From NCBI GenBank assembly GCA_026387935.1, contig JAPLKU010000001.1, positions 62,001-126,000 of the forward strand: 64,000 bases of DNA, read 5' to 3'. Positions 1-64,000 of the stretch are shown here, piece by piece. The notes beneath the pieces are model-generated. The model did no database searches. It saw only the letters and a list, made by a program, of their open reading frames with translations, and had not been told where the DNA came from. Both the position numbers and the translations under genes were made by a program. How positions within the stretch are numbered: position 1 is the stretch's first letter; each line of letters opens with the position of its first letter. The stretch is from Gemmatimonadota bacterium (GTDB lineage Bacteria > Gemmatimonadota > Gemmatimonadetes > Gemmatimonadales > Gemmatimonadaceae).

Positions 1-423
1 ACGAATGCCGTTTCCGCCGGAGTGCGCAATCGGGTGAATGCAATTCACGTTCCATTCCTCTCCGGCCTCGTGCGAGGCCCGACCGATCCGCTCCGCCGCA
101 CCCGCGGCTGCAACATGGCTTTCTGGCGTGATGATATCGTCCGCGTGAACGGTTACAACGAAGCCATCGAGGGATGGGGGCGCGAGGACAGTGAGTTGGC
201 CGCCCGCCTGCAACAGAGCGGGGTGACCCGTCGCAACCTGAAGTTCTCGGCGGTGGCGTGGCACCTGCATCATCGCACCCGCTCACAGGACGCTCTTGAC
301 CGAAACCACGACGTGTTCGAACACACCGTTGCTCACCGATTGACGCGGTGCGAGCGCGGCATTGACCAGTGGTTGCCGGCGCGCGACCAATCACCGGGCT
401 CGGCGGCAGGCCGCGGGGCATGA
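1..423 (+). CDS. Glycosyltransferase, C-terminal part (5' end outside window)
   Basis: The reading frame is open from base 1 and ends with TGA at 421-423, so the N-terminus lies upstream of the window. About 140 residues are visible. They contain the stretch NMAFWRDDIVRVNGYNE followed by GWGREDSELAARL. This is the signature of the galactosyltransferase-type C-terminal domain (Glyco_transf_7C) found at the end of many family 2 glycosyltransferases; the acidic WGREDSE segment belongs to the acceptor/metal site in that family. The likely role is sugar transfer in cell-surface glycan synthesis, but donor and acceptor cannot be read from this fragment. The last codons overlap the next gene by four bases (ATGA), so the two are probably translationally coupled. 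Confidence 0.85.
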   Translation, partial: TNAVSAGVRNRVNAIHVPFLSGLVRGPTDPLRRTRGCNMAFWRDDIVRVNGYNEAIEGWGREDSELAARLQQSGVTRRNLKFSAVAWHLHHRTRSQDALDRNHDVFEHTVAHRLTRCERGIDQWLPARDQSPGSAAGRGA

Positions 424-1313
424 CTGTTCCCGAGTTCGCGGGTGTGCTTGCATCGCTTGGCGTCGTGATCGCCGTCTGGTGGCCGATTCGACTGGCTATT
501 GCGCAGCACATCGAGCGCAGGTTCGAAGCGACGCACCCGCGGAACGCCGACGGAGTGATCATTGGCGCCGAACCGATTCGGGCTCGTGGCACACGCCCGG
601 GCGCGGTGTTGGTGCTACACGGGTACAACGATTCGCCACAATCCGTGGCGCCTCTCGCGGCCGCGCTGCATGACGCCGGATGGACCGTCAGCGCACCCCT
701 GCTCGCGGGGCATGGACGGACACTTCAGGCCTTCGCGAATTCCGGTGCGAACGATTGGTTGAATTCGGCCCGCGAGCACTACCGAATACTTCGTGCCGAC
801 CACGCGCAGGTGGCGGTCTGCGGCATGTCGATGGGTGGAGCGCTCGCCTTTATTCTCGCAGCAGAGCATCCCGACATCACGGCGGTCGTCGGAATCGCGC
901 CGTACCTGCATCTGTCTCGCCCCATGGAGGCGTTGCTCGTGCTCGCGCCGATTGCGGCGATTGGCGCCCGGTACATGTCCGGTGGCCGTGGCAAGTCGAT
1001 TCACGATCCGCTCGCGGCGGCAAACATCGTTGCGTACAAGCGATCAACCCCCGGACTGCTCATTGAGCTCACCAAGCTCACCCGCGTCGCGGACCGTGCG
1101 CTGCCATTCGTCCGCCAACCAGTTCTCATGATTCAGTCGCGCGAAGACAACCGGATTCCCGTTCGCTCGGCGTCGCGGGCATTCAGACGGATTGGGTCGG
1201 CAGGCAAGACCCTCGACTGGGTGACCGGGACTGGGCATGTGCTCACGCTCGACTACGGCCATCAGGCCATGGAGCGGCGGGTCATCGCCTGGCTCAACGA
1301 GCGAATGTCGTGA
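420..1313 (+). CDS. Alpha/beta hydrolase (lipase/carboxylesterase-like)
   Basis: This 297-residue protein has the alpha/beta-hydrolase fold. An HGYNDSP oxyanion-type turn follows the first core strand. The nucleophile elbow is GMSMGG with Ser near 137. The probable acid is the Asp near 243 in SREDNRIP, and the His near 273 lies in TGTGHVL. The layout resembles monoacylglycerol lipase and Est30-type carboxylesterases. One hydrophobic segment at residues 5-25 may be a membrane anchor or an uncleaved signal. I chose ATG at 420 because it overlaps the glycosyltransferase stop as ATGA; a reading frame extends further upstream but lies inside that gene. The substrate is unknown; the pairing with a glycosyltransferase hints at surface glycan or lipid processing, which is inference. 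Confidence 0.85.
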   Translation: MTVPEFAGVLASLGVVIAVWWPIRLAIAQHIERRFEATHPRNADGVIIGAEPIRARGTRPGAVLVLHGYNDSPQSVAPLAAALHDAGWTVSAPLLAGHGRTLQAFANSGANDWLNSAREHYRILRADHAQVAVCGMSMGGALAFILAAEHPDITAVVGIAPYLHLSRPMEALLVLAPIAAIGARYMSGGRGKSIHDPLAAANIVAYKRSTPGLLIELTKLTRVADRALPFVRQPVLMIQSREDNRIPVRSASRAFRRIGSAGKTLDWVTGTGHVLTLDYGHQAMERRVIAWLNERMS

Positions 1314-1356
1314 ACGCAGGCGGCGCGCAGCCGCGAGCCACATGATAATTTGAAGC

Positions 1357-1635
1357 ATGCCGACAATTACCTGCGCGCGCTGCGCCAAGAGCAAAGAGGC
1401 GTTTGACCGTGCGCCATTTCCCGGCGCTGTCGGAGCGCGCGTCCTGGAAGGAATCTGCCGCGAATGCTGGGCCGACTGGCTCAAGCAGCAGACGATGTTG
1501 ATCAATCACTACGGATTGAACGTGATGGATCCACAGGCCCGTCAGTTTCTGACGCGGAACATGGAAGCGTTCCTGTTCAAGGCCGGGCAGGCCGACGATG
1601 TGGACATCTCAAAGCAGGGCACCATCGCGTACTGA
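1357..1635 (+). CDS. yggX: Probable Fe(2+)-trafficking protein (YggX family)
   Basis: The protein has 92 residues, the usual YggX length. It shows the family pattern: C6 and C9 near the start (ITCARC), APFPGAVGARV, then CWADWLKQQTMLINHYGL, then MDPQARQFL and a C-terminal FLF segment. In enterobacteria YggX protects iron-sulfur enzymes from oxidative damage and moves ferrous iron in the cytoplasm. A [4Fe-4S] class I fumarase is encoded about 0.8 kb away on the other strand, a plausible client, but the link is only proximity. The family is best known from gamma- and betaproteobacteria. No convincing Shine-Dalgarno precedes the ATG. Confidence 0.88.
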   Translation: MPTITCARCAKSKEAFDRAPFPGAVGARVLEGICRECWADWLKQQTMLINHYGLNVMDPQARQFLTRNMEAFLFKAGQADDVDISKQGTIAY

Positions 1636-1656
1636 GTTACCGGCTTCGCCTGAGCG

Positions 1657-1696
1657 ACAGAGCCCCGGTTCCGCGATAGCGGAACCGGGGCTCTGT
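1657..1696. terminator. Bidirectional stem-loop between yggX and the cold-shock gene
   Basis: An 18-bp perfect stem (1657-1674 with 1679-1696) closes a GATA loop. It lies between the yggX stop (1635) and the end of the convergent cold-shock gene (1711). No long T run follows on either side, but the position and stability fit a shared terminator. Confidence 0.7.
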
Positions 1697-1710
1697 GCAA
1701 ACTGGAAGTG

Positions 1711-1920
1711 CTACGCGACGTTCGTGACGTCGGCCGCCTGCGCCCCCTTGGCGCCCTGTATGATCTCGAACTCCACCGTGTCACCCTAGGCGAGCGACTT
1801 GAAGCCGCTGCCGGAGATGGCACTGAAGTGGACGAACACATCGGGTCCGCCTTCGCGCTGAATAAAGCCGAACCCCTTTGCGTCGTTAAACCACTTCACC
1901 GTCCCACTGATGCGTGCCAT
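1711..1920 (-). pseudogene. cspA: Cold-shock protein (CspA family) interrupted by in-frame amber codon
   Basis: Read on the minus strand from ATG at 1920, the first 44 codons give a textbook cold-shock domain: [16 protein letters not shown] (RNP1) then DVFVHFSAI (RNP2). Codon 45 is TAG (1788-1786), at a position where the family normally has Glu (GAG). The same frame then continues with GDTVEFEI and QGAKGAQAADVTNV to a second TAG at 1711. One G-to-T change explains the break, and the rest of the 69-residue gene is intact. The fragment would lose the last two strands of the OB fold. A purine-rich site (AAGGGGCGAG) precedes ATG, and a strong terminator follows. It is either a very recent pseudogene or a sequencing error. 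Confidence 0.85.
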
Positions 1921-1942
1921 GGAACTCGCCCCTTACTCGAGC

Positions 1943-1981
1943 AAAAAAATGGCACGCCCCGGCCGCCGGTTGGCAAACCGG
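1943..1981 (-). terminator. Possible weak terminator after the small zinc-ribbon gene
   Basis: On the minus strand a 6-bp hairpin (1966-1981, ccggtt/aaccgg) and a GC-rich stretch are followed by seven T (1949-1943). This lies 70-110 bases after the stop at 2052 and just ahead of the cold-shock start at 1920. It could end the zinc-ribbon transcript or be leader structure of the cold-shock mRNA. The hairpin is about 17 nt from the T run, so the call is weak. Confidence 0.3.
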
Positions 1982-2051
1982 AAGTTCTAACAGCCTCGAA
2001 ATTGTGTACCGACCGCCAGGTGGCCGGTTCCCTGTCCGCCAGGCGGAAGGT

Positions 2052-2261
2052 TTACGCAGCGCCGGCGATGTACTTGGCGAACCGACCGCAGTTCGTGCAG
2101 CGGAGGGTCACTTGGCAACGCGGTGGGGGCGGCGTGTCGAGCGGATCGCGTTCAATCGAGCCGGAGCAAGAGGGGCACGACAGCGGCGTGCCGTTCCGGT
2201 CGTTCGCTATCAAGTTCAGGGCCTGAGCCGGGTTATATGAGGCAGGGCGTGGCTTACGCAT
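2052..2261 (-). CDS. Small zinc-ribbon protein, function unknown
   Basis: This 69-residue protein carries two Cys pairs, C29-x2-C32 (CPSC) and C55-x2-C58 (CTNC), separated by a proline run. That is a plausible four-Cys zinc ribbon, and short proteins of this build are often nucleic-acid or protein docking modules. I chose ATG at 2261 because GGAG sits seven bases upstream; a TTG one codon earlier is also in frame. No enzymatic motif is visible. It sits between fumarase and the cold-shock gene, all on the minus strand, with 183 bases of spacing to fumarase, so it probably has its own promoter. Confidence 0.65.
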   Translation of the reverse strand: MRKPRPASYNPAQALNLIANDRNGTPLSCPSCSGSIERDPLDTPPPPRCQVTLRCTNCGRFAKYIAGAA

Positions 2262-2418
2262 CAATAACTCCGATGGAGACTACGCGGGTGCCGTCGCAAT
2301 TCGCAGCACCATTCACGGTAGAACCCCATGAAGATAATCGATTTAGGTCCGGATTCTAAGTCCTGAGATATTCTTTCTGTAACTCAACCCTGATTCTACG
2401 ACAGCAGTGTAAGTGATT

Positions 2419-2448
2419 GACATACAACGACTTGGCGTAGTGTGTCAA
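2419..2448 (-). promoter_or_regulatory. Candidate sigma70-like promoter for the zinc-ribbon gene
   Basis: On the minus strand TTGACA (2448-2443) and TATGTC (2424-2419) are separated by 18 bases. The -35 element overlaps the fumarase stop codon. It would give a leader of about 150 bases before ATG at 2261. The -35 match is perfect and the -10 is poor. Confidence 0.35.
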
Positions 2449-3965
2449 CTCAACACGGGGAGTGCGCGTATACGCGCTTTCCACTCTGTCGGCCCGGTCT
2501 CGTGCACGTTGCTCCCGGACGCATCAACTGCGACGGTGACAGGCATGTCTTCGACGGTAAACTCGTAGATCGCCTCCATCCCAAGGTCTTCGAACGCGAC
2601 ACATCGCGATGCGCGAATCGCTTTCGAAACGAGGTACGCAGCGCCTCCGACGGCCATCAGGTACGCCGCTTTGTGTTTTCGAATCGCTTCCAGCCCAACC
2701 GGACCGCGTTCGGCCTTTCCGACCATCGCGATCAAGCCGGTCTTCTCAAGCATGAGCTCGGTGAACTTGTCCATGCGCGTGGCCGTCGTTGGTCCAGCCG
2801 GGCCGACCACCTCCTCGCGCACGGGATCGACCGGCCCGACGTAGTAAATCACACGGTTTCTGAAGTCGACTCCGGCCGGCAGCGATTGTCCGCTGGCGAA
2901 GAGATCGGCAATCCGTTTGTGCGCCGCGTCGCGACCGGTCAATAGTTTTCCATTGAGCAACAATCGGTCACCGGCTTTCCAGCTGGCCACTTCGGCAGGG
3001 GTCAGTGTATCGAGATCAACACGAAGAGCGTTACGGTCAGGATGCCAGGTGACGTCCGGCCAGGCCTTGAGGTTCGGCGTAGGTAGCGACGCGATTCCAG
3101 AGCCGTCCAGCGTGAAGTGCGCGTGACGTGTGGCGGCGCAATTCGGAATCATGGCGATGGGCTTTGATGCGGCGTGCGTCGGGTAGTCGAGAATCTTTAC
3201 ATCGAGAACGGTGGAGAGCCCCCCCAGCCCCTGGGCGCCGATGCCGAGTGCATTGACCTTGTCGTAGAGCTCGATGCGCAGTTCCTCGATCTTGTTTTTG
3301 GGACCGTGGGCCTTGAGCTGCGTCATATCGATGTGGTCCATCAGCGACTCTTTCGCCAGGATCATCGCTTTTTCCGAGCTCCCGCCGATGCCGATGCCAA
3401 GCATTCCAGGCGGGCACCAGCCGGCACCCATCGTTGGGACTGTTTTCAATACCCAGTCGACTATCGAGTCACTCGGATTGAGCATTGCGAACTTCGACTT
3501 GTTTTCGGATCCACCACCCTTGGCCGCGAGACGCACCTCGACGGTGTCGCCCTGCACGAGGTCATAGTGAATGACCGCAGGGGTGTTGTCTTTCGTATTT
3601 TTTCGGCCGAAAGCCGGATCAGAAACGATTGATGCGCGCAGCACGTTGTCGGGCTGCAGGTATGCGCGTCGCACACCCTCGTTCACCATGTCGGTGACGG
3701 ACATCGTAGCGTCCCACCGCACATTCATTCCGATCTTCAGGAAGACCACCACGATCCCGGTATCCTGACAGATCGGGCGACGACCTTCGGCGCACATCCG
3801 CGAATTGGTCAGGATCTGCGCGATCGCATCCTTGGCCGCCGGCGACTGTTCCTTCTCGTACGCATCACCCAGGGCGGTGATGTAGTCGAGTGGATGGAAA
3901 TACGAGATGTGCTGCAGTGCGTCCTGAACGGACTGGATGAAGTCGTCTTGCTTGATGACAGTCAT
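2445..3965 (-). CDS. fumA: Fumarate hydratase, class I (iron-sulfur, single chain)
   Basis: The 506-residue protein joins the alpha part (residues about 10-285) and the beta part (about 300-500) of a class I hydro-lyase, as in FumA/FumB. Three cysteines have the spacing of the [4Fe-4S] ligands of E. coli FumA: C66 in PICQDTG, C184 in GWCPPG and C276 in IPNCAATRH (gaps 118 and 92, against 119 and 94 in E. coli). The IGGSSEKA motif and the beta-part Lys-rich GKAERG also fit. It interconverts fumarate and malate in the TCA cycle. Class I L-tartrate dehydratases are close relatives, but the single-chain length favours fumarase. It begins 30 bases after the MFS gene and probably shares its transcript. 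Confidence 0.92.
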   Translation of the reverse strand: MTVIKQDDFIQSVQDALQHISYFHPLDYITALGDAYEKEQSPAAKDAIAQILTNSRMCAEGRRPICQDTGIVVVFLKIGMNVRWDATMSVTDMVNEGVRRAYLQPDNVLRASIVSDPAFGRKNTKDNTPAVIHYDLVQGDTVEVRLAAKGGGSENKSKFAMLNPSDSIVDWVLKTVPTMGAGWCPPGMLGIGIGGSSEKAMILAKESLMDHIDMTQLKAHGPKNKIEELRIELYDKVNALGIGAQGLGGLSTVLDVKILDYPTHAASKPIAMIPNCAATRHAHFTLDGSGIASLPTPNLKAWPDVTWHPDRNALRVDLDTLTPAEVASWKAGDRLLLNGKLLTGRDAAHKRIADLFASGQSLPAGVDFRNRVIYYVGPVDPVREEVVGPAGPTTATRMDKFTELMLEKTGLIAMVGKAERGPVGLEAIRKHKAAYLMAVGGAAYLVSKAIRASRCVAFEDLGMEAIYEFTVEDMPVTVAVDASGSNVHETGPTEWKARIRALPVLS

Positions 3966-3995
3966 TGTCTTTCGGGGCTGGTGCCTGATTGAAAA

Positions 3996-5249
3996 TTAGC
4001 TGAGCTGCGGGCGCGCCAGCCGACTCACGGAGACCATTCCAAGCACGGGACCAATCGCCAGCATGGCGAACACCCATGGCCATCCGAGTGCACGCACGAT
4101 TGGCGGCACCGCCTGAATGGTGAGTGTCGTCAGCAGGAATCCCAGTGATACCTGCAGCGTGATCGCCGTACCGACGGCGTGCGACGCGACGCTTTCCGTG
4201 ACGAGCACGGAGAATTGCGCGCTGTCCGCGATGATGAAGAATCCCCACACGAGTGCGATGGGTGCGAGAATCCAGAGCGACCGTCCGAATGCAAATCCGA
4301 TTCCGGCGCAACACATCGCGCTCACGGCCAGCGCCCGCATGACCAGCGCACGTCGGCCGATGCGGTCGGCGACGAGACCGCCCCACACGCATCCTGCGCC
4401 GCCGACGGCGATAACCGAGAAGGCGATCACTCGAACCGATGTTGACGCGGACGCCGTCAGGGCGTGCGGATCGGCGATGGCACTCGCCGCAAAGAAGGCG
4501 GGAATCCAGGTCCAGTATGAATAGAGTTCGGCCATGTGGCCGAGATAGCCGCCGAGTGCGAGCCGCCAGGGCCGAGACGCCACCACATCACCGACGCGGC
4601 TCCACGAGAAGGGGCGCGATGCAAATGCGAACGGCCCGTCGCGGTAGCCGGTGAACACAAGACCGGCAGCAACGATTGCCGAGCCGCTCGCGAGAAAAGT
4701 GATGAACGTGACATCCGCGACGGGCAAGGCGGCGACGAGGTAGGGCCCGGCCTTTCCTACCGTCAGGGCGCCAACGATGACCCCGACGGCGAGACCGCGA
4801 CGTTCACGAAACCACGTGGACGCCATCTTCATCGCCGGCGGATAGACGCCAGCAAGAAACGCTCCGGCGAGGAAGCGCGACGCAATCGCTGGTGCGAGCG
4901 AATCGGCCATGGCCAGCCAGGCATTTGCCGCTGCGCCCAGCACTGCGCAAACGGCAAAGAATATTCGCGCCGGAATGATGTCAGCGAGGTTGAGCAACGC
5001 CGACATCGCCGTGCCGACGACAAATCCGAGTTGGACTGACGTGGTGAGCCACCCGACTTGCGAGTCGGAAAGGTTCCAGCTTGCCCGCAGCAACGGTGCG
5101 GCCGCGCTACCGGCAAACCAGAGTGACATGCCGAGTAACTCGGCGGTTGCGAGCAACGCCAGCATGCGCCAGCGGTCCGGCGCGTCCTGATCACGCAACG
5201 GTGCCGGCGTCGCGCTGCCGGTCAGGTCCAGCCCTCCGTCCGGCGCCAT
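3996..5249 (-). CDS. MFS transporter, about 12 TM
   Basis: The protein has 417 residues with alternating hydrophobic helices across its length, typical of the major facilitator superfamily. The first half holds LSDSQVGWLTTSVQLGFVVG and the loop 2-3 region, then SRFLAGAFLAGVYPPAMKMAS and WFRERRGLAVGVIVGALTVG, the helix 4-5 motif seen in CynX/NimT- and nitrate-type carriers. The second half contains GLVADRIGRRALV, the mirror of the loop motif. The substrate cannot be assigned. The start at 5249 overlaps the YhaM-like gene by 28 bases; no later start keeps a full first helix. Cotranscription with fumarase suggests a carboxylate substrate, which is speculative. Confidence 0.85.
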   Translation of the reverse strand: MAPDGGLDLTGSATPAPLRDQDAPDRWRMLALLATAELLGMSLWFAGSAAAPLLRASWNLSDSQVGWLTTSVQLGFVVGTAMSALLNLADIIPARIFFAVCAVLGAAANAWLAMADSLAPAIASRFLAGAFLAGVYPPAMKMASTWFRERRGLAVGVIVGALTVGKAGPYLVAALPVADVTFITFLASGSAIVAAGLVFTGYRDGPFAFASRPFSWSRVGDVVASRPWRLALGGYLGHMAELYSYWTWIPAFFAASAIADPHALTASASTSVRVIAFSVIAVGGAGCVWGGLVADRIGRRALVMRALAVSAMCCAGIGFAFGRSLWILAPIALVWGFFIIADSAQFSVLVTESVASHAVGTAITLQVSLGFLLTTLTIQAVPPIVRALGWPWVFAMLAIGPVLGMVSVSRLARPQLS

Positions 5250-6193
5250 ACCACGCGCCCGAGGCGCCAGCCCTTTCGGACGGAAAACTCTTCGTCACCG
5301 GGGAACTGTTCCGGATCGGTCTGCGCGTCGTTGAAGTCATTGCCCTTCGCGGACGACTGGTCGGCCCAATGCAACAGGTCAGCTTCGAGCGTCATGGGCT
5401 GAACCGCCGCGCCGTACTCCAGCTGGCCGTGATGCGACAGGATGAAATGCTGCAACTCGAGCTCCTGCGCGGTTGTCAGTGCGGCATCGGGCAACGTGCG
5501 CAGCCGCCGTTCGAGCATCAATGCGCCCAGTGCGACATGGCCCAAGAGGCGCCCCGATTGGGTGTGCTCGAAACCTGCAGCGGAAATGGAGTACGCCTCC
5601 ACCTTTCCGATGTCGTGCATGAGCGCTCCAACGGTCACGAGATCCACGTCGCCGCCCATCGCTTCGGTTGATGCGCGCGCAATCGTGGCAACTTCCACCA
5701 CATGCTGGAGCAGTCCGCCGAGCAGCGCGTGATGGCCCTTGGGCGCGCCGGGGGTCTTTTCAAAGCGCGCGCGGAAGGCATCGTCTGCAAAAAAGAGATC
5801 ACAGGCTCTTCGGAGGCGCTTCGATTTAATGGCGGCTCGCCAGCCGTCAACCGTTGCCCAAAGGTCGTCCGTTCGTGCCTTGATGCGCGGCAAGAACTCG
5901 GCGAGGTCTGCGGCCGCGCCAGGGACGATGCGGAGCGGTGCGGTGAGTTTGAGTTGGCGCTTGCCTTGATACAACTCGAGCGTACCGATCACCTGCACGA
6001 TTGCCCCTTGCTTCACGCCGTCGATCCAGGGGAGCTGCTCTTTCCAGACGTTCGCAGCCAACTGGCCCGTCGCGTTTCCGACGGTCACGACCGCATAGGG
6101 GTCGCCGTTCTTGGTGGTCTTGTCCTCGCGGCCGCGCACCATCAGTTCATGCTGCACGCGATCGTTCTGTTTTAGCGCCGCAATGTCGAGCAC
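5222..6193 (-). CDS. YhaM-like 3'-5' exoribonuclease (OB fold + HD domain)
   Basis: The 323-residue protein begins with an OB-fold nucleic-acid-binding domain (about 12-95: DRVQHELMVRGREDKTTKNGDPYAVV). It ends with an HD phosphohydrolase domain (about 150-295). Visible metal ligands are HH at 154-155, LMHDIGK with H193-D194, GHVALG near 219, ILSHHG and LHWAD. This architecture and size match YhaM/CBF1 3'-5' exonucleases, which trim RNA and single-stranded DNA ends. GTG at 6193 is preceded by GAGGT at six bases. It overlaps the MFS gene downstream by 28 bases and follows the propeller gene by 48 bases, so it is probably in the same minus-strand operon. Confidence 0.88.
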   Translation of the reverse strand: MLDIAALKQNDRVQHELMVRGREDKTTKNGDPYAVVTVGNATGQLAANVWKEQLPWIDGVKQGAIVQVIGTLELYQGKRQLKLTAPLRIVPGAAADLAEFLPRIKARTDDLWATVDGWRAAIKSKRLRRACDLFFADDAFRARFEKTPGAPKGHHALLGGLLQHVVEVATIARASTEAMGGDVDLVTVGALMHDIGKVEAYSISAAGFEHTQSGRLLGHVALGALMLERRLRTLPDAALTTAQELELQHFILSHHGQLEYGAAVQPMTLEADLLHWADQSSAKGNDFNDAQTDPEQFPGDEEFSVRKGWRLGRVVWRRTEGWT

Positions 6194-6241
6194 ACCCGCA
6201 CCTCAGTTCACGTCGTGGACTTCACCGAAAGCAACCTAGTG

Positions 6242-7312
6242 CTACGGCCGCCAGTCTGCGATGAAGAGATTGACGTCATCGGATTTGGCCGCATTCCGCT
6301 GCGAACCCCAGATGATCTTCTTCCCGTCGGGGCTGAACATCGGAAATCCGTCGAAGCCTTCGTCATTCGTGATCTGCTTCAGCCCAGTACCGTCGAGCGA
6401 TACGATAAACAGATCGAAATTGCCGCCGCGCGGATTCTGGTAGTTGGAGGCGAAGATGATCGCCTTTCCGTCTGGTGTCCACGACGGACCGAAGTTCGCT
6501 CCACCGAGATGCGTCACTTGGCGCTGACCACTTCCGTCGGCATTCATGACCCAGAGCTCAACCTTGCTTGGACGCACCAGTCGGAGTGCGAGCAGGTCGC
6601 GATAGTCCTTGAGATCCTTTTCTTCCGTAGGGTGGTTGGCCCGGTAGATGATCTGCGTTCCATCGGGTGACCACCAGGGTCCGCCGTCGTAGCCAGGCGT
6701 ATTCGTCAGGCGGCGAATGTCGGTGCCATCGACGTTCATCGTGTAGATGTCGAGGTCGCCGTCCTTCAACGACGTGAACACGATGCGCTTGCCATCGGGC
6801 GAGAGCACACCCTCGGCGGTGTACACGCCGAAGTTTGTGATGCGCTTGATGCCGCTTCCATCGATGTTCGCCGTATAGATGTCGAAGGGATCGAGACCCC
6901 AGGTGTACCCCTTTGCCGGATCGGGTCGTGTCGGACAGGCCGCACCCGCGGCGTGCGTGGATCCGAAGAAGAGGCTCTTCGCGCCCGGAAGAAACCAGCC
7001 GCAGGTTGTCTTGCCGGCATTCGGAGAGACACGACGCATGTCGGTGCCGTCGGGCTTCATCACAAACTGCAGATCGCACGGATGGTCGCCGCGCGTGGAC
7101 TGGAACGTGATGAGCTTGCCGTCGGCGCTGAAGTACGCTTCGGCCTGCGTCCCCGTCGCTGTGAGCTGGCGAATATTGGCAAGATGCGACTCGCCGGGTC
7201 TGGCGTCGCGCGGGATATTGACTTGTGCGGAGCAGTCCGCGGAGATCAGCGGCGCAAATGCGACCGCCCACCCCGCGGCGATGGCCGCGAGGTTGAGTTC
7301 CTTTCCGAGCAT
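6242..7312 (-). CDS. Exported TolB-like (PD40/WD40) beta-propeller protein
   Basis: This 356-residue protein has an N-terminal hydrophobic segment (residues 6-26) ending near ADCSAQ, consistent with export. It then has repeated PD40 units: FSADGKLITFQS, LSPDGKRIVFTS, WSPDGTQIIYRA, WTPDGKAIIFAS, FSPDGKKIIWGS, each preceded by an N-x-DG-S/T-x-x-R/K-x-x-T strand. That is the six-bladed TolB-type propeller. Such stand-alone propellers bind partner proteins or peptides, and there is no catalytic domain. Its ATG shares one base with the S41 protease stop (TAATG), so the two are translationally coupled. Together they may act in periplasmic proteolysis, with the propeller as substrate-docking partner. 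Confidence 0.85.
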   Translation of the reverse strand: MLGKELNLAAIAAGWAVAFAPLISADCSAQVNIPRDARPGESHLANIRQLTATGTQAEAYFSADGKLITFQSTRGDHPCDLQFVMKPDGTDMRRVSPNAGKTTCGWFLPGAKSLFFGSTHAAGAACPTRPDPAKGYTWGLDPFDIYTANIDGSGIKRITNFGVYTAEGVLSPDGKRIVFTSLKDGDLDIYTMNVDGTDIRRLTNTPGYDGGPWWSPDGTQIIYRANHPTEEKDLKDYRDLLALRLVRPSKVELWVMNADGSGQRQVTHLGGANFGPSWTPDGKAIIFASNYQNPRGGNFDLFIVSLDGTGLKQITNDEGFDGFPMFSPDGKKIIWGSQRNAAKSDDVNLFIADWRP

Positions 7313-8913
7313 TACTTCTCCGGCTTGTTTGAAGGCGTGGACGTCGAGGCGGCGATCGCGAGCAGGTCCTTGGTCGTGGATCCGCGGCGTAGAAGCTCGA
7401 GGGCCTTCTTGAGCTGCGAGTCATCCTTGACGAAGCGCCGTTTGGCCGTCGAATCGCCGAAGGCCAGGACCGAGATGCGACCGTCGAGCATGCGATTGAC
7501 GTAGGACTGCGCTGCGTCGTAATCCTTTCGCTCGAGTGTCACCCCACGCTTGCCGAGGCGCTGAAAGAACTCATCGCGCATTTCCTGGGTGACGACGAAG
7601 TCGGGCTTGACCGTCTTGCTCAATTCAAACGAGTAGTCGTAGAGGGCGAGGTACGCCTCCTGCGACTTGGTGGCGAGCATGCGATCAAAACGCTGCTCCA
7701 CTGACGTCAGTGTGTCGGCGGGGACGATGATATCGGGCGTGATCGCGCCGCCGCCGTACACCACACGACCGCCGTCCGATTTGAACTTCGGACGAGCGGC
7801 GCGAGATGAATCGGACTCGAGTGAGTCGGGGTGGACTTCGATGAGCTGGCCGTCGTCGGTGAGTTTGCGTTCGCGCTGAATGGACCGGCCCGCTGGCGTG
7901 TACCACTTGGCCGTCGTGAGCTTGATGGCGTAGCCTCCGTCCAGGCGATACATGGACTGCACGAGTCCCTTACCGAACGACGTCGTGCCGAGGATGAGCG
8001 CGCGGTCGTGATCCTGCAGTGCTCCGGCCACGATCTCCGAGGCTGAAGCGGAACGTCCATCGGTGAGGACGACGAGCGGAATCGTTGGGGCCGCTGGCGT
8101 CTGCGTGGTGACGTGTGTGATCGTCGGCTCGCCGCGCTGGCGAACGCTCACGATCTCCTGGCCCTTGCCGAGGAAGACGTTCGCCATCGTGTCGGCCTGC
8201 TCGAGAAATCCACCGGGATTGCCACGAAGGTCGAGCACGACGCCCTTGGCGCCCTCGGCCGTGAGGCGCACGAGTGCCGCGCGCGTTTCGGACGAGGCGG
8301 TTTCACTGAAGCCCGTTACCGGGATGTACGCGATCTTGTTGTCGAGCATGATCGCATACGGCACTGCCGGGATGCGCACCACTTCGCGCGTGAAGGTGAC
8401 CGCAAACTGGTCGGCGCCCGGACGGAGGAACTTTGCCGTCACCTGCGTGCCCGGCTTTCCTTTCAGCTTTGAGGAGACCTGCTCGATCTTCCATCCGCGG
8501 ACCGCGAACGTGTCCACGCCGATGATCTTGTCGCCGACGCGAATGCCGGCGCGTTCCGCAGGAGTGTGCGGGAAAACTTTTTCGATCGTGATTAGGCCTT
8601 CCTGGCTCACGATCGTCATGCCGACGCCGCCATAGAAGCCACCGGTGCTCTGGTTGAACATCTCCAGATCCTTCGGCGTGTACAGCTCGGCGTATGGATC
8701 CTTCAGTTCGGTGACCAGACCGCGTGCAGCTTTTTCGTACAACGCGCCGACCGTGAGTGAGTCGACAAAGCGGTCGTTGACGATGGCGACGACCTGCTGG
8801 AAAAGGCGAACGCCACTTTGCGCCTGCCGCTCCTGAAGCACAAAGCCGCCAACCGCAATTGGGGCAATGAGGACAGCGGCGAGCAGGATCTTCTTGGCGC
8901 GTGGAGAGGTCAC
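7312..8913 (-). CDS. C-terminal processing protease (S41, CtpA/Prc-like)
   Basis: The chosen product has 533 residues. It starts at GTG 8913, with AGGA eight bases upstream; the longer upstream frame has no leader features. A membrane or signal helix is at residues 8-27. The PDZ domain lies around 95-170 (GGVGMTIVSQEGLITIEKVFPHT) and the S41 protease domain at about 195-385. The catalytic Ser is in the SASASEIVAGAL motif near 290 and the catalytic Lys in TTSFGKGLVQ near 315. A C-terminal helical tail of about 120 residues follows. These proteases cleave C-terminal tails of envelope proteins. The gene leads a minus-strand operon that continues through the propeller, YhaM-like, MFS and fumarase genes. 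Confidence 0.92.
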   Translation of the reverse strand: MTSPRAKKILLAAVLIAPIAVGGFVLQERQAQSGVRLFQQVVAIVNDRFVDSLTVGALYEKAARGLVTELKDPYAELYTPKDLEMFNQSTGGFYGGVGMTIVSQEGLITIEKVFPHTPAERAGIRVGDKIIGVDTFAVRGWKIEQVSSKLKGKPGTQVTAKFLRPGADQFAVTFTREVVRIPAVPYAIMLDNKIAYIPVTGFSETASSETRAALVRLTAEGAKGVVLDLRGNPGGFLEQADTMANVFLGKGQEIVSVRQRGEPTITHVTTQTPAAPTIPLVVLTDGRSASASEIVAGALQDHDRALILGTTSFGKGLVQSMYRLDGGYAIKLTTAKWYTPAGRSIQRERKLTDDGQLIEVHPDSLESDSSRAARPKFKSDGGRVVYGGGAITPDIIVPADTLTSVEQRFDRMLATKSQEAYLALYDYSFELSKTVKPDFVVTQEMRDEFFQRLGKRGVTLERKDYDAAQSYVNRMLDGRISVLAFGDSTAKRRFVKDDSQLKKALELLRRGSTTKDLLAIAASTSTPSNKPEK

Positions 8914-9056
8914 GGATCTATTCCTGAGGAAGACTATTAACGCGACTCGTATAGGAGAATACGCCTTGAATACGCCCTGCGCAAAGCATCTGTTCCCAAT
9001 TCTCAAAAGAAAGATCAATCCGTGAACGGAGGCGTAACCTTATACCGCACAACGGG

Positions 9057-9914
9057 TTATGGCTGGTGCTGTGCCGGTCCAAGTGTGTAGTCGACATGCC
9101 AGACTCGCGCTTCTTGCACAAACACGGCGCTGCGAAGGATTCCGGCGGCGACCAGCATCTCGTGGGCAGGCTGGAGCACCCGCTGCAGGTGGGATGGAAA
9201 TCGCTGCACCAACGGGAGTTGCTCGGCGAGTTGGTCGAGCGAAATTCGCCACAGCGGGAATGCCTGCGGCCGCATGACCTCGAGCAATCGATAGACGCGG
9301 CGGGCGACCGGCGACGAGAGTGCGAAGTAGCGCGTGGATGACAACAGTACCGTGTTGCCGGCCGCGATGTTGGCCCGAATCGGAGCGGCAATAGTGATGC
9401 GCGCGTCGCCGGGCTCGTTGCTCGTCATTGCGGGAAAGAGCGCCAGCTGTTCGCGTTCGGTGTTGCGGCGGCGGTCGATCTGCACTGACGACAGCATGGA
9501 GAAACTGCCGTTCATCGTGGTGCCAGACGACGCATCGACGTAGGCGTTGTCGGACTCGAGTGTGGTACGGAGCAAGCGAGTCAGGGCCGATCGCAGTTGT
9601 TCGTAGGTACGACCATCGACGCGGCGGCCCATCGACCGCAGGAGCGCGTGGAGGGTAAAGGACAACGCGCCGTCGGCGGGACTTCCCGCTTCGTGATATC
9701 GGCGAAGCAGCTCGACGTAGACATCCTGGTCGAAGGTGCCAGGCAGTCGTTCGCCGGGAGAGGGAAGCACTCTCCATCGGCCGCCGGTCCTCGGCTCGTA
9801 CGAGATGGCGGCTTCATCGGCAGAGTCACTCAACCGGAATACCGGAAGCAACTCAAACGACCGATCGATCGGAATGGCTCGCGACGCTGCCCGCCGGCGC
9901 GCGGGAACCGTCAT
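9057..9914 (-). CDS. Replication initiator protein A (RPA, plasmid-type RepA family)
   Basis: This 285-residue protein matches the RPA family of plasmid replication initiators. It has the early FDQDVYVELLRRYHEAG segment, then FTLHALLRSMGRRVDGRTYEQLRSAL, the winged-helix-like core in which RPA proteins recognise origin repeats. SSTRYFALSSPVARRVYRLLE and a second winged helix (LAEQLPLVQRFPSHLQRVL) follow. Plasmid initiators of this type start replication at iteron origins. Here the gene sits between housekeeping genes with no partition, mobilisation or integrase gene visible, so it looks chromosomal and may be domesticated. It overlaps the SDR gene by four bases (ATGA at 9914-9911). No iteron array is visible nearby. 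Confidence 0.8.
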   Translation of the reverse strand: MTVPARRRAASRAIPIDRSFELLPVFRLSDSADEAAISYEPRTGGRWRVLPSPGERLPGTFDQDVYVELLRRYHEAGSPADGALSFTLHALLRSMGRRVDGRTYEQLRSALTRLLRTTLESDNAYVDASSGTTMNGSFSMLSSVQIDRRRNTEREQLALFPAMTSNEPGDARITIAAPIRANIAAGNTVLLSSTRYFALSSPVARRVYRLLEVMRPQAFPLWRISLDQLAEQLPLVQRFPSHLQRVLQPAHEMLVAAGILRSAVFVQEARVWHVDYTLGPAQHQP

Positions 9915-10642
9915 CCGGTGAGCTCGATGACCTGGCCCGTGACCTGCGCTGCCGCGGGTGAACAGAGGAACCGCATCGCATCGGCGACCGCCTCAGGCTC
10001 AACGAACTTCGTACCGTCGGGCATCGCGGCCACGTTGTGGTGCGTCCTGATTGACCCCGGCGCGATGGCATTCGCGCGTACACCACAGGCCTGCTCTTCC
10101 TGGGCAACCGCTCGCATGAGCGTAAGCACGCCAGACTTTGCGATGGCGTACGCCGCGGTGTTCTCCACCCGCGCACCGGGCATCGCAGCGGCGCTGGCCA
10201 CGAAGACAATGGATCCGCGCGATTCCCTGAGCGCAGGGAGAAAGGCCCGTGTGGTTGCGTAGGCCGTTCCGAGATTGAGGGAAAGCTGCTGCGTCCACGC
10301 CACCGGATCGCTTTCAGCGACCGGGCCACTCATGGCGAATCCGCCGGCCAGATTAATCAATACGTCAACGCGACCCGCTGAGGCGCGGACCAGTGTTGCG
10401 AGGTGCGCCGTCGCGTCCGGGTTGGCGAGATCGCACGCGAAGGGATGTACGTCGAGTCCGTCCGTTCGCATTTGCGCGGCGCGTTCTTCTGCGGCTTCCT
10501 GCGATCGCGCGACGATGGAGACATGGTCGCCACGAGCCGCGAATGCGCGCGCAACGAAATCGCCGAGCTGCCCCGATTTGGCGACACCGGTGACCACGAC
10601 CGAACGGCGAGCACCGGGGGTCGGGGTCACGAAACCGGTCAC
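9911..10642 (-). CDS. SDR-family NAD(P)-dependent oxidoreductase
   Basis: The 243-residue protein is a classical short-chain dehydrogenase. The nucleotide-binding motif is TGVAKSGQLG near the N-terminus, an NLAGG turn is near 98-101, and the probable catalytic set is S150, Y165 and K169 (YAIAK). The PGSIRT segment after the last core strand is usual for the family. The coenzyme and alcohol/ketone substrate are not predictable. The start is GTG at 10642, overlapping the MerR-like stop as GTGA; the stop overlaps the RPA start as ATGA. Such tight packing between a regulator and a replication initiator is odd for a metabolic SDR. Confidence 0.9.
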   Translation of the reverse strand: MTGFVTPTPGARRSVVVTGVAKSGQLGDFVARAFAARGDHVSIVARSQEAAEERAAQMRTDGLDVHPFACDLANPDATAHLATLVRASAGRVDVLINLAGGFAMSGPVAESDPVAWTQQLSLNLGTAYATTRAFLPALRESRGSIVFVASAAAMPGARVENTAAYAIAKSGVLTLMRAVAQEEQACGVRANAIAPGSIRTHHNVAAMPDGTKFVEPEAVADAMRFLCSPAAAQVTGQVIELTG

Positions 10643-11187
10643 CTGTGCTCTTCGCGACCGAGCGCCGCGCGGACCGCCTCGCGCATGGCGACAAGCGCCG
10701 CATCGTCAGATACCGCCGAGTCGCTGCGCACGTTCAACTCAATTCCGTCCGCGACGGCAATGCGCCGCCACGACACCGGCTCGTCGCTGCCGGAAATCAC
10801 GGAATGATCGGCACCGATTCCAAGTGCAGGGGCGAGCGATTGCGCGACGCGGCGTTCGAGGAGATCACCGGAGAGTTCGCCCATTTCGCGCCGAATGGCT
10901 TCGAGGGTCTGCCCTTCCCGCTGGCGGATCTTGATGGCCAACAACTGCAACAGGTGCCGGTAGTGGTAGGTCGCGGCGGTGCCGCGCCCCTCCGGGTGAT
11001 CGATCAGTCCTGTGGCGACGTAGAACCGCACTGCCCGTGCACTCGGCACGGCTCGCGCGGAGGCGTTCGTCGGTCGAATGCCAGCGGCGTCAACGAGCGC
11101 GGTGACGTGTGCGGCGAGCCCACGCGCGTTCCACGGAGCGTGGCGCGCGTGAACTCGAAGCAGCGAAACCGGCGGTTCGGGCGCCAT
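10639..11187 (-). CDS. MerR-like helix-turn-helix regulator
   Basis: The 182-residue protein has a MerR-type winged helix at about 48-105. SARAVRFYVATGLIDHPEGRG is the wing and second-helix region, followed by YHYRHLLQLLAIKIRQREGQ, like the R-Y/F-Y-x-x-x-G-L-I and R-Y-x-x-x-x-L-x-x-I-x-x-L pattern of the family. The recognition segment is preceded by a longer N-terminus than usual. The C-terminal 70 residues (DEPVSWRRIAVADGIEL) could form a small sensing or dimerisation domain. No metal-binding Cys set is visible. It lies 29 bases after the histone-like gene and overlaps the SDR gene by GTGA, so it probably regulates this cassette. Confidence 0.75.
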   Translation of the reverse strand: MAPEPPVSLLRVHARHAPWNARGLAAHVTALVDAAGIRPTNASARAVPSARAVRFYVATGLIDHPEGRGTAATYHYRHLLQLLAIKIRQREGQTLEAIRREMGELSGDLLERRVAQSLAPALGIGADHSVISGSDEPVSWRRIAVADGIELNVRSDSAVSDDAALVAMREAVRAALGREEHR

Positions 11188-11216
11188 GTGTAGTCGCGGA
11201 CTTCAGCGTCCGCGGC

Positions 11217-11816
11217 CTACTTCTTTGGGCGCGCCTTCGCCTTCTTTGCCGGCGATGCCTTTTTCTTGGCTACTGGTTTTGCCTTCTTCGCGACCGGTTT
11301 GGCCGGCTTCTTCTTGGTGACCGGCTTTGGAGCCGCCTTTTTCGCCGGTTTGGCCGCTGGCTTGGCCGCTGGCTTGGCCGCTGGTTTTGGCGCCGGTTTT
11401 GGCGCCGGTTTCGGCGCCGATTTCGGCGGTTTCGGCGGTTTGGCCGTCGGTGTTACAGCGGCCGTTGCGACGACCTTCGCACCGGCTGTCGGTGCGACTG
11501 GTGCTGGACCGCCGTCACCGGAGAGGGAGACCGCGCCAGGCTTCCGACCACGCTTGCGCGGACCCGAGTCCTCGAAAGGTTCGGCGTCGTCGTCGTCGCC
11601 GTCGGCGGCCTCGGCGGCCTCTGGAGCCTCCTCATCGTCGTCAGACGAATCCTCGGCGCTGTCCCAGATCGAATCGCTGTGGTCCTTGTTCGTGGCCCAG
11701 CCGCCACCCTCGTTGTCGTCTTCGTTGTACGAGGCGCTGCTGCCACCACTGTAGCTGCTGTCTTCGCCGTCGTCGTCGTAGCTGCGTTCGTTGGTCAAGG
11801 CGTCAGAAGTCGCCAT
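11217..11816 (-). CDS. Histone H1-like nucleoid protein with acidic N-terminus and AT-hook-like motif
   Basis: This 199-residue protein has opposite charge at its two ends. Residues 1-83 are very acidic (runs of Asp, Glu and Ser). A basic PRKRGRKPG at 86-94 resembles an AT-hook. Residues 125-199 are made of Lys/Ala/Pro repeats (KPAPKPAPKPAAKP, then AKKAKPVAKKKASPAKKAK) like the tail of eukaryotic histone H1 and bacterial H1-like proteins. It is expected to bind DNA and compact or bridge it; the acidic end could tune binding. Translation signals are strong: TAAGGAGGA ends six bases before ATG. It stands first in a minus-strand series with the MerR-like, SDR and RPA genes. Confidence 0.75.
   Translation of the reverse strand: MATSDALTNERSYDDDGEDSSYSGGSSASYNEDDNEGGGWATNKDHSDSIWDSAEDSSDDDEEAPEAAEAADGDDDDAEPFEDSGPRKRGRKPGAVSLSGDGGPAPVAPTAGAKVVATAAVTPTAKPPKPPKSAPKPAPKPAPKPAAKPAAKPAAKPAKKAAPKPVTKKKPAKPVAKKAKPVAKKKASPAKKAKARPKK
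11350..11421 (-). repeat. Tandem 12-bp coding repeats in the histone-like tail
   Basis: Three copies of a 12-bp unit (plus strand ttggccgctggc; the third differs at its last base) run from 11350 to 11385. Three copies of a related unit (tttggcgccggt) follow, the last one degenerate. They encode the KPAA and KPAP repeats. Repeat number is likely to vary between strains by slippage. Confidence 0.8.
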
Positions 11817-11885
11817 GAAATCCTCCTTATCAGTGCGAAATTCACCTGCTTACCCACCGCTGAATACACTACTCGAGCACACGAG

Positions 11886-14800
11886 TCAAGCGGGGGTGCG
11901 AATATCCGAGTCCGCGAGCGCCGGAACGGGGTCTCGGCGCTGTGGGGTACGTACTGTGCGGCGCGCCTTAAGCCACAGGGTTGCGTCGTCGAGCATAGTG
12001 TACACCACTGGCACCACGAACAGTGTCAGGAGGGTGGATGTGATCAATCCGCCAATGACGGCGCGGGCCATTGGCGCACGCTGTTCTGCCCCTTCGCCGA
12101 GGGCAAGGGCGAGGGGGAGCATGCCGAAAATCATGGACGTAGTAGTCATGATGATCGGACGGAGGCGAATGCGTCCAGATTGGAGGATGGCATCGAGTCG
12201 CGAATCTCCTTCGTCGCGCCGTTGGTTCACGAAGTCAATGAGCAGGATGCCGTTCTTCGTCACGAGACCCATCAGCATGATGATGCCGATCATCGACATG
12301 ACGTTGACCGTGCCCTTCGTGATCAGCAGCGCCAGTGCGACGCCGAGGAAGCTGAGGGGCAGGGACAGCATGATGGAGAGCGGCTGGATGAACGAGCCGA
12401 ACAGCGATGCGAGAATCAAGTAGATGAACACGACGGCGAGCCCGAGCGCCTGAGCGACGTAGCCCTTGGTTTCATTCAGGTTCTTTACGTCGCCGCCGAA
12501 CTTGGTGCGATAGCCAGCCGGGAGAGCGAGCGAGTCGATCGCGGCCTGCGCGCGCGCGGCCACGTCACCCACAGGGGCCCCTGGAAGCACCTGGGCCGAG
12601 ATCTGGATCTGTCGTTCCAGCTGGAGGCGCTGAATGGTCTGCGGGCCGACGCCAGGTACGAACTCGGCGACCTGTGTCAGCGGAATACTGGCGTTTCGAC
12701 CGGTGCGGACATCGATCCCGCTGCCGGAGATCGGGATGTTCGCGACATTCGCTGCCGTTTCACGAAGCGAGTCAGGATAGATGACGACGACATCGTGCGA
12801 ATAGCCTTGCGGATCCTGCCAGGTGGTGGCGCGGCCGCCGGTAAAGAGCGGCTGCAGCGTGCTGGCGATCGTGCCGATGCCCAGCCCAGCCGCCCACGCC
12901 TGCTGGCGGTCCACGCGCACGTCGAGCTGCGGCACATCGCCTTCATCGGACGATGTTGGTTCCGCCATGCCGACCGTCTTGCGGGCGGCCTCAAGGACCT
13001 GCGCGGCGATGAGTTTGAGTCGTGCCGGTTCAGGACCCTGCACGTTGATCTGGATTGGCGCACCGCGGCCGCCGAACATCGACATCGTCTGGCCGATGCT
13101 GGCTTTCACGCCGGGGAAGTCATTTAGATGCTGCCGCAACTCGGCCTGAATCTCGAACTGTGCGCGCGTCCGTTGTGATTTGGGTTTGAGGCGCATGTAG
13201 ACGCTCCCGCTCCCGCTGCCGCGGCCCATACCGCCGCCGCCGCCCACGGAGAGCTGCGTGAATTCCACTTCTGGAATTTTCTGCACGAACTTGTCGATCG
13301 CCTGGCCCCTGACGAGGCCGTAGGCGAGACTGGCGCCTGGCGCAGTGCGGAAATTCACACTGAACTCACCGGCGTCGTAGTCCGGCATCCAGGTGAATCC
13401 GATGAGACGGAAGAGCAAGAAGGCCGTGACGATGGAGGCGGCGGCGCCGCCTACAATCAGCGGACGGTGTGCCAGCGACCAACGGAGCCAGCTCGGATAT
13501 TTGTCTGCGACTCGCTCAAACCACTCGTCGAAGTGCAGTGCGACACGGCGAATCGGTCCGGCGTGTCGACGGGCCTCTTCGCCATGCTCACTGGCATCAG
13601 GATCGTACCAAATACTCGAGAGCATCGGGTCGAGCGTGAATGAGACGAAAAGCGATACGAGTACCGCAAACGCGACCGTTACGCCGAACTGGAAGAACAT
13701 CTTGCCGATGGTTCCGCCCATGAACGCCACCGGGATGAACACGGCGACCACAGCGAGCGAGGTGGATAGCACGGCGAGTCCGATTTCGTCGGTGCCGTCC
13801 TTCGCCGCACGGTGGTGGTCTTTTCCCATCCCGAGATGGCGCACGATGTTTTCGCGCACCACGATGGCATCGTCAATCAATAGTCCGATCGCGAGCGACA
13901 ACGCCATCAGCGTCATGGTGTTCAGCGTGAACTTGAACAGCCACATGATGAAGAACGCCGAGATGATACTGACCGGCAGCGTGAGGCCCGTGATAACCGT
14001 CGATCGCCAGGAGTTCAGGAAAAGGTAGATAATGGCGATCGTCAGGACTGCGCCGAGAATGATCGTCAGCTCGACGTCGGCCAGCGCTTCGCGAATGTGC
14101 TTCGCGTTGTCGCGAACGACCGTGAGGGTGAGGTCCGGCGGCAGCGTGCGTTCGACTTCGGCCACGACCTGTTTCACGCGCTCGACGACTTCCACGGTGT
14201 TCGATCCCGAGATTTTGAGCACCTCGAGTGAGACCGTTGGCACGTTGTTCAGGAGCGACGCCGACCGCTTTTCCGACACGGTGTCGACGACACGCCCGAT
14301 GTCGCGGACGCGGACCGGCGATCCGGCGCGTACCTGCACGACCACGTCGCGGAAGGCGAGTGGGTCAACGACGCGGCCCGTGATACGCACGAGGCGTTCA
14401 GCGTCGCCCTTGATAATGCGGCCCGCGGGCACTTCCTGATTCTCGCGGCCAAGCGCCGTCATTACTTGATCAGGCGTGACGCCATAGGCGCGCATGTTGA
14501 CTGGATCGAGCTCAACGCGAATCTGGCGCGTGGCGGCACCGTTGATGTTCAAGCCACCGACACCTGGAACGCTTTCAATGCGCAGGCGGATGACCTGGTC
14601 GGCGATGTCGCTGACTTCGCGCAGGGTCCGCGTCTTGCTCTGCAGCGCAATGGTCATGACCGGCGAGTCATTTGGATCGAACCGCATGATCGTCGGGTCG
14701 AGAATGTCGCGCGGGAGCTGGCGCCGAATACGCGCGACCTTCACGGAGATTTCCGGTTGCATGCGCACCGGATCCACCCCGAGATTGAAGTTCAGTCGGA

Positions 14801-15071
14801 CGCTGGACGAGCCCTCGGATGACGTCGAGGTGATTTCATTGAGGCCGTCGACTGTGTTCAGCGCTTGCTCAAGGGGTCGCGTGACTTCGCGCTCCATCAC
14901 TTCTGGTGAGGCGCCCGGGTAGTTCGTGTTGACGGAGATCACGGGGTAGCTCACGTCAGGGTATTCGTCGACGGCGAGCCGCGAAAAACCAACAAGGCCA
15001 AAGACGACCAGCGCCACCATCATCATGGTGGCGAAGACCGGGCGCTTGATCGAAACGTCAGAAAGAAACAT
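11886..15071 (-). CDS. RND efflux pump inner-membrane permease (HAE1/AcrB type)
   Basis: The 1061-residue protein has the usual RND permease length and plan. A TM helix at 11-30 is followed by a large periplasmic loop with SYPVISVNTNYPGASPEVMERE. A cluster of TM helices at about 335-480 includes ALSLAIGLLIDDAIVVREN, whose two Asp carry out proton coupling in TM4. A second periplasmic loop and a C-terminal helix bundle follow. It exports drugs, detergents or other amphiphiles by proton antiport with the MFP and TolC proteins encoded just upstream. The periplasmic segment VGGGGGMGRGSGSGS is Gly-rich. Gene order is tolC, MFP, RND, all on the minus strand. Confidence 0.95.
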   Translation of the reverse strand: MFLSDVSIKRPVFATMMMVALVVFGLVGFSRLAVDEYPDVSYPVISVNTNYPGASPEVMEREVTRPLEQALNTVDGLNEITSTSSEGSSSVRLNFNLGVDPVRMQPEISVKVARIRRQLPRDILDPTIMRFDPNDSPVMTIALQSKTRTLREVSDIADQVIRLRIESVPGVGGLNINGAATRQIRVELDPVNMRAYGVTPDQVMTALGRENQEVPAGRIIKGDAERLVRITGRVVDPLAFRDVVVQVRAGSPVRVRDIGRVVDTVSEKRSASLLNNVPTVSLEVLKISGSNTVEVVERVKQVVAEVERTLPPDLTLTVVRDNAKHIREALADVELTIILGAVLTIAIIYLFLNSWRSTVITGLTLPVSIISAFFIMWLFKFTLNTMTLMALSLAIGLLIDDAIVVRENIVRHLGMGKDHHRAAKDGTDEIGLAVLSTSLAVVAVFIPVAFMGGTIGKMFFQFGVTVAFAVLVSLFVSFTLDPMLSSIWYDPDASEHGEEARRHAGPIRRVALHFDEWFERVADKYPSWLRWSLAHRPLIVGGAAASIVTAFLLFRLIGFTWMPDYDAGEFSVNFRTAPGASLAYGLVRGQAIDKFVQKIPEVEFTQLSVGGGGGMGRGSGSGSVYMRLKPKSQRTRAQFEIQAELRQHLNDFPGVKASIGQTMSMFGGRGAPIQINVQGPEPARLKLIAAQVLEAARKTVGMAEPTSSDEGDVPQLDVRVDRQQAWAAGLGIGTIASTLQPLFTGGRATTWQDPQGYSHDVVVIYPDSLRETAANVANIPISGSGIDVRTGRNASIPLTQVAEFVPGVGPQTIQRLQLERQIQISAQVLPGAPVGDVAARAQAAIDSLALPAGYRTKFGGDVKNLNETKGYVAQALGLAVVFIYLILASLFGSFIQPLSIMLSLPLSFLGVALALLITKGTVNVMSMIGIIMLMGLVTKNGILLIDFVNQRRDEGDSRLDAILQSGRIRLRPIIMTTTSMIFGMLPLALALGEGAEQRAPMARAVIGGLITSTLLTLFVVPVVYTMLDDATLWLKARRTVRTPQRRDPVPALADSDIRTPA

Positions 15072-15098
15072 GGGAACCGTCCGCTAGGGACGCGCCGT

Positions 15099-16496
15099 TC
15101 AGGGCGCGGACTTCTGGCCTCGGCGTCCGCCGCTGCGGCCGCCTTCGGTACCGATGATCGTGACTTTCATCGCCGGTCCGAGTGTGCCGGGGCTGCCGAC
15201 CACTACCTGATCGCCGTCGTGTAAGCCGTCCGTGATCTGAACCATGCCCCGTGAGTCGTCGGAGATGCCCGTCTGGACGAACACCAGCGCGAGCTCACCG
15301 CCCTGGATTTTGTAGACGAAGTGGCGCGTGCCGTCGACGTTCTCGCGCACGGCTGTGACGGGCACGACAAGCGCGTCGCCGACGGTCTGCGTGACGAGCT
15401 GGCCTGTGGCGAAGCTGTTTCCTTTGAGCAGGCCCTTCGGATTGGGAACGGTGACGTAGACGGCGACCGAACGCGTGGCCGGGTCGATCGTCGGGCTGAC
15501 TCGCGATACCCGGCCCGTGAATGCCCGGCCATCGGAGGTGAATCGAACGGTCTGCCCAGGTTTCACCTCATCGGCGCTGCGTGCCGGAATCGCGCCGGCG
15601 AGTTCGAGCGTCGCGGTGCGCACCATGGTGAAGAGCTGGGTGCCGCGGGGCGTATTTTCGCCGTCTTGCACGAGGCGCTTCTCGATCGTTCCCGCGAAGG
15701 GGGCAGCGATGCGCGTGTCGCGCACCCCGTTGGAGGCCGTGCGCTCGCGCGCTTCGGACGCCGCAAGACGCGCCTTGGCGGCTTCGGCTGCCTGCTCGGC
15801 GAGGCGAAGATCACGCTCCGCGATGGCGCCAACCTTGAAAAGGCCTTTCGACTGCTGTGCATTCCAGGTGGACGTTTCTGCGTCGCTCTTTGCGGCGGCG
15901 ACGTCGGCTTCTGCGGAGCGCAGCGTGGCTTCCTGTTCACTTGATTCGAATTTTGCGAGCACCATGCCGGCCGATACCGTCTGGCCTTCACGCACCATCA
16001 CCTTGTCGATGACACCGTCGATACGCGTGCGAACATTGGCGCTTTCGAACGCGCGGAGGTCACCGGAAACAGCGATCGTTGCCTCGACGGGGCCTTTGCT
16101 GACCTTGAACACGTCGGTCGCGCCAAGCACAACCGAGCTGTTACGAGGCCCACCGCCACCACCTTGACCACGTCCGCCTTCGCCGGTTCCACGGCCACCA
16201 CCGCGAGCGCCACCGCGAGCGCCGCCGCGAGCGCCGCCGCGTCCAGCAGGAGCACCGCTATCGGCCACTGCTGGCGCTGCGCCGGTGGCTGCAGGCGCGC
16301 CGCCCGTTGCGCCGTCGCGTCCGCCGTCGCGTCCGCCGCGACGACTGCGCTGGGCGGAATCCTGTGGAGCAGGAGCGACAGATGCCGCCGTTGAATCCGC
16401 AGATTTAGAGGGTCGTGCGCGCTTTTCGCCCTGGGCGGCCGAAGCGACGGCCGTCAGGGAGAGCGCGGCAACAAGAAGCGTGGTCTTACGGAGCAT
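15099..16496 (-). CDS. RND efflux periplasmic adaptor (membrane fusion protein)
   Basis: The product has 465 residues, starting at ATG 16496 with signal peptide MLRKTTLLVAALSLTAVASA. This start overlaps the TolC stop by 11 bases. Residues about 53-117 form a Gly/Arg/Ala-rich low-complexity linker with RGGARGG repeats. The adaptor proper follows: a beta-barrel/lipoyl half, a coiled-coil hairpin (EQEATLRSAEADVAAAKSDAE through ARLAASEARERTA), the second lipoyl half (GVRDTRIAAPFAGTIEKRLV) and a beta-barrel (VKPGQTVRFTSDGRAF). It bridges the inner-membrane pump and the outer-membrane channel. The long Gly/Arg linker before the first strand is not part of a standard adaptor. Confidence 0.92.
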   Translation of the reverse strand: MLRKTTLLVAALSLTAVASAAQGEKRARPSKSADSTAASVAPAPQDSAQRSRRGGRDGGRDGATGGAPAATGAAPAVADSGAPAGRGGARGGARGGARGGGRGTGEGGRGQGGGGGPRNSSVVLGATDVFKVSKGPVEATIAVSGDLRAFESANVRTRIDGVIDKVMVREGQTVSAGMVLAKFESSEQEATLRSAEADVAAAKSDAETSTWNAQQSKGLFKVGAIAERDLRLAEQAAEAAKARLAASEARERTASNGVRDTRIAAPFAGTIEKRLVQDGENTPRGTQLFTMVRTATLELAGAIPARSADEVKPGQTVRFTSDGRAFTGRVSRVSPTIDPATRSVAVYVTVPNPKGLLKGNSFATGQLVTQTVGDALVVPVTAVRENVDGTRHFVYKIQGGELALVFVQTGISDDSRGMVQITDGLHDGDQVVVGSPGTLGPAMKVTIIGTEGGRSGGRRGQKSAP

Positions 16497-17949
16497 TTGA
16501 TACACGGGACGTGAGTCCAGAAGACGAGCGAACCGGTATCGTTGCTCCGGTTGGCAAAGGAATGGGCCGACCGCGCACACGCGCGAGCTCAGCCGTAGCG
16601 AGGTAAACGTCGAAGAGCGCCCGAATTTCATTCGATTGCGCCGTCAGCATGGCAAACTGGGAATCGGTGACTTCGAGCTGCGTGCTCAGGCCGCGGGAGA
16701 AGCGAAGCGAAGCGAGCTGGAACGACTCTTCCGCTTCAGCGACGTTCTGGCCGCGCGCATTCCAGGCAGCCCGCGCACGGTCGAACTCCGCGCGCGCGCG
16801 CGCGACGTCGAGCGATGCGGCTTCGCGCTGCTGGTGGAGGTTCGTTTCCGCGATGGACCGCTGGGCGGACGCGAGCTCAATGTTCGATTTGGTGAGCAGG
16901 CCGTCGAAAATCGCCCAGTTCACGGTGAAGCCGAAGTTGCGGTCGGCGAAGAACCCATTGTTCTGGCACTTCGCCGGATCGGGCCGGGCCGGTACGCAAT
17001 ACGCATTGGCCGTCGCGCCAAGGCGCTCGGGGAAGCCGTTCTGCGTTGGCAGCGCGAGGTAGCCGTAGTTGAAGTTCATGCTGACCGTCGGCATCAACAC
17101 GCCGCGGGCGACGCGCACGGCGTCACCGCGCGCCAGCAGCGTGAGTTCTGCTGAACGCACGGTGCCACGGATGTCGTCCGGACCTAGATCAGCGGCGGTG
17201 GAATTGACGATGGCGCGGACGGTTCCGGTATCGAGCGTTGTGGTGAGTGCGATGGGACGATCCATTGCGATGTCGAGCAACCGCTTCAGGTCGAGCAGGG
17301 CGTTTTCACGGTCGTTGCGCGCCTGGAACACCAGCGGTTCGATGTTCGCCTTCTGCACGCGCGCATGGAGCACGTCGAAGCGTGACGACCGACCGGCGCT
17401 GGCCAGCTGCTCGACTTGCACGAGACGTTCAGCGGAAATCGCCAAGTTCCGTTCCTGCAACTCCACCAGGCGTGCGAAGTAGATGGCGTTGATGTAGGAA
17501 CGCTGCATGTCAACCGCGAGTCGTGCGTGCGTTTCGCCGGCATCGAACTCCGACGCATCGCGCAGATGGTTTGCCGCGCGCGACGCCGAGAAAATTCGCC
17601 CGCCCTGAAAGAGCGTCTGCGTGGCGATGAAGGTGCCTTGAAAGGTGTAGGCCTGTTGAAAGGCGGAGCCGACGATATCGCCGCGTGCGTTCTTGAGACT
17701 TTGCGTGTTGGTGCCCTGGAAACGCAACTGGGGGACGCCTGGCGCCATGGCGGCGCCGAACTGCGCGTCGGTTACGGCAAGGTTGAGCCGGCTCAACCGG
17801 GACTCATCAGATGTCGTGATCGCGTGCGCGACCGCCTCTCCGATAGAAACACGGAGGGTGTCGGCACGGCGCTCAGCCCGTTGGGCTGCAGCGGGTTGGG
17901 CGAGGAGTGCGAGGGCTCCCAGAGCCCCCAATTGGCAGCGCAGGTTCAT
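16486..17949 (-). CDS. TolC-family outer-membrane efflux channel
   Basis: The protein has 487 residues with signal peptide MNLRCQLGALGALALLAQPAAAQ. I chose ATG 17949 over an in-frame TTG at 17991 because it starts the signal peptide directly. Two similar halves of long alpha-helical hairpins are visible, with DLKRLLDIAMDRPI in the first and QLEVTDSQFAMLTAQSNEIRALFDVYLATAEL in the second, the pattern of outer-membrane efflux proteins. It forms the trimeric exit duct for the RND pump. It overlaps the adaptor gene by 11 bases and follows the MqnD-like gene by 54 bases. Confidence 0.92.
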   Translation of the reverse strand: MNLRCQLGALGALALLAQPAAAQRAERRADTLRVSIGEAVAHAITTSDESRLSRLNLAVTDAQFGAAMAPGVPQLRFQGTNTQSLKNARGDIVGSAFQQAYTFQGTFIATQTLFQGGRIFSASRAANHLRDASEFDAGETHARLAVDMQRSYINAIYFARLVELQERNLAISAERLVQVEQLASAGRSSRFDVLHARVQKANIEPLVFQARNDRENALLDLKRLLDIAMDRPIALTTTLDTGTVRAIVNSTAADLGPDDIRGTVRSAELTLLARGDAVRVARGVLMPTVSMNFNYGYLALPTQNGFPERLGATANAYCVPARPDPAKCQNNGFFADRNFGFTVNWAIFDGLLTKSNIELASAQRSIAETNLHQQREAASLDVARARAEFDRARAAWNARGQNVAEAEESFQLASLRFSRGLSTQLEVTDSQFAMLTAQSNEIRALFDVYLATAELARVRGRPIPLPTGATIPVRSSSGLTSRVSNAP

Positions 17950-18003
17950 TGGGAGTTTAACGCATGTTGGGCGCGGCTCGTTGGGGTTCAAGCCGAGCTA
18001 AAG

Positions 18004-18834
18004 CTATGGGGCAACGAACTCCGGAACTACGAGGTGGGGAATGATACCAGCCTTGTGCCCCCGCTCGAGGAACAGGGCAACCGACTTTCGTCCGGCATCG
18101 CCGTAGTCCAGCGTCCAGTCGTTGACATACATGCCAACAAACTCGTCAGCCTTACCACGTTCGAGTCCGCGGGCATACTTCATCGCATGGTCAAGCGCAT
18201 CGGTTCGGTGGCTCAATGCATGCGCTATACTGGCTTTCAAGTGGCGCGAAATCTTATGCGTGATATCGGAGCCGAGGTCACGCCTGACGACGTTCCCGCC
18301 AAGGGGAAGGGGTAGGCCGGTCTCTGAATACCACCACTCACCCATGTCCGCAATGAGGTGGAGTCCGTTATCGGCGTAGGTCAGCTGCCCCTCGTGGATG
18401 ATCAAGCCAAGGTCGGCGCGGCCATCGAGCACCGCTTGCTCAACCTGGTCGAAAGGCGTGACGACCGCTTCGAAGGAAGGTTCGTAGAGGCGGAGCGAGA
18501 GGTACGCGCTGGTGAGCATCCCTGGAATGGCGATGCGCTTTCCGCGAACCTGCTCGCGCGTCATCGGCATCTTGGCGACGAGACGTGGACCGTAGCGGTC
18601 CCCCATCGACGCGCCGCTCGAGAGGAGCGCGTAGCGATCCGTCAAAAACGCGTACGCATGAATCGAAACCGCGCTGACTTCGAGCTCGCCGCGCAGCGCG
18701 CGCTTGTTGAGCGACTCGATGTCCTGCAGCTCATGTACGTATTCAAGGCCTTCGGTATCGATCAACCCTTCCGCGAGCGCGTAGAACATGAACGCGTCAT
18801 CAGAATCCGGGCTGTGGGCTACATGGATTTTCAC
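18004..18834 (-). CDS. MqnD-like / periplasmic-binding-fold protein
   Basis: This 276-residue protein has the two-lobed fold shared by MqnA/MqnD (futalosine menaquinone pathway) and substrate-binding proteins. Its start, IHVAHSPDSDDAFMFYAL, parallels the N-terminal SPCPNDTF-type motif of MqnD but with different residues. Other landmarks are ELEVSAVSIHAYAFL, GPRLVAK, IAIPGMLTSAYLSL, DGRADLGLIIHEGQLTY and LPLPLGGNVVRRDLG. There is no signal peptide, so it is cytoplasmic, which favours an enzyme over a transport receptor. No other mqn gene is in the window. 1,4-dihydroxy-6-naphthoate synthase is possible but not shown. The start is GTG, five bases after the zinc-ribbon gene stop. Confidence 0.7.
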   Translation of the reverse strand: MKIHVAHSPDSDDAFMFYALAEGLIDTEGLEYVHELQDIESLNKRALRGELEVSAVSIHAYAFLTDRYALLSSGASMGDRYGPRLVAKMPMTREQVRGKRIAIPGMLTSAYLSLRLYEPSFEAVVTPFDQVEQAVLDGRADLGLIIHEGQLTYADNGLHLIADMGEWWYSETGLPLPLGGNVVRRDLGSDITHKISRHLKASIAHALSHRTDALDHAMKYARGLERGKADEFVGMYVNDWTLDYGDAGRKSVALFLERGHKAGIIPHLVVPEFVAP

Positions 18835-18839
18835 GGCGT

Positions 18840-19637
18840 CTACTTCCTGGTTGAATCCGGTTTTTTGAGCGCGCGATCGATGTCGCTCTGGTGTTCCACG
18901 TATTCCTTGAGGCCCTTCGCGCGCTCTGCAGGAACCGCGGCTACGAGTTGGGCGCGGTACTTGGCGATGGCGGCTGCGTCCTTCTTGAGATCAGCGACCT
19001 TGAGGGCAAGGATGAGGCCGAGCAGGTGATTGGGCTGTGTCTTGAGGACCGTATCGGCTTGTGCCTGCGCCGCCGCCACATCGCCGACGACGGACGCGAT
19101 CGTTCCGATGTCATAGCGCGCATGCGCGTCGAGCGGACCGATCCGCTCATAGGCCAGCATGGCCATCGGCGCGAACATGTTAGCGCTGTCGGCCTTTCCT
19201 TCGGATGCATATCGCATCACACGATCGAAGAGCCGGCTCGCGGCTTCTTCGGGCGACATTTTCGATATATCAGGTGCCCGAACCGCTCCGCCGCCATTGG
19301 CGAAGGGTGCAAAGGGCGCCTCGGGAGATTGCTGCTCAGGTGCCGCGGACCTGGTCGCAAACTGTTGGCCGGCCACGAACGCGACCAATACAATGATCAC
19401 GGTTGTCGCGACCATCCAGGCCTGCGGCGCATTGGCGCGCCCGCCAGCGACGGGTGTGGTGCTCCCTCCAGCTGCTGGCGTTCCGCAGTGGTGGCAGAAG
19501 CGGGCGCCCGCGGGCATGGGTTTACCGCAGGAGGGGCAATCCTGCGCCGTGAGCGCGGCGCCACAGTCGGCGCAGTAGCGTCCGGAAGCGGCCTCGCCGC
19601 AGCGCGGGCATCGGGTACCAGATGGAGGTGTCGTCAC
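18840..19637 (-). CDS. Double zinc-ribbon membrane protein
   Basis: The product has 265 residues from GTG 19637; a longer frame would run into the glnA leader. Eight cysteines at 10, 13, 22, 25, 34, 37, 48 and 51 form two zinc ribbons. A Pro/Gly linker, a single TM helix (about 70-92: VATTVIIVLVAFVAG) and a C-terminal alpha-helical region of about 150 residues with TPR-like periodicity (TVLKTQPNHLLGLILALKVADLKK) follow. The topology suggests a cytoplasmic ribbon and an external helical domain. Function is unknown. It is divergent from glnA, with about 100 bases between starts, and lies directly upstream of the MqnD-like gene. Confidence 0.75.
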   Translation of the reverse strand: MTTPPSGTRCPRCGEAASGRYCADCGAALTAQDCPSCGKPMPAGARFCHHCGTPAAGGSTTPVAGGRANAPQAWMVATTVIIVLVAFVAGQQFATRSAAPEQQSPEAPFAPFANGGGAVRAPDISKMSPEEAASRLFDRVMRYASEGKADSANMFAPMAMLAYERIGPLDAHARYDIGTIASVVGDVAAAQAQADTVLKTQPNHLLGLILALKVADLKKDAAAIAKYRAQLVAAVPAERAKGLKEYVEHQSDIDRALKKPDSTRK

Positions 19638-19735
19638 AGGCGAAAAATACCATCCGAGCAGGGGGTTTGTGTTTGCCGCGGGGGTGCGTGAAGGCCGATA
19701 TTTCCCCTGAGTTGCACGCACACTTCAGAGGAAAC

Positions 19736-21100
19736 GTGGCAGGCAAGACCCGATCGCTACTCGCCGATCTATCCGGCGCAACCAAGAAGGACATTCTGGA
19801 CCTTGCCGAGGCGCACAATGTGCGTTTCCTGCGGCTGATGTTCACCGATATCCTGGGGATCAACAAGAACGTCGAAATCCCAGCCTCGCAGTTCGGAAAG
19901 GCACTCGACGGCGACATCATGTTCGACGGGTCGTCGATCGAAGGGTTTGTTCGGATAGAAGAATCCGACATGCTGCTCGCACCGGACCTCTCGACCTTCA
20001 AGATTTTCCCGGGTGGTACAGCCGAGAACCGAGTGGCGCGGCTTATTTGCGACATCACGACACCGGACGGAAAGCCGTTTGGCGGCGATCCTCGCGGAGC
20101 GCTCAAGCGCCAAGTCGCGCGCGCCGCAACCCTCGGCTACACGATGAACGCGGGGATGGAAGCCGAGTTCTTCATGTTCAAACTGGGACCCGATGGCGCG
20201 CCGTCGACGACGACGCACGATGTGGGGTCGTACTTCGACCTCACGCCGGTGGACCTTGGCGAGGATGCGAGGCGGACCATTGTGGACGTGCTCGAGCAGA
20301 TGGGATTCGAGATCGAGGCCGCGCATCATGAAGTAGCACACGGCCAACATGAAATTGACTTTCGTTACGCCGACGCGCTGACGACGGCAGACAATCTGGC
20401 CACGTTCCGCTTCGTCGTTCGCCAGGTGGCGAAGCAGTACGGGATGCATGCGTCGTTCATGCCGAAGCCGATTTTTGGCCAGGCCGGCAGCGGCATGCAC
20501 ACGCATCAATCGCTGTTCGCTGCGGGGAAGAATACGTTCTTTGACGCGAATGGCGAGTTTGAATTGTCCGCGATTGCGCACCAGTACATCGGCGGATTGC
20601 TGCAGCACGCGCGCGGCATGTGCGCGATCACGAATCCGCTCGTGAACTCGTACAAGCGACTCGTACCGGGATACGAAGCTCCCGTGAACGTGGCGTGGTC
20701 AATGCACAATCGGTCGCCGTTGATCCGCGTACCGGCGCGACGTGGCGCAGGAACGCGCGTGGAGCTACGGTCGCCGGATCCGAGTGCGAATCCCTATCTC
20801 GCGCTGGCGGTGATGCTGGCCGCGGGGCTCGACGGCGTAGAAACGCAGGCGAGCTCGCGCGAGCCGGTGAACGAGAACATCTGGGAGATGAGTTTCCGTG
20901 AGAAGCGGAGGCTACGGATTGACGACCTCCCGCATGACCTGAACGAAGCGTGCGACGAACTCGAGAAGGATGAGGTGGTTTGCGCGGCGCTCGGCGAACA
21001 CATCACCAAGCACTTTCTCGCCGCCAAGCGACAGGAATGGCGAGACTATATCAGCCAGGTCAGCGCATGGGAACTCGAACAGTATCTGGCCAAGTACTAG
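19736..21100 (+). CDS. glnA: Glutamine synthetase type I (GSI-alpha)
   Basis: The enzyme has 454 residues, starting at GTG 19736 with AGAGGA four bases upstream. Class I motifs are present: FDGSSIEGF, NAGMEAEFFMF, AHGQHEIDFRYA, FGQAGSGMHTHQSL and NRSPLIRVPARRG. It condenses ammonia and glutamate to glutamine with ATP. The C-terminus (ALGEHITKHF then WELEQYLAKY) resembles the Bacillus GSI-alpha type. At the place of the adenylylated Tyr of GSI-beta the sequence is ENIWEMS, with Trp, so control by GlnE adenylylation is not expected. It is convergent with a type III glutamine synthetase. Confidence 0.95.
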   Translation: MAGKTRSLLADLSGATKKDILDLAEAHNVRFLRLMFTDILGINKNVEIPASQFGKALDGDIMFDGSSIEGFVRIEESDMLLAPDLSTFKIFPGGTAENRVARLICDITTPDGKPFGGDPRGALKRQVARAATLGYTMNAGMEAEFFMFKLGPDGAPSTTTHDVGSYFDLTPVDLGEDARRTIVDVLEQMGFEIEAAHHEVAHGQHEIDFRYADALTTADNLATFRFVVRQVAKQYGMHASFMPKPIFGQAGSGMHTHQSLFAAGKNTFFDANGEFELSAIAHQYIGGLLQHARGMCAITNPLVNSYKRLVPGYEAPVNVAWSMHNRSPLIRVPARRGAGTRVELRSPDPSANPYLALAVMLAAGLDGVETQASSREPVNENIWEMSFREKRRLRIDDLPHDLNEACDELEKDEVVCAALGEHITKHFLAAKRQEWRDYISQVSAWELEQYLAKY

Positions 21101-21240
21101 TGCTGGCTGCCCGCGCGCTGGCCGTGCTTTGTGTTCCCGCGCGGCTCCGTGCACAACGCATTCTTCCTCGCCGGGAACAAGCCAACCAACACCGTGACAT
21201 TCGTGGATCTCGCGTGTCGTTCACGTTCTCGCAAAACCAA

Positions 21241-21271
21241 GGGGCGGATCCGCAGTTCGCGGACCCGCCCC
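21241..21271. terminator. Stem-loop 1 between the two glutamine synthetase genes
   Basis: Arms 21241-21253 and 21259-21271 pair over 13 positions with one mismatch. The plus-strand side is followed by TTT. It lies between the convergent glnA and GSIII stops and can end both transcripts. Confidence 0.7.
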
Positions 21272-21292
21272 TTTCCGTTCCGGGAACGGAAA
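21272..21292. terminator. Stem-loop 2 between the two glutamine synthetase genes
   Basis: A perfect 9-bp stem (tttccgttc / gaacggaaa) with a three-base loop directly abuts stem-loop 1. On the minus strand it lies 20 bases after the GSIII stop (21312). Together they form a tandem convergent terminator. The rest of the 21101-21311 gap holds nothing else I can identify. Confidence 0.6.
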
Positions 21293-21311
21293 CCAACAGA
21301 CCCCGAGCGAA

Positions 21312-23531
21312 CTACACCGGGAAGACCATCTCGCGATAGCGCGGGAGCGGCCAACGCGCGTCGTCGATCTTGAGTTCCAGCGCGTCACATGCGACCCGCA
21401 CATCGGCCATGGTATCGGCACCGGTGGAGGTGAGGAACTGCGCTTGCTTTGCGGGAGCATCGTGCATGCCTTCGGCCTTGTCGATCGCGGCACTGAGCGC
21501 GGCGGACGATTTCTGCAGCTCACCGACGAGCTTGCCGATGGCATTGGCCGCCTCGATCTGTGGGACGGCCTTCACGCCAGCCGCCTTGGACGCGGCGGCG
21601 GCGTTCACGAGCACGGCGAGGTATCCGTGCGCAGCCGGCGCCACCATCGTGTCGGCCATCTCACGGAGCGTGTGCAGCTCGATGAGCATGTCCTTGATGT
21701 ATCGCTCAAGGCGAATGTGATAGCGTGAGTCGACTTCCTCACTCGAGAGAATGCCGAGTGAGGTGAAGAGTTTGCGTGACTGCGGGGTGACGATCTGGGC
21801 CAGCGCCTCCGGCGTACGACGGAGGTTGAGCAGGCCGCGCTTCTTGGCCTCGACCACCCAGGCGTCTGAGTAGTTGTTGCCTTCGAAGCGAACGGACTTC
21901 GTTTCGCGAAACGCGGCGCTCACGACCTTGAGCACGGCGTCATCGCGATTCTTCGTCTTCTTCATCTCGGCCTTGAGTTGCGCCGTGAGTTCGGCAATGG
22001 ATTCGGCGACCGTTGCGTTCAGCAGCATCACGGGGAAGGCGATGGACTGCGAAGAACCGACGGCGCGGAACTCGAACTTCACGCCGGTGAAGGCGAAGGG
22101 CGACGTGCGATTGCGGTCGGTATTGTCCTTTGCGACTTCGGGGAGCTTGGCGACGCCGAGCTTGAGCATCGCTTCCGCGGCGCCCTGCTTGCCCGTCTTG
22201 CCAGCCGCGATGTCGTTGATGACCCGCGTGAGCATCTCACCCATGAACACGGAAATAATCGCCGGCGGCGCTTCGTTCGCGCCGAGGCGATGTTCGTTGC
22301 CGCTTGTGCCGATGCCGGCGCGGATGAGGCCGGCGTGTTTGTGCACGGCCTTGAGCACGGCGGCAAGGAACAGCAGGAAACGAATGTTCTGATGCGGCGT
22401 CTTGCCCGGCTTGAGGAGATTGACTCCGTCGAGATCGTTGTCGGACGCGATGGCCAAGGCCCAGTTGCAGTGCTTGCCCGAGCCATTGATGCCGGCAAAC
22501 GGCTTTTCGTGCAATAGCGCCTGGAGGCCGTGACGAAGCGCCACCTTCTTCAGGATGCTCATCACGAGCTGGTTGTGATCGACGGCGATGTCCGTTTCTT
22601 CGAAGATCGGCGCCATTTCGAACTGACAGGGCGCGACTTCGTTGTGGCGTGTCATGATCGGCACGCCGAGCTTGTAGAGCTCATGTTCGACTTCGGCGAT
22701 ACAGGCCTGCACGCGTTCGGGGATCCCACCGAAGTAGTGGTCTTCGAGCTGCTGTCCCCGCGGCGGCGGCGCGCCAATGAGCGTGCGGCCACCCATGACG
22801 AGGTCAGGCCGCAGCGCGAAGTGGCCGCGGTCGATGAGGAAGTACTCCTGCTCGGCGCCGAGCGTCGTGTAGACGCGGAGCGCGCCCTTGTCGCCCAGGA
22901 GCTCGAGCATTTCCAGTGAACGCTGCGAGAGCACATCGCTTGAGCGAAGCAGCGGGGTGAGCTCGTCGAGCGCCTCACCGTGATAGCCGATGAACGCCGA
23001 CGGAATGCAGAGCGTCTTGGCGCCGCCGGATTCCATGATGAAGACGGGTGACGCCGGATTCCACGCGGTGTAGCCGCGCGCTTCCCAGGTGGCGCGCAGT
23101 CCACCAGAAGGGAACGACGACGCGTCTGGCTCGCTCTGAATGAGCTGATCGCCGGAGAACTTTTCGATCGGGGCGTTATTCTCGTCGAAGCTGAGGAACG
23201 CGTCGTGTTTTTCAGCAGTGAGCCCAGTCTGCGGCTGGAACCAGTGGCAGAAGTGCGTGACGCCGCGGGAGACGGCCCATTCCTTGATGACCTGTGCGAC
23301 CGTCGGTGCGATGTCGATGTCGAGTTTCTTTCCGAGTCGTACCGAGGCGAGCAGTTTTACATAGATCTCGGCGGGAAGCTTCGCGCGCATATGCTTTGCG
23401 CCGAAGGTGTTGATGCCGAAGTACGCGGATGTTGGGGACGGAAGCTCTGGTGAAGCAGCGTGCGGTGCGGCGGCGAACCGTGAGCTGATGGCGCTGAGAG
23501 CTTTGGCGCGAGGCGACGAGGCGTCGGACAT
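21312..23531 (-). CDS. glnN: Glutamine synthetase type III (GlnN)
   Basis: The protein has 739 residues, the GSIII size, and shares only catalytic motifs with glnA. The N-terminal segment YFGINTFGAKHMRAKL is typical of GSIII. Active-site motifs are TLGAEQEYFLID, NEVAPCQFEMAPIFE, AGINGSGKHCNWALA and GTSGNEHRLGANEAPP. The long helical C-terminal extension ends at PLPRYREMVFPV, another GSIII hallmark. It makes glutamine from ammonia and glutamate, and in other bacteria it is often induced by nitrogen limitation. I chose ATG 23531 (MSDASSPRAK); the longer frame lacks family similarity. A promoter-like pair and an inverted repeat lie upstream. Confidence 0.95.
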   Translation of the reverse strand: MSDASSPRAKALSAISSRFAAAPHAASPELPSPTSAYFGINTFGAKHMRAKLPAEIYVKLLASVRLGKKLDIDIAPTVAQVIKEWAVSRGVTHFCHWFQPQTGLTAEKHDAFLSFDENNAPIEKFSGDQLIQSEPDASSFPSGGLRATWEARGYTAWNPASPVFIMESGGAKTLCIPSAFIGYHGEALDELTPLLRSSDVLSQRSLEMLELLGDKGALRVYTTLGAEQEYFLIDRGHFALRPDLVMGGRTLIGAPPPRGQQLEDHYFGGIPERVQACIAEVEHELYKLGVPIMTRHNEVAPCQFEMAPIFEETDIAVDHNQLVMSILKKVALRHGLQALLHEKPFAGINGSGKHCNWALAIASDNDLDGVNLLKPGKTPHQNIRFLLFLAAVLKAVHKHAGLIRAGIGTSGNEHRLGANEAPPAIISVFMGEMLTRVINDIAAGKTGKQGAAEAMLKLGVAKLPEVAKDNTDRNRTSPFAFTGVKFEFRAVGSSQSIAFPVMLLNATVAESIAELTAQLKAEMKKTKNRDDAVLKVVSAAFRETKSVRFEGNNYSDAWVVEAKKRGLLNLRRTPEALAQIVTPQSRKLFTSLGILSSEEVDSRYHIRLERYIKDMLIELHTLREMADTMVAPAAHGYLAVLVNAAAASKAAGVKAVPQIEAANAIGKLVGELQKSSAALSAAIDKAEGMHDAPAKQAQFLTSTGADTMADVRVACDALELKIDDARWPLPRYREMVFPV

Positions 23532-23597
23532 AGTTAATGAATGAGGGGATGCCGAGGTGTACAGGGAAATGTGCAGATTGAGCAAACTTATCGCGTC

Positions 23598-23627
23598 ATT
23601 CTGCAAAATTCAACGGAAAAACGTCAA
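23598..23627 (-). promoter_or_regulatory. Candidate glnN promoter
   Basis: On the minus strand TTGACG (23627-23622) and CAGAAT (23603-23598) are separated by 18 bases. This would give a leader of roughly 60 bases to ATG 23531. It lies immediately downstream of a 10-bp inverted repeat. Confidence 0.5.
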
Positions 23628-23630
23628 GAA

Positions 23631-23657
23631 TGTCCACAATTACGGTCATTATGGACA
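23631..23657. promoter_or_regulatory. Inverted repeat upstream of glnN promoter (possible operator)
   Basis: The arms tgtccacaat (23631-23640) and attatggaca (23648-23657) pair at 9 of 10 positions around a 7-base spacer. The site sits just upstream of the candidate -35 element, where an activator would bind. It does not match the TnrA or GlnR consensus I know. Each arm also resembles a DnaA box at about 7 of 9 positions, so a DnaA-related reading is possible. Confidence 0.5.
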
Positions 23658-23730
23658 AGTCTTGGCGTACATTTGTGACAATTGGAGCCCGTAGCCATTG
23701 GAACGGCGGTCGGCGGGCGCTAAGAACGGC

Positions 23731-25131
23731 TCACCACCAACCGAGCACTTTCCACCATGCGAGTCCGGCGACCGTCCAGATCGTGATTGTCGCGAACGAG
23801 ACGTAGAGGCCGAGCCTCCACCAATCACGTTGAGACACGTAGTTCGCACCGAAGTAAATCGGGGCCGTCGTCGTTCCGTAGTGCGTGAGCGACGCCGAGA
23901 GGTTGGAGAAATAGGCGAGCATGATCACGGTAAGCAGCGGCGGTGCTCCGGCGGCCATCAACACCACCGCGAAGGGCACGAACATCGCCGTGACATGCGC
24001 GGTGATACTCGCGAATCCGTAGTGCGCGTAGAAGTAGATAAGGAGCAGAATGGCCAGAGCCGCACCCCACGCGAGCCCGGTGGTCAAGCCGGCAGCGGAC
24101 TGCGCGAATCTCTCGGTGAGTCCTGAGCGGCCGACCGCTTCGGCCATCCGCACGACGCCGCCATACCAGAGGAACACATCCCAGGCGCCACGCTCACTGA
24201 TGATGTCGTCCCAGGTGAGCACGTTGGTCAGGAAGAGGAGACAGACGCCGAGGAGCGCGACCACGGCGTAGTCGATGTGATGCAGCGGGCCGGTCATCCA
24301 GAGTCCGGACACGAGCACAAAGACGAACAGCATCATCCGTTCATTGCGCTGCATGGGCCCGATGCGCGCCAACTCCTCTTTCGCCAAACGCGTGGCATCG
24401 GGCGTGTGCGTTACCTCTGGCGGGTAGAGCTTGAACAGCAGCCACGGGATAAACGCGAGCGACAGGAGGCCGGGCACTGATGACCCGAGAAGCCACTTGG
24501 AATAGCTCAAGTCAATTTTAGTCGTCTCCATCGCGAGCTTCGCGACGATGACATTGGATGCCTGGCCGGTGAGGAACATGGCACAGGCGATCACATCGCT
24601 CTGATAGATCGTGATGAGCAGGAACGCTCCGAGCCGGCGCGCCGTGGCGCCGGGCTTCGATTCGTACGCTTCGGCGAGACTGCGCGCGATGGGGAAGATT
24701 ACGCCGCCGCAGCGCGCGCTGTTGCTCGGGAGGAATCCCGCCAGCAGCGCGTCGGTAGATGTGAGCGCGTAGGCGAGGCCGAGGGAATTTTTCCCGATGG
24801 CACGGATAAACAGATATGCGATGCGACGCCCCAGTCCCGTATTCAGCACGCCGCGCGACATGAAGAAAGCGCAGAGCACGAGCCATACGAGTGGGTCCGC
24901 ATACCCGGCGAGCGCCTCGCGCGCGGGCATCGTTTTCGTGATCGCGAGGGCTGCGACACCGAGAAATACGACAGCGCCAGCCGGAACCGGCCGAACGATG
25001 GAGCCGACAATCGTGCCCGTGAAGATGGCGAGCAGATGCCATGACTCAGGAGAGATACCGGTGGGAACCGGCATAGCGAGAACCGCGAGCGCGGAGCCCG
25101 CGACGAGAAGCCAGCGTAGGGACGTTGACAT
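23731..25131 (-). CDS. DASS (SLC13-type) anion symporter, 2-oxoglutarate/malate translocator-like
   Basis: The protein has 466 residues from ATG 25131 with about 12 hydrophobic helices. It carries the DASS signature GFLPSNSARCGGVIFPIARSL and, in the second half, HYGFASITAHVTAMFVPF and NLSASLTHYGTTTAPIYFG. These two places match the paired SN(T/S)-type substrate sites of CitT, TtdT and the plastid 2-oxoglutarate/malate translocator DiT1. It moves di- or tricarboxylates across the inner membrane. Next to two glutamine synthetases, 2-oxoglutarate is an attractive substrate, but this is inference. The start lies about 70 bases from the divergent tRNA-Cys. Confidence 0.88.
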   Translation of the reverse strand: MSTSLRWLLVAGSALAVLAMPVPTGISPESWHLLAIFTGTIVGSIVRPVPAGAVVFLGVAALAITKTMPAREALAGYADPLVWLVLCAFFMSRGVLNTGLGRRIAYLFIRAIGKNSLGLAYALTSTDALLAGFLPSNSARCGGVIFPIARSLAEAYESKPGATARRLGAFLLITIYQSDVIACAMFLTGQASNVIVAKLAMETTKIDLSYSKWLLGSSVPGLLSLAFIPWLLFKLYPPEVTHTPDATRLAKEELARIGPMQRNERMMLFVFVLVSGLWMTGPLHHIDYAVVALLGVCLLFLTNVLTWDDIISERGAWDVFLWYGGVVRMAEAVGRSGLTERFAQSAAGLTTGLAWGAALAILLLIYFYAHYGFASITAHVTAMFVPFAVVLMAAGAPPLLTVIMLAYFSNLSASLTHYGTTTAPIYFGANYVSQRDWWRLGLYVSFATITIWTVAGLAWWKVLGWW

Positions 25132-25149
25132 GGTGCGAGAATGTACCGC

Positions 25150-25178
25150 TTGGAGCGGAGGTTCGCGTCGGCTACTTT
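25150..25178 (+). promoter_or_regulatory. Possible tRNA-Cys promoter
   Basis: TTGGAG (25150-25155) and TACTTT (25173-25178) are 17 bases apart and end 23 bases before the tRNA. Both hexamers are weak matches, so this is tentative. Confidence 0.3.
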
Positions 25179-25201
25179 TCTCTCTCGTAGACAAAGGGTC
25201 T

Positions 25202-25273
25202 GGCACCGTAGCCAAGTGGTAAGGCAGAGGACTGCAAATCCTTTATTCGTCGGTTCGATTCCGACCGGTGCCT
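25202..25273 (+). tRNA. tRNA-Cys (GCA)
   Basis: A full cloverleaf can be drawn. The acceptor stem GGCACCG pairs with CGGTGCC. The D arm is GCCAAGTGGTAAGGC. The anticodon stem GAGGA/TCCTT encloses the loop CTGCAAA with anticodon GCA. The T arm is GTCGG-TTCGATT-CCGAC. The discriminator is U73, as usual for tRNA-Cys. CCA is not encoded (CTC follows T73), so it would be added after transcription. It is divergent from the DASS gene. Confidence 0.95.
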
Positions 25274-25320
25274 CTGAGGGACAGTAGGTAGACGGCAGTT
25301 GGGAGATGACAGAGGACAAG

Positions 25321-25365
25321 AATGGACGAGCGGCGCGCAACTTTATTGCGCGCCGCTCGTCCATT
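25321..25365. terminator. Long perfect hairpin downstream of tRNA-Cys
   Basis: Arms 25321-25340 and 25346-25365 are perfectly complementary over 20 bp around a 5-base loop (CTTTA). No T run follows. It lies 47 bases after the tRNA and could stop or process its transcript. Its arms are longer than needed for a simple terminator. Bases 25366-25475 hold no other feature I can support. Confidence 0.55.
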
Positions 25366-25475
25366 CACCGAAGACGAAATCGTGTCGCATGGTATTGCGT
25401 GATTCGTCGGTGTCGTGGTACTGTACTGTTGTCGACTCGGTACGCGTCCGGGCGCGCTGAGGCGACAGAATGACG

Positions 25476-25517
25476 AGGGCCGGGCACTCGCGAGAGGAGC
25501 CCGGCCCTTTTGTTTTC
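25476..25517. terminator. Rho-independent terminator between tRNA-Cys and amidase
   Basis: The arms agggccgggc (25476-25485) and gcccggccct (25499-25508) form a perfect 10-bp stem with a 13-base loop. It is followed on the plus strand by TTTGTTTT. On the minus strand it lies directly after the amidase stop (25528), so it may work in both directions. Confidence 0.75.
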
Positions 25518-25527
25518 CGTCAGCGCA

Positions 25528-27228
25528 TCAGCGATCGAGCAGCGGATACCACCGTTTTGGTGCGCGGCGATCCACGAGTTGTTCCGCCATCGCGGCCACG
25601 CGGAAGAGCAGCCGCTCACTCCAGGGGCGACCAATCACCTGCAGGCCGACGGGCATTCCGGCGGCGTCATAGCCCGCGGGGAAGCTGATGGCGGGGTGAC
25701 CCGTGAAGTTGGACGGGAAGGCGAATCGCATGACTTCCGTAGTCATCGACAGGTTCGATTCTCCCCTGGCAAGTGCCGCCGGATTGATGCGCGGGGCAAC
25801 CTGGCCGGTGGCTGGTGTCACGACGACATGCACGTCGCGGAAGACGGCTCGCCACTGTGCCATGGCGCGCGTACGGATACGTGCGGCGTTGACGAACTCG
25901 GCAGCAGTAAACGAACGCGCGATTGCGAGATTCGCGCGCGCGTCGAGTGAAAATTCGGTGCCTCTGGACGGATGCACTGCCGACATGGCCGATGCCATTT
26001 CGCCCGTGATCGCGACAACGTGTGCAACGCGCTGGAGGTCCAACTCGGGAATCTCCACCTCGACAATGGTGGCGCCGAGCCGTTCAAACTCACGCACCAT
26101 GACCTCGCAGCGATCGACAACGTCCTTCGTGGCGTGACGGAACCAGGGCCAATAGACGCCAACGTGCACCCCTCTGAGCGAGCCGGGAATGGCGACGTCG
26201 AGGGAAACGGAGGGGTGCGAGCGCGAATTGGGATCGAGGGCGTCGTCGCCGGCCATGATGGCGTAGGCCGCCGCGCAATCGCGTACGGTGCCGGCGATGG
26301 GGCCGAGGTATGCCACGCTCCACACGAGCGATGCCGCGCCATGCTCGCTGATGCGACCGAACGTGGGCTTGAGGCCGACGAGGCCGCAGAATGCCGACGG
26401 AATGCGAATGGATCCGCCGCCATCGGCGCCAATGGCCATTGGCACGAGTCCGCTTGCAACGGCCGTGGCTGATCCGCTCGACGAGCCGCCGGTGTGATAG
26501 GCGTCGTCGTAGGGATTGCGCGTGGTGCCGTAGTGCGGATTCAACCCGGTAACATTGATGCCGATCTCATGCATGTTGGCCTTGCCGACAATCAGCGCGC
26601 CGGCCGCGCGCATGCGCGCCACGACGGTCGCGTCAATCTTCGATGGCGCCCCGCCGAACACTCGCGTGCCGACGGTCATCGGATACCCGAGGGCGTTCAT
26701 CTCGTCCTTCACCGCAACCGGCACGCCGTCCCATGGACCGATCGGCTTGCCGGCCTTCCAACGCGCCGCGCTCGCCGCCGCTTGCGCGGCGAGGTCGTCT
26801 TCACGTACGGCAATGAACGCACGCAGCGGGCGGGCATGCGCATCGCTGGCGTGCCACTGGGAGACGAATCGCGCCGCGACCTGCTCGGGGGTCGTTCGGC
26901 CCGAGCGGTACGCAGCGCCGAAGTCGGCGGCGCTGGGAAACTGAAATCCTGGCGGAGCGGGCGGCCTGGCGGGTTGATCGCTATACGGACTGTCGTTCGG
27001 ATCGAATGGATCGAGTGCGGGGATGCCGGGGTCTTCCGAACTGTGCATCGGGAAGAGTGCCGGCGCTTCATCGAGCGCGATTTCGCGAAGGCGAGTGATT
27101 CCCGCATCGCGTTTCAGTTTCTCGACGATGGCGGGACCGACCAACCCGTTTTCGACGAGGCGGACCAACAGGCCAAGCGCGCGGCTTCCGAGGCGCGGAA
27201 GCGAGACCGATCGCAGGTCGTACGTCAT
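25528..27228 (-). CDS. Amidase (amidase signature family)
   Basis: The product has 566 residues from ATG 27228. The Ser-cisSer-Lys triad is visible: Lys in GVPVAVKDE, cis-Ser in TGGSSSGSA, and the nucleophile Ser in GADGGGSIRIPS. Residues 1-95 form an N-terminal helical extension with a Pro-rich linker, and there is no clear signal peptide. Members of this family hydrolyse amides or act as GatA in tRNA amidation; without gatB/gatC nearby and with the extension, a catabolic amidase is more likely. It follows the S51-containing lipoprotein gene by only 22 bases, so the two are probably one operon for releasing nitrogen from amide-rich substrates. Confidence 0.9.
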   Translation of the reverse strand: MTYDLRSVSLPRLGSRALGLLVRLVENGLVGPAIVEKLKRDAGITRLREIALDEAPALFPMHSSEDPGIPALDPFDPNDSPYSDQPARPPAPPGFQFPSAADFGAAYRSGRTTPEQVAARFVSQWHASDAHARPLRAFIAVREDDLAAQAAASAARWKAGKPIGPWDGVPVAVKDEMNALGYPMTVGTRVFGGAPSKIDATVVARMRAAGALIVGKANMHEIGINVTGLNPHYGTTRNPYDDAYHTGGSSSGSATAVASGLVPMAIGADGGGSIRIPSAFCGLVGLKPTFGRISEHGAASLVWSVAYLGPIAGTVRDCAAAYAIMAGDDALDPNSRSHPSVSLDVAIPGSLRGVHVGVYWPWFRHATKDVVDRCEVMVREFERLGATIVEVEIPELDLQRVAHVVAITGEMASAMSAVHPSRGTEFSLDARANLAIARSFTAAEFVNAARIRTRAMAQWRAVFRDVHVVVTPATGQVAPRINPAALARGESNLSMTTEVMRFAFPSNFTGHPAISFPAGYDAAGMPVGLQVIGRPWSERLLFRVAAMAEQLVDRRAPKRWYPLLDR

Positions 27229-27250
27229 GCTGTTGGCGTTGCTCGCCGCA

Positions 27251-29905
27251 CTACTTGATTGGTTTGGCGAGAACGCCGACGTGGCCCCGGGCGCCTGCGA
27301 CGAAACCGGCGCTCGCGCTTGCGAATCCAACCCCGTAGGCCGTGAGCGTATCCGCATGCGTCCAGCTGCCGCCGAAGTTGCGGGTGTACGCCACGCCGGT
27401 CTGTCCGACGGCAATGAAGAGTGGCGGCGTGGTGCCGGGCACGTAGATCACTCCGGAGGTCGTCCCGTCCGGGCGCTGCGTGCTCGCGGGTGTCCACGTG
27501 GCGCCGCCGTCCGTCGTGCGCACGGCAAAGGCGTTCACGCCGCGTTCGTTGCGGTAGTCGCCACCGATAGCGAGGCCGTTCATGGCGTCCGAGAACGCGA
27601 TGCCGAAGAGGCCGGAACTTGCGCCGCCCGGCATTCCGGTGGACGACGCCTTCCAGGAACGCCCCCGATCGGTTGTGCGAAAGACTCGCGCTTCTGCGCC
27701 GCCGCCTGTGGCGATCCAACCGTTGGATGTGCCTTGCACGGTGAGCTGTGTGTTGCTCGCGGCGAAGGCTGCTTCGCCGGGAAGGTTCTCGGGGAGATTG
27801 GCCGCGGGAACGCGCGACCAGCTCTTGCCGCCGTCATCAGTGGTGAGGATTACGAACTTCTTGTTGATGGGATCTGAGAAGGTGAAGCCGTGCTGCGTGT
27901 CCCAGAAGGCGACGCCGTCGAGGAAGAGGCCCTTCGTGGAATCGCTCCACGATTGCGCCCAGTTTTTGCCACCGTCCGTCGTGCGGAAAATTTTCGCCTG
28001 ACCCTGCTCGGCCGGCCCAGCGCTGACGACAACGGCGGCGCTGGCATCGAAGGCCTTGATGCCGCGAAAGTCGAGGCGCGCGGCGCCGCGAACCGAATCC
28101 ACACTCCAGGTGGCGCCGCCATCAATCGTGCGGAGCACCGTTCCACCTGTGCAGCCGGCCCACGCGACCTGTTCGTTGGCCGCGCTCAGACTGCGACAAC
28201 TCGACGTGCTCGACGTGCTCGACATCGGCGCGTTCTTGAACGACGAGCCGTCGCGTCCATTGAAGAGGAGGCGATCCGTGATGCGATTGGCGGCTGCTTT
28301 CGCATCGAACGCGGGGTCATCGGTGAGGATGATGATCGAGGCATGGTGGCCTGGAATTCGGACATACGCGCCCTGCTTGCCGTCCGACGTGACGAATGCG
28401 GTCTGCCGAGCGAGTCCGCGATAGTTCTCAAAGTGCCAGCCGAGGCCGTTGCCTTTCCCGCCGCCGCCGCCCGGGGCAAACATTGAATCCTTGCCCGCTG
28501 TCGTGAGTGCTGGATTCGCGGTGAAGCCAAGCTCGAGGCGATAGAGATCGTCGACATTGGCGAGAATGGTGCCATCCTCATCAGCCTTGATGCGTTGTGA
28601 ACCCATTGTGGCCAGCACTCGACGCTGCATGAGATCGGCGAGCTTGCCGCCGGATCGTTCAATGAGCAGTCGCGAGATGTTTTTCGCTCCCCCGGGCGCT
28701 GCGTTGACGCCAGTGAGGTATTCGCGAATAGTGGCGCTTCCACCACTAGAGAGGGGTTCGTCGAGCTTGAGTTTGTTGTCGCGCACCACGCCGAGCGTGG
28801 CGGACGCAAGCAAGGGGTCGGCGATGTTGCCGGTGGGAAAGTTCGGGTAACCGGTGGGCGGCACGAACTTCTTGTGGGTCTCGATGCCGTAGCCCTTGGC
28901 GACGAAGACGCGACCTTCCTGTGCGACATGCACCGTGGCCTTGCCGCCTCGCGCAAATCCCGAGAACACGGAATCGATGAACGCCAGCGTAAGCGGCGTC
29001 GCATCGATGGCGCGGGAAATGATCCGACGCGCGCCAAGGTGGTATTTGTCGCCGGGGAGGAGGGTCGTGTACGGCATGCCCGGATCATGCGGATCCTTGC
29101 CGGTGTAGACGAAGGCTTTGTTGCGCCCGATGATTTCGGCTTCGTCGCCTTTCACGACCCAGGCAGTGCCTTCGTCTTCCGAAATGAACATCATTTCAGG
29201 ATGCCGCGGCTGAAGCGAGTCGGAGATATCGGGAAGCCGTTCGCGCGCGACCACGTGCATGTCGTCGCCGGTATTGCGGAGGAAGGAGAATCCTTTCGTG
29301 TAGCCTGGATACTCCATGATGAAGTTGTTGTTCGATGGCGCGCCTCGAACCATGAATTCACCGAGGATCGCGGCACCGGCGGACGACCCGCCGACCACGC
29401 CGCCTCGCGCCAGCACATTGTGAAACTCGGTGTAGATGCGTGTGCCAGCGTATGAGTCCACGAGGTGGAACTGGCGCCCGCCCTCGAACCAGACACCACC
29501 GGCGCGCTTGACGATGTTGACGAAGCTGTCGGAGTTGGCGAGATCCTTTCGGTTCGGATTGGAATGGAGGACCACCACGTTCTTCGCACCCGCTCCCTTG
29601 AACCCGTTGGCGCCGCGCCAGTCGGGTGGGTAGACCGTATCACCGCCTGCGGTGGGGATGTCGATGATGAGCGCGTTTGGACCACCAGCCGCGTCGATGA
29701 AGGCTTTGTAGATCTCGGGCCCCTGTCCTCCGCCGCCCACGACGAGCACCGTGCCGCGCGGAGGGCCGATGATTGGCGCGCCGCCGGACGGCGTGTTCGT
29801 GCCGCCCGAACTGGAGACGGCGCCGGCGCAAGCGGCGGTCAGCGCGAGGAGCGCGAGGGTGGCGCTACGGAAGCGGATATGGCGGCGGGAATTGACAGTG
29901 GGCAC
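27251..29905 (-). CDS. Three-domain lipoprotein: S51 cyanophycinase-like peptidase + beta-lactamase-like domain + Asp-box propeller
   Basis: The product has 884 residues from GTG 29905, where a lipoprotein-type signal (LALLALTAAC, Cys26) begins; the longer frame upstream is antisense to the SCO gene. Residues 50-300 form a peptidase S51 domain like cyanophycinase: VVGGGGQGPEIY, FEGGRQ and the nucleophile elbow VGGSSAGAA with Ser175. Residues 305-548 resemble a serine beta-lactamase/PBP fold, but where SxxK should stand the sequence is GNIAD (359-363), so Ser and Lys are replaced by Asn and Asp. Residues 575-884 hold six Asp-box units (IDGGATW, TDGGKNW, DDGGKSW, TDRGRSW, TDGGATW and a degenerate last one), as in Ycf48/BNR propellers. 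It probably cleaves Asp-containing peptides at the cell surface. The amidase follows directly. Confidence 0.85.
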   Translation of the reverse strand: MPTVNSRRHIRFRSATLALLALTAACAGAVSSSGGTNTPSGGAPIIGPPRGTVLVVGGGGQGPEIYKAFIDAAGGPNALIIDIPTAGGDTVYPPDWRGANGFKGAGAKNVVVLHSNPNRKDLANSDSFVNIVKRAGGVWFEGGRQFHLVDSYAGTRIYTEFHNVLARGGVVGGSSAGAAILGEFMVRGAPSNNNFIMEYPGYTKGFSFLRNTGDDMHVVARERLPDISDSLQPRHPEMMFISEDEGTAWVVKGDEAEIIGRNKAFVYTGKDPHDPGMPYTTLLPGDKYHLGARRIISRAIDATPLTLAFIDSVFSGFARGGKATVHVAQEGRVFVAKGYGIETHKKFVPPTGYPNFPTGNIADPLLASATLGVVRDNKLKLDEPLSSGGSATIREYLTGVNAAPGGAKNISRLLIERSGGKLADLMQRRVLATMGSQRIKADEDGTILANVDDLYRLELGFTANPALTTAGKDSMFAPGGGGGKGNGLGWHFENYRGLARQTAFVTSDGKQGAYVRIPGHHASIIILTDDPAFDAKAAANRITDRLLFNGRDGSSFKNAPMSSTSSTSSCRSLSAANEQVAWAGCTGGTVLRTIDGGATWSVDSVRGAARLDFRGIKAFDASAAVVVSAGPAEQGQAKIFRTTDGGKNWAQSWSDSTKGLFLDGVAFWDTQHGFTFSDPINKKFVILTTDDGGKSWSRVPAANLPENLPGEAAFAASNTQLTVQGTSNGWIATGGGAEARVFRTTDRGRSWKASSTGMPGGASSGLFGIAFSDAMNGLAIGGDYRNERGVNAFAVRTTDGGATWTPASTQRPDGTTSGVIYVPGTTPPLFIAVGQTGVAYTRNFGGSWTHADTLTAYGVGFASASAGFVAGARGHVGVLAKPIK

Positions 29906-30036
29906 GGTGGCAGCCTCGGCAGAATGGGCAAAGGACGAACAGGGACAAGTTCGCGCAGACAGGCCTTCTTGGCGAGAGCGGGCCGTGCGTGGCGAGTTGG
30001 CCCGAAGTCGGGAGTGGCGCCGGTTACATTTGCACG

Positions 30037-30618
30037 ATGCACCAGCCGCATGTCGCGATCCTGGCGGTTGCCGCCGCCCTATTGGGCTGCGGCAAGGAAG
30101 CCCCATTGATGGGCATGGTGATTGATCCGCCGCAGGAGGCCCCCGTGGTGCGGATGGCCGATGCCGACGGCACGACGTTCGACCTCGATCAGCTGCGCGG
30201 CAATCATGCCGTGCTGATCTACTTCGGCTACACGCATTGTCCGGACGTCTGCCCGGCAACGCTCGCCGACTGGGCGCGTGCGAAGCGGGCGCTTGGTGGT
30301 GCCGCTGATGGGGTGCGCTTCGTCTTTGTGAGTGTGGACCCCGCTCGAGACACCCCGAAGATCGCCCGCGACTACGCGCACCAGTTTGACGCCTCGTTCG
30401 TCGGCCTCGCGCCCACGGCGGCGCAGGTGGATTCACTCAAGGCGTCGTGGGGGTTTGATGTGATGCGCGACTCCACTCCTGCGATGAAGACGGGCGAGTA
30501 CGGCGTGACGCACCCAGCGGGCAGTTTCGTCGTTGATCGTGCCGGGCGGATTCGTGAGATTTTCCCCCCGGAAAGCCGGGCTGAGGATATCGCGGCAGAC
30601 CTTCGTCGCATTCGGTGA
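30037..30618 (+). CDS. SCO1/SenC-family copper-handling lipoprotein
   Basis: The protein has 193 residues from ATG 30037, with lipobox ALLGC near residue 18. The thioredoxin fold carries the SCO copper site: C-x3-C in THCPDVCPA and a distal His in GVTHPAGSF. VSVDPARDTP and the closing FVVDRAGRIRE are also typical. SCO proteins deliver copper to cytochrome oxidase subunit II or act as thiol reductases in the periplasm. No oxidase gene is in the window. The stop overlaps the next start as GTGA (30615-30618). It is divergent from the S51 lipoprotein. Confidence 0.93.
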   Translation: MHQPHVAILAVAAALLGCGKEAPLMGMVIDPPQEAPVVRMADADGTTFDLDQLRGNHAVLIYFGYTHCPDVCPATLADWARAKRALGGAADGVRFVFVSVDPARDTPKIARDYAHQFDASFVGLAPTAAQVDSLKASWGFDVMRDSTPAMKTGEYGVTHPAGSFVVDRAGRIREIFPPESRAEDIAADLRRIR

Positions 30619-32222
30619 GGCGCAACGCCGTCGCGCTCGTGCGACTGATCGGCCGCGCGGCCGGCTGCAGCATGCTGCTCGGCGCTGCCGCCGCTGCCGC
30701 CGCTGCCGCCGCTGCCGCCGCTGCGCAGTCGACGGCGCCACTTGGACTGACGGCCGCCGTGAAATCGGCCGTGTGCCCACAAGCGGAATTATTCTGCGTG
30801 CCGCCGGAGGTGCTGCGGGAGTTTCGCGGTGTGTGGGTCGCGACGGTCGGGAACATGGACTGGCCTTCACGGCCGGGCCTTCCGGCTGACAGCGCACGCG
30901 TAGAACTCGTGCGGATACTCGATCAAGCGGTGTGGAGTGGACTCAACGCCGTGGTGTTCCAGATTCGTCCGGCCGGCGACGCGCTCTACGCGTCAAAGAT
31001 TGAGCCGTGGTCGGAGTACCTCACTGGCAAACAGGGATTGGCGCCGGTCGAACACTGGGATCCGCTGACGTTCGCGGTCGCGGAGGCGCACGCGCGCGGC
31101 CTCGAGCTGCACGCGTGGTTCAACCCTTATCGGGCCAAGGATCCGACGGCGAAGGGACCACTGGCCGCGATGCACATGGCGAATCAGTATCCGGCGTTCG
31201 CAAAACGGTACGGTCACTACACCTGGTTTGATCCCGGCGAGCCGGCGGTGCGACGACGCACGGTGCGCGTCGTGCTCGATGTGTTGGCGCGGTACGATGT
31301 GGATGGCATTCACTTTGATGACTACTTCTATCCGTATCCGGAGCAACGGCGGCGGAAAGACATTCCGTTTCCAGACGCGACGAGCTTCAAGCGGTACCAG
31401 AAGCAGGGGGGAAGTCTCGAACGCGACGACTGGCGCCGCCGAAATGTTGACCTGTTGATTGATACGCTTCGCACCGAGATCGCGAAGGTCAAACCGTGGG
31501 TGAAGTTTGGCGTGAGCCCGTTCGGCATCTGGCGACCCGGCGAGCCCTCAAGCGTGCGCGGATTTGACGCGTATTCGAAGATCTTCGCTGACGCACGGAA
31601 ATGGCTGGTGAACGGATGGGTGGACTACCTCGTGCCACAGCTCTATTGGGCGATTGCGCAGGATGGCCAGGCGTTCGGCGAACTGCTGCGGTGGTGGAAG
31701 GCCCAGAACCCGCAGGCGCGTCACGTGTGGCCCGGGCTTGCCGATTACAAGATTGGCGACGGCCGCGTGCCGTGGCAGAGCGGCGAAATCCTCCGGCAGA
31801 TCGATACGACCCGGGTAGCGGGCGGGTCGATTGGCACGGTGCACTTTCAGATGAAGGCGTTGCTGCAGGACCGTGATTCCGTGGCGACGCGACTCGCGCG
31901 TGGTCCGTATGCCGCGCCGGCATTGGTGCCCGCGTCTCCGTGGATGGGTCGTGTGGCACCCCGCACCCCGGCGATTGCGATCGCGGGCGCCTCCACCGGC
32001 GACATCCTGACGATTGCGCGCCGCGCAACGGACGATGTGAAGTGGTGGCTCGTGCAGACGCAGGCCGGCGGTGCGTGGACGACGCGTGTCATGGACGGCG
32101 CCCTTACGCAGATCGCGATGGTAACGTTTACCAGCGCCGCGGGCGCGCCGGAGATTCTTGCCGTGACGCCGGTGGGGCGCACTGGCGTTGCCGGATCCCC
32201 GATAGCAATTCGTGTCCGATGA
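30615..32222 (+). CDS. Exported GHL10-family glycoside hydrolase-like protein
   Basis: The 535-residue protein starts with GTG overlapping the SCO stop. A signal peptide contains 14 consecutive alanines before QSTAP. The GHL10 (DUF187) TIM-barrel domain covers about 65-400: EFRGVWVATVGNMDWPS, GLNAVVFQIRPAGDALY, ELHAWFNPYRA, YDVDGIHFDDYFYPYP, KFGVSPFGIWRPG and DYLVPQLYWAIAQ. The IHFDDY and FGVSPFGIW segments line the barrel cleft. A small beta domain closes the C-terminus. Relatives such as DigH cleave denuded peptidoglycan glycan strands, so a role in cell-wall or glycan turnover is likely. It overlaps dctA by ATGA. Confidence 0.88.
   Translation: MRRNAVALVRLIGRAAGCSMLLGAAAAAAAAAAAAAAQSTAPLGLTAAVKSAVCPQAELFCVPPEVLREFRGVWVATVGNMDWPSRPGLPADSARVELVRILDQAVWSGLNAVVFQIRPAGDALYASKIEPWSEYLTGKQGLAPVEHWDPLTFAVAEAHARGLELHAWFNPYRAKDPTAKGPLAAMHMANQYPAFAKRYGHYTWFDPGEPAVRRRTVRVVLDVLARYDVDGIHFDDYFYPYPEQRRRKDIPFPDATSFKRYQKQGGSLERDDWRRRNVDLLIDTLRTEIAKVKPWVKFGVSPFGIWRPGEPSSVRGFDAYSKIFADARKWLVNGWVDYLVPQLYWAIAQDGQAFGELLRWWKAQNPQARHVWPGLADYKIGDGRVPWQSGEILRQIDTTRVAGGSIGTVHFQMKALLQDRDSVATRLARGPYAAPALVPASPWMGRVAPRTPAIAIAGASTGDILTIARRATDDVKWWLVQTQAGGAWTTRVMDGALTQIAMVTFTSAAGAPEILAVTPVGRTGVAGSPIAIRVR
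30684..30724 (+). repeat. 9-bp minisatellite in the GHL10 signal peptide
   Basis: Four perfect copies of gctgccgcc (30684-30719) plus a partial copy encode a run of 14 alanines in the signal peptide. Unit length is a multiple of three, so slippage changes only the length of the Ala run. Confidence 0.9.
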
Positions 32223-33493
32223 AACGTGTCCTGAATAATCTGACCTTCCGCGTCCTGGTCGCCGTAACGATCGGCGTGATTTTCGGGATTGTGGATCCGG
32301 TGCATGCCAAGGAGATGAAGCTTCTGGGCGACATCTTCATTCGGCTCGTGAAGATGGTGATCGGCCCTGTGATTTTCCTCACGATCGTGCTGGGGATCGC
32401 GAACATCGCGGATCTCAAGAAAGTCGGGCGCGTGGGCGGAAAAGCGATTCTCTACTTCGAGATCGTGACGACGTTTGCACTCGGCATCGGCTTGACGATC
32501 GTGAATCTCACCAAGCCGGGCGTCGGACTCGACGTGAGCACGATGACGAAGGGCGATATCTCGTCCTATGCGGCGCAGGGGAAGGCGATGAGCTTCGCGG
32601 ACTTCCTCGTGCACGTCGTGCCGGAAAGTGCCGTGAAGGCGTTTGCCGACGGCGACATCCTACAAGTGGTGTTCTTCTCCGTCATGTTCGGCACAGCGGT
32701 CGTGCTGCTCGGGCGTCGTGGGCAGCGCATTGTTGAACTGGCCGAAGGTGGACTCGATGCGATGTTCCGCGTCGTGGAGATCGTGATGAAGGTGGCGCCG
32801 TTCGGTGCGTTCGGCGCGATGGCGTACACCGTGGGCAATTTCGGGCTCAAGACGCTGGTGCCGTTGCTCCGGCTGATGGGCGACGTGTACCTGACGATGT
32901 TCCTGTTCATCTTCGTCGTGCTGAACCTGATCATGCGGTATTTCGGGTTCAGTCTGTGGCAATTCCTCAAATACATCCGCGACGAAATCCTGATTGTGCT
33001 CGGCACATCGTCGTCGGAAGCGGCGCTGCCCAAGCTGATGGAAAAGCTCGAGCGCTATGGCTGCGCCCGGCCGGTGGTCGGGCTCGTGGTGCCGACGGGA
33101 TACTCGTTTAATCTCGATGGCACGAGCATCTATCTCTCGATGGCGACGATCTTTCTGGCGCAGGTGTACAACGTTCCGCTGACGTTGGGCCAGCAACTCA
33201 CAATTCTTGCCGTGCTGATGGTGACCTCGAAGGGTGCAGCCGGGGTGACCGGTTCGGGGTTCATTGTCCTGGCCAGCACGCTGTCGGCGATGCAGGTGAT
33301 CCCGCTCGAAGGACTCGCGTTGCTCCTTGGTGTGGACCGGTTCATGAGTGAAGCGCGCGCCATCACGAACATCATCGGCAACGGCGTGGCAACGCTGGTG
33401 ATTTCGCGGAGCGAAGGGGCGTTTGATGACGCCAAACGCGAAGCGGCAGTCGCCGAGATGGCCAGCGCGAACCTTGCGGTCGCCGAACGCTGA
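32219..33493 (+). CDS. Dicarboxylate:cation symporter (DctA/GltP family)
   Basis: The product has 424 residues from ATG 32219, which overlaps the GHL10 stop as ATGA. Glutamate/dicarboxylate symporter landmarks are present: the TM1-3 region with LVKMVIGPVIFLTIVLGIAN, the serine-rich reentrant loop GTSSSEAALPKL, GYSFNLDGTSIYLSMATIF and TSKGAAGVTGSGFIVLASTL. The helix VDRFMSEARAITNIIGNGVAT follows, whose Arg is the residue that selects dicarboxylates (DctA) or acidic amino acids. It imports C4-dicarboxylates or glutamate/aspartate with protons or sodium. Placement after a glycosidase and SCO gives no clear pathway. Confidence 0.92.
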   Translation: MKRVLNNLTFRVLVAVTIGVIFGIVDPVHAKEMKLLGDIFIRLVKMVIGPVIFLTIVLGIANIADLKKVGRVGGKAILYFEIVTTFALGIGLTIVNLTKPGVGLDVSTMTKGDISSYAAQGKAMSFADFLVHVVPESAVKAFADGDILQVVFFSVMFGTAVVLLGRRGQRIVELAEGGLDAMFRVVEIVMKVAPFGAFGAMAYTVGNFGLKTLVPLLRLMGDVYLTMFLFIFVVLNLIMRYFGFSLWQFLKYIRDEILIVLGTSSSEAALPKLMEKLERYGCARPVVGLVVPTGYSFNLDGTSIYLSMATIFLAQVYNVPLTLGQQLTILAVLMVTSKGAAGVTGSGFIVLASTLSAMQVIPLEGLALLLGVDRFMSEARAITNIIGNGVATLVISRSEGAFDDAKREAAVAEMASANLAVAER

Positions 33494-33540
33494 CTCCAGC
33501 TCGGCCGGCTGGTCGCGCTCCCACATATGCAGTCCTCGAG

Positions 33541-33721
33541 CTGTGCGAGTCAGAGGTGCAGCGCAGGGTGGTCAACGAACTCACCGCGAGCCTGTTCGAA
33601 GGCGAGGTGCCCACGCTGGTGAATTATCTACTGACGGCGCAGGACGTGAGCCCGGGGCGACTTGGCGCGTATTCGCGCGATGCTCGATGACGCGGGGACA
33701 TCAAAGACGCGTGGCAAGTGA
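33541..33721 (+). pseudogene. Relic of a BlaI/MecI-type repressor (C-terminal part, frameshifted)
   Basis: In one frame from about 33541 the sequence reads SEVQRRVVNELTASLFEGEV then PTLVNYLLTAQDVSPG, the dimerisation end of BlaI/MecI repressors. At about 33657 the frame must shift by one base to continue as DLARIRAMLDDAG to TGA 33719-33721. The N-terminal winged helix is missing; the preceding bases, after the dctA stop, do not encode it. No blaR1 or beta-lactamase gene is adjacent. It is a decayed fragment. The remaining bases to 33748 hold nothing else. Confidence 0.65.
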
Positions 33722-33748
33722 CTCTCGTCCCTGCGGACGTCAGCACCA

Positions 33749-34516
33749 CTAGTTGGTCGCGGTCCTGTCGTCGGGCGGGACGAAGTTCGCGAGAAACACG
33801 CGCTCTTCGGGTGTGAGGCTCGGGAGTCCCGTCGCGTTGATCTTGTCGAGAATGCGATTCAGTTCATCGCGATTCACTTCATGCACACGCGCGACATCAA
33901 CACGTTTCCAATTGGAGAGCCGGTCGGCAGCCGGCTTGCTTACTGTGCTGGCCTTGAATCGTGCCACGCGGCGCGCGGGATCGATGAGCCGCAGAAAGAC
34001 GAATGCGCCAAGGTAGCCGCCGAGGTGCGCGAAATCAGCGACGCCGCCCTGTGATCCCCGAAATCCGCTCCAGATGGAAATGGCGGTCGTGAAGAGCACG
34101 AGCCATCGTGCCTCGACCGGAATGATGCCGTAGATCAGAATCTGGACGCGCGGCCAGAACATCGCGAACGCGAGCATTACACCGAAGACCGCGGCGGAGG
34201 CTCCAACGATCGCGGCGTTCGGCGCGAACACGACCGAGAGGAGCCCGCCGGAGATGCCGCTGATGAAGTAGAGCTGGAAGAACCGGGTGGATCCGATGCG
34301 CGCCTCAACCTGCGGACCGAAGAAATAGAGGCCCAGCATATTGAAAAAAATGTGCGACAGCCCGGCGTGCAAAAACATGTACGTGACGATCGTCCACGGC
34401 CGGAAGAGGGCGTAGCTTGGGACGAACGCGAATGCATCAGTGAACGCGGGCATCGTGTACTGCACGAAAAACACGAAGATATTCGCGATCAGCAGCCGGC
34501 GGACCCACGGTGTCAT
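33749..34516 (-). CDS. Rhomboid-family intramembrane serine protease
   Basis: The protein has 255 residues from ATG 34516, with six TM helices. Rhomboid landmarks are HAGLSHIFFNMLGLYFFG (the His/Asn oxyanion region of TM2), VGASAAVFG with the catalytic Ser in TM4, and DFAHLGGYLGA with the catalytic His in TM6. The nucleophile motif is GASA where most rhomboids have GxSG. The C-terminal cytoplasmic tail (KINATGLPSLTPEERVFL) matches the short helix seen in many bacterial rhomboids of this type. It cleaves TM helices of membrane proteins, and its substrate is unknown. It follows the GH20 gene by 29 bases on the same strand. Confidence 0.9.
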   Translation of the reverse strand: MTPWVRRLLIANIFVFFVQYTMPAFTDAFAFVPSYALFRPWTIVTYMFLHAGLSHIFFNMLGLYFFGPQVEARIGSTRFFQLYFISGISGGLLSVVFAPNAAIVGASAAVFGVMLAFAMFWPRVQILIYGIIPVEARWLVLFTTAISIWSGFRGSQGGVADFAHLGGYLGAFVFLRLIDPARRVARFKASTVSKPAADRLSNWKRVDVARVHEVNRDELNRILDKINATGLPSLTPEERVFLANFVPPDDRTATN

Positions 34517-34545
34517 CGAACGACCGTCATGAGATGTGGGGGTGA

Positions 34546-36663
34546 CTATGGCGTGACCGGACGCGGCAGACCCATCTCTTCGAGGCCGGGAAGCCGCTTG
34601 GTGCGATTGTACTGCGCGCGTACCTGGTTGAACTGGTCCACGCGCTTGATCCACGTTTGCGCGGCGACATCGAAGCGGCCAATCACGTTGTACATCCAAT
34701 AGGGGCGATTCTCCGCGCGCCAGCTGCGCTCATAGAGTTCGCGGCCGAGCACATAGCCGTCGCGCAGGTCTTGCGTTCGACTGTTGATCTGCGAGGCGAT
34801 TTCCTCGAGGTCGTGCGCCGGGTTGGCACCCTTGGCGACGGAATCGAGGGCAGCGGAATAGTGGCGAACGATTTCATCGGCGAGCTGGAACTTCATGCCG
34901 ATGAAGTCGATCCGGCGCGCACCCATTTCCATTGCTTCGAGTGCATCGCGCTCGCGAAGTGCGCCAAGCGAGCCGTCTTTTCCGCGCAACGCATTCTTGG
35001 CCTGCGCGGTGAGCACCATCGCCGATTCTGCGAGGATTCGGGCGTCGCGCGCAACGGTGCGCATTTTCTGTGCGGCGATCTGGCCTTCCGGACTGAACGG
35101 ATCGAGCCAATAGAGTTGCGTTGTTGCTTCACCGGGACCGGACTTGGCGAGCAGCGCCTGCGCCTGCGACAATTTCTGCTGCGCCAGATCGATCTTGCCG
35201 CTGGGGTCGCCGTGGAACTGCAGGCCGAAGCTTTTGGCGAACTGTGGAATGGACGCCTCTCCCTTCTGCCAGCTGGCGGCGGCGCCGAACAGCACGCCGT
35301 ACCAGACCTGATTGAAAATGCCTTCGCCGTCGTCGTCCCAGTTCGTGTTCAGCATGCCAGTGGAACCGAGGCGCTGCCCGTCGCGGACGAAGCCTTGGAT
35401 GTTTTTCAGGGCCACGTCGTTGTTGGGATAGACGCGGTTCCAGTTGTTCACCCCGGGGGCGACCCAGGTTTCGATACCGGCGTCGGAGTAGGGTTTGATG
35501 GAGCGATCGAAGTTGTTGTACGACCAGTAATTCCACGCAACCGCCACCATGTCCTTGGGCAGCGACTTCACCAGTTGAGGCGATCCCTGCGCGATATCAC
35601 CCCAAAAGAGATATCGCTTCCCGGGTCTTCGGATTGCGGCCTCGATCTCCTTCAAAAACGCGATGTAGACCGCGCCGAGGGAATCCTTCTGCACGCGACC
35701 ACGCGTCTGTCCGAGTCCGAGCTCGAAGGTTTCGTCCGCACCGATATGGACAAAGCGCGACGGGAACACTGAATCGATTTCGGCAAACCATTCCTTAATG
35801 ACCTGAATGGAACCCGGCTGTCCCGGCGCGAGCACATGGCCATGCGCCGTTTCGGCGAGTGCGCCATAGATATCGAACTTGAGCATGTGATGCAGGTGCC
35901 CGAACGCCTCCTGTTCGGGAACGACCTCGATGTGGAACTGTTTCGCGTACGCGATCAGTTCCTTCACCTCGTCCTGCGTCATCACACCGCCGGGCGCCGC
36001 CATGAGCGGATGCGACTTGTACTCAAACGTGTGCTCGTAGTAGGGCGAGTACACGTTCAGCTTGAAAGCCGCAAAGTTGCGGATTTGCACCTTCTGGTAG
36101 TCGAGCGTCGGCAGGGGACCGCGGGAGAGATCGTCCTGCATGCCGCGCCAGCGCATGGCCGGCCAATCGCGAATGGTGCCAGTGTAAATGAGGGGTTCCG
36201 CGCCGTCAGTGCGCACGAGTTGCTTGATGGTCTGTGCGCCGTAGAACAGGCCGGCGGCAGATGCAGCGAGAACGACGGCCTGATCTTTATCGACGACAAC
36301 GGCGTAGCCTTCGGCGCGCTGCTCGTCGCCGAGTACGACGCCGACGGCATCGAGGATGGGCTTCGCGGCAGGCGCGTCGGCGCGGATCAGCGTGATGTGG
36401 TACGCGCCTGGCGCTACGGTCGCCGCGACAGACGCGCGAACGCCGCGCGCGGTGAGCGCGCTGGCGAGATCGTTGGCTGCAAATCGGTCGTCACTGTTCG
36501 AGCCGGCGGACACGGTGACGGCCCGCGGGATGGAAACGTATGAGCCGAGCTTGACCTCCCGCGGACGCGGGATGAGGTGCGGATCGGCGGTCTGGGCGCA
36601 TGCCGCCGAAAGTGTGGCGAGCAGGGCGATCCCGGCGGCGGCGAGCTGGCGGAAGAGACTCAT
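34546..36663 (-). CDS. Exported glycoside hydrolase family 20 protein (beta-N-acetylhexosaminidase-like)
   Basis: The product has 705 residues from ATG 36663; the signal peptide ends around LSAACAQT. A GH20b-type alpha/beta domain covers about 30-150 (PRPREVKLGSYVSI ... GLFYGAQTIKQLV). The catalytic TIM barrel follows: RDWPAMRWRGMQDDLSRGPL, VPEQEAFGHLHHMLKF, and the Asp-Glu pair in FVHIGADETFELG, where Glu is the acid/base. WNYWSYNNFDRSIKPY and NNWNRVYPN shape the far end. The last about 200 residues are helical and unassigned. It removes terminal N-acetylhexosamines from chitin, peptidoglycan or glycoproteins. A rhomboid gene lies directly downstream. Confidence 0.9.
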   Translation of the reverse strand: MSLFRQLAAAGIALLATLSAACAQTADPHLIPRPREVKLGSYVSIPRAVTVSAGSNSDDRFAANDLASALTARGVRASVAATVAPGAYHITLIRADAPAAKPILDAVGVVLGDEQRAEGYAVVVDKDQAVVLAASAAGLFYGAQTIKQLVRTDGAEPLIYTGTIRDWPAMRWRGMQDDLSRGPLPTLDYQKVQIRNFAAFKLNVYSPYYEHTFEYKSHPLMAAPGGVMTQDEVKELIAYAKQFHIEVVPEQEAFGHLHHMLKFDIYGALAETAHGHVLAPGQPGSIQVIKEWFAEIDSVFPSRFVHIGADETFELGLGQTRGRVQKDSLGAVYIAFLKEIEAAIRRPGKRYLFWGDIAQGSPQLVKSLPKDMVAVAWNYWSYNNFDRSIKPYSDAGIETWVAPGVNNWNRVYPNNDVALKNIQGFVRDGQRLGSTGMLNTNWDDDGEGIFNQVWYGVLFGAAASWQKGEASIPQFAKSFGLQFHGDPSGKIDLAQQKLSQAQALLAKSGPGEATTQLYWLDPFSPEGQIAAQKMRTVARDARILAESAMVLTAQAKNALRGKDGSLGALRERDALEAMEMGARRIDFIGMKFQLADEIVRHYSAALDSVAKGANPAHDLEEIASQINSRTQDLRDGYVLGRELYERSWRAENRPYWMYNVIGRFDVAAQTWIKRVDQFNQVRAQYNRTKRLPGLEEMGLPRPVTP

Positions 36664-36848
36664 GGACTGAATCTTAGCCGCAGCGGATTGCGAACAGGGA
36701 TGGTGCCGGTGCGGGACTGTCCCAAATCGGTGGCCCGCCGAGCGAATATTGGCTGCCCCTGACATCCGGTCCTGAGGGATCGTGGTGGTGGGGGATGGCG
36801 TTCTGGAGTTAGAATCACAGCCTACCCACCACTGTTTGGAGAAGCCTC

Positions 36849-38138
36849 GTGAACACCAAGTCATTCATTGCCGCCGGCTGTGGCCTGCTGGTGATGCTCG
36901 CCGCGCGCAGCCAGACGGCGCAGGCCCAGAACATCACGCAGCTCTTTATTACGGCTGCCGGCGACACGACGCCCGATCCCGTTCGTGATCTCGTCGGCCG
37001 ACTCGATCTTGAGAAGTACAAGAACACGATCAAAGGGCTCGCGCAGTTCGGCGACCGCAAGCAGGGGACGAAACGCAATCGCGATGCGCTCGACTGGATC
37101 GAGGCGCAACTGAAGAGCTATGGCTGCCAGAACATTGAGCGTGTGACCTTTCAGTATGCGCCGGCTCCGCCGGTGCAGCGTGGCGCCGGTGCAGGGGCAG
37201 CCGGCGGTGCTGGTCGTGGCGGCGCCGGTCGTGGCAACGCGTCGCCCAACGGACGCGGTCGCGCCGGCAACGGGCCGGGCGGCAGCCGGATTTTCAGCGA
37301 CTCGCGCGAAGCAGGTGTGAACAATGACTCGCTCAGGCAGCCGGATCTGGCGATTCGCGCGATCAATCAGGAGCAGAGTGTGCCTGGTGAACGTCAGGAC
37401 GTGATCTGCATGAAGGTCGGGACGAAGTATCCGAACGAGATGTACATCATCGGCGGGCACATGGACGGCATTGGCTGGGGCCAGGCCGTGAACGACGACG
37501 CCTCGGGTTCCGCGATCGTGATGGAGCTGGCGCGCATCTTCTCGAGTCCGGATGTCACGACGGAGCGCTCGATTCGTTTTGCGCTCTGGAACAACGAGGA
37601 GACAGGGCTCAACGGCGCTCGTGCCTACGCCGACCAGCGCAGTCCGATGCAGGGGAAGGAAAATCCGCCGGGATCGGGGAAGTACCCCGAGCCGAAGTGG
37701 CTCGGAATGATTCAGCACGACATGATGATGGTGGACCACGGTCCGCCGACTGCTGACGGCAAGCTCGCGCCGGAGCAGCGCGCCGAAGCTGACATCAACA
37801 TCGAGTTCGCGATCACGTCAAAGATGTCCGACGACGCCATGAAGCTGGCGTTCGCGTTCAAGTTGGCGAACAACAAGTACGCCACGCACTACCCGGCGAG
37901 CGTGGGTCCGCACATGTCGAACACGGATTCGGATCCGTTCAAGGATCTGGTGGCGGCGATCAGTCTTCGCGAAAACGAACGCGGCGCGCAGATTGGCGGA
38001 AACTGGGATCCGACGCACCACCAGCCAACGGATGTGTTGACGACATTCACGGACAAGGACTTCATGCTCGGGCTGACGTCGGCGCAGACGACGCTTGGCG
38101 CGGTGGGTACGCTGACTGGGGCGAAGGTCAAGAAATAG
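36849..38138 (+). CDS. Exported M28-family metallopeptidase with Gly/Arg-rich insert
   Basis: The 429-residue protein starts at GTG 36849 with GGAGAAG four bases upstream. The signal peptide ends near QTAQAQ. A Gly/Ala/Arg-rich insert occupies residues 111-147. The M28 zinc peptidase core follows: H204 in IGGHMDG, bridging Asp in NDDASG (about 216-217), the base and ligand Glu in WNNEETGL (250-251), HDMMMVD, and a C-terminal HH in DPTHHQPTD. It is an aminopeptidase or carboxypeptidase-like enzyme acting in the periplasm or outside. A hairpin follows the stop. Confidence 0.92.
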   Translation: MNTKSFIAAGCGLLVMLAARSQTAQAQNITQLFITAAGDTTPDPVRDLVGRLDLEKYKNTIKGLAQFGDRKQGTKRNRDALDWIEAQLKSYGCQNIERVTFQYAPAPPVQRGAGAGAAGGAGRGGAGRGNASPNGRGRAGNGPGGSRIFSDSREAGVNNDSLRQPDLAIRAINQEQSVPGERQDVICMKVGTKYPNEMYIIGGHMDGIGWGQAVNDDASGSAIVMELARIFSSPDVTTERSIRFALWNNEETGLNGARAYADQRSPMQGKENPPGSGKYPEPKWLGMIQHDMMMVDHGPPTADGKLAPEQRAEADINIEFAITSKMSDDAMKLAFAFKLANNKYATHYPASVGPHMSNTDSDPFKDLVAAISLRENERGAQIGGNWDPTHHQPTDVLTTFTDKDFMLGLTSAQTTLGAVGTLTGAKVKK

Positions 38139-38148
38139 AAACCGGAAC

Positions 38149-38178
38149 CCCCGAGTCAGCCGAAGTGCTGGCTCGGGG
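38149..38178. terminator. Stem-loop after the first M28 gene
   Basis: A 12-bp stem with one G-T pair (38149-38160 with 38167-38178) surrounds a 6-base loop and begins 10 bases after the stop. No T run follows. It lies between convergent genes. Confidence 0.5.
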
Positions 38179-38234
38179 CTCGGTTGGCCGGTAGCTTCAC
38201 GGCCTTGATACGAGGCCTCAGGTGAACGCCCGCG

Positions 38235-38275
38235 AAGCGAACCGCAAAGCGAACCGCAAAGCGAACCGCGAAGCG
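38235..38275. repeat. Short 12-bp intergenic tandem repeat
   Basis: The unit aagcgaaccgca occurs twice exactly (38235-38258), a third time with one change (38259-38270), and then as a partial copy. It lies in the 223-base gap between the M28 peptidase and the convergent LTxxQ-like gene. No function is apparent. Confidence 0.7.
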
Positions 38276-38361
38276 ATCGCCCTCGCCTCTGGACGATTCT
38301 TGCGCGCGATCCAGATTTGCGCGCAAGTGGCCGATCCGCACATTCTGCCGCTGCCGCGCAG

Positions 38362-38991
38362 TTAGTTCGACCCGCCGCCGCGTCCGCGACGGCCACCGCC
38401 GGCACTGGAGTTGCGTGGAAGCTTGTCCGTGAAATCGCGATCCTGTTCATTGAGCAGTTCCACCGCCGCGCGATGTTGCTTGTCATCCGTGAGGAAGTCG
38501 AGCACATCGCGCACGTCTGCCGTGCGTCGCGCGGACAGTGTGTCAAGCAACTGCCGCAGTGTTCGCATCTGGTTCAGCGAGGCGACGCGGACCGAATCAG
38601 TCTCCGACGTTGACCCCGTGCGGTCTCGATCCTGCGCCTTGGGCGGCTTATAGTCCTTTCGAATCGAGTCGTAGCGGGCGAGGACGTCGGCATTCCGCTC
38701 GTAGATCTTGCTCCGGATGGCAGTGAGCGCGGTAACCTGGCCATCGTCGAGCGAGACCTTCTTCCGCTTGTCGACAATGAGCGCGGCCGGATTGAGTTTC
38801 TGCAGGTCGCTGGCTGAAGGGAACTTGATCTCTTGCTCTCGGTCCATGTTGCTGCCGCCACCGCGCCGTCCGCCGCCCATTCCTCCGCGGCCCATCCCGC
38901 CCATGCCACCGCCACCCATGCCACGCTGCGCATCCGCAGAGCCGGCGACCATAAGCGAAAGGGCGAGACTACCGAGGACAATGGCGCGCAT
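38362..38991 (-). CDS. Secreted Gly-rich protein with Spy/CpxP-like helical core
   Basis: The product has 209 residues from ATG 38991 with GAGG eight bases upstream. The signal peptide MRAIVLGSLALSLMVAGSADA is followed by a Gly/Met/Arg-rich run (23-47). A charged alpha-helical core with LDDGQVTALTAIRSKIYERN is reminiscent of the LTxxQ motif of Spy/CpxP periplasmic chaperones. A second helical pair (VLDFLTDDKQHRAAVELL) and a C-terminal GGGRRGRGGGSN tail close it. Spy-like proteins protect envelope proteins from aggregation; the match is only motif-level here. The two Gly/Arg ends are not part of Spy. Confidence 0.6.
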   Translation of the reverse strand: MRAIVLGSLALSLMVAGSADAQRGMGGGGMGGMGRGGMGGGRRGGGSNMDREQEIKFPSASDLQKLNPAALIVDKRKKVSLDDGQVTALTAIRSKIYERNADVLARYDSIRKDYKPPKAQDRDRTGSTSETDSVRVASLNQMRTLRQLLDTLSARRTADVRDVLDFLTDDKQHRAAVELLNEQDRDFTDKLPRNSSAGGGRRGRGGGSN

Positions 38992-39211
38992 AAGACCGAC
39001 CTCGTGGAGGAGACAGTGTGCGTGTAGGACTACTACTCCCACCCCCACCCATCCGTTAGTTGCCACGTCAGCCATTCCGTGCCCAGTCCGGGTTAGGCGC
39101 ATTGCCAAGGTGGTGGGCTACTTCGAGCGCGGAATCACGATTCCGCTCGGCTAGCTGGCTGCATGGCGGATGCCGTGTCGTAACTTGGAACCTGACTCTT
39201 ACGGAGTAGTC

Positions 39212-40609
39212 ATGACGCGCCCGATACTCGCAGTTGCACTCGGTCTTGCTGTCGCCGCGTCGGCGCAGGCACAGACCTTCGACCAGAAAGCGGTTGGTCG
39301 AGCGGTGCTAAAGGAACTGATAGAAAGCAACACGACGCCGTCGGTCGGCAACACGACCAAGGCCGCGGAGCTGGTGGCCGCGCGATTCCGCGCGGCGGGC
39401 GTTGCGGCGAGCGAGATCGCGATTGTTGGGCCTGACGAGCTTCACAAGAATCTCGTCATCCGCATTCGCGGCGCGGACCGTACCCGCAAGGCGATCCTGC
39501 TGCTGGCTCATCTCGATGTCGTTGAGGCTGAGCGCAAGGACTGGAACATGGATCCCTTCAAGTTCAATGAAGTGGAGGGGTTCTACTACGGGCGCGGCAC
39601 GCAGGACATCAAGGGTGGCGCCACGACGCTCATCACGTCGCTGCTGCGAATGCGGGCGGAAAAATTCACGCCGGCCCGCGACCTCATCCTGGCGCTCACC
39701 GCCGGGGAAGAGGGCGGCATGCCGAACGGTGTAGAGTGGTTGCTCGCGAACCGGAAGGATCTCGTGGACGCCGAGTACTGCATCAACGTCGATGGTGGCG
39801 GCGTGGACTCGGAGAAGGGAAAGCCGGTGGTGATGAACCTGCAAGCCGCGGAGAAGGTGTACTTCGACGCCAAGTTGACGGTCACGAACAAGGGTGGGCA
39901 CTCATCGCTGCCGCGGCCGGACAACGCAATCAATGCACTCGCGCGGGCGCTTGTGAAGATCGAGGGCTACACCTTCCCGGTGGAGTTCAACGAAATCACG
40001 CGAGCGTACATGGAGCGGTCGGCACCCCTTCGCGGGGGTGCACTGGGTGCGGACCTGAAGGCGGCGTCGAGTGTGCCGGCGGATCCGGCGGCGATCAAGC
40101 GACTATCCGAGGATCCCTGGTTCAACGCGCAGATGCGGACGACCTGCATCGCGACGTTGCTTGCCGGTGGCCACGCGCCGAATGCGCTGCCGCAGAGTGC
40201 GTCCGCCAACGTGAACTGCCGGCGACTGCCCGGACTCAAGTCGGACAGCCTCGTTCGGCTGCTCACGCGGATCATCGGCGACACGAATGTGGTGATCACG
40301 ATCGACCAAGACTCTCCGCAGAGTCCACCGTCGCCACTGCGGCCCGATGTGGAATCCGCGGTTCGTGCCGCGACAGAAGCGATTGCACCGAACCTTCCGC
40401 TCGTGCCGAACATGGAAACAGGTGCGACGGATGGGCTCTATTTCCGAAACGCGGGGATTCCGGTGTACGGCTTGTCCGGCATCGCGATTGATACGGACGA
40501 CGTGCGCATGCACGGGCGAGACGAGCGGGTGAACATCGTCGCGTTCGAGCGGGCGCAGGAGTTCATGTACCGATTGCTGCGGACGATCACCACACCGGTG
40601 ACGCCGTAG
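39212..40609 (+). CDS. Exported M20-family metallopeptidase
   Basis: The protein has 465 residues from ATG 39212 with ACGGAG five bases upstream. The signal peptide ends near ASAQAQ. M20 metal ligands are visible in LLLAHLDVV (His and Asp), YGRGTQDIKGG (bridging Asp), TAGEEGG (general base Glu and ligand Glu) and NVDGGGVD. The dimerisation lid begins with VTNKGGHSS. A C-terminal HGRDERVN carries the last His. It is a dipeptidase, carboxypeptidase or deacylase for small peptides or N-acyl amino acids. The nitrilase gene begins 13 bases downstream, so the two probably form an operon. Confidence 0.93.
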   Translation: MTRPILAVALGLAVAASAQAQTFDQKAVGRAVLKELIESNTTPSVGNTTKAAELVAARFRAAGVAASEIAIVGPDELHKNLVIRIRGADRTRKAILLLAHLDVVEAERKDWNMDPFKFNEVEGFYYGRGTQDIKGGATTLITSLLRMRAEKFTPARDLILALTAGEEGGMPNGVEWLLANRKDLVDAEYCINVDGGGVDSEKGKPVVMNLQAAEKVYFDAKLTVTNKGGHSSLPRPDNAINALARALVKIEGYTFPVEFNEITRAYMERSAPLRGGALGADLKAASSVPADPAAIKRLSEDPWFNAQMRTTCIATLLAGGHAPNALPQSASANVNCRRLPGLKSDSLVRLLTRIIGDTNVVITIDQDSPQSPPSPLRPDVESAVRAATEAIAPNLPLVPNMETGATDGLYFRNAGIPVYGLSGIAIDTDDVRMHGRDERVNIVAFERAQEFMYRLLRTITTPVTP

Positions 40610-40622
40610 GTACGGCGCGATC

Positions 40623-41585
40623 ATGACAACCGCAAAAGCACAGCAACTTACGATCGCCGCGGCACAGATTGCTCCGGTCTGGCTCGATCGCGAGCGCACG
40701 CTGGCCAAGGTGTGTCAATGGATTGCACGCGCCGCTGACCGCGGGTGCGGACTCGTTGCGTTCGGCGAGGCGCTCGTGCCTGGATATCCGTGGTGGATTG
40801 AACACACGGATGGTGCGCGGTTCAACTCGCCGATGCAGAAGGCGCTACATGCGCACTATCTGGATCAGGCCGTTGATATCGATGCAGGACACCTGGACAC
40901 CGTTTGCGCCGTGGCAAAGAAACGCAAAATTGCCGTCGTGCTCGGCACAATCGAAAAACCGCGCGACCGGGGCGGGCACAGCGCCTACTGCTCGCTGGTG
41001 TACATCGACCAGAAGGGTGTGGTGGCCTCGGTACACCGGAAGCTCATGCCCACCTATGAAGAGCGATTGAGCTGGGCGCCGGGGGACGGTCATGGGCTGC
41101 GCACGCACGCGCTTGGCGCGTTCACGGTTGGCGCGCTGAACTGCTGGGAGAACTGGATGCCGCTTGCCCGCGCGGCGATGTACGCGCAGGGCGAGAATCT
41201 CCACGTCGCGTCGTGGCCGGGCAACGACTACAACACGCGCGACGTGACGCGCTTCGCCGCACGTGAAGGCCGGAGCTACGTGCTGGCCGCGTCGTCCATC
41301 ATGCGCCGGTCGGACATTCCAGATTCGGTGCCGCACGCCGCGAAGATTCGTCGTGCAGTTCCTGCCGTGATGGGCAATGGCGGGTCATGCATCGCCGGGC
41401 CCGATGGCGAATGGATTGTGCCTCCGGTTATCGGCAAGGAAGCGCTCGTCGTGCGCACCATCGACCACACACGCGTGCGTGAAGAACGGCAGGCGTTCGA
41501 TGCGTCCGGCCACTATGGCCGTCCCGATGTCACGCAGCTGACGGTTGACCGCCGGCGCCAGCGAACGCTGCGGACGGTAGACTGA
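40623..41585 (+). CDS. Nitrilase-superfamily carbon-nitrogen hydrolase (nitrilase branch)
   Basis: The cytoplasmic protein has 320 residues with the Glu-Lys-Cys triad: E49 in FGEALVPGYPWW, K140 in HRKLMPTYEERLSW and C174 in LNCWENWMP. The CWEN surroundings of the Cys and the PGYPWW after the Glu are those of true nitrilases (branch 1), which turn nitriles into acids and ammonia. Cyanide-forming relatives and amidases differ at these points. Placed after an exported M20 peptidase, it could detoxify or use plant or microbial nitriles and feed ammonia to glutamine synthetase. The ammonia link is inference. Confidence 0.9.
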   Translation: MTTAKAQQLTIAAAQIAPVWLDRERTLAKVCQWIARAADRGCGLVAFGEALVPGYPWWIEHTDGARFNSPMQKALHAHYLDQAVDIDAGHLDTVCAVAKKRKIAVVLGTIEKPRDRGGHSAYCSLVYIDQKGVVASVHRKLMPTYEERLSWAPGDGHGLRTHALGAFTVGALNCWENWMPLARAAMYAQGENLHVASWPGNDYNTRDVTRFAAREGRSYVLAASSIMRRSDIPDSVPHAAKIRRAVPAVMGNGGSCIAGPDGEWIVPPVIGKEALVVRTIDHTRVREERQAFDASGHYGRPDVTQLTVDRRRQRTLRTVD

Positions 41586-41627
41586 CGCGCGCGTATCGGA
41601 GCGGATGTGCCTCCTCTGTCTTGCGTC

Positions 41628-42761
41628 TCATCTGCAGTACTGAAACACGTCGTAGTACTGCATCAACTTCCCGTCGGTGAAGGCCTTCAAATGCGCCGAC
41701 ACTGGGCAGAGCAGTTCGTTTTGCCGGGAGTTGGGGCTCTGCCGGTGCATGTAGCCGTTCGTGGCCGAGCGAATGAAGACCGTGGTGGAATCGGTGGGCA
41801 AGGTGGCGACGTTTTCGTAGTACTTCCGCCAGTTGCTCGCATCCTGCCAGAGGTATTGCTCAACGTTCGAGACGTAGATGGCCTGGATGACCGCCTTGTT
41901 ATCGCGCACATACTTGCCGAACGCTCGCAACGCCTTGGGGCCAGCGAAATCGCCCGTGAACGGAATGATGACGTTCCGCTCTTCCATATCCTTGATGGTG
42001 TGGTATGCCTCGTCGGTGGCGAGGTACGCGCGATGCGTGCCGAGTGAATCGGATTCGGTCATGAGGTTGGCGTAGTTCGGCATGCCGCCGCGGCCGTAGC
42101 CGAAACCGGCGTTGCGACCGCCCATGTTGTATCGCAGTCCGGCGCCGGTGCCAGAGAACGCCATGTACACATAGTCCAGATAGTCGAGATCTTCCTTGTC
42201 CAGCGGGAACCCGTGCGTTTTCATGAGGCGGTCCTTCACGTCATTGAGTACGCCGCGCGCGAAGGTGGTGTCGAGGCGTGTACTGCCGACGAGCGTGAAC
42301 AACTCTTCCACGCCGATGGCGGGCGACACGCCGGCGGGTTTCGGACGCCCGAAGAGCTTGAAGGCAAAGTCCACGCGGTTGGCCGATGTTTCAAACAGGG
42401 CCTTGTACATGAGGTGGACGATCAGATTGCCGCGACGGATATCGATGATGAACGCGACTCGTGGCTTGAGCGCGGCGATGAAGGTGAAGTTCTGTTCCGG
42501 CGCGACACCGAGATAGACGCCGTCTGGGCGGGTCATTTTCTCAAGTGATGGCACCACCCACTGGAACGAACTCTCGTTGGAGAGGAGATTGTCGGAGCGA
42601 AACAATCCATTCGGTTCGGACAACTCGTTCGTCAGGCGCCAGAAGGTGGTATCGGCGTAGCGTTGGGGCAGGGTGGACTGCGCGCGAGCGAGGGTCGTGC
42701 CGGCAACAAGCGCAGCGGCGACGAGGACGAAACGGATGCGTGAGACGATTGACTGCGGCAT
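41628..42761 (-). CDS. Conserved secreted protein of unknown function (resembles Leptospira LIC_10091-type proteins)
   Basis: The product has 377 residues from ATG 42761. The signal peptide is MPQSIVSRIRFVLVAAALVAGTTLARA. The mature part starts with LSEPNGLFRSDNLLSNE, then GVYLGVAPEQNFTFIAALKP, AFIIDIRRGNLIVHLMYKAL and NVEQYLWQDASNWRKYYENV. From memory these are conserved in a family that includes Leptospira LIC_10091 and has a Rossmann-like, SAM-binding-type core. Function is unknown and I cannot confirm the family without a search. It is divergent from the MarR gene with about 160 bases between starts. Confidence 0.65.
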   Translation of the reverse strand: MPQSIVSRIRFVLVAAALVAGTTLARAQSTLPQRYADTTFWRLTNELSEPNGLFRSDNLLSNESSFQWVVPSLEKMTRPDGVYLGVAPEQNFTFIAALKPRVAFIIDIRRGNLIVHLMYKALFETSANRVDFAFKLFGRPKPAGVSPAIGVEELFTLVGSTRLDTTFARGVLNDVKDRLMKTHGFPLDKEDLDYLDYVYMAFSGTGAGLRYNMGGRNAGFGYGRGGMPNYANLMTESDSLGTHRAYLATDEAYHTIKDMEERNVIIPFTGDFAGPKALRAFGKYVRDNKAVIQAIYVSNVEQYLWQDASNWRKYYENVATLPTDSTTVFIRSATNGYMHRQSPNSRQNELLCPVSAHLKAFTDGKLMQYYDVFQYCR

Positions 42762-42924
42762 CTTCAGGTATCTCCCGGCCACTGGTCGCTGATCCGCCTG
42801 ATGCGGCGGTGCAATGACGATCATACGTTGCTCAACGATGGCGTAATTTCCCTCACTTCGGAACCCAGTGTAAGCCGGGCGACGCATTGTGCGGATTGAC
42901 ACGCGCAGTAGCTTAGACCTCCCA

Positions 42925-43497
42925 ATGCCAACGACACGAAAGCGATCAACGAAGCCGCGCAACGCGCCGGGCACCATCACGCGGCACGTGCCGCCGATGA
43001 CCGGCGCCGCACCGATTGACGACCCCGAAACGGCCACGGCCCTCAAGCTCTGGTTGACGATGTCTCGTGCGTACCAGTCGGCGGCGGAGCTCTCGCGGAT
43101 GGACCTCGCGCGGCAGCAACTGAACCCGGCCGAGTTCGCGATTGTCGAAGCGCTCTACCATAAAGGGCCCCTGCTCCTCGGCGACGTGCAGCGGAAAGTG
43201 CTCCTCTCGAGCGGCGGCACGACGTTTCTGGTGGACCGGCTCGAAAAGCGCGGGCTCGTGGAACGGCAGTCGTGCCCGAACGACAGGCGCGCGCGGTATG
43301 CCGCGCTTACGAAGGACGGTCAGGCGATGATGAAGAAGGTTTTCCCAGTGCATGCCAAGGCGATGAAAGAGGCGATGGCCGGGCTCTCAGGGGCGGAGCA
43401 GAAGGTCATGACCGGGCTGTTGAAGCGCCTGGGGAAGGCGGCGGCGGCCAAGGCGGCGGAAAACCCGGCCTGCCGGGAAGGAATCGCGTCCGACTGA
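42925..43497 (+). CDS. MarR-family transcriptional regulator
   Basis: The product has 190 residues from ATG 42925 (MPTTRKRSTK), with a basic N-terminal extension of about 25 residues. The winged helix is clear: LNPAEFAIVEALYHKGPLLLGDVQRKVLLSSGGTTFLVDRL, then the wing GLVERQSCPNDRRARYAALTKDG with the conserved D-x-R-x-x-x-x-x-L-T. This resembles the MhqR/YceI-linked branch of MarR proteins. It precedes a broken YceI gene, separated by a strong promoter with a palindrome, so it probably controlled that gene in response to electrophiles or oxidants. Confidence 0.9.
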   Translation: MPTTRKRSTKPRNAPGTITRHVPPMTGAAPIDDPETATALKLWLTMSRAYQSAAELSRMDLARQQLNPAEFAIVEALYHKGPLLLGDVQRKVLLSSGGTTFLVDRLEKRGLVERQSCPNDRRARYAALTKDGQAMMKKVFPVHAKAMKEAMAGLSGAEQKVMTGLLKRLGKAAAAKAAENPACREGIASD

Positions 43498-43526
43498 CAG
43501 CCGAGTGAGCGCTTGCGGGAAAGGTC

Positions 43527-43555
43527 TTGACTATTAGATATCTCAGCGATAAGAT
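43527..43555 (+). promoter_or_regulatory. Strong sigma70-like promoter with palindromic operator for the YceI relic
   Basis: TTGACT (43527-43532) and TAAGAT (43550-43555) are exactly 17 bases apart. The spacer contains the palindrome AGATATCT (43536-43543), and ATCTCAGCGATAAGAT across the -10 is an imperfect dyad (12 of 16 positions). It resembles MarR/MhqR-type sites (TATCTC...). This is where the upstream MarR protein would bind. It drives only a broken gene. Confidence 0.65.
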
Positions 43556-43600
43556 TCTAAGTAGTAAGACACATTAACACCTTCTCCTGGGGTACCAGTG

Positions 43601-43830
43601 ATGCGCTGGAACCTCGATACGACGCATGCCGAAGTCGGCTTTGCCGTCAAACACCTGATGATTTCCACACGAACGTAGAGGCACGCGATGTGCATCTCAA
43701 ATCGGCGGACTTCTTTGATGCGGCAAGCTTCCCGCAGCTCAGCTTCAGATCGAAGCTGGTGACGCAGAAGGGATCCGAAGTGACGATTGCTGGCGACCTG
43801 ACGATCCGTGGCGCGACGCAGGACCGTTAA
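43601..43830 (+). pseudogene. YceI-family (polyisoprenoid-binding) gene with internal deletion
   Basis: From ATG 43601 the first 22 codons read MRWNLDTTHAEVGFAVKHLM, the start of a YceI lipocalin-like protein. After about 43670 similarity resumes in another frame as NVEARDVHLKSADFFDAASF, then PQLSFRSKLV and VTIAGDLTIRGATQ, ending at TAA 43830. The middle of the domain and the last third are missing, so the gene has an out-of-frame internal deletion and a truncated end. YceI proteins bind isoprenoid quinone-like lipids in the periplasm. The MarR gene and its promoter remain intact upstream. Confidence 0.8.
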
Positions 43831-43905
43831 GATCTGGCGACAGAGCGAGCGACGAAATAGCATTGTCGCACGCAGGTGTCCATCCGTATTTCGCCGGAGT
43901 CGTTC

Positions 43906-45444
43906 ATGTCACGCCGTTCCGTCAGTCGCGCTGCGATCGTTCTGCTTGCCGTCGCCGTAGTGCTCTCACCAGTCGCCGCTCGCGCCCAAACCCGCGGCGT
44001 CACGCACGGCACGCGGCCCACGCGTCTGGTGATTCGCGGCGCCATGATGATTGACGGCAACGGCACTCCTGCGCGCGGGCCGGTCGACATCGTCGTCGAG
44101 GGCAACCGGATCAGCCAGATCGTGACGCTCGACCCCGTGGCGATGCGCCGCGGCGACGCGCGCCGTCCGGCGGGCGATGTCCAGATTGACGCGACGGGAA
44201 AGTTTGTTCTGCCCGGGCTGATCAACAATCACACGCACATGCAGTCGAACCGGTCCGGCCAGAGCATGGGCGGCTTCGACTACTACATGAAGCTGCAGCT
44301 CGCCAACGGCATCACGGCCGTACGCGAAGTGGGCGCGGAGAGCAACAAGGGGAGCATCGACCTGCGCGAGAAATCGGCGAAGGGCGAGATCGTTGCGCCG
44401 CGCATTTTCGTCTACCCGCAGTTCGCGTCGGAGGAAGGACGCAATGTGAAGACGCCGGCCGACGCGCGGGCACACATCCAGCGCCTGAAGCAACTCGGCG
44501 CCGACGGCGTGAAGTTTGGCGGCATCGATCGCGACCTGATGCAGGCGGCGTACGACGAAGCGCACAAGCTCGGGCTGCCGACGGCGCACCACATCGGCGT
44601 CGAAGAAACGAATGCCTGGGATGAAGTGAACTTCGGCGGACGGTCCATCGAACACTGGTACGGCGTACCCGATGCCGCGATCGCCGACCTGCGCCAGAGT
44701 TTCCCAACCAACTACAACTACCTCAACGAGACGGATCGTTTTCGCTGGGCGGGCCGCCTTTGGCGCGAGGCCGATCCGAAGATCCTCGACTCACTGCTCA
44801 CGCAAATGGTGAAGAAGGGCGTGACCTGGGTGCCGACAATGGACATCTACGAAGCGAGCCGCGACTTGCAGCGTGCGCAGACCCAGCCCTGGTACCAGGA
44901 CTATCTCCACCCATCGCTTGCGAACTACTTCAAGCCCGATCCCGCCAATCATGGATCGTACTTCATCGGCTGGAGCTCGACCGACGAGGTGTATTGGAAG
45001 GAGAACTACCGCATCTGGATGGGCGCGCTGCGTGACTTCGAACGGAAGGGTGGTACCATTGGCTGCGGCGATGACGCCGGGTTCATCTACCAGATCTACG
45101 GCTATGGTCTCATCCGCGAGATGGAACTGCACGCAGAAGCCGGCTTCAATCCGATCAAGATCATCGAGCACTGCACGGGTAACAACGCGAAGATTCTCGG
45201 CAAGGAAAACGAGCTTGGCCGGATCCGCGCTGGGTGGCTCGCCGACCTGATCGTGGTGGACGGCAATCCACTCGAGGACCTCAAGGTGCTCTACGCTGGC
45301 GGCACGTCGGTGATTCGTGATGGCAAGGAAACCCGCACGCTTGGTCCCGAGTGGATCGTCAAGGACGGGATTCCGTACAACGGACCGCAGCTGGTGCGGG
45401 AGATCAAGGCGATCGTGGACAAGGCGAAGGCGGGAGCGAAGTAG
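43906..45444 (+). CDS. Exported metal-dependent amidohydrolase (imidazolonepropionase-like)
   Basis: The product has 512 residues from ATG 43906 with GGAG seven bases upstream; an earlier GTG would disturb the signal peptide, which ends at VAARAQ. Amidohydrolase landmarks are LPGLINNHTHM (HxH), GVKFGG, TAHHIGVEE, RSIEHWYGV and GCGDDAGF (metal Asp). The C-terminal beta lobe has GRIRAGWLADLIVVDGNP. A long insert between the fourth and fifth sites (NYNYLNETDRFRWAG through WSSTDEVYWKENYRIW) is unusual. These enzymes hydrolyse amide or peptide bonds, including Xaa-Pro and Xaa-Arg/Lys dipeptides. The substrate is unknown. Confidence 0.9.
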   Translation: MSRRSVSRAAIVLLAVAVVLSPVAARAQTRGVTHGTRPTRLVIRGAMMIDGNGTPARGPVDIVVEGNRISQIVTLDPVAMRRGDARRPAGDVQIDATGKFVLPGLINNHTHMQSNRSGQSMGGFDYYMKLQLANGITAVREVGAESNKGSIDLREKSAKGEIVAPRIFVYPQFASEEGRNVKTPADARAHIQRLKQLGADGVKFGGIDRDLMQAAYDEAHKLGLPTAHHIGVEETNAWDEVNFGGRSIEHWYGVPDAAIADLRQSFPTNYNYLNETDRFRWAGRLWREADPKILDSLLTQMVKKGVTWVPTMDIYEASRDLQRAQTQPWYQDYLHPSLANYFKPDPANHGSYFIGWSSTDEVYWKENYRIWMGALRDFERKGGTIGCGDDAGFIYQIYGYGLIREMELHAEAGFNPIKIIEHCTGNNAKILGKENELGRIRAGWLADLIVVDGNPLEDLKVLYAGGTSVIRDGKETRTLGPEWIVKDGIPYNGPQLVREIKAIVDKAKAGAK

Positions 45445-45462
45445 CGGCGAGCCTTTCGCTCG

Positions 45463-45537
45463 AATCCCACGTTTGATCAGCGCGATCTAACCGAGGTGGT
45501 ACGCGTCGTGCTCCATGAGCCCGGCGCTGGTTACGCC
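45463..45537 (-). pseudogene. Short relic of a DinB-like protein
   Basis: On the minus strand the 25 codons read GVTSAGLMEHDAYHLG, then TAG (45489-45487), then IALIKRGI. HDAYHLGQIALIKR is the closing metal-site helix of DinB/YfiT-type proteins, with TAG here in place of CAG (Gln). Nothing DinB-like is seen further upstream. It is a scrap between the amidohydrolase stop and the next relic. Confidence 0.5.
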
Positions 45538-45650
45538 AACCGCGGGCTAGTCGCCACGGTCTGGAGATTTCGACCCGATCCCTCGGACGAAACGATGAGA
45601 ACGCAAGGATGAGCGCTTGCATCCGGCTGCAATTCCGCCGAGCGTTCAGG

Positions 45651-45969
45651 ATGCGAACTCTGCCAAGCCTTACGCTCGTCGCGGGAATCGCGGTGTCGCT
45701 GCAGAGTCAGGCCACGCCGACGAGCCATCTTCCGTGCCGTGGGGCCCCATGTTCCCTCATTGTGGACTGGGGTGTCGGCAAGACGGCGGCGGATATGCCG
45801 CCGGACAGAAAGTACGGATCGCCCGACGTCAGTTCGGCTGACGAATCGGTGCGGCGCCTCTGGTGCGGTGATGACCATGAAGCAATTCGGAACGTTTGTC
45901 GGAGAGATGGTGTGGTACTCGCTCAAGGGAGAGCAACAGAGGGCCGCCAAACCGATGGGCAAGTGTTGA
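45651..45969 (+). pseudogene. Broken copy of the downstream secreted Cys-containing protein
   Basis: From ATG 45651 the frame gives a signal peptide, then LPCRGAPCSLIVDWGVGKTAADMPPDRKYGSPD, parallel to the start of the next gene (CKSATCILLLDWGSGKTSGSFPPDRRYGSGDD). Near 45833 the match jumps to another frame, SVRLTNRCGASGAVMTMK ... MVWYSLKGEQ, ending in GKC at TGA 45967-45969. This matches the paralogue end (AIRITNRCAAGDIFMP ... MIWYQLEGQ). About 80 residues of the middle are deleted. The pair arose by tandem duplication. Confidence 0.8.
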
Positions 45970-46003
45970 TGTACAAGCCAATCCACCAGGGAGATTTCAC
46001 GTG

Positions 46004-46537
46004 ATGATGATGAGACTGCTCGTCGCTTGTGTCGCGACTGTCGTTGCCGCATCGGTGTCGCGCGCGCAGGACACGAACACGCCATGCAAGAGCGCGACCT
46101 GCATCCTCCTGCTCGATTGGGGGAGTGGAAAGACGTCGGGCAGCTTTCCACCGGACCGGCGCTATGGCTCAGGCGACGATTTTGAATCGCGGTTCCGCGC
46201 CGCCATTGGCTCGCGGGGCTATCGTTTCAAGGACGGGCCGATCGAGGGAGCGATGACGATGAGTCTCCGCCCGACGACGAAGGCACGAGTGATGTGCGAC
46301 GCGATGGCGGGGCTCAACCCCGACATGAACTGCACGGCGATGACGGGAATCGCGGTCAGCTTTACAAGTGCTGATCCCAAGGTCAAAGCACCGGGTGCAA
46401 TTCGCATTACCAACCGCTGTGCCGCAGGCGACATCTTCATGCCGAACCGCGAATTCGCGCAGTACGCAGCCGACATGATCTGGTACCAGCTCGAGGGTCA
46501 GGCCGCCAAGGCCGACCGTCCCATCGTGAACTGCTAA
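46004..46537 (+). CDS. Secreted cysteine-containing protein, unknown function
   Basis: The product has 177 residues. Three in-frame ATGs stand together (46004, 46007, 46010), and I use the first, with AGGGAG about nine bases upstream. The signal peptide ends near SVSRAQ. The mature protein has Cys in PCKSATC, VMCDAM, MNCTAM, TNRCAAG and the final VNC, enough for disulfides in an oxidising compartment. DWGSGKTSG looks like a P-loop by chance, since the protein is exported. I do not recognise the family. A damaged tandem copy lies directly upstream. Confidence 0.75.
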   Translation: MMMRLLVACVATVVAASVSRAQDTNTPCKSATCILLLDWGSGKTSGSFPPDRRYGSGDDFESRFRAAIGSRGYRFKDGPIEGAMTMSLRPTTKARVMCDAMAGLNPDMNCTAMTGIAVSFTSADPKVKAPGAIRITNRCAAGDIFMPNREFAQYAADMIWYQLEGQAAKADRPIVNC

Positions 46538-46594
46538 ACGACGATTTGGCGGAAACGAAAGCGAACTGCGCGGATACTGCGAGCGGAAAGCTGG

Positions 46595-47782
46595 CTACGC
46601 GGCCATCACCTCGAAAATTCCTGCGGCGCCCATGCCACCGCCGATGCACATCGTCACCATGCCGAGCCCGCCGCCACGCTTACCGAGTTCGTGAACGAGC
46701 TGGGCGGTGAGCTTGGCGCCGGTGGCGCCGAGTGGGTGACCGAGGGCGATGGCGCCGCCGTTCACATTCACGCGTGACATATCCATCTCGAGGTCCTTGA
46801 TGACGGCGAGCGCCTGCGCGGCGAACGCTTCATTGAACTCGATGAGCTTGATATCGCTGAGCTTGAGGCCGACGCGTGCGAGCGCTTTGGGCACCGCCTT
46901 CACCGGTCCGACACCCATTACATCCGGCGCGACCCCGGCCGTGGCGAACGAAACAAATCGCGCGAGTGGCTTGATTCCCAGGGATGCCGCACGTTCGGCG
47001 CTCATCAGAAGGACAGCTGCGGCGCCATCGGAGAAGGGACTCGCGTTGCCCGCCGTTACAGTGCCTTTCGCACTGAACGCCGGTTTGAGTTTGGCCAGTC
47101 CGTCGGCGGTGGTTTCAGCGCGGACGAGCTCGTCGGTGTCGAAGTTGAACGGAGACTCGGTCTTCGTTGCGCCATTCCAGGTGGTGCGTGACACGGGAAT
47201 CGGCACGATCTGATTTGCAAACGCGCCGGCTGATTTCGCGGCAGCGGCCTTCTTGTGCGAATCGGCGGCGAAGGCATCCTGTGCTTCGCGCGTGATTCCC
47301 CAGCGGGTTGCGACGCGCTCGGCCGTGAAGCCCATGCCGATCATCTCTTCGGTCATGTCGGGATGAAGGCGCACGTGGAATCCGGACATCGGTACCTGAC
47401 TCATCATCTCGATGCCGCCGGCGAGGACGACATCGTTCATTCCGCTCATGATGGCCTGCGCGGCCATGGCGACGGTCTGCAGCCCGGACGAGCAGAAGCG
47501 ATTGACCGTGGCGGCACTCACGTCGACGGGGAAGCCTGCGCGCAGTACGGCGAGGCGGGCGTGATTGAGGCCCTGCGACCCTTCGGGCATGGCACATCCC
47601 CAGAGCACATCGTCAATCGCGGCCGCGTGAAGTGGCTGCTGACCACGCACGGCGGCAACGGCCGCTTTCATGACTTCCGCGGAGAGGTCGATGGGGTGCG
47701 TGCCGGCGAGCGAGCCATCCTTCTTTCCGCGGGCGACGGCGGAGCGGACGGCGGAGACGATGACGACTTCTTTGGTTTGCAT
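46595..47782 (-). CDS. Acetyl-CoA acyltransferase (thiolase)
   Basis: This 395-residue thiolase has C97 in NRFCSSGLQ (acyl acceptor), the NEAFAAQ loop, His in GGAIALGHPLGATG and the second Cys in CIGGGMG. The length and N-terminal EVVIVSAVRSAVARGKKDG fit degradative thiolase FadA/FadI, which cleaves 3-ketoacyl-CoA in beta-oxidation. Biosynthetic acetoacetyl-CoA thiolase is the close alternative. It lies far from the FadJ-like gene at the window end (about 14 kb), so they are not one operon. It is divergent from the Tat amidohydrolase. Confidence 0.93.
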   Translation of the reverse strand: MQTKEVVIVSAVRSAVARGKKDGSLAGTHPIDLSAEVMKAAVAAVRGQQPLHAAAIDDVLWGCAMPEGSQGLNHARLAVLRAGFPVDVSAATVNRFCSSGLQTVAMAAQAIMSGMNDVVLAGGIEMMSQVPMSGFHVRLHPDMTEEMIGMGFTAERVATRWGITREAQDAFAADSHKKAAAAKSAGAFANQIVPIPVSRTTWNGATKTESPFNFDTDELVRAETTADGLAKLKPAFSAKGTVTAGNASPFSDGAAAVLLMSAERAASLGIKPLARFVSFATAGVAPDVMGVGPVKAVPKALARVGLKLSDIKLIEFNEAFAAQALAVIKDLEMDMSRVNVNGGAIALGHPLGATGAKLTAQLVHELGKRGGGLGMVTMCIGGGMGAAGIFEVMAA

Positions 47783-47865
47783 TGGTGGATCCTCCCGATG
47801 GGAGGGAATCTAGCGGTATTCGTCCGCGACTCGCGGCGTAACAATGCCTCTGCCAGATTGCTGGC

Positions 47866-49413
47866 ATGACTAACGACGATTCGTCCGTTTCCGGGGGCCC
47901 GGCCAACACGGTCTCGCGCCGTGACCTTTTGTTCGGCGCCGTTGCCGCGATGCCACTGCTGCAGGGCAATGCGGCACCATCACCTTCTGCCGGCGCGCGC
48001 AGCACGCCGAGGCCGCCCGGTCGCGATTTCATAATCGAGGCGCCGTGGGCCCTTGTATGGAAGGAGGGCGGCGCGGAACTGATGGCCGATGCATCGGTTC
48101 GGGTGCGGGGCAATGAGATCGTCGAAGTGAAACAGGGCCGGATAGCCGGAAACGTTTCGCGGGTGAACGCGGCCGGCCAGATCGTCTTGCCCGGTCTCAT
48201 CTCGGGCCACACCCACGCCGCGTCGGGCAGTCCGACGCGCGGTATCATCGAAGTGGGGCGCTCGTACCAGCGCCCGCTCGAGTTATTCGAAGCGCTGCCC
48301 GACGACGAGCTCGACGCGATCACGGCATACAACGTCGCCGAGCTGCTGAGGTCGGGATGCACGACGCACGTGGAGATGAGTCTCAGCCTCAAGCAGGCAA
48401 AGAGCTACGTGCGCGTGGCGCGGCGGTGGCATGTGCGCGGTTTTCCGGGCGGCATGGTGCCGGGTACTGCGCGGCTCTTTCCGGTGTGGCGGCGCTCCAC
48501 CGATCAGCCGCTCTACGATTCCGTTCCGGCCACGATGGCGGAGATTGGCGAGAACCGGGCGTTCGCGCTGTCGATCAACGGCGCGGAGGACGGGTTGATC
48601 CGTCCGATGATGACGCCGCATGCGACCGACACGCATACACCCGATACGATGCGCGCGATGATTGCCGCTGCGAGGGAACTCGGCAACGGAATGCACATCC
48701 ATCTTGCACAGAGCGCCAACGAGGCGCGCGTTGTCGAGCGACTCTGGAAGAAGAAGCCCGCTGCCTGGCTCGAGGAACTCGGTGCGTTCGACGGGCCGCT
48801 CTTTGGCGCGCACATGACTGGCGCGACGACGGAAGATTGGGAAGTGATGAAGCGCGGCGGCGGCGTGTATGCGCACTGTCCGTCCGGAGGCGGCGCGGGA
48901 ACATCCAGCGGCAGCCAGCCGTATCCCGAGGCGCTCACGGCCGGAGTGAAGGTGAACGTGGGTATCGACACGCACTCGAACGACTATGTCGAGAACATGA
49001 AACTCGCCGTGATCTGCGGGCGAGCGCGTGCACGGATCCTGAATCAGGCGACGAACGCGGGGTTGAAGTTGCCGACGATGCGCGACGCGGTGGATGGCGC
49101 GACGATTGTTGCCGCAGACGGACTCCGCCGCTCCGATCTTGGCCGCATTGCGGTGGGCGCAAAGGCCGATCTCTGTACCGTTGATGTAAGCGGATTCCTC
49201 GTGGGGAGCGGCGCTCCCGGGCCTGAACCGCTCAGTAACCTGCTGTATGCGAACGGACTCGCCGTGCGTCACGTCGTGACGCAGGGGTTTTTTCAGGTGT
49301 TCGACGGCCACCTCGTCGTGGACGACGAAGCGCGTGTGGTGCGGCGGGGTGGGGAGGTGGTGCGCAGAATCTGGGACCAACTACGGACGGAGGGCTGGTT
49401 CAGGTCGCCGTGA
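47866..49413 (+). CDS. Tat-exported amidohydrolase (TRZ/ATZ type)
   Basis: The 515-residue protein has a twin-arginine signal, SRRDLLFGAVAAMPLL, near residue 18. The amidohydrolase core has LPGLISGHTHAA (HxH), NGMHIHLAQSANE, LFGAHMTGAT and VKVNVGIDTHSNDYVENMK (metal Asp). It closes with GRIAVGAKADLCTVD. These match the chlorohydrolase/deaminase (TRZ/ATZ, SsnA) branch, acting on cyclic amides or amines. Tat export of a folded, metal-loaded enzyme of this branch is uncommon. It overlaps no neighbour and ends one base before the convergent propeller-fused amidohydrolase. Confidence 0.88.
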   Translation: MTNDDSSVSGGPANTVSRRDLLFGAVAAMPLLQGNAAPSPSAGARSTPRPPGRDFIIEAPWALVWKEGGAELMADASVRVRGNEIVEVKQGRIAGNVSRVNAAGQIVLPGLISGHTHAASGSPTRGIIEVGRSYQRPLELFEALPDDELDAITAYNVAELLRSGCTTHVEMSLSLKQAKSYVRVARRWHVRGFPGGMVPGTARLFPVWRRSTDQPLYDSVPATMAEIGENRAFALSINGAEDGLIRPMMTPHATDTHTPDTMRAMIAAARELGNGMHIHLAQSANEARVVERLWKKKPAAWLEELGAFDGPLFGAHMTGATTEDWEVMKRGGGVYAHCPSGGGAGTSSGSQPYPEALTAGVKVNVGIDTHSNDYVENMKLAVICGRARARILNQATNAGLKLPTMRDAVDGATIVAADGLRRSDLGRIAVGAKADLCTVDVSGFLVGSGAPGPEPLSNLLYANGLAVRHVVTQGFFQVFDGHLVVDDEARVVRRGGEVVRRIWDQLRTEGWFRSP

Positions 49414-49414
49414 T

Positions 49415-52072
49415 TCATCGTGCGGTCCGGATTTCAAGCGGTGCATTCTTGAGTGCTCGCGCATCGATTCCGCGTTGGACGACCGGTACGCGCGACCCGC
49501 TGCCGGGCCAGATCACCTCGACATCCACGCGAACTCCTCCCGGAATTCCGAAGTGCACGGGCAGGTCGTTCTGCGAGTTGTAGCCGGAGCCCGTGTCCAC
49601 GATGCGCATGCCGAGCAGTCGGCTGGTGCCGGTGGCATAGATGCGTACCTCGGCGCCCGCGCGCGTGGCGTGGCCGAGCGAATCCAGCACGCGGACGAAG
49701 AGCGACTGATTTTTGTCCCCCGGCGCCGCGACGTTGCGCCAGACGCCGTGCATTCCCTTTGGCGCGACGCTGATGAGCGCGAGGTCCATCCGGCCGTCAC
49801 CGTCCACATCGGCCCACTCCGCGCCGTGATCGGCGACGCGCGGGAAACTCGCCGGCGTGACGTGTTCGAACGAGTGCCCCGTGTTGCGGAAGAGGTATGA
49901 CGGGTAGCTGATGTTCGTGGTGTACGTCCCGTTCACGTAGAGATCGATCTTCCCGTCGTTGTCGAAGTCTTCGAGCGCGCACGTATCGTAGCGCCCCTCG
50001 ATCGCAATGCCCCAAGCGGCGGAAACGTCCTCGAACGTGCCACCGCGATTGAGAAAGAGACCGTTCTTGCCATAGTTCGCCGAGACGATATCGAGCCGGC
50101 CGTCACCGTCCACGTCGGCCACGCACGGCCGCACTGATCCGCGGAGCGGATCGCCCACCGGCCGGCCGCCACCGGCGAGGCCCATTGCCTCGGCGACGTC
50201 GGTGAAACGGCCATGATCGTTGTGGAAGAGTCCGTTTTTGTCGCCGTCCTGGTTGGCGACATAGAGATCGAGCCACCCATCCTGGTCGTAGTCAAACCAG
50301 ACGGCGCCGACCGTCTTGCGCGGATCGGCGAGCCCGACCTGTGCGGCGATCTCGGTGAAGCGCCCATTGTCATTGCGGAACAGCATGTTGGGCCGGTCGC
50401 GCCACGCGATGAAGAGATCGTTGTCGCCATCGCCGTCGAAATCCACGAACGCGAACTGCCGCACGAGTCCGGTGGTGATGTCCGCGAGGCCCGCCGCGAC
50501 CGTGACGTCGGTGAAGTGGCCGTTCGTGTTTCGGTAGAGTCGGAGGATCGGCCGCTTCGTGGCACCGGTGTCGGGTACGAAGCCAACGATGAGATCGGAA
50601 TCACCGTCGCCGTCGAAATCGCCCCATGCCCCCGCGCGCGTTGCCCGCGCGTCGGCAACACCCGCGTCGGCGGCCACGTTCCTGAAGGTCCCGCCTTCAT
50701 TGTGGTACAGCCGGTTGGCCTCGCCGTTCATTCCAATGAAGAGGTCGGGTTTACCATCGCCGTCGAAATCGGCGAACGCGTTCACGAGCGCGGTGCCGCC
50801 GGTGAAACCGTCCGGCTGAATCTGTTCGAACGTAGGAGTGACTCCCCGCAGCACCGAGCCACCCTTCATCACGAACGCCACGCGGCGCAGTGCCTCGATG
50901 TCCTTGAGCGGATCGCCATCAACGGCGACGATATCGGCTTCGAGTCCGGCCGCAAGCGCGCCGATCTTGTCCTGCAGCCCGAGCGACTCCGCCGCGCGCG
51001 ACGTGATCTCGGTGATCGCTTCCATCGGCGCGAGCCCGGCGACTTTCACGCGATAGATGACTTCGCGCGCATTCTGGCCATGCGCGCCGGCGGTGGCATC
51101 GGTGCCGGCGAGGAGCTTGAGGCCGGGCACCTTCATGGCGCGCTTGAACATGTCGAGCTTCATGGGAATGCCTTCTTCCATGAACGTGAATCCGGCTTCG
51201 TCGTAGTTGCCGATGCCGAGGTAGCGCGGCTTGTTCTCGATGTAGTTCTGTGTGACGAGCCCGATATTCGGCTCGAAGAATGTGCCGCGCTCCTTCATGA
51301 GGTTCAGCTCGGCGTCCGTCACCTGACTGCCATGCGTGATGGCCCAGCAGCCGGCGAGGGTCGCGGCACGAACGGCAGATGCAGCGTGTGCGTGTACCCA
51401 CGTCCGCTTGCCGAGTGTCTTGGCTTCGCTGCACGCCGCCTGAATCTGTGCATCGGAGAGGGTTTGGCCGCCGCCTTCGCGAATGCTCTTGCTGGCGAAG
51501 ATCTTGATGAGGTCGGCACCCTTGGCCACCTGAGCGCGCACCCACTCGCGCACCTGTTCGGGCGTTTTGCTTGTGTCGCTGAAGGAGCCGAGCGAGGTGA
51601 TGATGCGTGGTCCGAACGCGTCGCCGGCTTCGATGAGCGTTCGCAGGTCGGCGTCGAGGGCCGAGCCGATCGACTGTACGGTGGTAAATCCGGCGGTGGC
51701 CGTGATGTATGCGTTGTCGGCGGAGCGATACAGGCGCTGGACGGGGGTCTCACCGCGATTTTCGGCTCGTCCATCGTTGCCAAAATGCGAGTCGATATGG
51801 ACGTGCGTGTCAATGAACCCCGGAAGTACCGTGTACTTGGGGAAATCGTAGGTGACCGGCATGCCGGCCACAAATGGTGCGATACCAAGAATCTTGGAGT
51901 CCACGACGGTGATCAGGACGTTCTTCGATGTCTTGCCCCGCCCGTCAATCAGGGTGCCCGCACGAATCGTGGTTTTCACCTGCGCGACGAGAGGGACGGA
52001 GACAAAACCACAGAGCGCGAGCGCTAAAGCGCTAAGCCGTATTGAGTTGCCAACGGGGCGTCGGTATGTCAC
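49415..52072 (-). CDS. Exported amidohydrolase fused to FG-GAP/VCBS propeller and ASPIC/UnbV domain
   Basis: The 885-residue protein has a signal peptide (residues 8-30, ending PLVAQ). Residues 35-420 form a complete amidohydrolase: H90 and H92 in GFIDTHVHID, K190 in DLIKIFASKS, H227/H229 in WVHAHAAS, H247 in ITHGSQ and D325 in AGTDATAG. Residues about 428-780 hold seven calcium-type repeats (DFDGDGKPDLF, DFDGDGDSDLI, DFDGDGDNDLF, DYDQDGWLDLY, DVDGDGRLDIV, DFDNDGKIDLY, DVDGDGRMDLA), one per propeller blade. Residues about 790-880 fit an ASPIC/UnbV module (VRVDVEVIWPGSGS). The parts are in one frame with no sign of an assembly join. The propeller may tether the enzyme to glycans or a partner. 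Confidence 0.88.
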   Translation of the reverse strand: MTYRRPVGNSIRLSALALALCGFVSVPLVAQVKTTIRAGTLIDGRGKTSKNVLITVVDSKILGIAPFVAGMPVTYDFPKYTVLPGFIDTHVHIDSHFGNDGRAENRGETPVQRLYRSADNAYITATAGFTTVQSIGSALDADLRTLIEAGDAFGPRIITSLGSFSDTSKTPEQVREWVRAQVAKGADLIKIFASKSIREGGGQTLSDAQIQAACSEAKTLGKRTWVHAHAASAVRAATLAGCWAITHGSQVTDAELNLMKERGTFFEPNIGLVTQNYIENKPRYLGIGNYDEAGFTFMEEGIPMKLDMFKRAMKVPGLKLLAGTDATAGAHGQNAREVIYRVKVAGLAPMEAITEITSRAAESLGLQDKIGALAAGLEADIVAVDGDPLKDIEALRRVAFVMKGGSVLRGVTPTFEQIQPDGFTGGTALVNAFADFDGDGKPDLFIGMNGEANRLYHNEGGTFRNVAADAGVADARATRAGAWGDFDGDGDSDLIVGFVPDTGATKRPILRLYRNTNGHFTDVTVAAGLADITTGLVRQFAFVDFDGDGDNDLFIAWRDRPNMLFRNDNGRFTEIAAQVGLADPRKTVGAVWFDYDQDGWLDLYVANQDGDKNGLFHNDHGRFTDVAEAMGLAGGGRPVGDPLRGSVRPCVADVDGDGRLDIVSANYGKNGLFLNRGGTFEDVSAAWGIAIEGRYDTCALEDFDNDGKIDLYVNGTYTTNISYPSYLFRNTGHSFEHVTPASFPRVADHGAEWADVDGDGRMDLALISVAPKGMHGVWRNVAAPGDKNQSLFVRVLDSLGHATRAGAEVRIYATGTSRLLGMRIVDTGSGYNSQNDLPVHFGIPGGVRVDVEVIWPGSGSRVPVVQRGIDARALKNAPLEIRTAR

Positions 52073-52143
52073 AGGCTCTCTTGATGAAGTCCAAACAGGT
52101 TAGGAAGCAGGCCGAGTCGGGCAGGGGGTAGTAGATTAGAGAT

Positions 52144-53241
52144 ATGCTCTCAGTCCCGATCAAGTTCGGCGTTCGCTCCGACTTCCGAAAGGAACTCCAC
52201 GCCCGCGTGGACGCCTATCTGGATTCGTGCGGCAGGCGCGTCCGTGCCCCTTTCGCCATGTACCGGAAGTCGTTCGTGATCATCGCCTGGCTGGCGTCGT
52301 CGTACATCGGCCTCGTCTTCTACAGCGCGAATTGGTGGCAGGGAGCCCTGTTTTCGATTTCACTTGCCATGGCGGCAGCGGGCATCAGCTTCAACATTCC
52401 GCACGACGCGAGCCACGGCAGCTATTCATCGGACCCACGGATCAATCGCGCGTTCGCGTTTGTCTTCGACATGATGGGCGCCAGTTCGTACGTCTGGCAT
52501 TGGAAGCACAATGTGCTCCACCATGGGTTCACGAACATTCCGGGTGTGGATGACGACATCAATCTTGGCGGCATGGGCCGTCTCGCGCCCACGCAGAAGC
52601 ACCTGCTCTTCCACCGCTTTCAGCACTATTACCTCTGGGTGCTGTACGGGCTGATCACGGTGAAGTGGCAGTGGGTGGATGATTTCCAGAATGTGATTTC
52701 CGCGAAGATTGGCTCCGCTGACATTCCGCGCCCCAAGGGCTTGGAAATGTTCCTCTTCGTGCTCGGGAAGGCGTTCTGGCTGACGTTCTTCGTCATCGTG
52801 CCCCTGACGCAGCACTCCTTCGGAATCTGGCTCCTCGGCTATTTCGCCGTGAACATGATGCTCGGCGTGATTGTCGCCGTGGTGTTCCAGATGGCGCACA
52901 CGGTGGAAGAGGCCGATTTCGTCGAGCCACCGCCGGGCGCTCCGGAAGAACGTATCAAAAACGAGTGGGCCGCACACCAGGTGGAGACGACGGTCAACTT
53001 TGCGCCGCGCTCGGCGGTCTGGACCTGGTACCTCGGGGGCCTCAACTACCAGATCGAGCACCATCTCTTTCCGAGCGTCAGTCATATCCACTATCCGGAG
53101 TTGGCACCGATCGTGGAGCAGACGTGCAACGAGCATGGGGTGAGTTACAGCAAGCATCCCACGTTCCGCGCGGCGATTGCGTCGCACTTCAGGTGGCTGC
53201 GCGAGATGTCGCGGCCACCGGTGGAGCCCTTGGCGGCGTAG
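52144..53241 (+). CDS. Membrane fatty acid desaturase
   Basis: The 365-residue protein has four predicted TM helices and the three His boxes of acyl-lipid/acyl-CoA desaturases: HDASH (87-91), HNVLHH (122-127) and QIEHH (near 305), the last with Q as in front-end desaturases. Together they hold the di-iron centre. It introduces a double bond into a fatty acyl chain and so adjusts membrane fluidity. Electron donors are not encoded here. It is divergent from the propeller-fused amidohydrolase with 71 bases between the starts. Confidence 0.93.
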   Translation: MLSVPIKFGVRSDFRKELHARVDAYLDSCGRRVRAPFAMYRKSFVIIAWLASSYIGLVFYSANWWQGALFSISLAMAAAGISFNIPHDASHGSYSSDPRINRAFAFVFDMMGASSYVWHWKHNVLHHGFTNIPGVDDDINLGGMGRLAPTQKHLLFHRFQHYYLWVLYGLITVKWQWVDDFQNVISAKIGSADIPRPKGLEMFLFVLGKAFWLTFFVIVPLTQHSFGIWLLGYFAVNMMLGVIVAVVFQMAHTVEEADFVEPPPGAPEERIKNEWAAHQVETTVNFAPRSAVWTWYLGGLNYQIEHHLFPSVSHIHYPELAPIVEQTCNEHGVSYSKHPTFRAAIASHFRWLREMSRPPVEPLAA

Positions 53242-53296
53242 CACCTCGGAACGTCGCGCGTTGGACACGTTCTCCGACGGCGCGCATATTCAGGAG

Positions 53297-56242
53297 ATGC
53301 CGTCATTCACGCGTAGTTTCCGCGCCCTGATTGCCCTTGGGCTCATGTTGTGTGCCGCCGGGCCACTGTCCGCGCAGGCGCCAGTTACGAAAACCCCAAT
53401 CAATCAGCCGGAGAATCCGCTGCTTCACGGATTCCGCTGGCGATCGATTGGTCCAGTTGGTCCAGGCGGCCGCGTGGATGACATCGCGGTGGATGAGAAG
53501 GCTCCGTCGACGTGGTATGTCGGGTTCGCGGCCAGCGGGGTGCTGAAGACGGTGAACAACGGCACGACGTTCGAGCCGATTTTCGATGCGCACGCGTCGT
53601 CCATCGCCGACATCGCACTTGCGCCGTCGGATCCAAACGTGATCTACGTCGCGACGGGCGAGGCGAACAATCGCCAGACCACGTCGTATGGCGATGGACT
53701 GTACAAGAGCACCAATGCCGGCCGCACCTTCGTGCACGTTGGATTTCGCGACGCGCAGACGCTGGGTCGAGTGATCGTGCACCCGCGCGATCCGAATACG
53801 GCATGGATTGCGGTCGGCGGACATTTGTATGGACCCAACGCCGAGCGCGGCGTGTTCATGACCACGGATGGCGGAAAGACATGGCACAAGACGCTCTACA
53901 TCGATGAAAACACCGGTGCGACGGAACTGGTGATCGATCCGAGCAATCCGATGAACTTGTGGGCGGCGATGTACCAGCACTCGCGCACTGCGTGGGGCTT
54001 TGTAGGTGGCGGCGCCGGCAGCGCGATTTGGCAGAGTACCGACGGCGGCCGGAAGTGGGTGAAGGTGGCGGCGCCCGGGTTGCCTCGTGGGACGATGGGT
54101 CGAATCGCGCTCGACGTCTGCAGAAAGAATCCGAACACGATCTATGCGTTGATCGAGGTGGCACCGGACAAGGAGCCAGCCCCGGCCGCAGCGCTCGACG
54201 CAGCGGCAGCGGGTCGCGGTGGCCGCGGGGCAGGCGGACGCGGCGTGCTGCCGCCCCCTCCGCCGAATCCTCAGACCTCAGGAGTCTGGCGATCGAATGA
54301 CAAAGGCAAATCCTGGACGTTTGTATCCAACGAAAACCAGCGGCCGATGTACTTCAGTCAGATTCGCGCAGATCCGAGCAACTGTGAGACGGTCTATCAG
54401 GGCGGTGTGGGGCCAACCAAGTCTGTTGACGGCGGAAAGACATGGATGGGGCTCAACAACATGGGTCACGTGGACAATCATGCCATCTGGATTGACCCGT
54501 CCAATAGCCAGCATGTGATTTACGGAAATGATGGTGGCATCGACGTTTCGTATGACGCGGGCGCCACCTGGGAGTCCGTGCGGCCCACTGCTGCCGGACT
54601 CGCCTACCACGCATCGGCCGATATGCGGCGTCCCTATTTCGTCTGCACGGGCCTGCAGGACAACGGTTCGTGGTGCGGCCCCAGCTCAGTGCGGAACGAC
54701 GAGCTTCGAGAAGGTGGCATGCGGCAGTGGATGTGGACCCGCGTGGGTGGTGGCGATGGATTCCAGAACGCGATGGACCCCACCGACCACAACATCTTTT
54801 ACACGTCGTCGCAGAACGCGAATATTGCGCGGTACAATCTCACGACCGGCGAGATGAAGTCCATCAAGCCCACGCCCGGTGGTGGGCGCGGCGGTGGCGG
54901 CGGTGGTGGCGAGGGAGAAGGTGGGCCGGCGCCTGCGGGGCGTGCCAACATCATCAACCCGATCCCCGGCACGACGGTGCAGTTCAATTGGAACACGCCA
55001 GTCATCATCTCGCCGCACAATCCGAGCACGCTGCTGCTTGGGGGCCGTTCGCTGTTCATCTCGCGCGATCGCGGCGACTCATGGACGATGACGAAGGAGC
55101 TCGGGAAGGGCATAGATTTGAACGCCCGCAAAATCATGGACGTTCCGTATTCGCAGCCGGCGTGCTCCGGCCGTGGCGGTGGAGCGGCAGGTGGCACCGC
55201 ATGCATTCTCTCGAAGGGCGATGGGTATGGCGCAAACGAGTACGGCTCGATGACTGAAGTGGCGGAGTCGCCGGTACAGCCGGGCGTACTCTGGGCGGGC
55301 ACGGACGACGGAAACGTTCAGGTGAGCCGGGACGGAGGATTCTCATGGGAAGAAGTCGGGAAAAACGTTCCCGGCGTGAACCACGAGACATATGTGTCGG
55401 GGCTCGAAGCGTCGTGGTACGACGCCGGCACCGCATACCTGGCGCTTGATGGCCATCGCAACGACGACCTGAAGCCGTACGTGTTCAAGACAACCGATTT
55501 CGGAAAGACGTGGACATCGGTGAGCGGCAATCTCCCGGCGATGGGCAATCTGAATTCCATACGTCAGGATCCCGTGAATCGGAATCTTCTCTATGCGGCG
55601 ACTGAGATGGGCTTCTTTGTCTCGCTCGACGACGGCAAGAATTGGAACCGGTTCATGCCGAATCTTCCGATTGGGCGCGTGGACGAAGTGCTCGTGCACC
55701 CGCGCGACCACGACCTGATTCTCTCCACGCATTCGCGGAGCGTCTGGATTCTGGATGACATCACCGCGCTGCAGCGCCTCACGCCGGACGTCATAACCAA
55801 AGACGCAACGGTGTTCCCAGTGCGTGACGCGATCGCCTACAAATCTGACCGGCGGTTGAGCCCGGCGATCACCGGTGACAAGGTGTGGGCTGGAGAGAGT
55901 GCGCCACGCGGCACGGCGATCACCTGGTATGCGAAGTCTGCTGCTGGTGACGCGACGATCACAATCTCGGACGTCATCACGGGACAAGCATTTCGCGCGC
56001 AAACGGTGTCGAGCGCCACTGGGCTGAACCGCTTTCAGTGGGACCTCTGTAGCACGCCGGTCCGCGCATCAGCTCCGCCTCCCGATTTCAGAAACGGATC
56101 AATCGGCGGCGTGTTCACCTGCGTCGGTGGTGGTCGCTCGGCTCTGCCCGGCACCTACCGCGTGACTGTGACCGTTGGCGGAAAGGAAATCGGAACGCAA
56201 ACGCTACGAGTGCTCGAGGATATCTGGCTGAACGAGCGGTAG
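53297..56242 (+). CDS. Exported Vps10/sortilin-like multi-Asp-box propeller protein
   Basis: The product has 981 residues from ATG 53297, where a signal peptide (RSFRALIALGLMLCAAGPLSAQ) begins. CAGGAG abuts the ATG, which is tighter than usual. The body has many Asp-box units (TNAGRTF, TDGGKTW, TDGGRKW, NDKGKSW, VDGGKTW, YDAGATW, RDRGDSW, RDGGFSW, TDFGKTW, LDDGKNW), as in Vps10/sialidase-type ten-blade propellers, followed by a beta-sandwich end. Two Gly/Arg/Pro-rich inserts interrupt it (about residues 310-330 and 530-550). No catalytic residues are evident. These exported propellers are abundant in Gemmatimonadota-like genomes, and their ligands are unknown. The EamA gene follows by 17 bases. 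Confidence 0.88.
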   Translation: MPSFTRSFRALIALGLMLCAAGPLSAQAPVTKTPINQPENPLLHGFRWRSIGPVGPGGRVDDIAVDEKAPSTWYVGFAASGVLKTVNNGTTFEPIFDAHASSIADIALAPSDPNVIYVATGEANNRQTTSYGDGLYKSTNAGRTFVHVGFRDAQTLGRVIVHPRDPNTAWIAVGGHLYGPNAERGVFMTTDGGKTWHKTLYIDENTGATELVIDPSNPMNLWAAMYQHSRTAWGFVGGGAGSAIWQSTDGGRKWVKVAAPGLPRGTMGRIALDVCRKNPNTIYALIEVAPDKEPAPAAALDAAAAGRGGRGAGGRGVLPPPPPNPQTSGVWRSNDKGKSWTFVSNENQRPMYFSQIRADPSNCETVYQGGVGPTKSVDGGKTWMGLNNMGHVDNHAIWIDPSNSQHVIYGNDGGIDVSYDAGATWESVRPTAAGLAYHASADMRRPYFVCTGLQDNGSWCGPSSVRNDELREGGMRQWMWTRVGGGDGFQNAMDPTDHNIFYTSSQNANIARYNLTTGEMKSIKPTPGGGRGGGGGGGEGEGGPAPAGRANIINPIPGTTVQFNWNTPVIISPHNPSTLLLGGRSLFISRDRGDSWTMTKELGKGIDLNARKIMDVPYSQPACSGRGGGAAGGTACILSKGDGYGANEYGSMTEVAESPVQPGVLWAGTDDGNVQVSRDGGFSWEEVGKNVPGVNHETYVSGLEASWYDAGTAYLALDGHRNDDLKPYVFKTTDFGKTWTSVSGNLPAMGNLNSIRQDPVNRNLLYAATEMGFFVSLDDGKNWNRFMPNLPIGRVDEVLVHPRDHDLILSTHSRSVWILDDITALQRLTPDVITKDATVFPVRDAIAYKSDRRLSPAITGDKVWAGESAPRGTAITWYAKSAAGDATITISDVITGQAFRAQTVSSATGLNRFQWDLCSTPVRASAPPPDFRNGSIGGVFTCVGGGRSALPGTYRVTVTVGGKEIGTQTLRVLEDIWLNER

Positions 56243-56259
56243 CGCCGGGCGAACACCGG

Positions 56260-57168
56260 ATGGCACCAACGCCGCTGCTGGTGCACGCGGCGCTGCTCAG
56301 CGTTTCGCTCTTCTTCGGTGCGAACTATGTGTTCGCGAAGATCGCGCTGCGCGAAATCACGCCGCTGGACCTGGTGGTGTTCCGCACGTCGGCGACGGCG
56401 GCGATTCTGTTCATCGCGATGCGCGTGCGTGGTCGCGCCGCGAGCGGTACCGCATCGGCTCCGCTCACCAGACAAGATCTCGCGCAGCTCTTTCTCTACA
56501 GCCTGCTCGGCGTCTCGGTGAATCAGCTCTGCTTTCTGCAGGGGTTGTCACGCACCACGGCCACGAACGCATCGATCATGCTGGTGTCGGTTCCGATTCT
56601 GACCCTCGCGTTCGCGGTGATGCTCCGCCGGGAGCGTGCGACACTGACGGGGCTGCTCGGAATCGCGATTGGCCTCAGTGGCGCGTTGCTGTTGATTATC
56701 CCGCGGGGCGGCGTTGACCTGTCGGTAAATGCGAAGGTTGGCAACCTCTTCCTGCTCGCTGGTGCCGCCAGCTACGCGATGTATCTCGTACTGACGCGCG
56801 GAATCCTGCGGCGTCATCAGCCACTTCGTGTGATCAGCTGGGTGTTTCTCTTTTCAGCAATTTCCGTACTTCCGTTCGGCTTCGGCAACATCTGGGCCGT
56901 GCTGCACACGGGGATTTCGACGGCCGGTTGGTTGAGTATTGCATATGCGGTGATCGGCGGAACCGTGTTGCCCTATTTGATCAATAACTGGGCGCTGGTG
57001 CGCACGAAATCGTCGCTCGTCGGGATGTACGTGCTCTTTCAGCCCGTGTTCGCCGGATCATTGGGCAGACTGCTGCTCAATGAGAAACTGGGGCCGAACA
57101 CCGCGATTGCCGCAGTACTTGTCGTGAGTGGAGTGCTGCTCTCGGGGTGGAAGCGGAGCGGCGAATAG
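56260..57168 (+). CDS. EamA/DMT-family transporter, 10 TM
   Basis: The 302-residue protein has ten hydrophobic helices in two homologous EamA halves. The first half has SLFFGANYVFAKIAL, VVFRTSATAAILF and FLQGLSRTTATNASIMLVSVPIL; the second has NLFLLAGAASYAMYLVLTRG and VLFQPVFAGSLGRLLLNEKL. Family members export amino acids, metabolites or nucleobases. No substrate motif is visible. It starts 17 bases after the Vps10-like gene and may be cotranscribed. Confidence 0.9.
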   Translation: MAPTPLLVHAALLSVSLFFGANYVFAKIALREITPLDLVVFRTSATAAILFIAMRVRGRAASGTASAPLTRQDLAQLFLYSLLGVSVNQLCFLQGLSRTTATNASIMLVSVPILTLAFAVMLRRERATLTGLLGIAIGLSGALLLIIPRGGVDLSVNAKVGNLFLLAGAASYAMYLVLTRGILRRHQPLRVISWVFLFSAISVLPFGFGNIWAVLHTGISTAGWLSIAYAVIGGTVLPYLINNWALVRTKSSLVGMYVLFQPVFAGSLGRLLLNEKLGPNTAIAAVLVVSGVLLSGWKRSGE

Positions 57169-57192
57169 CCGGCTCGCACCGCCGCCAGCGCG

Positions 57193-57726
57193 CTACGACC
57201 GTGCCGATGGGGGCGTGGAGTCGCCGGGGCCGAGTGCGCGCTGCATGCGCAGCGTGTCAATCCATCGGCCGAACTTGAAGCCCACCGACTTGAGCGTTCC
57301 CGCCGGCTGAAAGCCAAACCGCGTGTGGAGCGGCACAGAACCGGCGTCGGTATCGCTGATGACGGCAATCATCTGGCGGCAGCCGAGTGCTTCACACTTC
57401 TCAATCAGTGCGGCGAGCAGCGCGCTGCCGATGCCGCGGCGAGCGTGCTCGTGATGGATGTAGATGGAATTTTCCGCCGTAAAGCGGTACGCTGAACGTC
57501 CTCGATAGATCGTGGCGTATGCGTAGCCGACGATCACGCCATCGATTTCAGCGATCAGATAGGGCATGCCGTCGGCGACCACGCGCGACCACCGCTGCTC
57601 CATCTCATGGCGCGACGGCGGACTTTCTTCGAACGAGGCCCAGCTGTGCCGCACATAGTAGGCATAGATCGCGGCGACGGCCGGCATATCTTCCTGCTCA
57701 CAGGGGTGGATGCGGACGTCGGACAT
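57193..57726 (-). CDS. GNAT N-acetyltransferase (phosphinothricin acetyltransferase-like)
   Basis: The product has 177 residues from ATG 57726. The GNAT acetyl-CoA motif is HARRGIGSALLAALIEKCE, the substrate strand region is YIHHEH, and SVGFKFGRWIDTLRMQR near the C-terminus is typical of the Bar/Pat and MddA branch. Members acetylate phosphinothricin, methionine sulfoximine/sulfone or related amino acids. Methionine sulfoximine and phosphinothricin both inhibit glutamine synthetase, which is of interest given the two synthetases in this window. It is convergent with the EamA gene (24-base gap). Confidence 0.88.
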   Translation of the reverse strand: MSDVRIHPCEQEDMPAVAAIYAYYVRHSWASFEESPPSRHEMEQRWSRVVADGMPYLIAEIDGVIVGYAYATIYRGRSAYRFTAENSIYIHHEHARRGIGSALLAALIEKCEALGCRQMIAVISDTDAGSVPLHTRFGFQPAGTLKSVGFKFGRWIDTLRMQRALGPGDSTPPSARS

Positions 57727-57788
57727 TCCGAAGCTAGGCAAGCGTGCGCTGAGCTGGCAAAGTGCGATCTCGCCAACTCGACACGTAT

Positions 57789-59714
57789 CTACCGCGCGCA
57801 GCTCGGGTACGTCAGGTCCGCACCGGCGATTGCCGGCCGATCCTTTCGCATCGCGATCGCCCACATCACGTCGTGGATAAATCGTGCGAGCTTGGCGGTG
57901 TGATCGTACTCGATGTACGCCGGCTCGTCCGTGGCCTGGTGATAGTCGGGGCCGTAGCCGAGTGAGAAGTAGGTCACCGGTACGTTCTTGTTGACGTAGT
58001 TCACCTGATCGCTGCGGCAGAACCGGTTCATCGGATTCGCCGTGACATCCCAGCTCTTGTCGATGGCCATCACTTCGCTGCGCGTGGCGTTCACCGAGTC
58101 GATGATGTCGCCGAACTCACGCGAGAGGCGACGCGAGCCGAGGGTCTGCACCGAGTTCGGTCCACCGAACTTCACGTAGTCTGCACGACCCTTGCCGAGC
58201 ATGTCCATGTTGTGTGCGGCGACGATCTTGTCGAGCGGTACCGTCGGATGATCGACGAACCAGCGCGAGCCGAGGAGTCCGGCTTCTTCGCCCTGGTGCG
58301 AGACGAAGATGATGGAGCGCGCCGGCTTTTCCTTCGCGAACTTCTCGGCGATTTCGAGCATGACCACCGTGCCCGAGCCATCATCGTCGGCGCCGTTCAT
58401 GATCGAGTCGCGGCGCACGGGGCGGATGTTCCGCGCGCGAGTAATGAGGGAGTCGATGGTGTGCTGCTGCGCCGGCGTTGGGCGGCAGACCGGATCGTTG
58501 TTGCCCTGCGGGCGCGTGACCCAATTGACCGCGCGTGTGGAGTCGTGGTCGATACCGACGGCGTTCGTGCCGACGTGGTCGTTGTGCGCGCCGACGAGGA
58601 CATACTCGGCGGAGAGTTTCGGATCCGAACCTGGAAGAATCGCAATCACGTTCCGCGCCGGCGTCTTGGACATTGTCCAATCGTAGCTCCAGCTGGCACT
58701 GATCGGCTGACCGATCGTGCCGACGGTAAGCTCGCTCAGCGGCTTGCCGAAGAGCTTGAGTGCCGCTGAGTTTGAAATGATAGCACCGCCCGGTGCCGTG
58801 CTCGCCGCCGCCGTCGGCTGCATGCCGCCGCGACCGTTGAACGCGCCATTCACCGTTGCGGGCGGCGCTGATTCAAGACCGACGAAGAGCATTCCCGCTA
58901 CACCAGCAGCATTTGCACGTGGGTCACCGCCACCAGCTGCGCCACCGGCTGCGCCGCCGCGACCACCGCGTCCGCCAGCTCCGCCGGCCGCACCTCCACG
59001 CCCGGCGGCTGCGGCCGCCACGGCCGCTTCAGTCTCCGCTGCTGCGCGGGCGCCGAACTTATTCGGAACAGAATCACAGCGAAGCACGGCAGCCGCGCCG
59101 CGCCCACCCGCGCCGCCTGCGGGAGCGTTGCTGAACACAGCGACCTTTCCGCGGAAGAGCGCTGGGTCGAGGGCGACCGCCGTGTCGCCAAAACGACCGG
59201 CGAAAATTGTGGGAACGTTATTGATGTCTGCTTTTCTACCAACGCCTGCCGCTGGAGTTGGGGCAATTGGAATCCAGTCGCTCTTCGAAGCGAGCGGTGC
59301 GCCGGCCGCGGTGAGTCGCACATTCGTGCTATCGAAGCCGATGGGGCCGTAGGGCAGTTCCTGGAAGTAGCCGCCGTTATCACCAGCGGGCTTCAGGCCG
59401 AGTCGCTTGAACTCGCTCGCGATGTACGCCGTGCCCGTGTAGTTGCCGAGTTCGCCGATGCGGCGGCCGGCCATGGAGTCGTCCGCGAACTGATAGAGCC
59501 GCGTGCGCAGGTCATTGGCCGTAATCGCCGTTTCGGTTGGCCGGGGCGCCCACTTGGCCGGACCTTCGTCGGGCCAGACCGTCTTGGTGACGGTGACCTT
59601 CTTCGTGGTCGGCTTATCGCTGGACTTGGACTGTGCGGCGACGGGCGCGGCCGGTGTCGTGGCAGCGAAAACCAGGCCGACAAAAATGGCGGTGCGTGAC
59701 AGGGTGCGTGACAT
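57789..59714 (-). CDS. Exported M28-family aminopeptidase with PA-type and Gly/Ala/Arg-rich inserts
   Basis: The product has 641 residues from ATG 59714; the signal peptide ends near AAPVAAQ. A PA-like domain (about 100-270) is interrupted by a long Ala/Gly/Arg-rich stretch (AAAAAGRGG, then GGRGGRGG). The M28 zinc core follows: GAHNDHVG (His and Asp), NGADDDGSGT (bridging Asp), SHQGEEAGLLGS (base and ligand Glu), AHNMDMLG (Asp) and PDYHQATDEP (final His). It removes N-terminal residues from peptides outside the cytoplasm. It shares this Gly/Arg-rich habit with the other M28 protein at 36.8 kb, though the inserts lie at different places. Confidence 0.9.
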   Translation of the reverse strand: MSRTLSRTAIFVGLVFAATTPAAPVAAQSKSSDKPTTKKVTVTKTVWPDEGPAKWAPRPTETAITANDLRTRLYQFADDSMAGRRIGELGNYTGTAYIASEFKRLGLKPAGDNGGYFQELPYGPIGFDSTNVRLTAAGAPLASKSDWIPIAPTPAAGVGRKADINNVPTIFAGRFGDTAVALDPALFRGKVAVFSNAPAGGAGGRGAAAVLRCDSVPNKFGARAAAETEAAVAAAAAGRGGAAGGAGGRGGRGGAAGGAAGGGDPRANAAGVAGMLFVGLESAPPATVNGAFNGRGGMQPTAAASTAPGGAIISNSAALKLFGKPLSELTVGTIGQPISASWSYDWTMSKTPARNVIAILPGSDPKLSAEYVLVGAHNDHVGTNAVGIDHDSTRAVNWVTRPQGNNDPVCRPTPAQQHTIDSLITRARNIRPVRRDSIMNGADDDGSGTVVMLEIAEKFAKEKPARSIIFVSHQGEEAGLLGSRWFVDHPTVPLDKIVAAHNMDMLGKGRADYVKFGGPNSVQTLGSRRLSREFGDIIDSVNATRSEVMAIDKSWDVTANPMNRFCRSDQVNYVNKNVPVTYFSLGYGPDYHQATDEPAYIEYDHTAKLARFIHDVMWAIAMRKDRPAIAGADLTYPSCAR

Positions 59715-59852
59715 CGAAACTCCCCAGCGAATGAACGCGATTGGCGGTGCGGACGCAGAACTGATAATGTGGGGCGAACGCCCCCTGTTCGGCAACGATT
59801 CATGCTCGCGTTTTACGCACGCGGAGGGCGCAACGCTCACTTGGAGATTCTG

Positions 59853-61112
59853 ATGCCCCGACTCGGCGAACGCCTGGTATGGATCGCGGTGCTGATGGCC
59901 ATGGCGGGCGCCGCCGGCGCACAAAAGCCTCGTGCACGGCAACTCGGGGTGCCGTTTGACGGCACACCCGGCCCGCTCAACGCGATCACCGACGTGGCCG
60001 GCGTGGAAGTGGGGTATGTGACGCTGATTCGGGGTGAGGGAAAGCGCATCGTGGGACAGGGGCCGGTCCGCACTGGCGTCACGGCGATTCTCCCGCGCGG
60101 CAAGGCGACGCTTGAGCCGGTCTTCGCCGCGTTCTACGCCGGCAATGGCAACGGCGACATGACCGGCACGCACTGGATCGAAGAGACCGGCGTGCTCGAA
60201 ACACCGGTGATGATCACGAACACGCTCTCGGTCGGGACGGTTCGCGACGCCGTCGTGGACTGGATGGTGAAGCGCAACGCGCCTGGGCCGTTCTGGTATC
60301 CGGTGGTCACGGAAACATCGGACGGCGGACTGAATGACATGAAGGGGTTGCATGTGAAGCCCGAGCACGCGTTTCAGGCGCTTGAAAATGCGAAGCCGGG
60401 CGCGGTCGCCGAGGGAAATGTTGGCGGCGGCACGGGAATGAACTGCAACGGATTCAAGGGCGGTACTGGGACATCATCACGCGTGCTTCCGCAGCCGCAG
60501 GGCGGATTCACCGTCGGCGTACTGGTGCAGTGCAACTATGGCCAGCGATCGCAGCTGCGCATCGCAGGAATTCCGGTTGGTCGCGAGATCACGAGCAAGG
60601 ATCCGTGCGTGGGGAAGCTGATTGATCCGCCGGTCACCGCTGCAGACGGGCGCGCGTTGCCGCTGTGTGGCACGACGCCACCGCCGGAGCAGAAGCCCGC
60701 CGAAGATCCGGAGCAGGGTTCGATCATCATTGTGGTGGCGACGAACGCGCCGCTCTCCCCAGATGAACTGAAGCGCATGGTGCGGCGCGTGGCGCTCGGG
60801 CTCGGACGTATGGGCTCGATCAACGGCAATGGCTCCGGCGACATTTTCCTCGCCTTCTCAACGGCGAACCGTGGCGTGGACTGGGGCAACAGCGGTCCGT
60901 CACCGCTGCCGGCGCCAATGATGCAACGACTTGGCTCAGGACGGATGGATCCGCTCTTCACGGCGACGGTCGAGGCCACCGAAGAAGCCATCGTGAACGC
61001 GATGCTTGCCGCGAACGACATGGACGGCGCGGACAACCGGCGCGCGTGGGCGATTCCGCACGATCAGCTCACGGCGATTCTCAAGAAGTACAACCGGCTG
61101 ACGCCACCGTAG
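59853..61112 (+). CDS. Exported P1-family peptidase (DmpA/BapA-like aminopeptidase)
   Basis: The product has 419 residues from ATG 59853 with GGAGAT four bases upstream. The signal peptide ends near AGAAGAQ. Landmarks of the self-cleaving Ntn-type P1 peptidases are GPLNAITDVAGVEVGYVT, GPVRTGVTAILP, EGNVGGGTGMNCNGFKGG followed by GTSSRVL, where the chain is cut before the nucleophile Ser, and INGNGSGDIFLAFSTAN. Relatives are L-aminopeptidase D-amidase/esterase and beta-peptidyl aminopeptidases. An exported member could process D- or beta-amino-acid peptides, such as cell-wall fragments. It is divergent from the second M28 gene. Confidence 0.92.
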   Translation: MPRLGERLVWIAVLMAMAGAAGAQKPRARQLGVPFDGTPGPLNAITDVAGVEVGYVTLIRGEGKRIVGQGPVRTGVTAILPRGKATLEPVFAAFYAGNGNGDMTGTHWIEETGVLETPVMITNTLSVGTVRDAVVDWMVKRNAPGPFWYPVVTETSDGGLNDMKGLHVKPEHAFQALENAKPGAVAEGNVGGGTGMNCNGFKGGTGTSSRVLPQPQGGFTVGVLVQCNYGQRSQLRIAGIPVGREITSKDPCVGKLIDPPVTAADGRALPLCGTTPPPEQKPAEDPEQGSIIIVVATNAPLSPDELKRMVRRVALGLGRMGSINGNGSGDIFLAFSTANRGVDWGNSGPSPLPAPMMQRLGSGRMDPLFTATVEATEEAIVNAMLAANDMDGADNRRAWAIPHDQLTAILKKYNRLTPP

Positions 61113-61241
61113 GGAACCACGGGTCTGGCTCCAACCAATTGACGGGTGCGGGGTGTCTGAAAGGCGTGGGCTCTGGAGTTCCCAGCGTTTAGTGGAGACG
61201 CCGCCGGTGCCTTATGTACTGATTCGCCAGGGGTTGGCCGT

Positions 61242-61274
61242 CGCGCCTACCGTCGCGCCGCGCCTACCGTCGCG
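61242..61274. repeat. 16-bp direct repeat at the MBL gene stop
   Basis: The 16-bp unit cgcgcctaccgtcgcg occurs at 61242-61257 and 61259-61274. The second copy contains the last codons and stop of the MBL gene, so its end has been duplicated just downstream with a 17-base period. The rest of the 61113-61241 gap holds nothing I can identify. Confidence 0.8.
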
Positions 61275-62166
61275 AGAGCTCCTGGTACGCGAGCCGGAGG
61301 AATCGCTCATGGCCGCCGGGCCAGTCCTTTTCGTACGCAGCAGAAATTTTCGTGGCCAGCATCTGGTCCACGGAGTGGCCGGCTGCAATTTCGGCGCGGA
61401 CCTTGTCGCGGAGGGTGTACACCATGTCGCGGTACGCTTTCAGTCGCGCACGATTGGCGAGCGGTCCATGTCCCGGAATGATCTGAGTGCGATCGTCGGC
61501 CATCCCGAGAATCCGGTCCGCGGCGGTGATGATGCCGTTGATCGATCCGCCGCTCGAAAGGTCGACGAACGGCAAGCCGGCACTGAGGAACACATCGCCC
61601 GTGTGAATCACATTGGCGCTGGTGAACTGCACAATGGCGTCACCGTCCGTGTGTGCTGGCGGCGCGTGTGTGACGACGATCGAGTCACCGTTGAGATGAA
61701 AGGTGACCGCGTCGGTGAACGTCACCACCGGGAGGGCCGCGGGAACGGCGGGTGGCTCCGTCCGGTTGAGGGCGTCGATGAACTGGCCCACCGCCATCCG
61801 CTTGCGGACGTTGTCGTGCGCGACGATCAGCGCGCCGGTCTTGCCGATATTTTCGTTGCCGCCCGCGTGGTCGAAATGCCAGTGCGTATTGACGAGGAAG
61901 CGCACCGGCTTCAGCGTGATCGCCGCGATGGCGGCGAGAATCTTTGGCGTGAGGGGGGCAAACTGGTCATCGATGAGGAACACCGCGTCGTCGCCGACGG
62001 CGAGCCCGATGTTGCCACCCGATCCTGTCAGCATGTACGTGCCCCGCGCCAGCGCCTGCGTGCGCACCTGCACGGTGTCGTAGTTCTGCGCCGAGGCCGA
62101 CGTCGCGAAGGCGGCAACCAGCACGAGCAGGAAGGCCGCCGAGCGGCGTGTTTGACGGGAGTGCAT
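61264..62166 (-). CDS. Exported metallo-beta-lactamase-fold hydrolase
   Basis: The product has 300 residues from ATG 62166 with GGAG six bases upstream; an in-frame GTG at 62178 overlapping the upstream stop is the alternative. The signal peptide ends near ATSASAQ. The zinc motif is NTHWHFDHAGG, with a further metal His in APPAHTDGD, Asp in VIHTGDVF and a final His in IIPGHGP. This branch is the SoxH/quinoprotein-relay type of MBL hydrolases rather than drug-degrading beta-lactamases. The substrate is unknown. It is translationally close to the FadJ-like gene upstream. Confidence 0.9.
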   Translation of the reverse strand: MHSRQTRRSAAFLLVLVAAFATSASAQNYDTVQVRTQALARGTYMLTGSGGNIGLAVGDDAVFLIDDQFAPLTPKILAAIAAITLKPVRFLVNTHWHFDHAGGNENIGKTGALIVAHDNVRKRMAVGQFIDALNRTEPPAVPAALPVVTFTDAVTFHLNGDSIVVTHAPPAHTDGDAIVQFTSANVIHTGDVFLSAGLPFVDLSSGGSINGIITAADRILGMADDRTQIIPGHGPLANRARLKAYRDMVYTLRDKVRAEIAAGHSVDQMLATKISAAYEKDWPGGHERFLRLAYQELSRR

Positions 62167-62177
62167 GATACGCTCCA

Positions 62178-64000
62178 CTAGTTGCGAAGGGGCTTACCGG
62201 TCTCGAGCGTGAACTTGATGCGCGCCTGAGTTTCCGGCGTGCCGAGCAACTTAAGGAAGCCTTCGCGTTCGAGTTCGAGGATGTCCTGCTCGGTGACGTC
62301 GCGCGGCGGACCGTCGCCGCCGGCGAGGACGTACGCGATCTGGTTGCCGATGAAGACGTCGTGCGCGCTCGCGGCGCCACCTTCGGCGAAGGCGAAGAGC
62401 GCGTACTTGAGGTTGCCCAGCGCCTCGCGGCCCAGCGCCCGAATCGTCTTCATTGCCGGAGCCACGTAGTCCGGCGCAAGGTCGAGCACGCGCGCCTTGG
62501 CGTCGGCGATGAGCAGGTCGCGGTTCATGGTGATGCGGTCGGCCACGGGGCGGAGCAATCCCATCTTTCGCGCTTCGTGCGCGCTGGTGCTCATCTGTGC
62601 GAGTGCGATCAGCTTGAAGGCACGCTTCACGGCTTCGAACGGATCGGCCTCTTCGTAGGGCTTCAGTGCGTCAGTAAACCGGAAGAGCGTTTCTTTCGTA
62701 CCGCCGCCGCCAGGCAACAGGCCCACGCCGGCTTCGACGAGGCCCATGTACAACTCGCTGTGCGCCTGAATGCGATCGGCGTGGAGCGAAATTTCGCAGC
62801 CGCCTCCGAGGGTGAGGCCAAAGGGCGCAACGACAACGGGGAAGGGGGCGAAGCGCACGCTCATAACGGAGTCCTGAAACCGGCGAATGGCGGCGTCGAG
62901 CGTTTTCCAGTCTCCGGCGCCGACCACGTGCAGCACCTGGCCGAGGTTTGCGCCGGCGGTGAAGGTGCGCGGGTCGTCGTTGCCGATGACGAGGCCGGCG
63001 TAGTTCTCGCGCGAAATGCGGTCCAGGGTCTTGGCGAGCATGTCGAGCACGCCGCCGCCCATCGTATTCATCTTGCCGCAGAACTCGAGGCAGAGCACGC
63101 CGTCGCCCAAGTCCACGCAGCGCGCGTCGTCGTTGGAGTCGAGCACCTTGCCAGCGGTGCGGAGCGTTTCGAGTGACATCGCGCCGGGAATCGGGGCGGC
63201 GACTTCGCGCTTCGCGGGATCTGCGAACCCAGGCACCATGACGCCCTTCTTTCCTTCTCTATAGAAGGAGCTTCCGGCGGCGGCGAGGAGGGGCGGTTCA
63301 GTCTTCCCGGCCGCGGCCATCTCGTTCCGCAGCCAGGAGAGGCCAACGGCATCCATCACCTTGAACGGGCCAATCTCCCAGGCGAAGCCCCATTCGAGTG
63401 CACGGTCCACCGACGGCACATCGTACGCGAGCCTCGGCGAGGTGAGCGCGACGTAGTGCGACGTCTCAACGAACATCTTCCGCAGGAAATCGCCGTACCG
63501 TCCGCGAATGCCACGCGCTTTCCGCACGCGTTCGGCCGGCGGAAGCTTGAGAATCTCTTCCATCGTGTCGGTCAGGACCTTCTTCTGTGGCTTGTACTCG
63601 AGGGTTTTCCAGTCGAGCGTGTGGATGTCCTTGCCCACGCGCTTGTAGAAACCCTCACCGGTTTTGGATCCGAGCTTGCCTTGTTTCACCAATTCGGCGA
63701 CCCATGCCGGCATCGCGAAGTTTTCGCCGGTGGCCTGTGAGAGCCCGGCGGTGACGTGCGCGAGGGTGTCGAGGCCGGAGAGATCGCCGGTGCGAAACGT
63801 CGCGCTCTTGGCGCGCGCGATGAGCGGACCCGTGAGCGTGTCCACTTCGTCGATCGTGAGATCCATCTCCATCATCAGGCGCATCGTCGTGGCCCAGCCG
63901 GCAATGCCGAGCCGGTTGGCGACGAAACCGGGCGCGTCCTTGGCGATGACAATGCCCTTTCCGAGCACGCGTTTGTGAAGGGCGCGAACGGTGGCGATCA
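62178..64000 (-). CDS. 3-hydroxyacyl-CoA dehydrogenase / enoyl-CoA hydratase (5' end outside window)
   Basis: The frame is open to the window edge, and about 607 codons are visible. It begins within the 3-hydroxyacyl-CoA dehydrogenase: TVRALHKRVLGKGIVIAKDAPGFVANRLG is the helix entering the C-terminal domain, followed by DLTIDEVDTLTGPLIARAKSATFRTGDLSGLDTL. The second half is a crotonase domain: NDDPRTFTAGANLGQ, LTLGGGCEISLHADRIQ and GLVEAGVGLLPGGGGTKE with the catalytic Glu region. It catalyses two steps of beta-oxidation. The dehydrogenase precedes the hydratase, opposite to E. coli FadB/FadJ. The MBL gene follows immediately. Confidence 0.9.
   Translation of the reverse strand, partial: IATVRALHKRVLGKGIVIAKDAPGFVANRLGIAGWATTMRLMMEMDLTIDEVDTLTGPLIARAKSATFRTGDLSGLDTLAHVTAGLSQATGENFAMPAWVAELVKQGKLGSKTGEGFYKRVGKDIHTLDWKTLEYKPQKKVLTDTMEEILKLPPAERVRKARGIRGRYGDFLRKMFVETSHYVALTSPRLAYDVPSVDRALEWGFAWEIGPFKVMDAVGLSWLRNEMAAAGKTEPPLLAAAGSSFYREGKKGVMVPGFADPAKREVAAPIPGAMSLETLRTAGKVLDSNDDARCVDLGDGVLCLEFCGKMNTMGGGVLDMLAKTLDRISRENYAGLVIGNDDPRTFTAGANLGQVLHVVGAGDWKTLDAAIRRFQDSVMSVRFAPFPVVVAPFGLTLGGGCEISLHADRIQAHSELYMGLVEAGVGLLPGGGGTKETLFRFTDALKPYEEADPFEAVKRAFKLIALAQMSTSAHEARKMGLLRPVADRITMNRDLLIADAKARVLDLAPDYVAPAMKTIRALGREALGNLKYALFAFAEGGAASAHDVFIGNQIAYVLAGGDGPPRDVTEQDILELEREGFLKLLGTPETQARIKFTLETGKPLRN

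Follow-up and report, generated by a model that had tools for sequence, protein, structure and literature searches.

Replication initiators of the plasmid type have been described on plasmids and on secondary chromosomes; for bacterial main chromosomes, DnaA is, to our knowledge, regarded as the sole initiator. RctB, the initiator of Vibrio chromosome 2, is described as a plasmid-type initiator that serves cellular DNA (PMC6284228, PMC11711613). The winged-helix initiator TrfA of plasmid RK2 has a clamp motif with which it contacts the beta clamp and which replication requires; deletion of LF in this motif abolishes clamp binding (PMC4980987). Hda provides clamp-linked control of chromosome initiation (RIDA), and the beta-clamp consensus is given as QL(S/D)LF (PMC9690074). 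Here, we describe a 64,000-nucleotide stretch of Gemmatimonadaceae DNA (the window) that encodes RPA, an initiator-type protein that probably has a part in the running or control of the host chromosome (Table 1).

Table 1. Features at the RPA locus, in window coordinates
Feature	Position	Strand	Basis
RPA, two-winged-helix initiator-type protein, 285 aa	9057-9914	minus	Pfam PF10134
WH2 helix, RPA residues 240-256 (PSHLQRVL.PAHEML), presumed DNA-recognition helix	9147-9197	minus	helix in AF2 model
Family-specific 22-aa loop, RPA residues 148-169 (RRR...EPG)	9408-9473	minus	sequence comparison
QLALF, RPA residues 156-160, predicted beta-clamp-binding motif	9435-9449	minus	consensus match
SDR oxidoreductase, variable cluster member	9911-10642	minus	adh_short E 1.4e-36
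MerR-type regulator, 182 aa, no recognised effector domain	10639-11187	minus	MerR_1
H1-like protein, acidic N-terminus (KDxSDS(L/I)WDS, PRxRGR(K/R)P motifs), Ala-Lys-Pro tail	11217-11816	minus	
Promoter-like element TTGAC-N-TATTCAGCG upstream of H1	11858-11889	minus	conserved in H1 upstreams
S41/PDZ C-terminal processing protease, downstream of RPA	7312-9018	minus	Peptidase_S41 E 1.2e-47
TolB-like PD40 beta-propeller protein, frequent neighbour	6242-7312	minus	PD40 E 8.1e-42

In a Pfam profile search, the RPA of the window matched PF10134 with an E value of 9.4e-21 and 74.9 bits (gathering cut-off 27 bits), and this cut-off was exceeded in 128/140 Gemmatimonadaceae genomes sampled. A chromosomal RPA gene, normally in one copy, is present in 129 of these 140 genomes and in 0/255 other genomes of the phylum Gemmatimonadota. 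Literature searches of titles and abstract openings returned no account of chromosomal RPA in Gemmatimonadota, and no solved-structure relatives were found by sequence. The window's own contig (G000:C6) is chromosomal because it also encodes dnaA (dnaA at 6051, RPA at 71060), which rules out a plasmid or chromid contig; a plasmid contig was one of two findings that by the initial annotation would have overturned its reading. Both genes lie on one contig, and RPA thus not on an extrachromosomal replicon, in all nine genomes tested, among them genomes of 4.64 and 3.26 Mb that are each assembled as a single contig. A match was missing in 11/140 family genomes, among them G011 and G016, which are 98% complete, and G074, in which the gene is present and cut by a contig end. 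Twelve genomes without a clear RPA were examined, of which 11 also lacked MerR and the twelfth was G074; this co-absence was left out as evidence, as the two genes are linked in MAGs and the RPA of G074 is cut by the contig end.

Sequence comparison indicates that Gemmatimonadaceae carry RPA on the chromosome by vertical inheritance, as a rule in a single copy. RPA is conserved at 57-78% identity, and every genus with at least two rows forms one clade in the RPA tree, which covers 26 genera; the stem between Gemmatimonadaceae RPA and plasmid RPAs measures 3.29 changes per column. The frame is open in 33/34 family genomes with a full or partial match (E below 1e-79 or better); a single internal TAA in G034 and a weak match in G011 are the exceptions. 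A phage origin was rejected: phage records held no match, the 19 matches of an IMG/VR pattern search included 0 relatives, and the phage-protein comparison gave one weak PHROG, the function of which is not known.

The plasmid comparison set comprised 11 proteins, with iterons checked at four of the genes. Plasmid RPAs (PF10134) of Rubrobacter, Deinococcus, Thermus, Candidatus Manganitrophus and Isosphaeraceae share 25-31% identity over 72-95% of the query. They are 363-486 aa long with a C-terminal tail, and several have ParA/ParB nearby, whereas the chromosomal RPA consists of the core only plus the QLxLF loop. Chromosomal RPAs end 36-50 residues past [FY]PSH (80 loci), and the protein of the window lacks the extension after WH2 seen in its plasmid PF10134 relatives. 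Iteron arrays adjoin all four plasmid genes; none adjoins the RPA gene of the window, where positions 7000-12500 hold no array other than coding repeats in H1. The gene stands without partition, mobilisation or iteron context locally, in agreement with the initial annotation as regards partition and mobilisation. The search for RPA binding repeats in the genome, proposed at the same time, brought none to light, with three matches to the Rubrobacter iteron at up to three mismatches against three in the reversed control; a looser iteron expression had no match in eight loci tried and contig C6. From these sequence comparisons, it is well supported that the RPA gene is a domesticated plasmid initiator, and we infer that tail and iterons were lost and the loop was gained.

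The AF2 model of RPA (pLDDT 86.8, pTM 0.85) superimposes on RepE54 (8ac8) with Z 17.9 and rmsd 3.3 over 206 residues, and on RctB (5tbf) and Pi (2nra) with Z 15.9 and 15.5, respectively. It contains two tandem winged helices in the RepE arrangement and as such is a predicted complete two-winged-helix initiator fold. The WH2 helix is presumed, from the RepE fold, to be the DNA-recognition helix; mean entropy across residues 236-256 is 0.32 bits vs 0.98 overall. Fold and conservation together suggest that RPA most likely still binds specific double-stranded DNA via its two winged helices.

Of 148 sequences examined, 144 fit the search pattern, and in 143 of these the family-specific loop spans 22 aa; R148-150, Q156, F160 and E167-G169 are invariant in 44/44 sequences. 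All 113 distinct family RPA cores carry Q[LMF]x[LF]F, and QLALF in RPA is the sole motif match in the 18,932 residues of 37 window ORFs. As a close variant of the clamp consensus in a putatively accessible stretch, i.e., a loop with pLDDT of 50-60 in the AF2 model, it has the marks of a clamp client. The loop is absent in 11/11 plasmid RPAs (alignment of five; motif search of all 11), and the contig that bears RPA also has a gene for a conventional beta clamp. From its motif, we predict that the QLxLF loop most likely serves to dock RPA on the beta sliding clamp of DNA polymerase.

Our favoured explanation, to which we give slightly better than even chances, is that RPA is a captured RepE/RctB-like initiator that binds chromosomal DNA, docks on the clamp and acts in or on chromosome replication. 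A RepE/RctB-like plasmid initiator gene would have entered the chromosome of the family ancestor beside an older MerR gene, would have shed both the C-terminal tail and the iteron origin, and would then have been kept by vertical descent; capture, losses and descent are read from sequence comparison, from which we infer the direction of change. The two winged helices would bind specific chromosomal double-stranded DNA and the QLxLF loop would hold the clamp, so that RPA could act in or on replication. It may assist in loading replisome parts at its sites on the chromosome or in keeping them there or, alternatively, couple active replication to initiation control, by analogy with the clamp-dependent Hda in E. 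coli. A bolder version is tentative and rather unlikely to hold in full: the initiator would have been captured once at the family root and rebuilt as a chromosome-wide factor, whose winged helices read chromosomal sites while the loop holds the clamp, giving the single main chromosome a second layer of control or replisome loading that does not depend on DnaA. Some observations speak against the favoured explanation. The iteron search of the own genome found no chromosomal RPA binding site, RPA lies away from the cumulative GC-skew minimum in genome G071, 11/140 family genomes lack a match (G074 by a contig end), and in many genomes RPA shares a transcription unit with genes unrelated to replication, an arrangement that would equally fit a transcription factor.

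RPA might instead be purely a transcription regulator by now, i.e., a dimeric Rep-type repressor of its own or other operons, with the QLxLF loop serving another contact. We regard this as doubtful, although RepE dimers repress repE and the locus has features in its favour. RPA shares an operon with MerR and SDR that suggests translational coupling, and the initial annotation was right about the spacing: MerR and SDR overlap by 4 nt (GTGA), SDR and RPA by 4 nt (ATGA), and H1 and MerR are 29 nt apart. The lack of iterons nearby is likewise consistent with a regulator. In addition, a conserved promoter-like element precedes H1; TTGAC-N14..20-TATTCAG is present in 25/28 H1 upstreams, with one window match vs 0.02 expected, and the genome has a single match to its stricter form, located at the H1 gene. 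However, the element is confined to genomes having H1, whereas RPA is family-wide. The RPA model is also nearer to iteron-bound RepE (1rep, Z 17.3) than to the dimeric form (2z9o, Z 9.7), although a monomer prediction cannot settle the form, and the clamp-type motif in 113/113 cores is unexpected for a pure repressor. Of the earlier proposal of a domesticated initiator used as a regulator, domestication stands on the chromosomal location and initiator marks; regulator use is possible, but the conserved clamp-type motif is at least as suggestive of the replisome.

It is improbable that RPA serves a second, RPA-dependent origin kept on the chromosome from an integrated plasmid. The full predicted initiator fold with its recognition helix is retained, and RPA is located 64-300 kb from dnaA in 8/9 genomes, both of which would fit such an origin. 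In G000:C6, G157 and G071, cumulative GC skew reaches its minimum on the side of dnaA that faces RPA, at a distance of about 30-60 kb, yet RPA in G071 lies about 150 kb further on than this minimum, and the iteron array that adjoins the gene in 4/4 plasmid relatives is missing from positions 7000-12500 outside the H1 repeats. DnaA boxes and AT-rich stretches resolved no one clear origin.

Gene order was counted in two overlapping locus sets, using loci with enough flank only. MerR lies at most 4 kb upstream of RPA in 29/37 and 30/61 loci; with the limit extended to 8.4 kb, 45/50 loci have MerR upstream in the same orientation. SDR was found within 4 kb in 22/37 and 24/61 loci, H1 within 5 kb in 23/37 and 25/58, and a PD40 protein gene nearby in 32/36 and 38/55. 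The S41 protease gene, absent from the initial annotation, is an invariant neighbour, downstream of RPA in all testable loci (38/38 and 66/66). The order H1-MerR-SDR-RPA is conserved beyond chance, but it is not strict and forms no obligate unit; H1, MerR and SDR are co-transcribed neighbours of RPA in many genomes, and MerR may regulate the operon. MerR (MerR_1, E 3.8e-6; 27.4 bits, above the Pfam cut-off of 21.6; AF2 pLDDT 79.9) is older than RPA in this order because 19/24 sister-family genomes have it and none has RPA. The H1-like protein, for which 34 sequences were found by motif, fits the basic Ala-Lys-Pro tail of histone-H1-like bacterial proteins in composition, but matches no Pfam family and no PHROG. 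These counts do not bear out the initial claim of a single DNA-linked system made up of the four genes, although gene order across relatives is partly conserved, so that the second finding that would have overturned the initial reading did not come about either. One dedicated DNA-compaction or stress system of H1, MerR, SDR and RPA is very improbable. The upstream MerR and the frequent upstream H1 gene would suit it, but many loci have no SDR or H1 gene in the vicinity of RPA, MerR is more than 26 kb from RPA in G071, G080 and G100, and no defence model matches; a defence system was rejected for lack of a PADLOC match at the locus. A plasmid remnant without function, as loss of origin, tail and partition genes might suggest, has next to no likelihood and is refuted in practice because RPA is strongly conserved (57-78% identity, 0.32 bits at the recognition helix), vertically inherited across 26 genera and open in frame in 33/34 genomes.

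Among known systems, the iteron-binding two-winged-helix initiators RepE (plasmid F) and Pi (R6K) share the whole fold (RPA residues 9-283 aligned), whereas RPA is chromosomal, has no iterons beside its gene, shares only about 13% sequence identity with them and carries the extra QLxLF loop. RctB also shares the fold, but serves a second chromosome that has an origin of its own, whereas RPA is encoded on one dnaA-bearing replicon at which no local origin was found. The Foldseek match to TrfA was weak (9a0w, E 0.034), and TrfA is plasmid-borne and differs in the position of its motif. Hda is a DnaA-like AAA+ protein, which RPA is not, and its likeness to RPA is an analogy for function. In RPA, a plasmid-type initiator has been fixed on the main chromosome family-wide, stripped of its origin and with a conserved clamp-type motif. 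If the favoured explanation is true, plasmid-type initiators can be turned into chromosomal replication factors.

We consider it almost certain that RPA, the 285-aa product of the window's PF10134 gene and normally a plasmid replication initiator, has been domesticated in Gemmatimonadaceae. The direct observations on this protein concern its chromosomal location, family-wide retention, fold, loss of the tail and of local iterons, and a conserved loop motif. The gene ends a run of four minus-strand ORFs, and our ORF reading bears out the positions, the single 29-nt gap and the two 4-nt overlaps reported in the initial annotation. TolC/MFP/RND efflux genes lie upstream of this quartet; the downstream genes encode an S41/PDZ protease and a PD40 propeller protein.

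Features of the RPA locus (window coordinates)
Feature	Position	Strand	Basis or remark
S41/PDZ protease gene	7312-9018	-	follows RPA in all testable loci
RPA gene	9057-9914	-	ORF; PF10134, 74.9 bits vs cut-off 27
SDR gene	9911-10642	-	ORF; Pfam short-chain dehydrogenase
MerR gene	10639-11187	-	ORF; Pfam MerR_1
H1-like gene	11217-11816	-	ORF; without Pfam family
Promoter-like element before H1 gene	11858-11889	-	conserved; nearly unique in own genome

The contig spans 136,227 bp, of which the window takes up bases 62001-126000, and dnaA and dnaN lie side by side on it. RPA and dnaA shared a contig in all nine genomes compared, 64 to 680 kb apart. A whole-protein search of 61 genomes recovered RPA in 34 of 37 family members, counting a weak hit in G011 (E 6.7e-5, 28% identity), and in none of the 24 genomes of two sister families. 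With the Pfam model, 395 genomes of the phylum yielded 129 matches, all within the family, i.e., 129/140 family genomes versus 0/255 elsewhere, the family total being read from the order of the genome listing. Eleven family genomes were thus without a match, and in at least one (G074) the gene is cut at a contig end. Of the 80 RPA contigs found independently, a few are named only "bacterium" and one Candidatus Kuenenia; all others have Gemmatimonadota, Gemmatimonadaceae or Gemmatimonas in their titles, from which we infer that the family is Gemmatimonadaceae.

Gene order was counted in two overlapping locus sets (38 loci from the sampled genomes and the 80 named contigs), each gene only where the flank sufficed. 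The S41 gene followed RPA in 38/38 and 66/66 testable loci, and a TolB-like gene was nearby in 32/36 and 38/55. MerR lay within 4 kb upstream in 29/37 and 30/61 loci (45/50 on the same strand when up to 8.4 kb was allowed), SDR was near RPA in 22/37 and 24/61, and an H1-type gene was within 5 kb in 23/37 and 25/58. RPA and S41 therefore form a fixed pair, and the quartet is frequent yet loose. Because gene content around RPA varies to this degree, the proposal of a single four-gene DNA-linked system is unsupported. The sequence TTGAC-N14..20-TATTCAG precedes 25 of the 28 H1 genes whose upstream regions were obtainable (from 34 H1 sequences), and TTGAC-N15..19-GTATTC occurs twice in the window's own genome, once at the window H1 gene. 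A longer form was present as a single copy in 7/59 family genomes, including one (G367) where the context differs as judged from its sequence alone; H1 is thus a trait of some genera, outside the family-wide core.

In a tree of 55 family and 11 plasmid RPAs, every genus with at least two rows formed one clade (support for genus g1 was just 73/89), and a stem of 3.29 changes per column, for which the program warns of a long branch, separated family from plasmid sequences. At the sequence level, these clades and this stem give the pattern of a single capture followed by vertical inheritance. MerR occurred in 19 of the 24 RPA-less sister-family genomes. One sister-family locus (L081) reads, in order, menaquinone-biosynthesis protein (MqnD-like), MerR, LemA-like, M48-type peptidase, acyltransferase-like and HD/OB-fold protein; the LemA, M48 and acyltransferase names come from reading the sequences rather than model searches, and tblastn paired the end genes with window genes of Pfam-assigned family. 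Together, this suggests that RPA arrived beside an older MerR gene. Family member G262 carries long plasmid-type RPAs on two contigs, one beside ParA and relaxase genes (C5, L116) and one near ParA and transposase genes (C6, L115), apparently true plasmids. Its chromosome carries RPA as well; the chromosomal form thus represents a distinct lineage, as opposed to a recently inserted plasmid.

Cumulative GC skew reached its minimum 30-60 kb from dnaA in three genomes (at contig positions of ~28-36 kb on the window's contig C6, ~45-60 kb in G157 and ~40-70 kb in G071). RPA lies near the minimum in the first two and away from it in G071, so we do not claim it as an origin marker. We read a parS-like site next to ParA/ParB-like genes at C6:26703; the 14-bp word GTAAACATGCGTTT occurs at C6:24010 and C6:26792 (L207), two positions separated by 2.8 kb that fall in AT-rich spacers around bactofilin-like and parAB genes. 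G071 further encodes a 592-aa protein in which two DnaA-type AAA+ domains stand in tandem (L289:1733-3511, plus strand; Bac_DnaA E 1e-101), with an Arf/MglA-like small GTPase on one side and a DUF4388-TPR protein on the other; DnaA-type pairs were also found in G157, G105, G063, G080 and G106.

A structure model of RPA built from 44 sequences (pLDDT 86.8, pTM 0.85) matched, over residues 8-283, DNA-bound RepE54 of plasmid F (8ac8, Z 17.9; 1rep, Z 17.3), RctB of Vibrio chromosome 2 (5tbf, Z 15.9) and Pi of R6K (2nra, Z 15.5). Segment 236-256 of the second winged helix (WH2) was the most constant of the stretches compared (0.32 bits versus 0.98 for the whole protein). These matches and this constancy indicate that the initiator fold and the likely DNA-reading helix are intact. 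Plasmid RPAs (n = 11; Rubrobacter, Deinococcus, Thermus, Candidatus Manganitrophus, Isosphaeraceae) measure 363-486 aa, whereas the chromosomal forms stop 36-50 residues past [FY]PSH in WH2 (80 loci). Iteron arrays adjoin RPA at all four plasmid loci examined (Rubrobacter 8 copies, Deinococcus 10, Thermus 7, Manganitrophus 4); window positions 7000-12500 held no iterons, only H1 coding repeats, and the Rubrobacter iteron was not in excess in the window's genome. The suggested domesticated initiator was correct, and the case is stronger than the sequence alone could tell.

Chromosomal RPAs carry a loop, RRR-x2-[DE]-[RK]-[DE]-Q-[LFM]-x-[LF]-F-x6-EPG, of 22 residues in 143 of the 144 sequences fitting the search expression (148 examined), which is absent from five plasmid RPAs aligned with them. 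Within the motif, Q156 and F160 never vary, L157 and L159 rarely do, and position 158 is free; the motif (QLALF in the window) occurs in 113/113 distinct family cores, and its search pattern matches only the RPA loop among 18,932 residues of 37 window ORFs. A search of all 11 plasmid RPAs for a clamp-type motif returned just QPSLF in the C-terminal part of one protein and two poor matches elsewhere. The sliding clamp encoded in this genome is of the conventional type, matching 55 PDB clamps (best E 9.8e-68), and RPA probably binds it, judging by the motif. Because of this motif, a role in replication is a better guess than the regulator proposed initially, which we regard as the lesser possibility. 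We lean slightly towards a reading in which the domesticated initiator would bind chromosomal DNA sequence-specifically, dock on the clamp and act in or on replication. The loop resembles the bacterial clamp motif given as QL(S/D)LF in PMC9690074. For TrfA, the RK2 plasmid initiator, PMC4980987 states that removing the LF of its clamp motif abolished clamp binding and that the TrfA-clamp complex is required for origin-dependent replication.

Follow-up and report, generated by a model that had tools for sequence, protein, structure and literature searches.

A degenerate beta-lactamase-like domain between an S51 peptidase domain and a Ycf48-type propeller in a lipoprotein-type protein of Gemmatimonadaceae

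The closest known relatives of the enzyme domain considered here are the cyanophycinases of peptidase family S51, such as CphB (3EN0) and the extracellular CphE, and in CphB the pocket residues Gln101, Asp172, Gln173, Arg178, Arg180 and Arg183 have been reported as critical (PMC3235067). Also in family S51 are aspartyl dipeptidases and an enzyme that cleaves an isoaspartyl nucleotide, MccG (PMC9239234); therefore, membership of the family does not give the substrate. For the other parts of the locus the nearest known systems are the PF00144 hydrolases of the class C beta-lactamase/PBP type (2qmi, D-aminopeptidase, LACTB and AmpC), the photosystem II assembly propeller Ycf48/HCF136 (5ojr, 2xbg) and the plant fatty acid amide hydrolase (6dhv). 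In the window, that is, the whole stretch of 64,000 nucleotides that was analysed, a single minus-strand frame with a GTG start at 29905 and a stop at 27251–27253 carries, in this order, an S51 peptidase domain, a domain resembling class-C/PBP-type serine beta-lactamases and a Ycf48-type propeller (Table 1).

Table 1. Features of the locus, in positions of the window.
Feature	Position	Strand	Basis
Three-domain lipoprotein-type gene, 884 aa	27251..29905	-	colinear homologues L038, L039, L060
Putative signal peptide with lipobox-like LTAAC (Cys26)	29828..29905	-	sequence, judged by eye
S51 peptidase domain, residues 49-296	29018..29761	-	PF03575; PDB cyanophycinases 7uqv, 3en0; Foldseek 7uqw/3en0
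Nucleophile elbow GGSSAGA	29372..29392	-	sequence and alignment
Degenerate class-C/PBP-type beta-lactamase-like domain, residues 300-556	28238..29008	-	AlphaFold2, Foldseek, Pfam, intact relatives
Site of lost SxxK (N360-I-A-D363)	28817..28828	-	alignments
Ycf48/Asp-box beta-propeller, residues 562-880, six Asp-box motifs	27266..28222	-	PF14870, PF02012; Foldseek 5ojr, 2xbg
Next gene, amidase-signature enzyme, plant fatty-acid-amide-hydrolase type	25528..27228	-	PF01425; 6dhv; synteny
Divergent SCO1-like and GHL10 genes, locus markers in relatives	29989..32222	+	domain matches, synteny

A preliminary description, made from the sequence, had proposed a lipoprotein with three domains, and the Pfam matches agree with it, all three folds being backed by AlphaFold2 and Foldseek. 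The N-terminus was judged by eye to be of the lipoprotein type, so that export is predicted; a Cys stands at the place corresponding to Cys26 in the relatives at the locus, and the −3 residue of the lipobox of the query is Thr, not the classic one. The same description had named the joining of two genes by mis-assembly as one way in which it could fail. This was looked for in other genomes and is excluded, because the same colinear frame was found in two genomes of the same genus, at 71–75% identity (L038, L039), and in a further genome (L060). The full-length AlphaFold2 model (pTM 0.62) did not resolve the packing between the domains and had low confidence at model residues 131–173, which adjoin the S51 active site; its Foldseek matches were cyanophycinase 3en0/7uqw and Ycf48 5ojr, with 2qmi and 4gdn lower in the list.

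The N-terminal domain belongs to S51, with a PF03575 match at residues 58–259 of 32.6 bits against a curated cut-off of 23.9. The GGSSAGA elbow of a cyanophycinase-like Ser peptidase, previously taken to be intact, is present, and the catalytic triad Ser175, His217 and Glu245 is complete when aligned with 3en0/7uqv, in GxSxG, DxH and DE contexts; moreover, the triad residues are invariant across the aligned family. On the other hand, every aligned S51 relative reads DQH where the query reads DMH (window 29255–29263). This change, beside the catalytic His, is private to the query genome (L048, for one, has Gln there), and Met216 in place of Gln could impair this copy.

Might the protein be a secreted, CphE-like cyanophycinase that scavenges cyanobacterial cyanophycin? 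We consider this rather unlikely, although it accounts for several features: the best PDB sequence matches of the S51 domain are cyanophycinases, with the same fold and Ser-His-Glu triad, the equivalents of Gln101, Asp172, Arg178 and Arg180 are kept in the alignment, export is predicted and CphE is exported too, and an Asparaginase_2-family gene present in the genome could finish beta-Asp dipeptides. Against it, the score with the cyanophycinase equivalog model TIGR02069 was 76.2 bits, well under the cut-off of 126.6, and Arg183 is replaced by Asp both in the query and in its aligned relatives. At Gln173 the query alone has Met; CphE has Thr at this position, which is thus not strict. With these two replacements the cyanophycinase pocket is not complete in the query, which differs from the known enzymes also by its two further fused domains. 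In the query genome (95% complete) neither a cyanophycin synthetase nor the isoaspartyl dipeptidase IadA was found over the cut-offs, which speaks against an endogenous cyanophycin metabolism; the lack of a synthetase argues only against an endogenous polymer. Taken together with the pocket residues, cyanophycin appears doubtful as the substrate.

The C-terminal domain scored 46.9 bits with PF14870 (cut-off 27) and Foldseek matched it to 5ojr, in agreement with the six-unit Asp-box propeller expected from the sequence: six repeats were found, starting at residues 593, 642, 689, 744, 797 and 841, the last one degenerate. The list of its Foldseek matches includes two complexes, one of Ycf48 and a D1 peptide (5ojr) and one of DAIP and a piece of thermolysin (6fhp). 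The domain differs from Ycf48/HCF136 in being the C-terminal domain of a peptidase, and no phototrophy context was seen beside the gene. The propeller is dispensable, since it is absent from one protein of S51 and dead domain (L048) and from the standalone proteins described below.

The middle region alone gave a sub-threshold match to PF00144 (E 6e-4), and 31 of the 33 aligned members of the middle-domain alignment matched this family. A model of residues 292–560, computed by AlphaFold2 from the 33-row alignment, reached a pLDDT of 86.5 and a pTM of 0.86. Foldseek against the PDB with this model, the fold search that had been suggested, returned PBP-related proteins and class C beta-lactamases, with 2qmi at E 3.9e-9 and probability 1.00; the modelled domain is therefore of the PF00144 type. 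The proposal of an apparently inactive beta-lactamase fold is also confirmed by the alignment of the motifs, in which SxxK is replaced by N360-I-A-D363, the YxN segment is deleted and HTG is replaced by A-F-V. The set of SxxK, YxN and K/H-T-G was found in all 10 intact relatives and in none of 58 degenerate domains. In fact, no degenerate domain has both the Ser and the Lys of SxxK, and all 58 have lost the Tyr of YxN by deletion and the HTG His and Thr by replacement or deletion. Degenerate domains measure 166–272 aa against 354–365 aa for the intact ones, being about 85 to 190 residues shorter, and the shortest members (about 195 aa) have also lost most of the SxxK helix. Deletion has removed the YxN segment and a large share of the cleft's helical half from every degenerate member; the N-terminal helix, the first beta hairpin, the last strands and the C-terminal helix are kept, while the parts of the cleft vanish. 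Judged by its motifs, then, the middle domain is a pseudoenzyme domain and not a beta-lactamase. Elsewhere in the query genome, a second stretch, G000:C20:5537-5836 (L005), is similar to the beginning of the middle domain (residues 303–398, 29% identity).

The preliminary description knew of no protein with this order of domains. None was found described in the searched literature; however, a search of 298 genomes of the phylum found the order in other genomes, in some with a dead and in others with an intact middle domain, and ruled out that it is unique to the query. It is an architecture of Gemmatimonadaceae, present mostly with an intact beta-lactamase-like domain, of which the query is the inactivated form. 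Ten relatives at the locus keep SxxK, YxN and HTG, and nine of them (L040, L041, L043–L046, L064, L066 and L070) have the full three-domain order. L042 has an intact beta-lactamase-like domain and a propeller, without S51, and L136–L138 have the propeller alone at that locus. The profile of the intact middle domain matches 2qmi and the D-aminopeptidase, LACTB and AmpC structures; of the NCBIfam models for proteins of the beta-lactamase type, that of D-aminopeptidase gave the intact L040 its best score. Many Gemmatimonadaceae genomes encode, elsewhere in the genome, S51 and the degenerate domain as a separate protein of roughly 500–600 aa (standalone S51-dBL proteins), and no recurring partner was seen among the neighbours of these genes in a small sample. 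In one MAG (nzgw229) there are two contigs that each carry an intact three-domain fusion, and the two fusions differ (L064, L066). Gemmatimonadaceae-type S51 and beta-lactamase-like genes were also met in records titled Lysobacterales and Candidatus Kuenenia (L093, L101), where binning contamination is likely.

The amidase gene adjoins the frame in L038, L039 and L060, with SCO1-like and/or GHL10 genes upstream and divergent. The 22-base gap that separates it from the frame (27229–27250) was reported correctly, but the suggestion that the two genes form a system stripping amide nitrogen from Asp-rich polymers or wall peptides is not supported. The amidase matches the plant enzyme 6dhv from end to end, the N-terminal part included (E 8.6e-116); its catalytic Lys, Ser and Ser are aligned with those of 6dhv, from which it differs in its bacterial origin; a functional link to Asp polymers is weakened by this match. 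No signal peptide was evident by eye in its sequence. Moreover, in L137, L138 and L042, where the locus lacks S51, the amidase gene still neighbours that of the propeller, and for this reason its presence does not argue that the two enzymes act together on Asp polymers. A glutamine synthetase and SLC13-type and GltP-type transporters lie around the locus (window 21312–33493) and partly follow it in the relatives. About 14 consecutive alanine codons form a triplet repeat close to the start of the GHL10 gene (window about 30684–30728), where its signal peptide is encoded.

The S51 tree places the intact fusions at its base and unites every degenerate member in a single clade (100/99), the simplest reading of which is that the beta-lactamase part died once. 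Within this clade, the query and its four nearest relatives (L038, L039, L060 and L048) form a clade (100/100) nested among the standalone proteins. In the propeller tree the query groups with the genes that its congeners carry at this locus. By AU tests, a single clade of all propeller-fused S51 domains was rejected (p 7e-62), as was a tree in which the query type joins the intact fusions found in its genus (p 0.0175, for a group chosen after seeing the identities). A tree in which the standalone proteins make up a single clade next to the query type was not rejected (p 0.14), which leaves two options for the origin of the dead three-domain form: it may have been remade by recombination between paralogues, or it may be the source of the standalone proteins.

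To estimate selection we used pairwise dN/dS by NG86, with ratios that are rough owing to a pS of about 0.6. Between the query and L048, L038, L039 and L060 the dead domain gave 0.15–0.27, against 0.09–0.11 for S51 and 0.08–0.14 for the propeller; the intact middle domain in L045/L046 gave 0.11, and the closer degenerate pairs L050/L068 and L025/L055 gave 0.13–0.15. The dead domain is under relaxed but real purifying selection, a constraint more in keeping with a scaffold than with a relic that evolves freely. A decaying relic, whose role would be limited to linking S51 and the propeller, would agree with the faster evolution of the dead domain compared with its neighbours and with its progressive shortening among the relatives, and still we find it unlikely: dN/dS is far below 1, a core of residues (R293, R298, A328, G331, P349, V451, D452, Y455 and R456) is 98–100% conserved in the 58 degenerate members, the AlphaFold2 model is confident and globular, and the domain is retained in proteins that have no propeller to link. 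Even less probable is the earlier suggestion of a ligand-binding module that presents wall peptides or D-amino-acid ends to S51, which has on its side the retained and constrained fold and a few positions conserved mainly in degenerate members (Pro354, Asp534 and, except in the query, Gln344), as would be expected of a new interface. Against it, what is conserved cannot be the pocket of the ancestor, the cleft-forming segment being the very part that was lost, together with the three motifs and, in the shortest members, most of the SxxK helix.

The reading that we regard as moderately probable as a whole is that of an exported S51 hydrolase with a dead beta-lactamase scaffold and a docking propeller. 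We infer that the S51 serine hydrolase would be the working part of the lipoprotein, probably as an exopeptidase whose substrates contain Asp or are of the beta-Asp (isopeptide) kind. The middle domain would go back to a serine hydrolase of the class-C/PBP type that was active and, in an ancestral protein, already joined to S51; its three catalytic motifs and cleft-forming helical segment would have been lost in the lineage common to all the degenerate members, and the domain may persist as a folded scaffold that packs against S51 or spaces it. The propeller, by analogy with the YCF48/D1 and DAIP/thermolysin structures, most likely docks a peptide or a partner protein. More tentatively, and as a lesser possibility, the dead domain may have been remade as a new interface controlling the access to the S51 active site, by substrate gating or oligomer assembly.

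These proteins should not be annotated as cyanophycinases or as beta-lactamases. They offer, in one bacterial family, a natural series of a dying serine beta-lactamase fold within a fusion protein, from the intact three-domain form and the version without S51 to the degenerate three-domain form and ever shorter two-domain proteins, in which the parts of the fold that are kept once catalysis is gone become directly testable. If the dead domain does form a new interface, this would be a case of a stepwise passage from an enzyme fold to a regulatory scaffold that a bacterial family has preserved, with intact-domain relatives at the locus.
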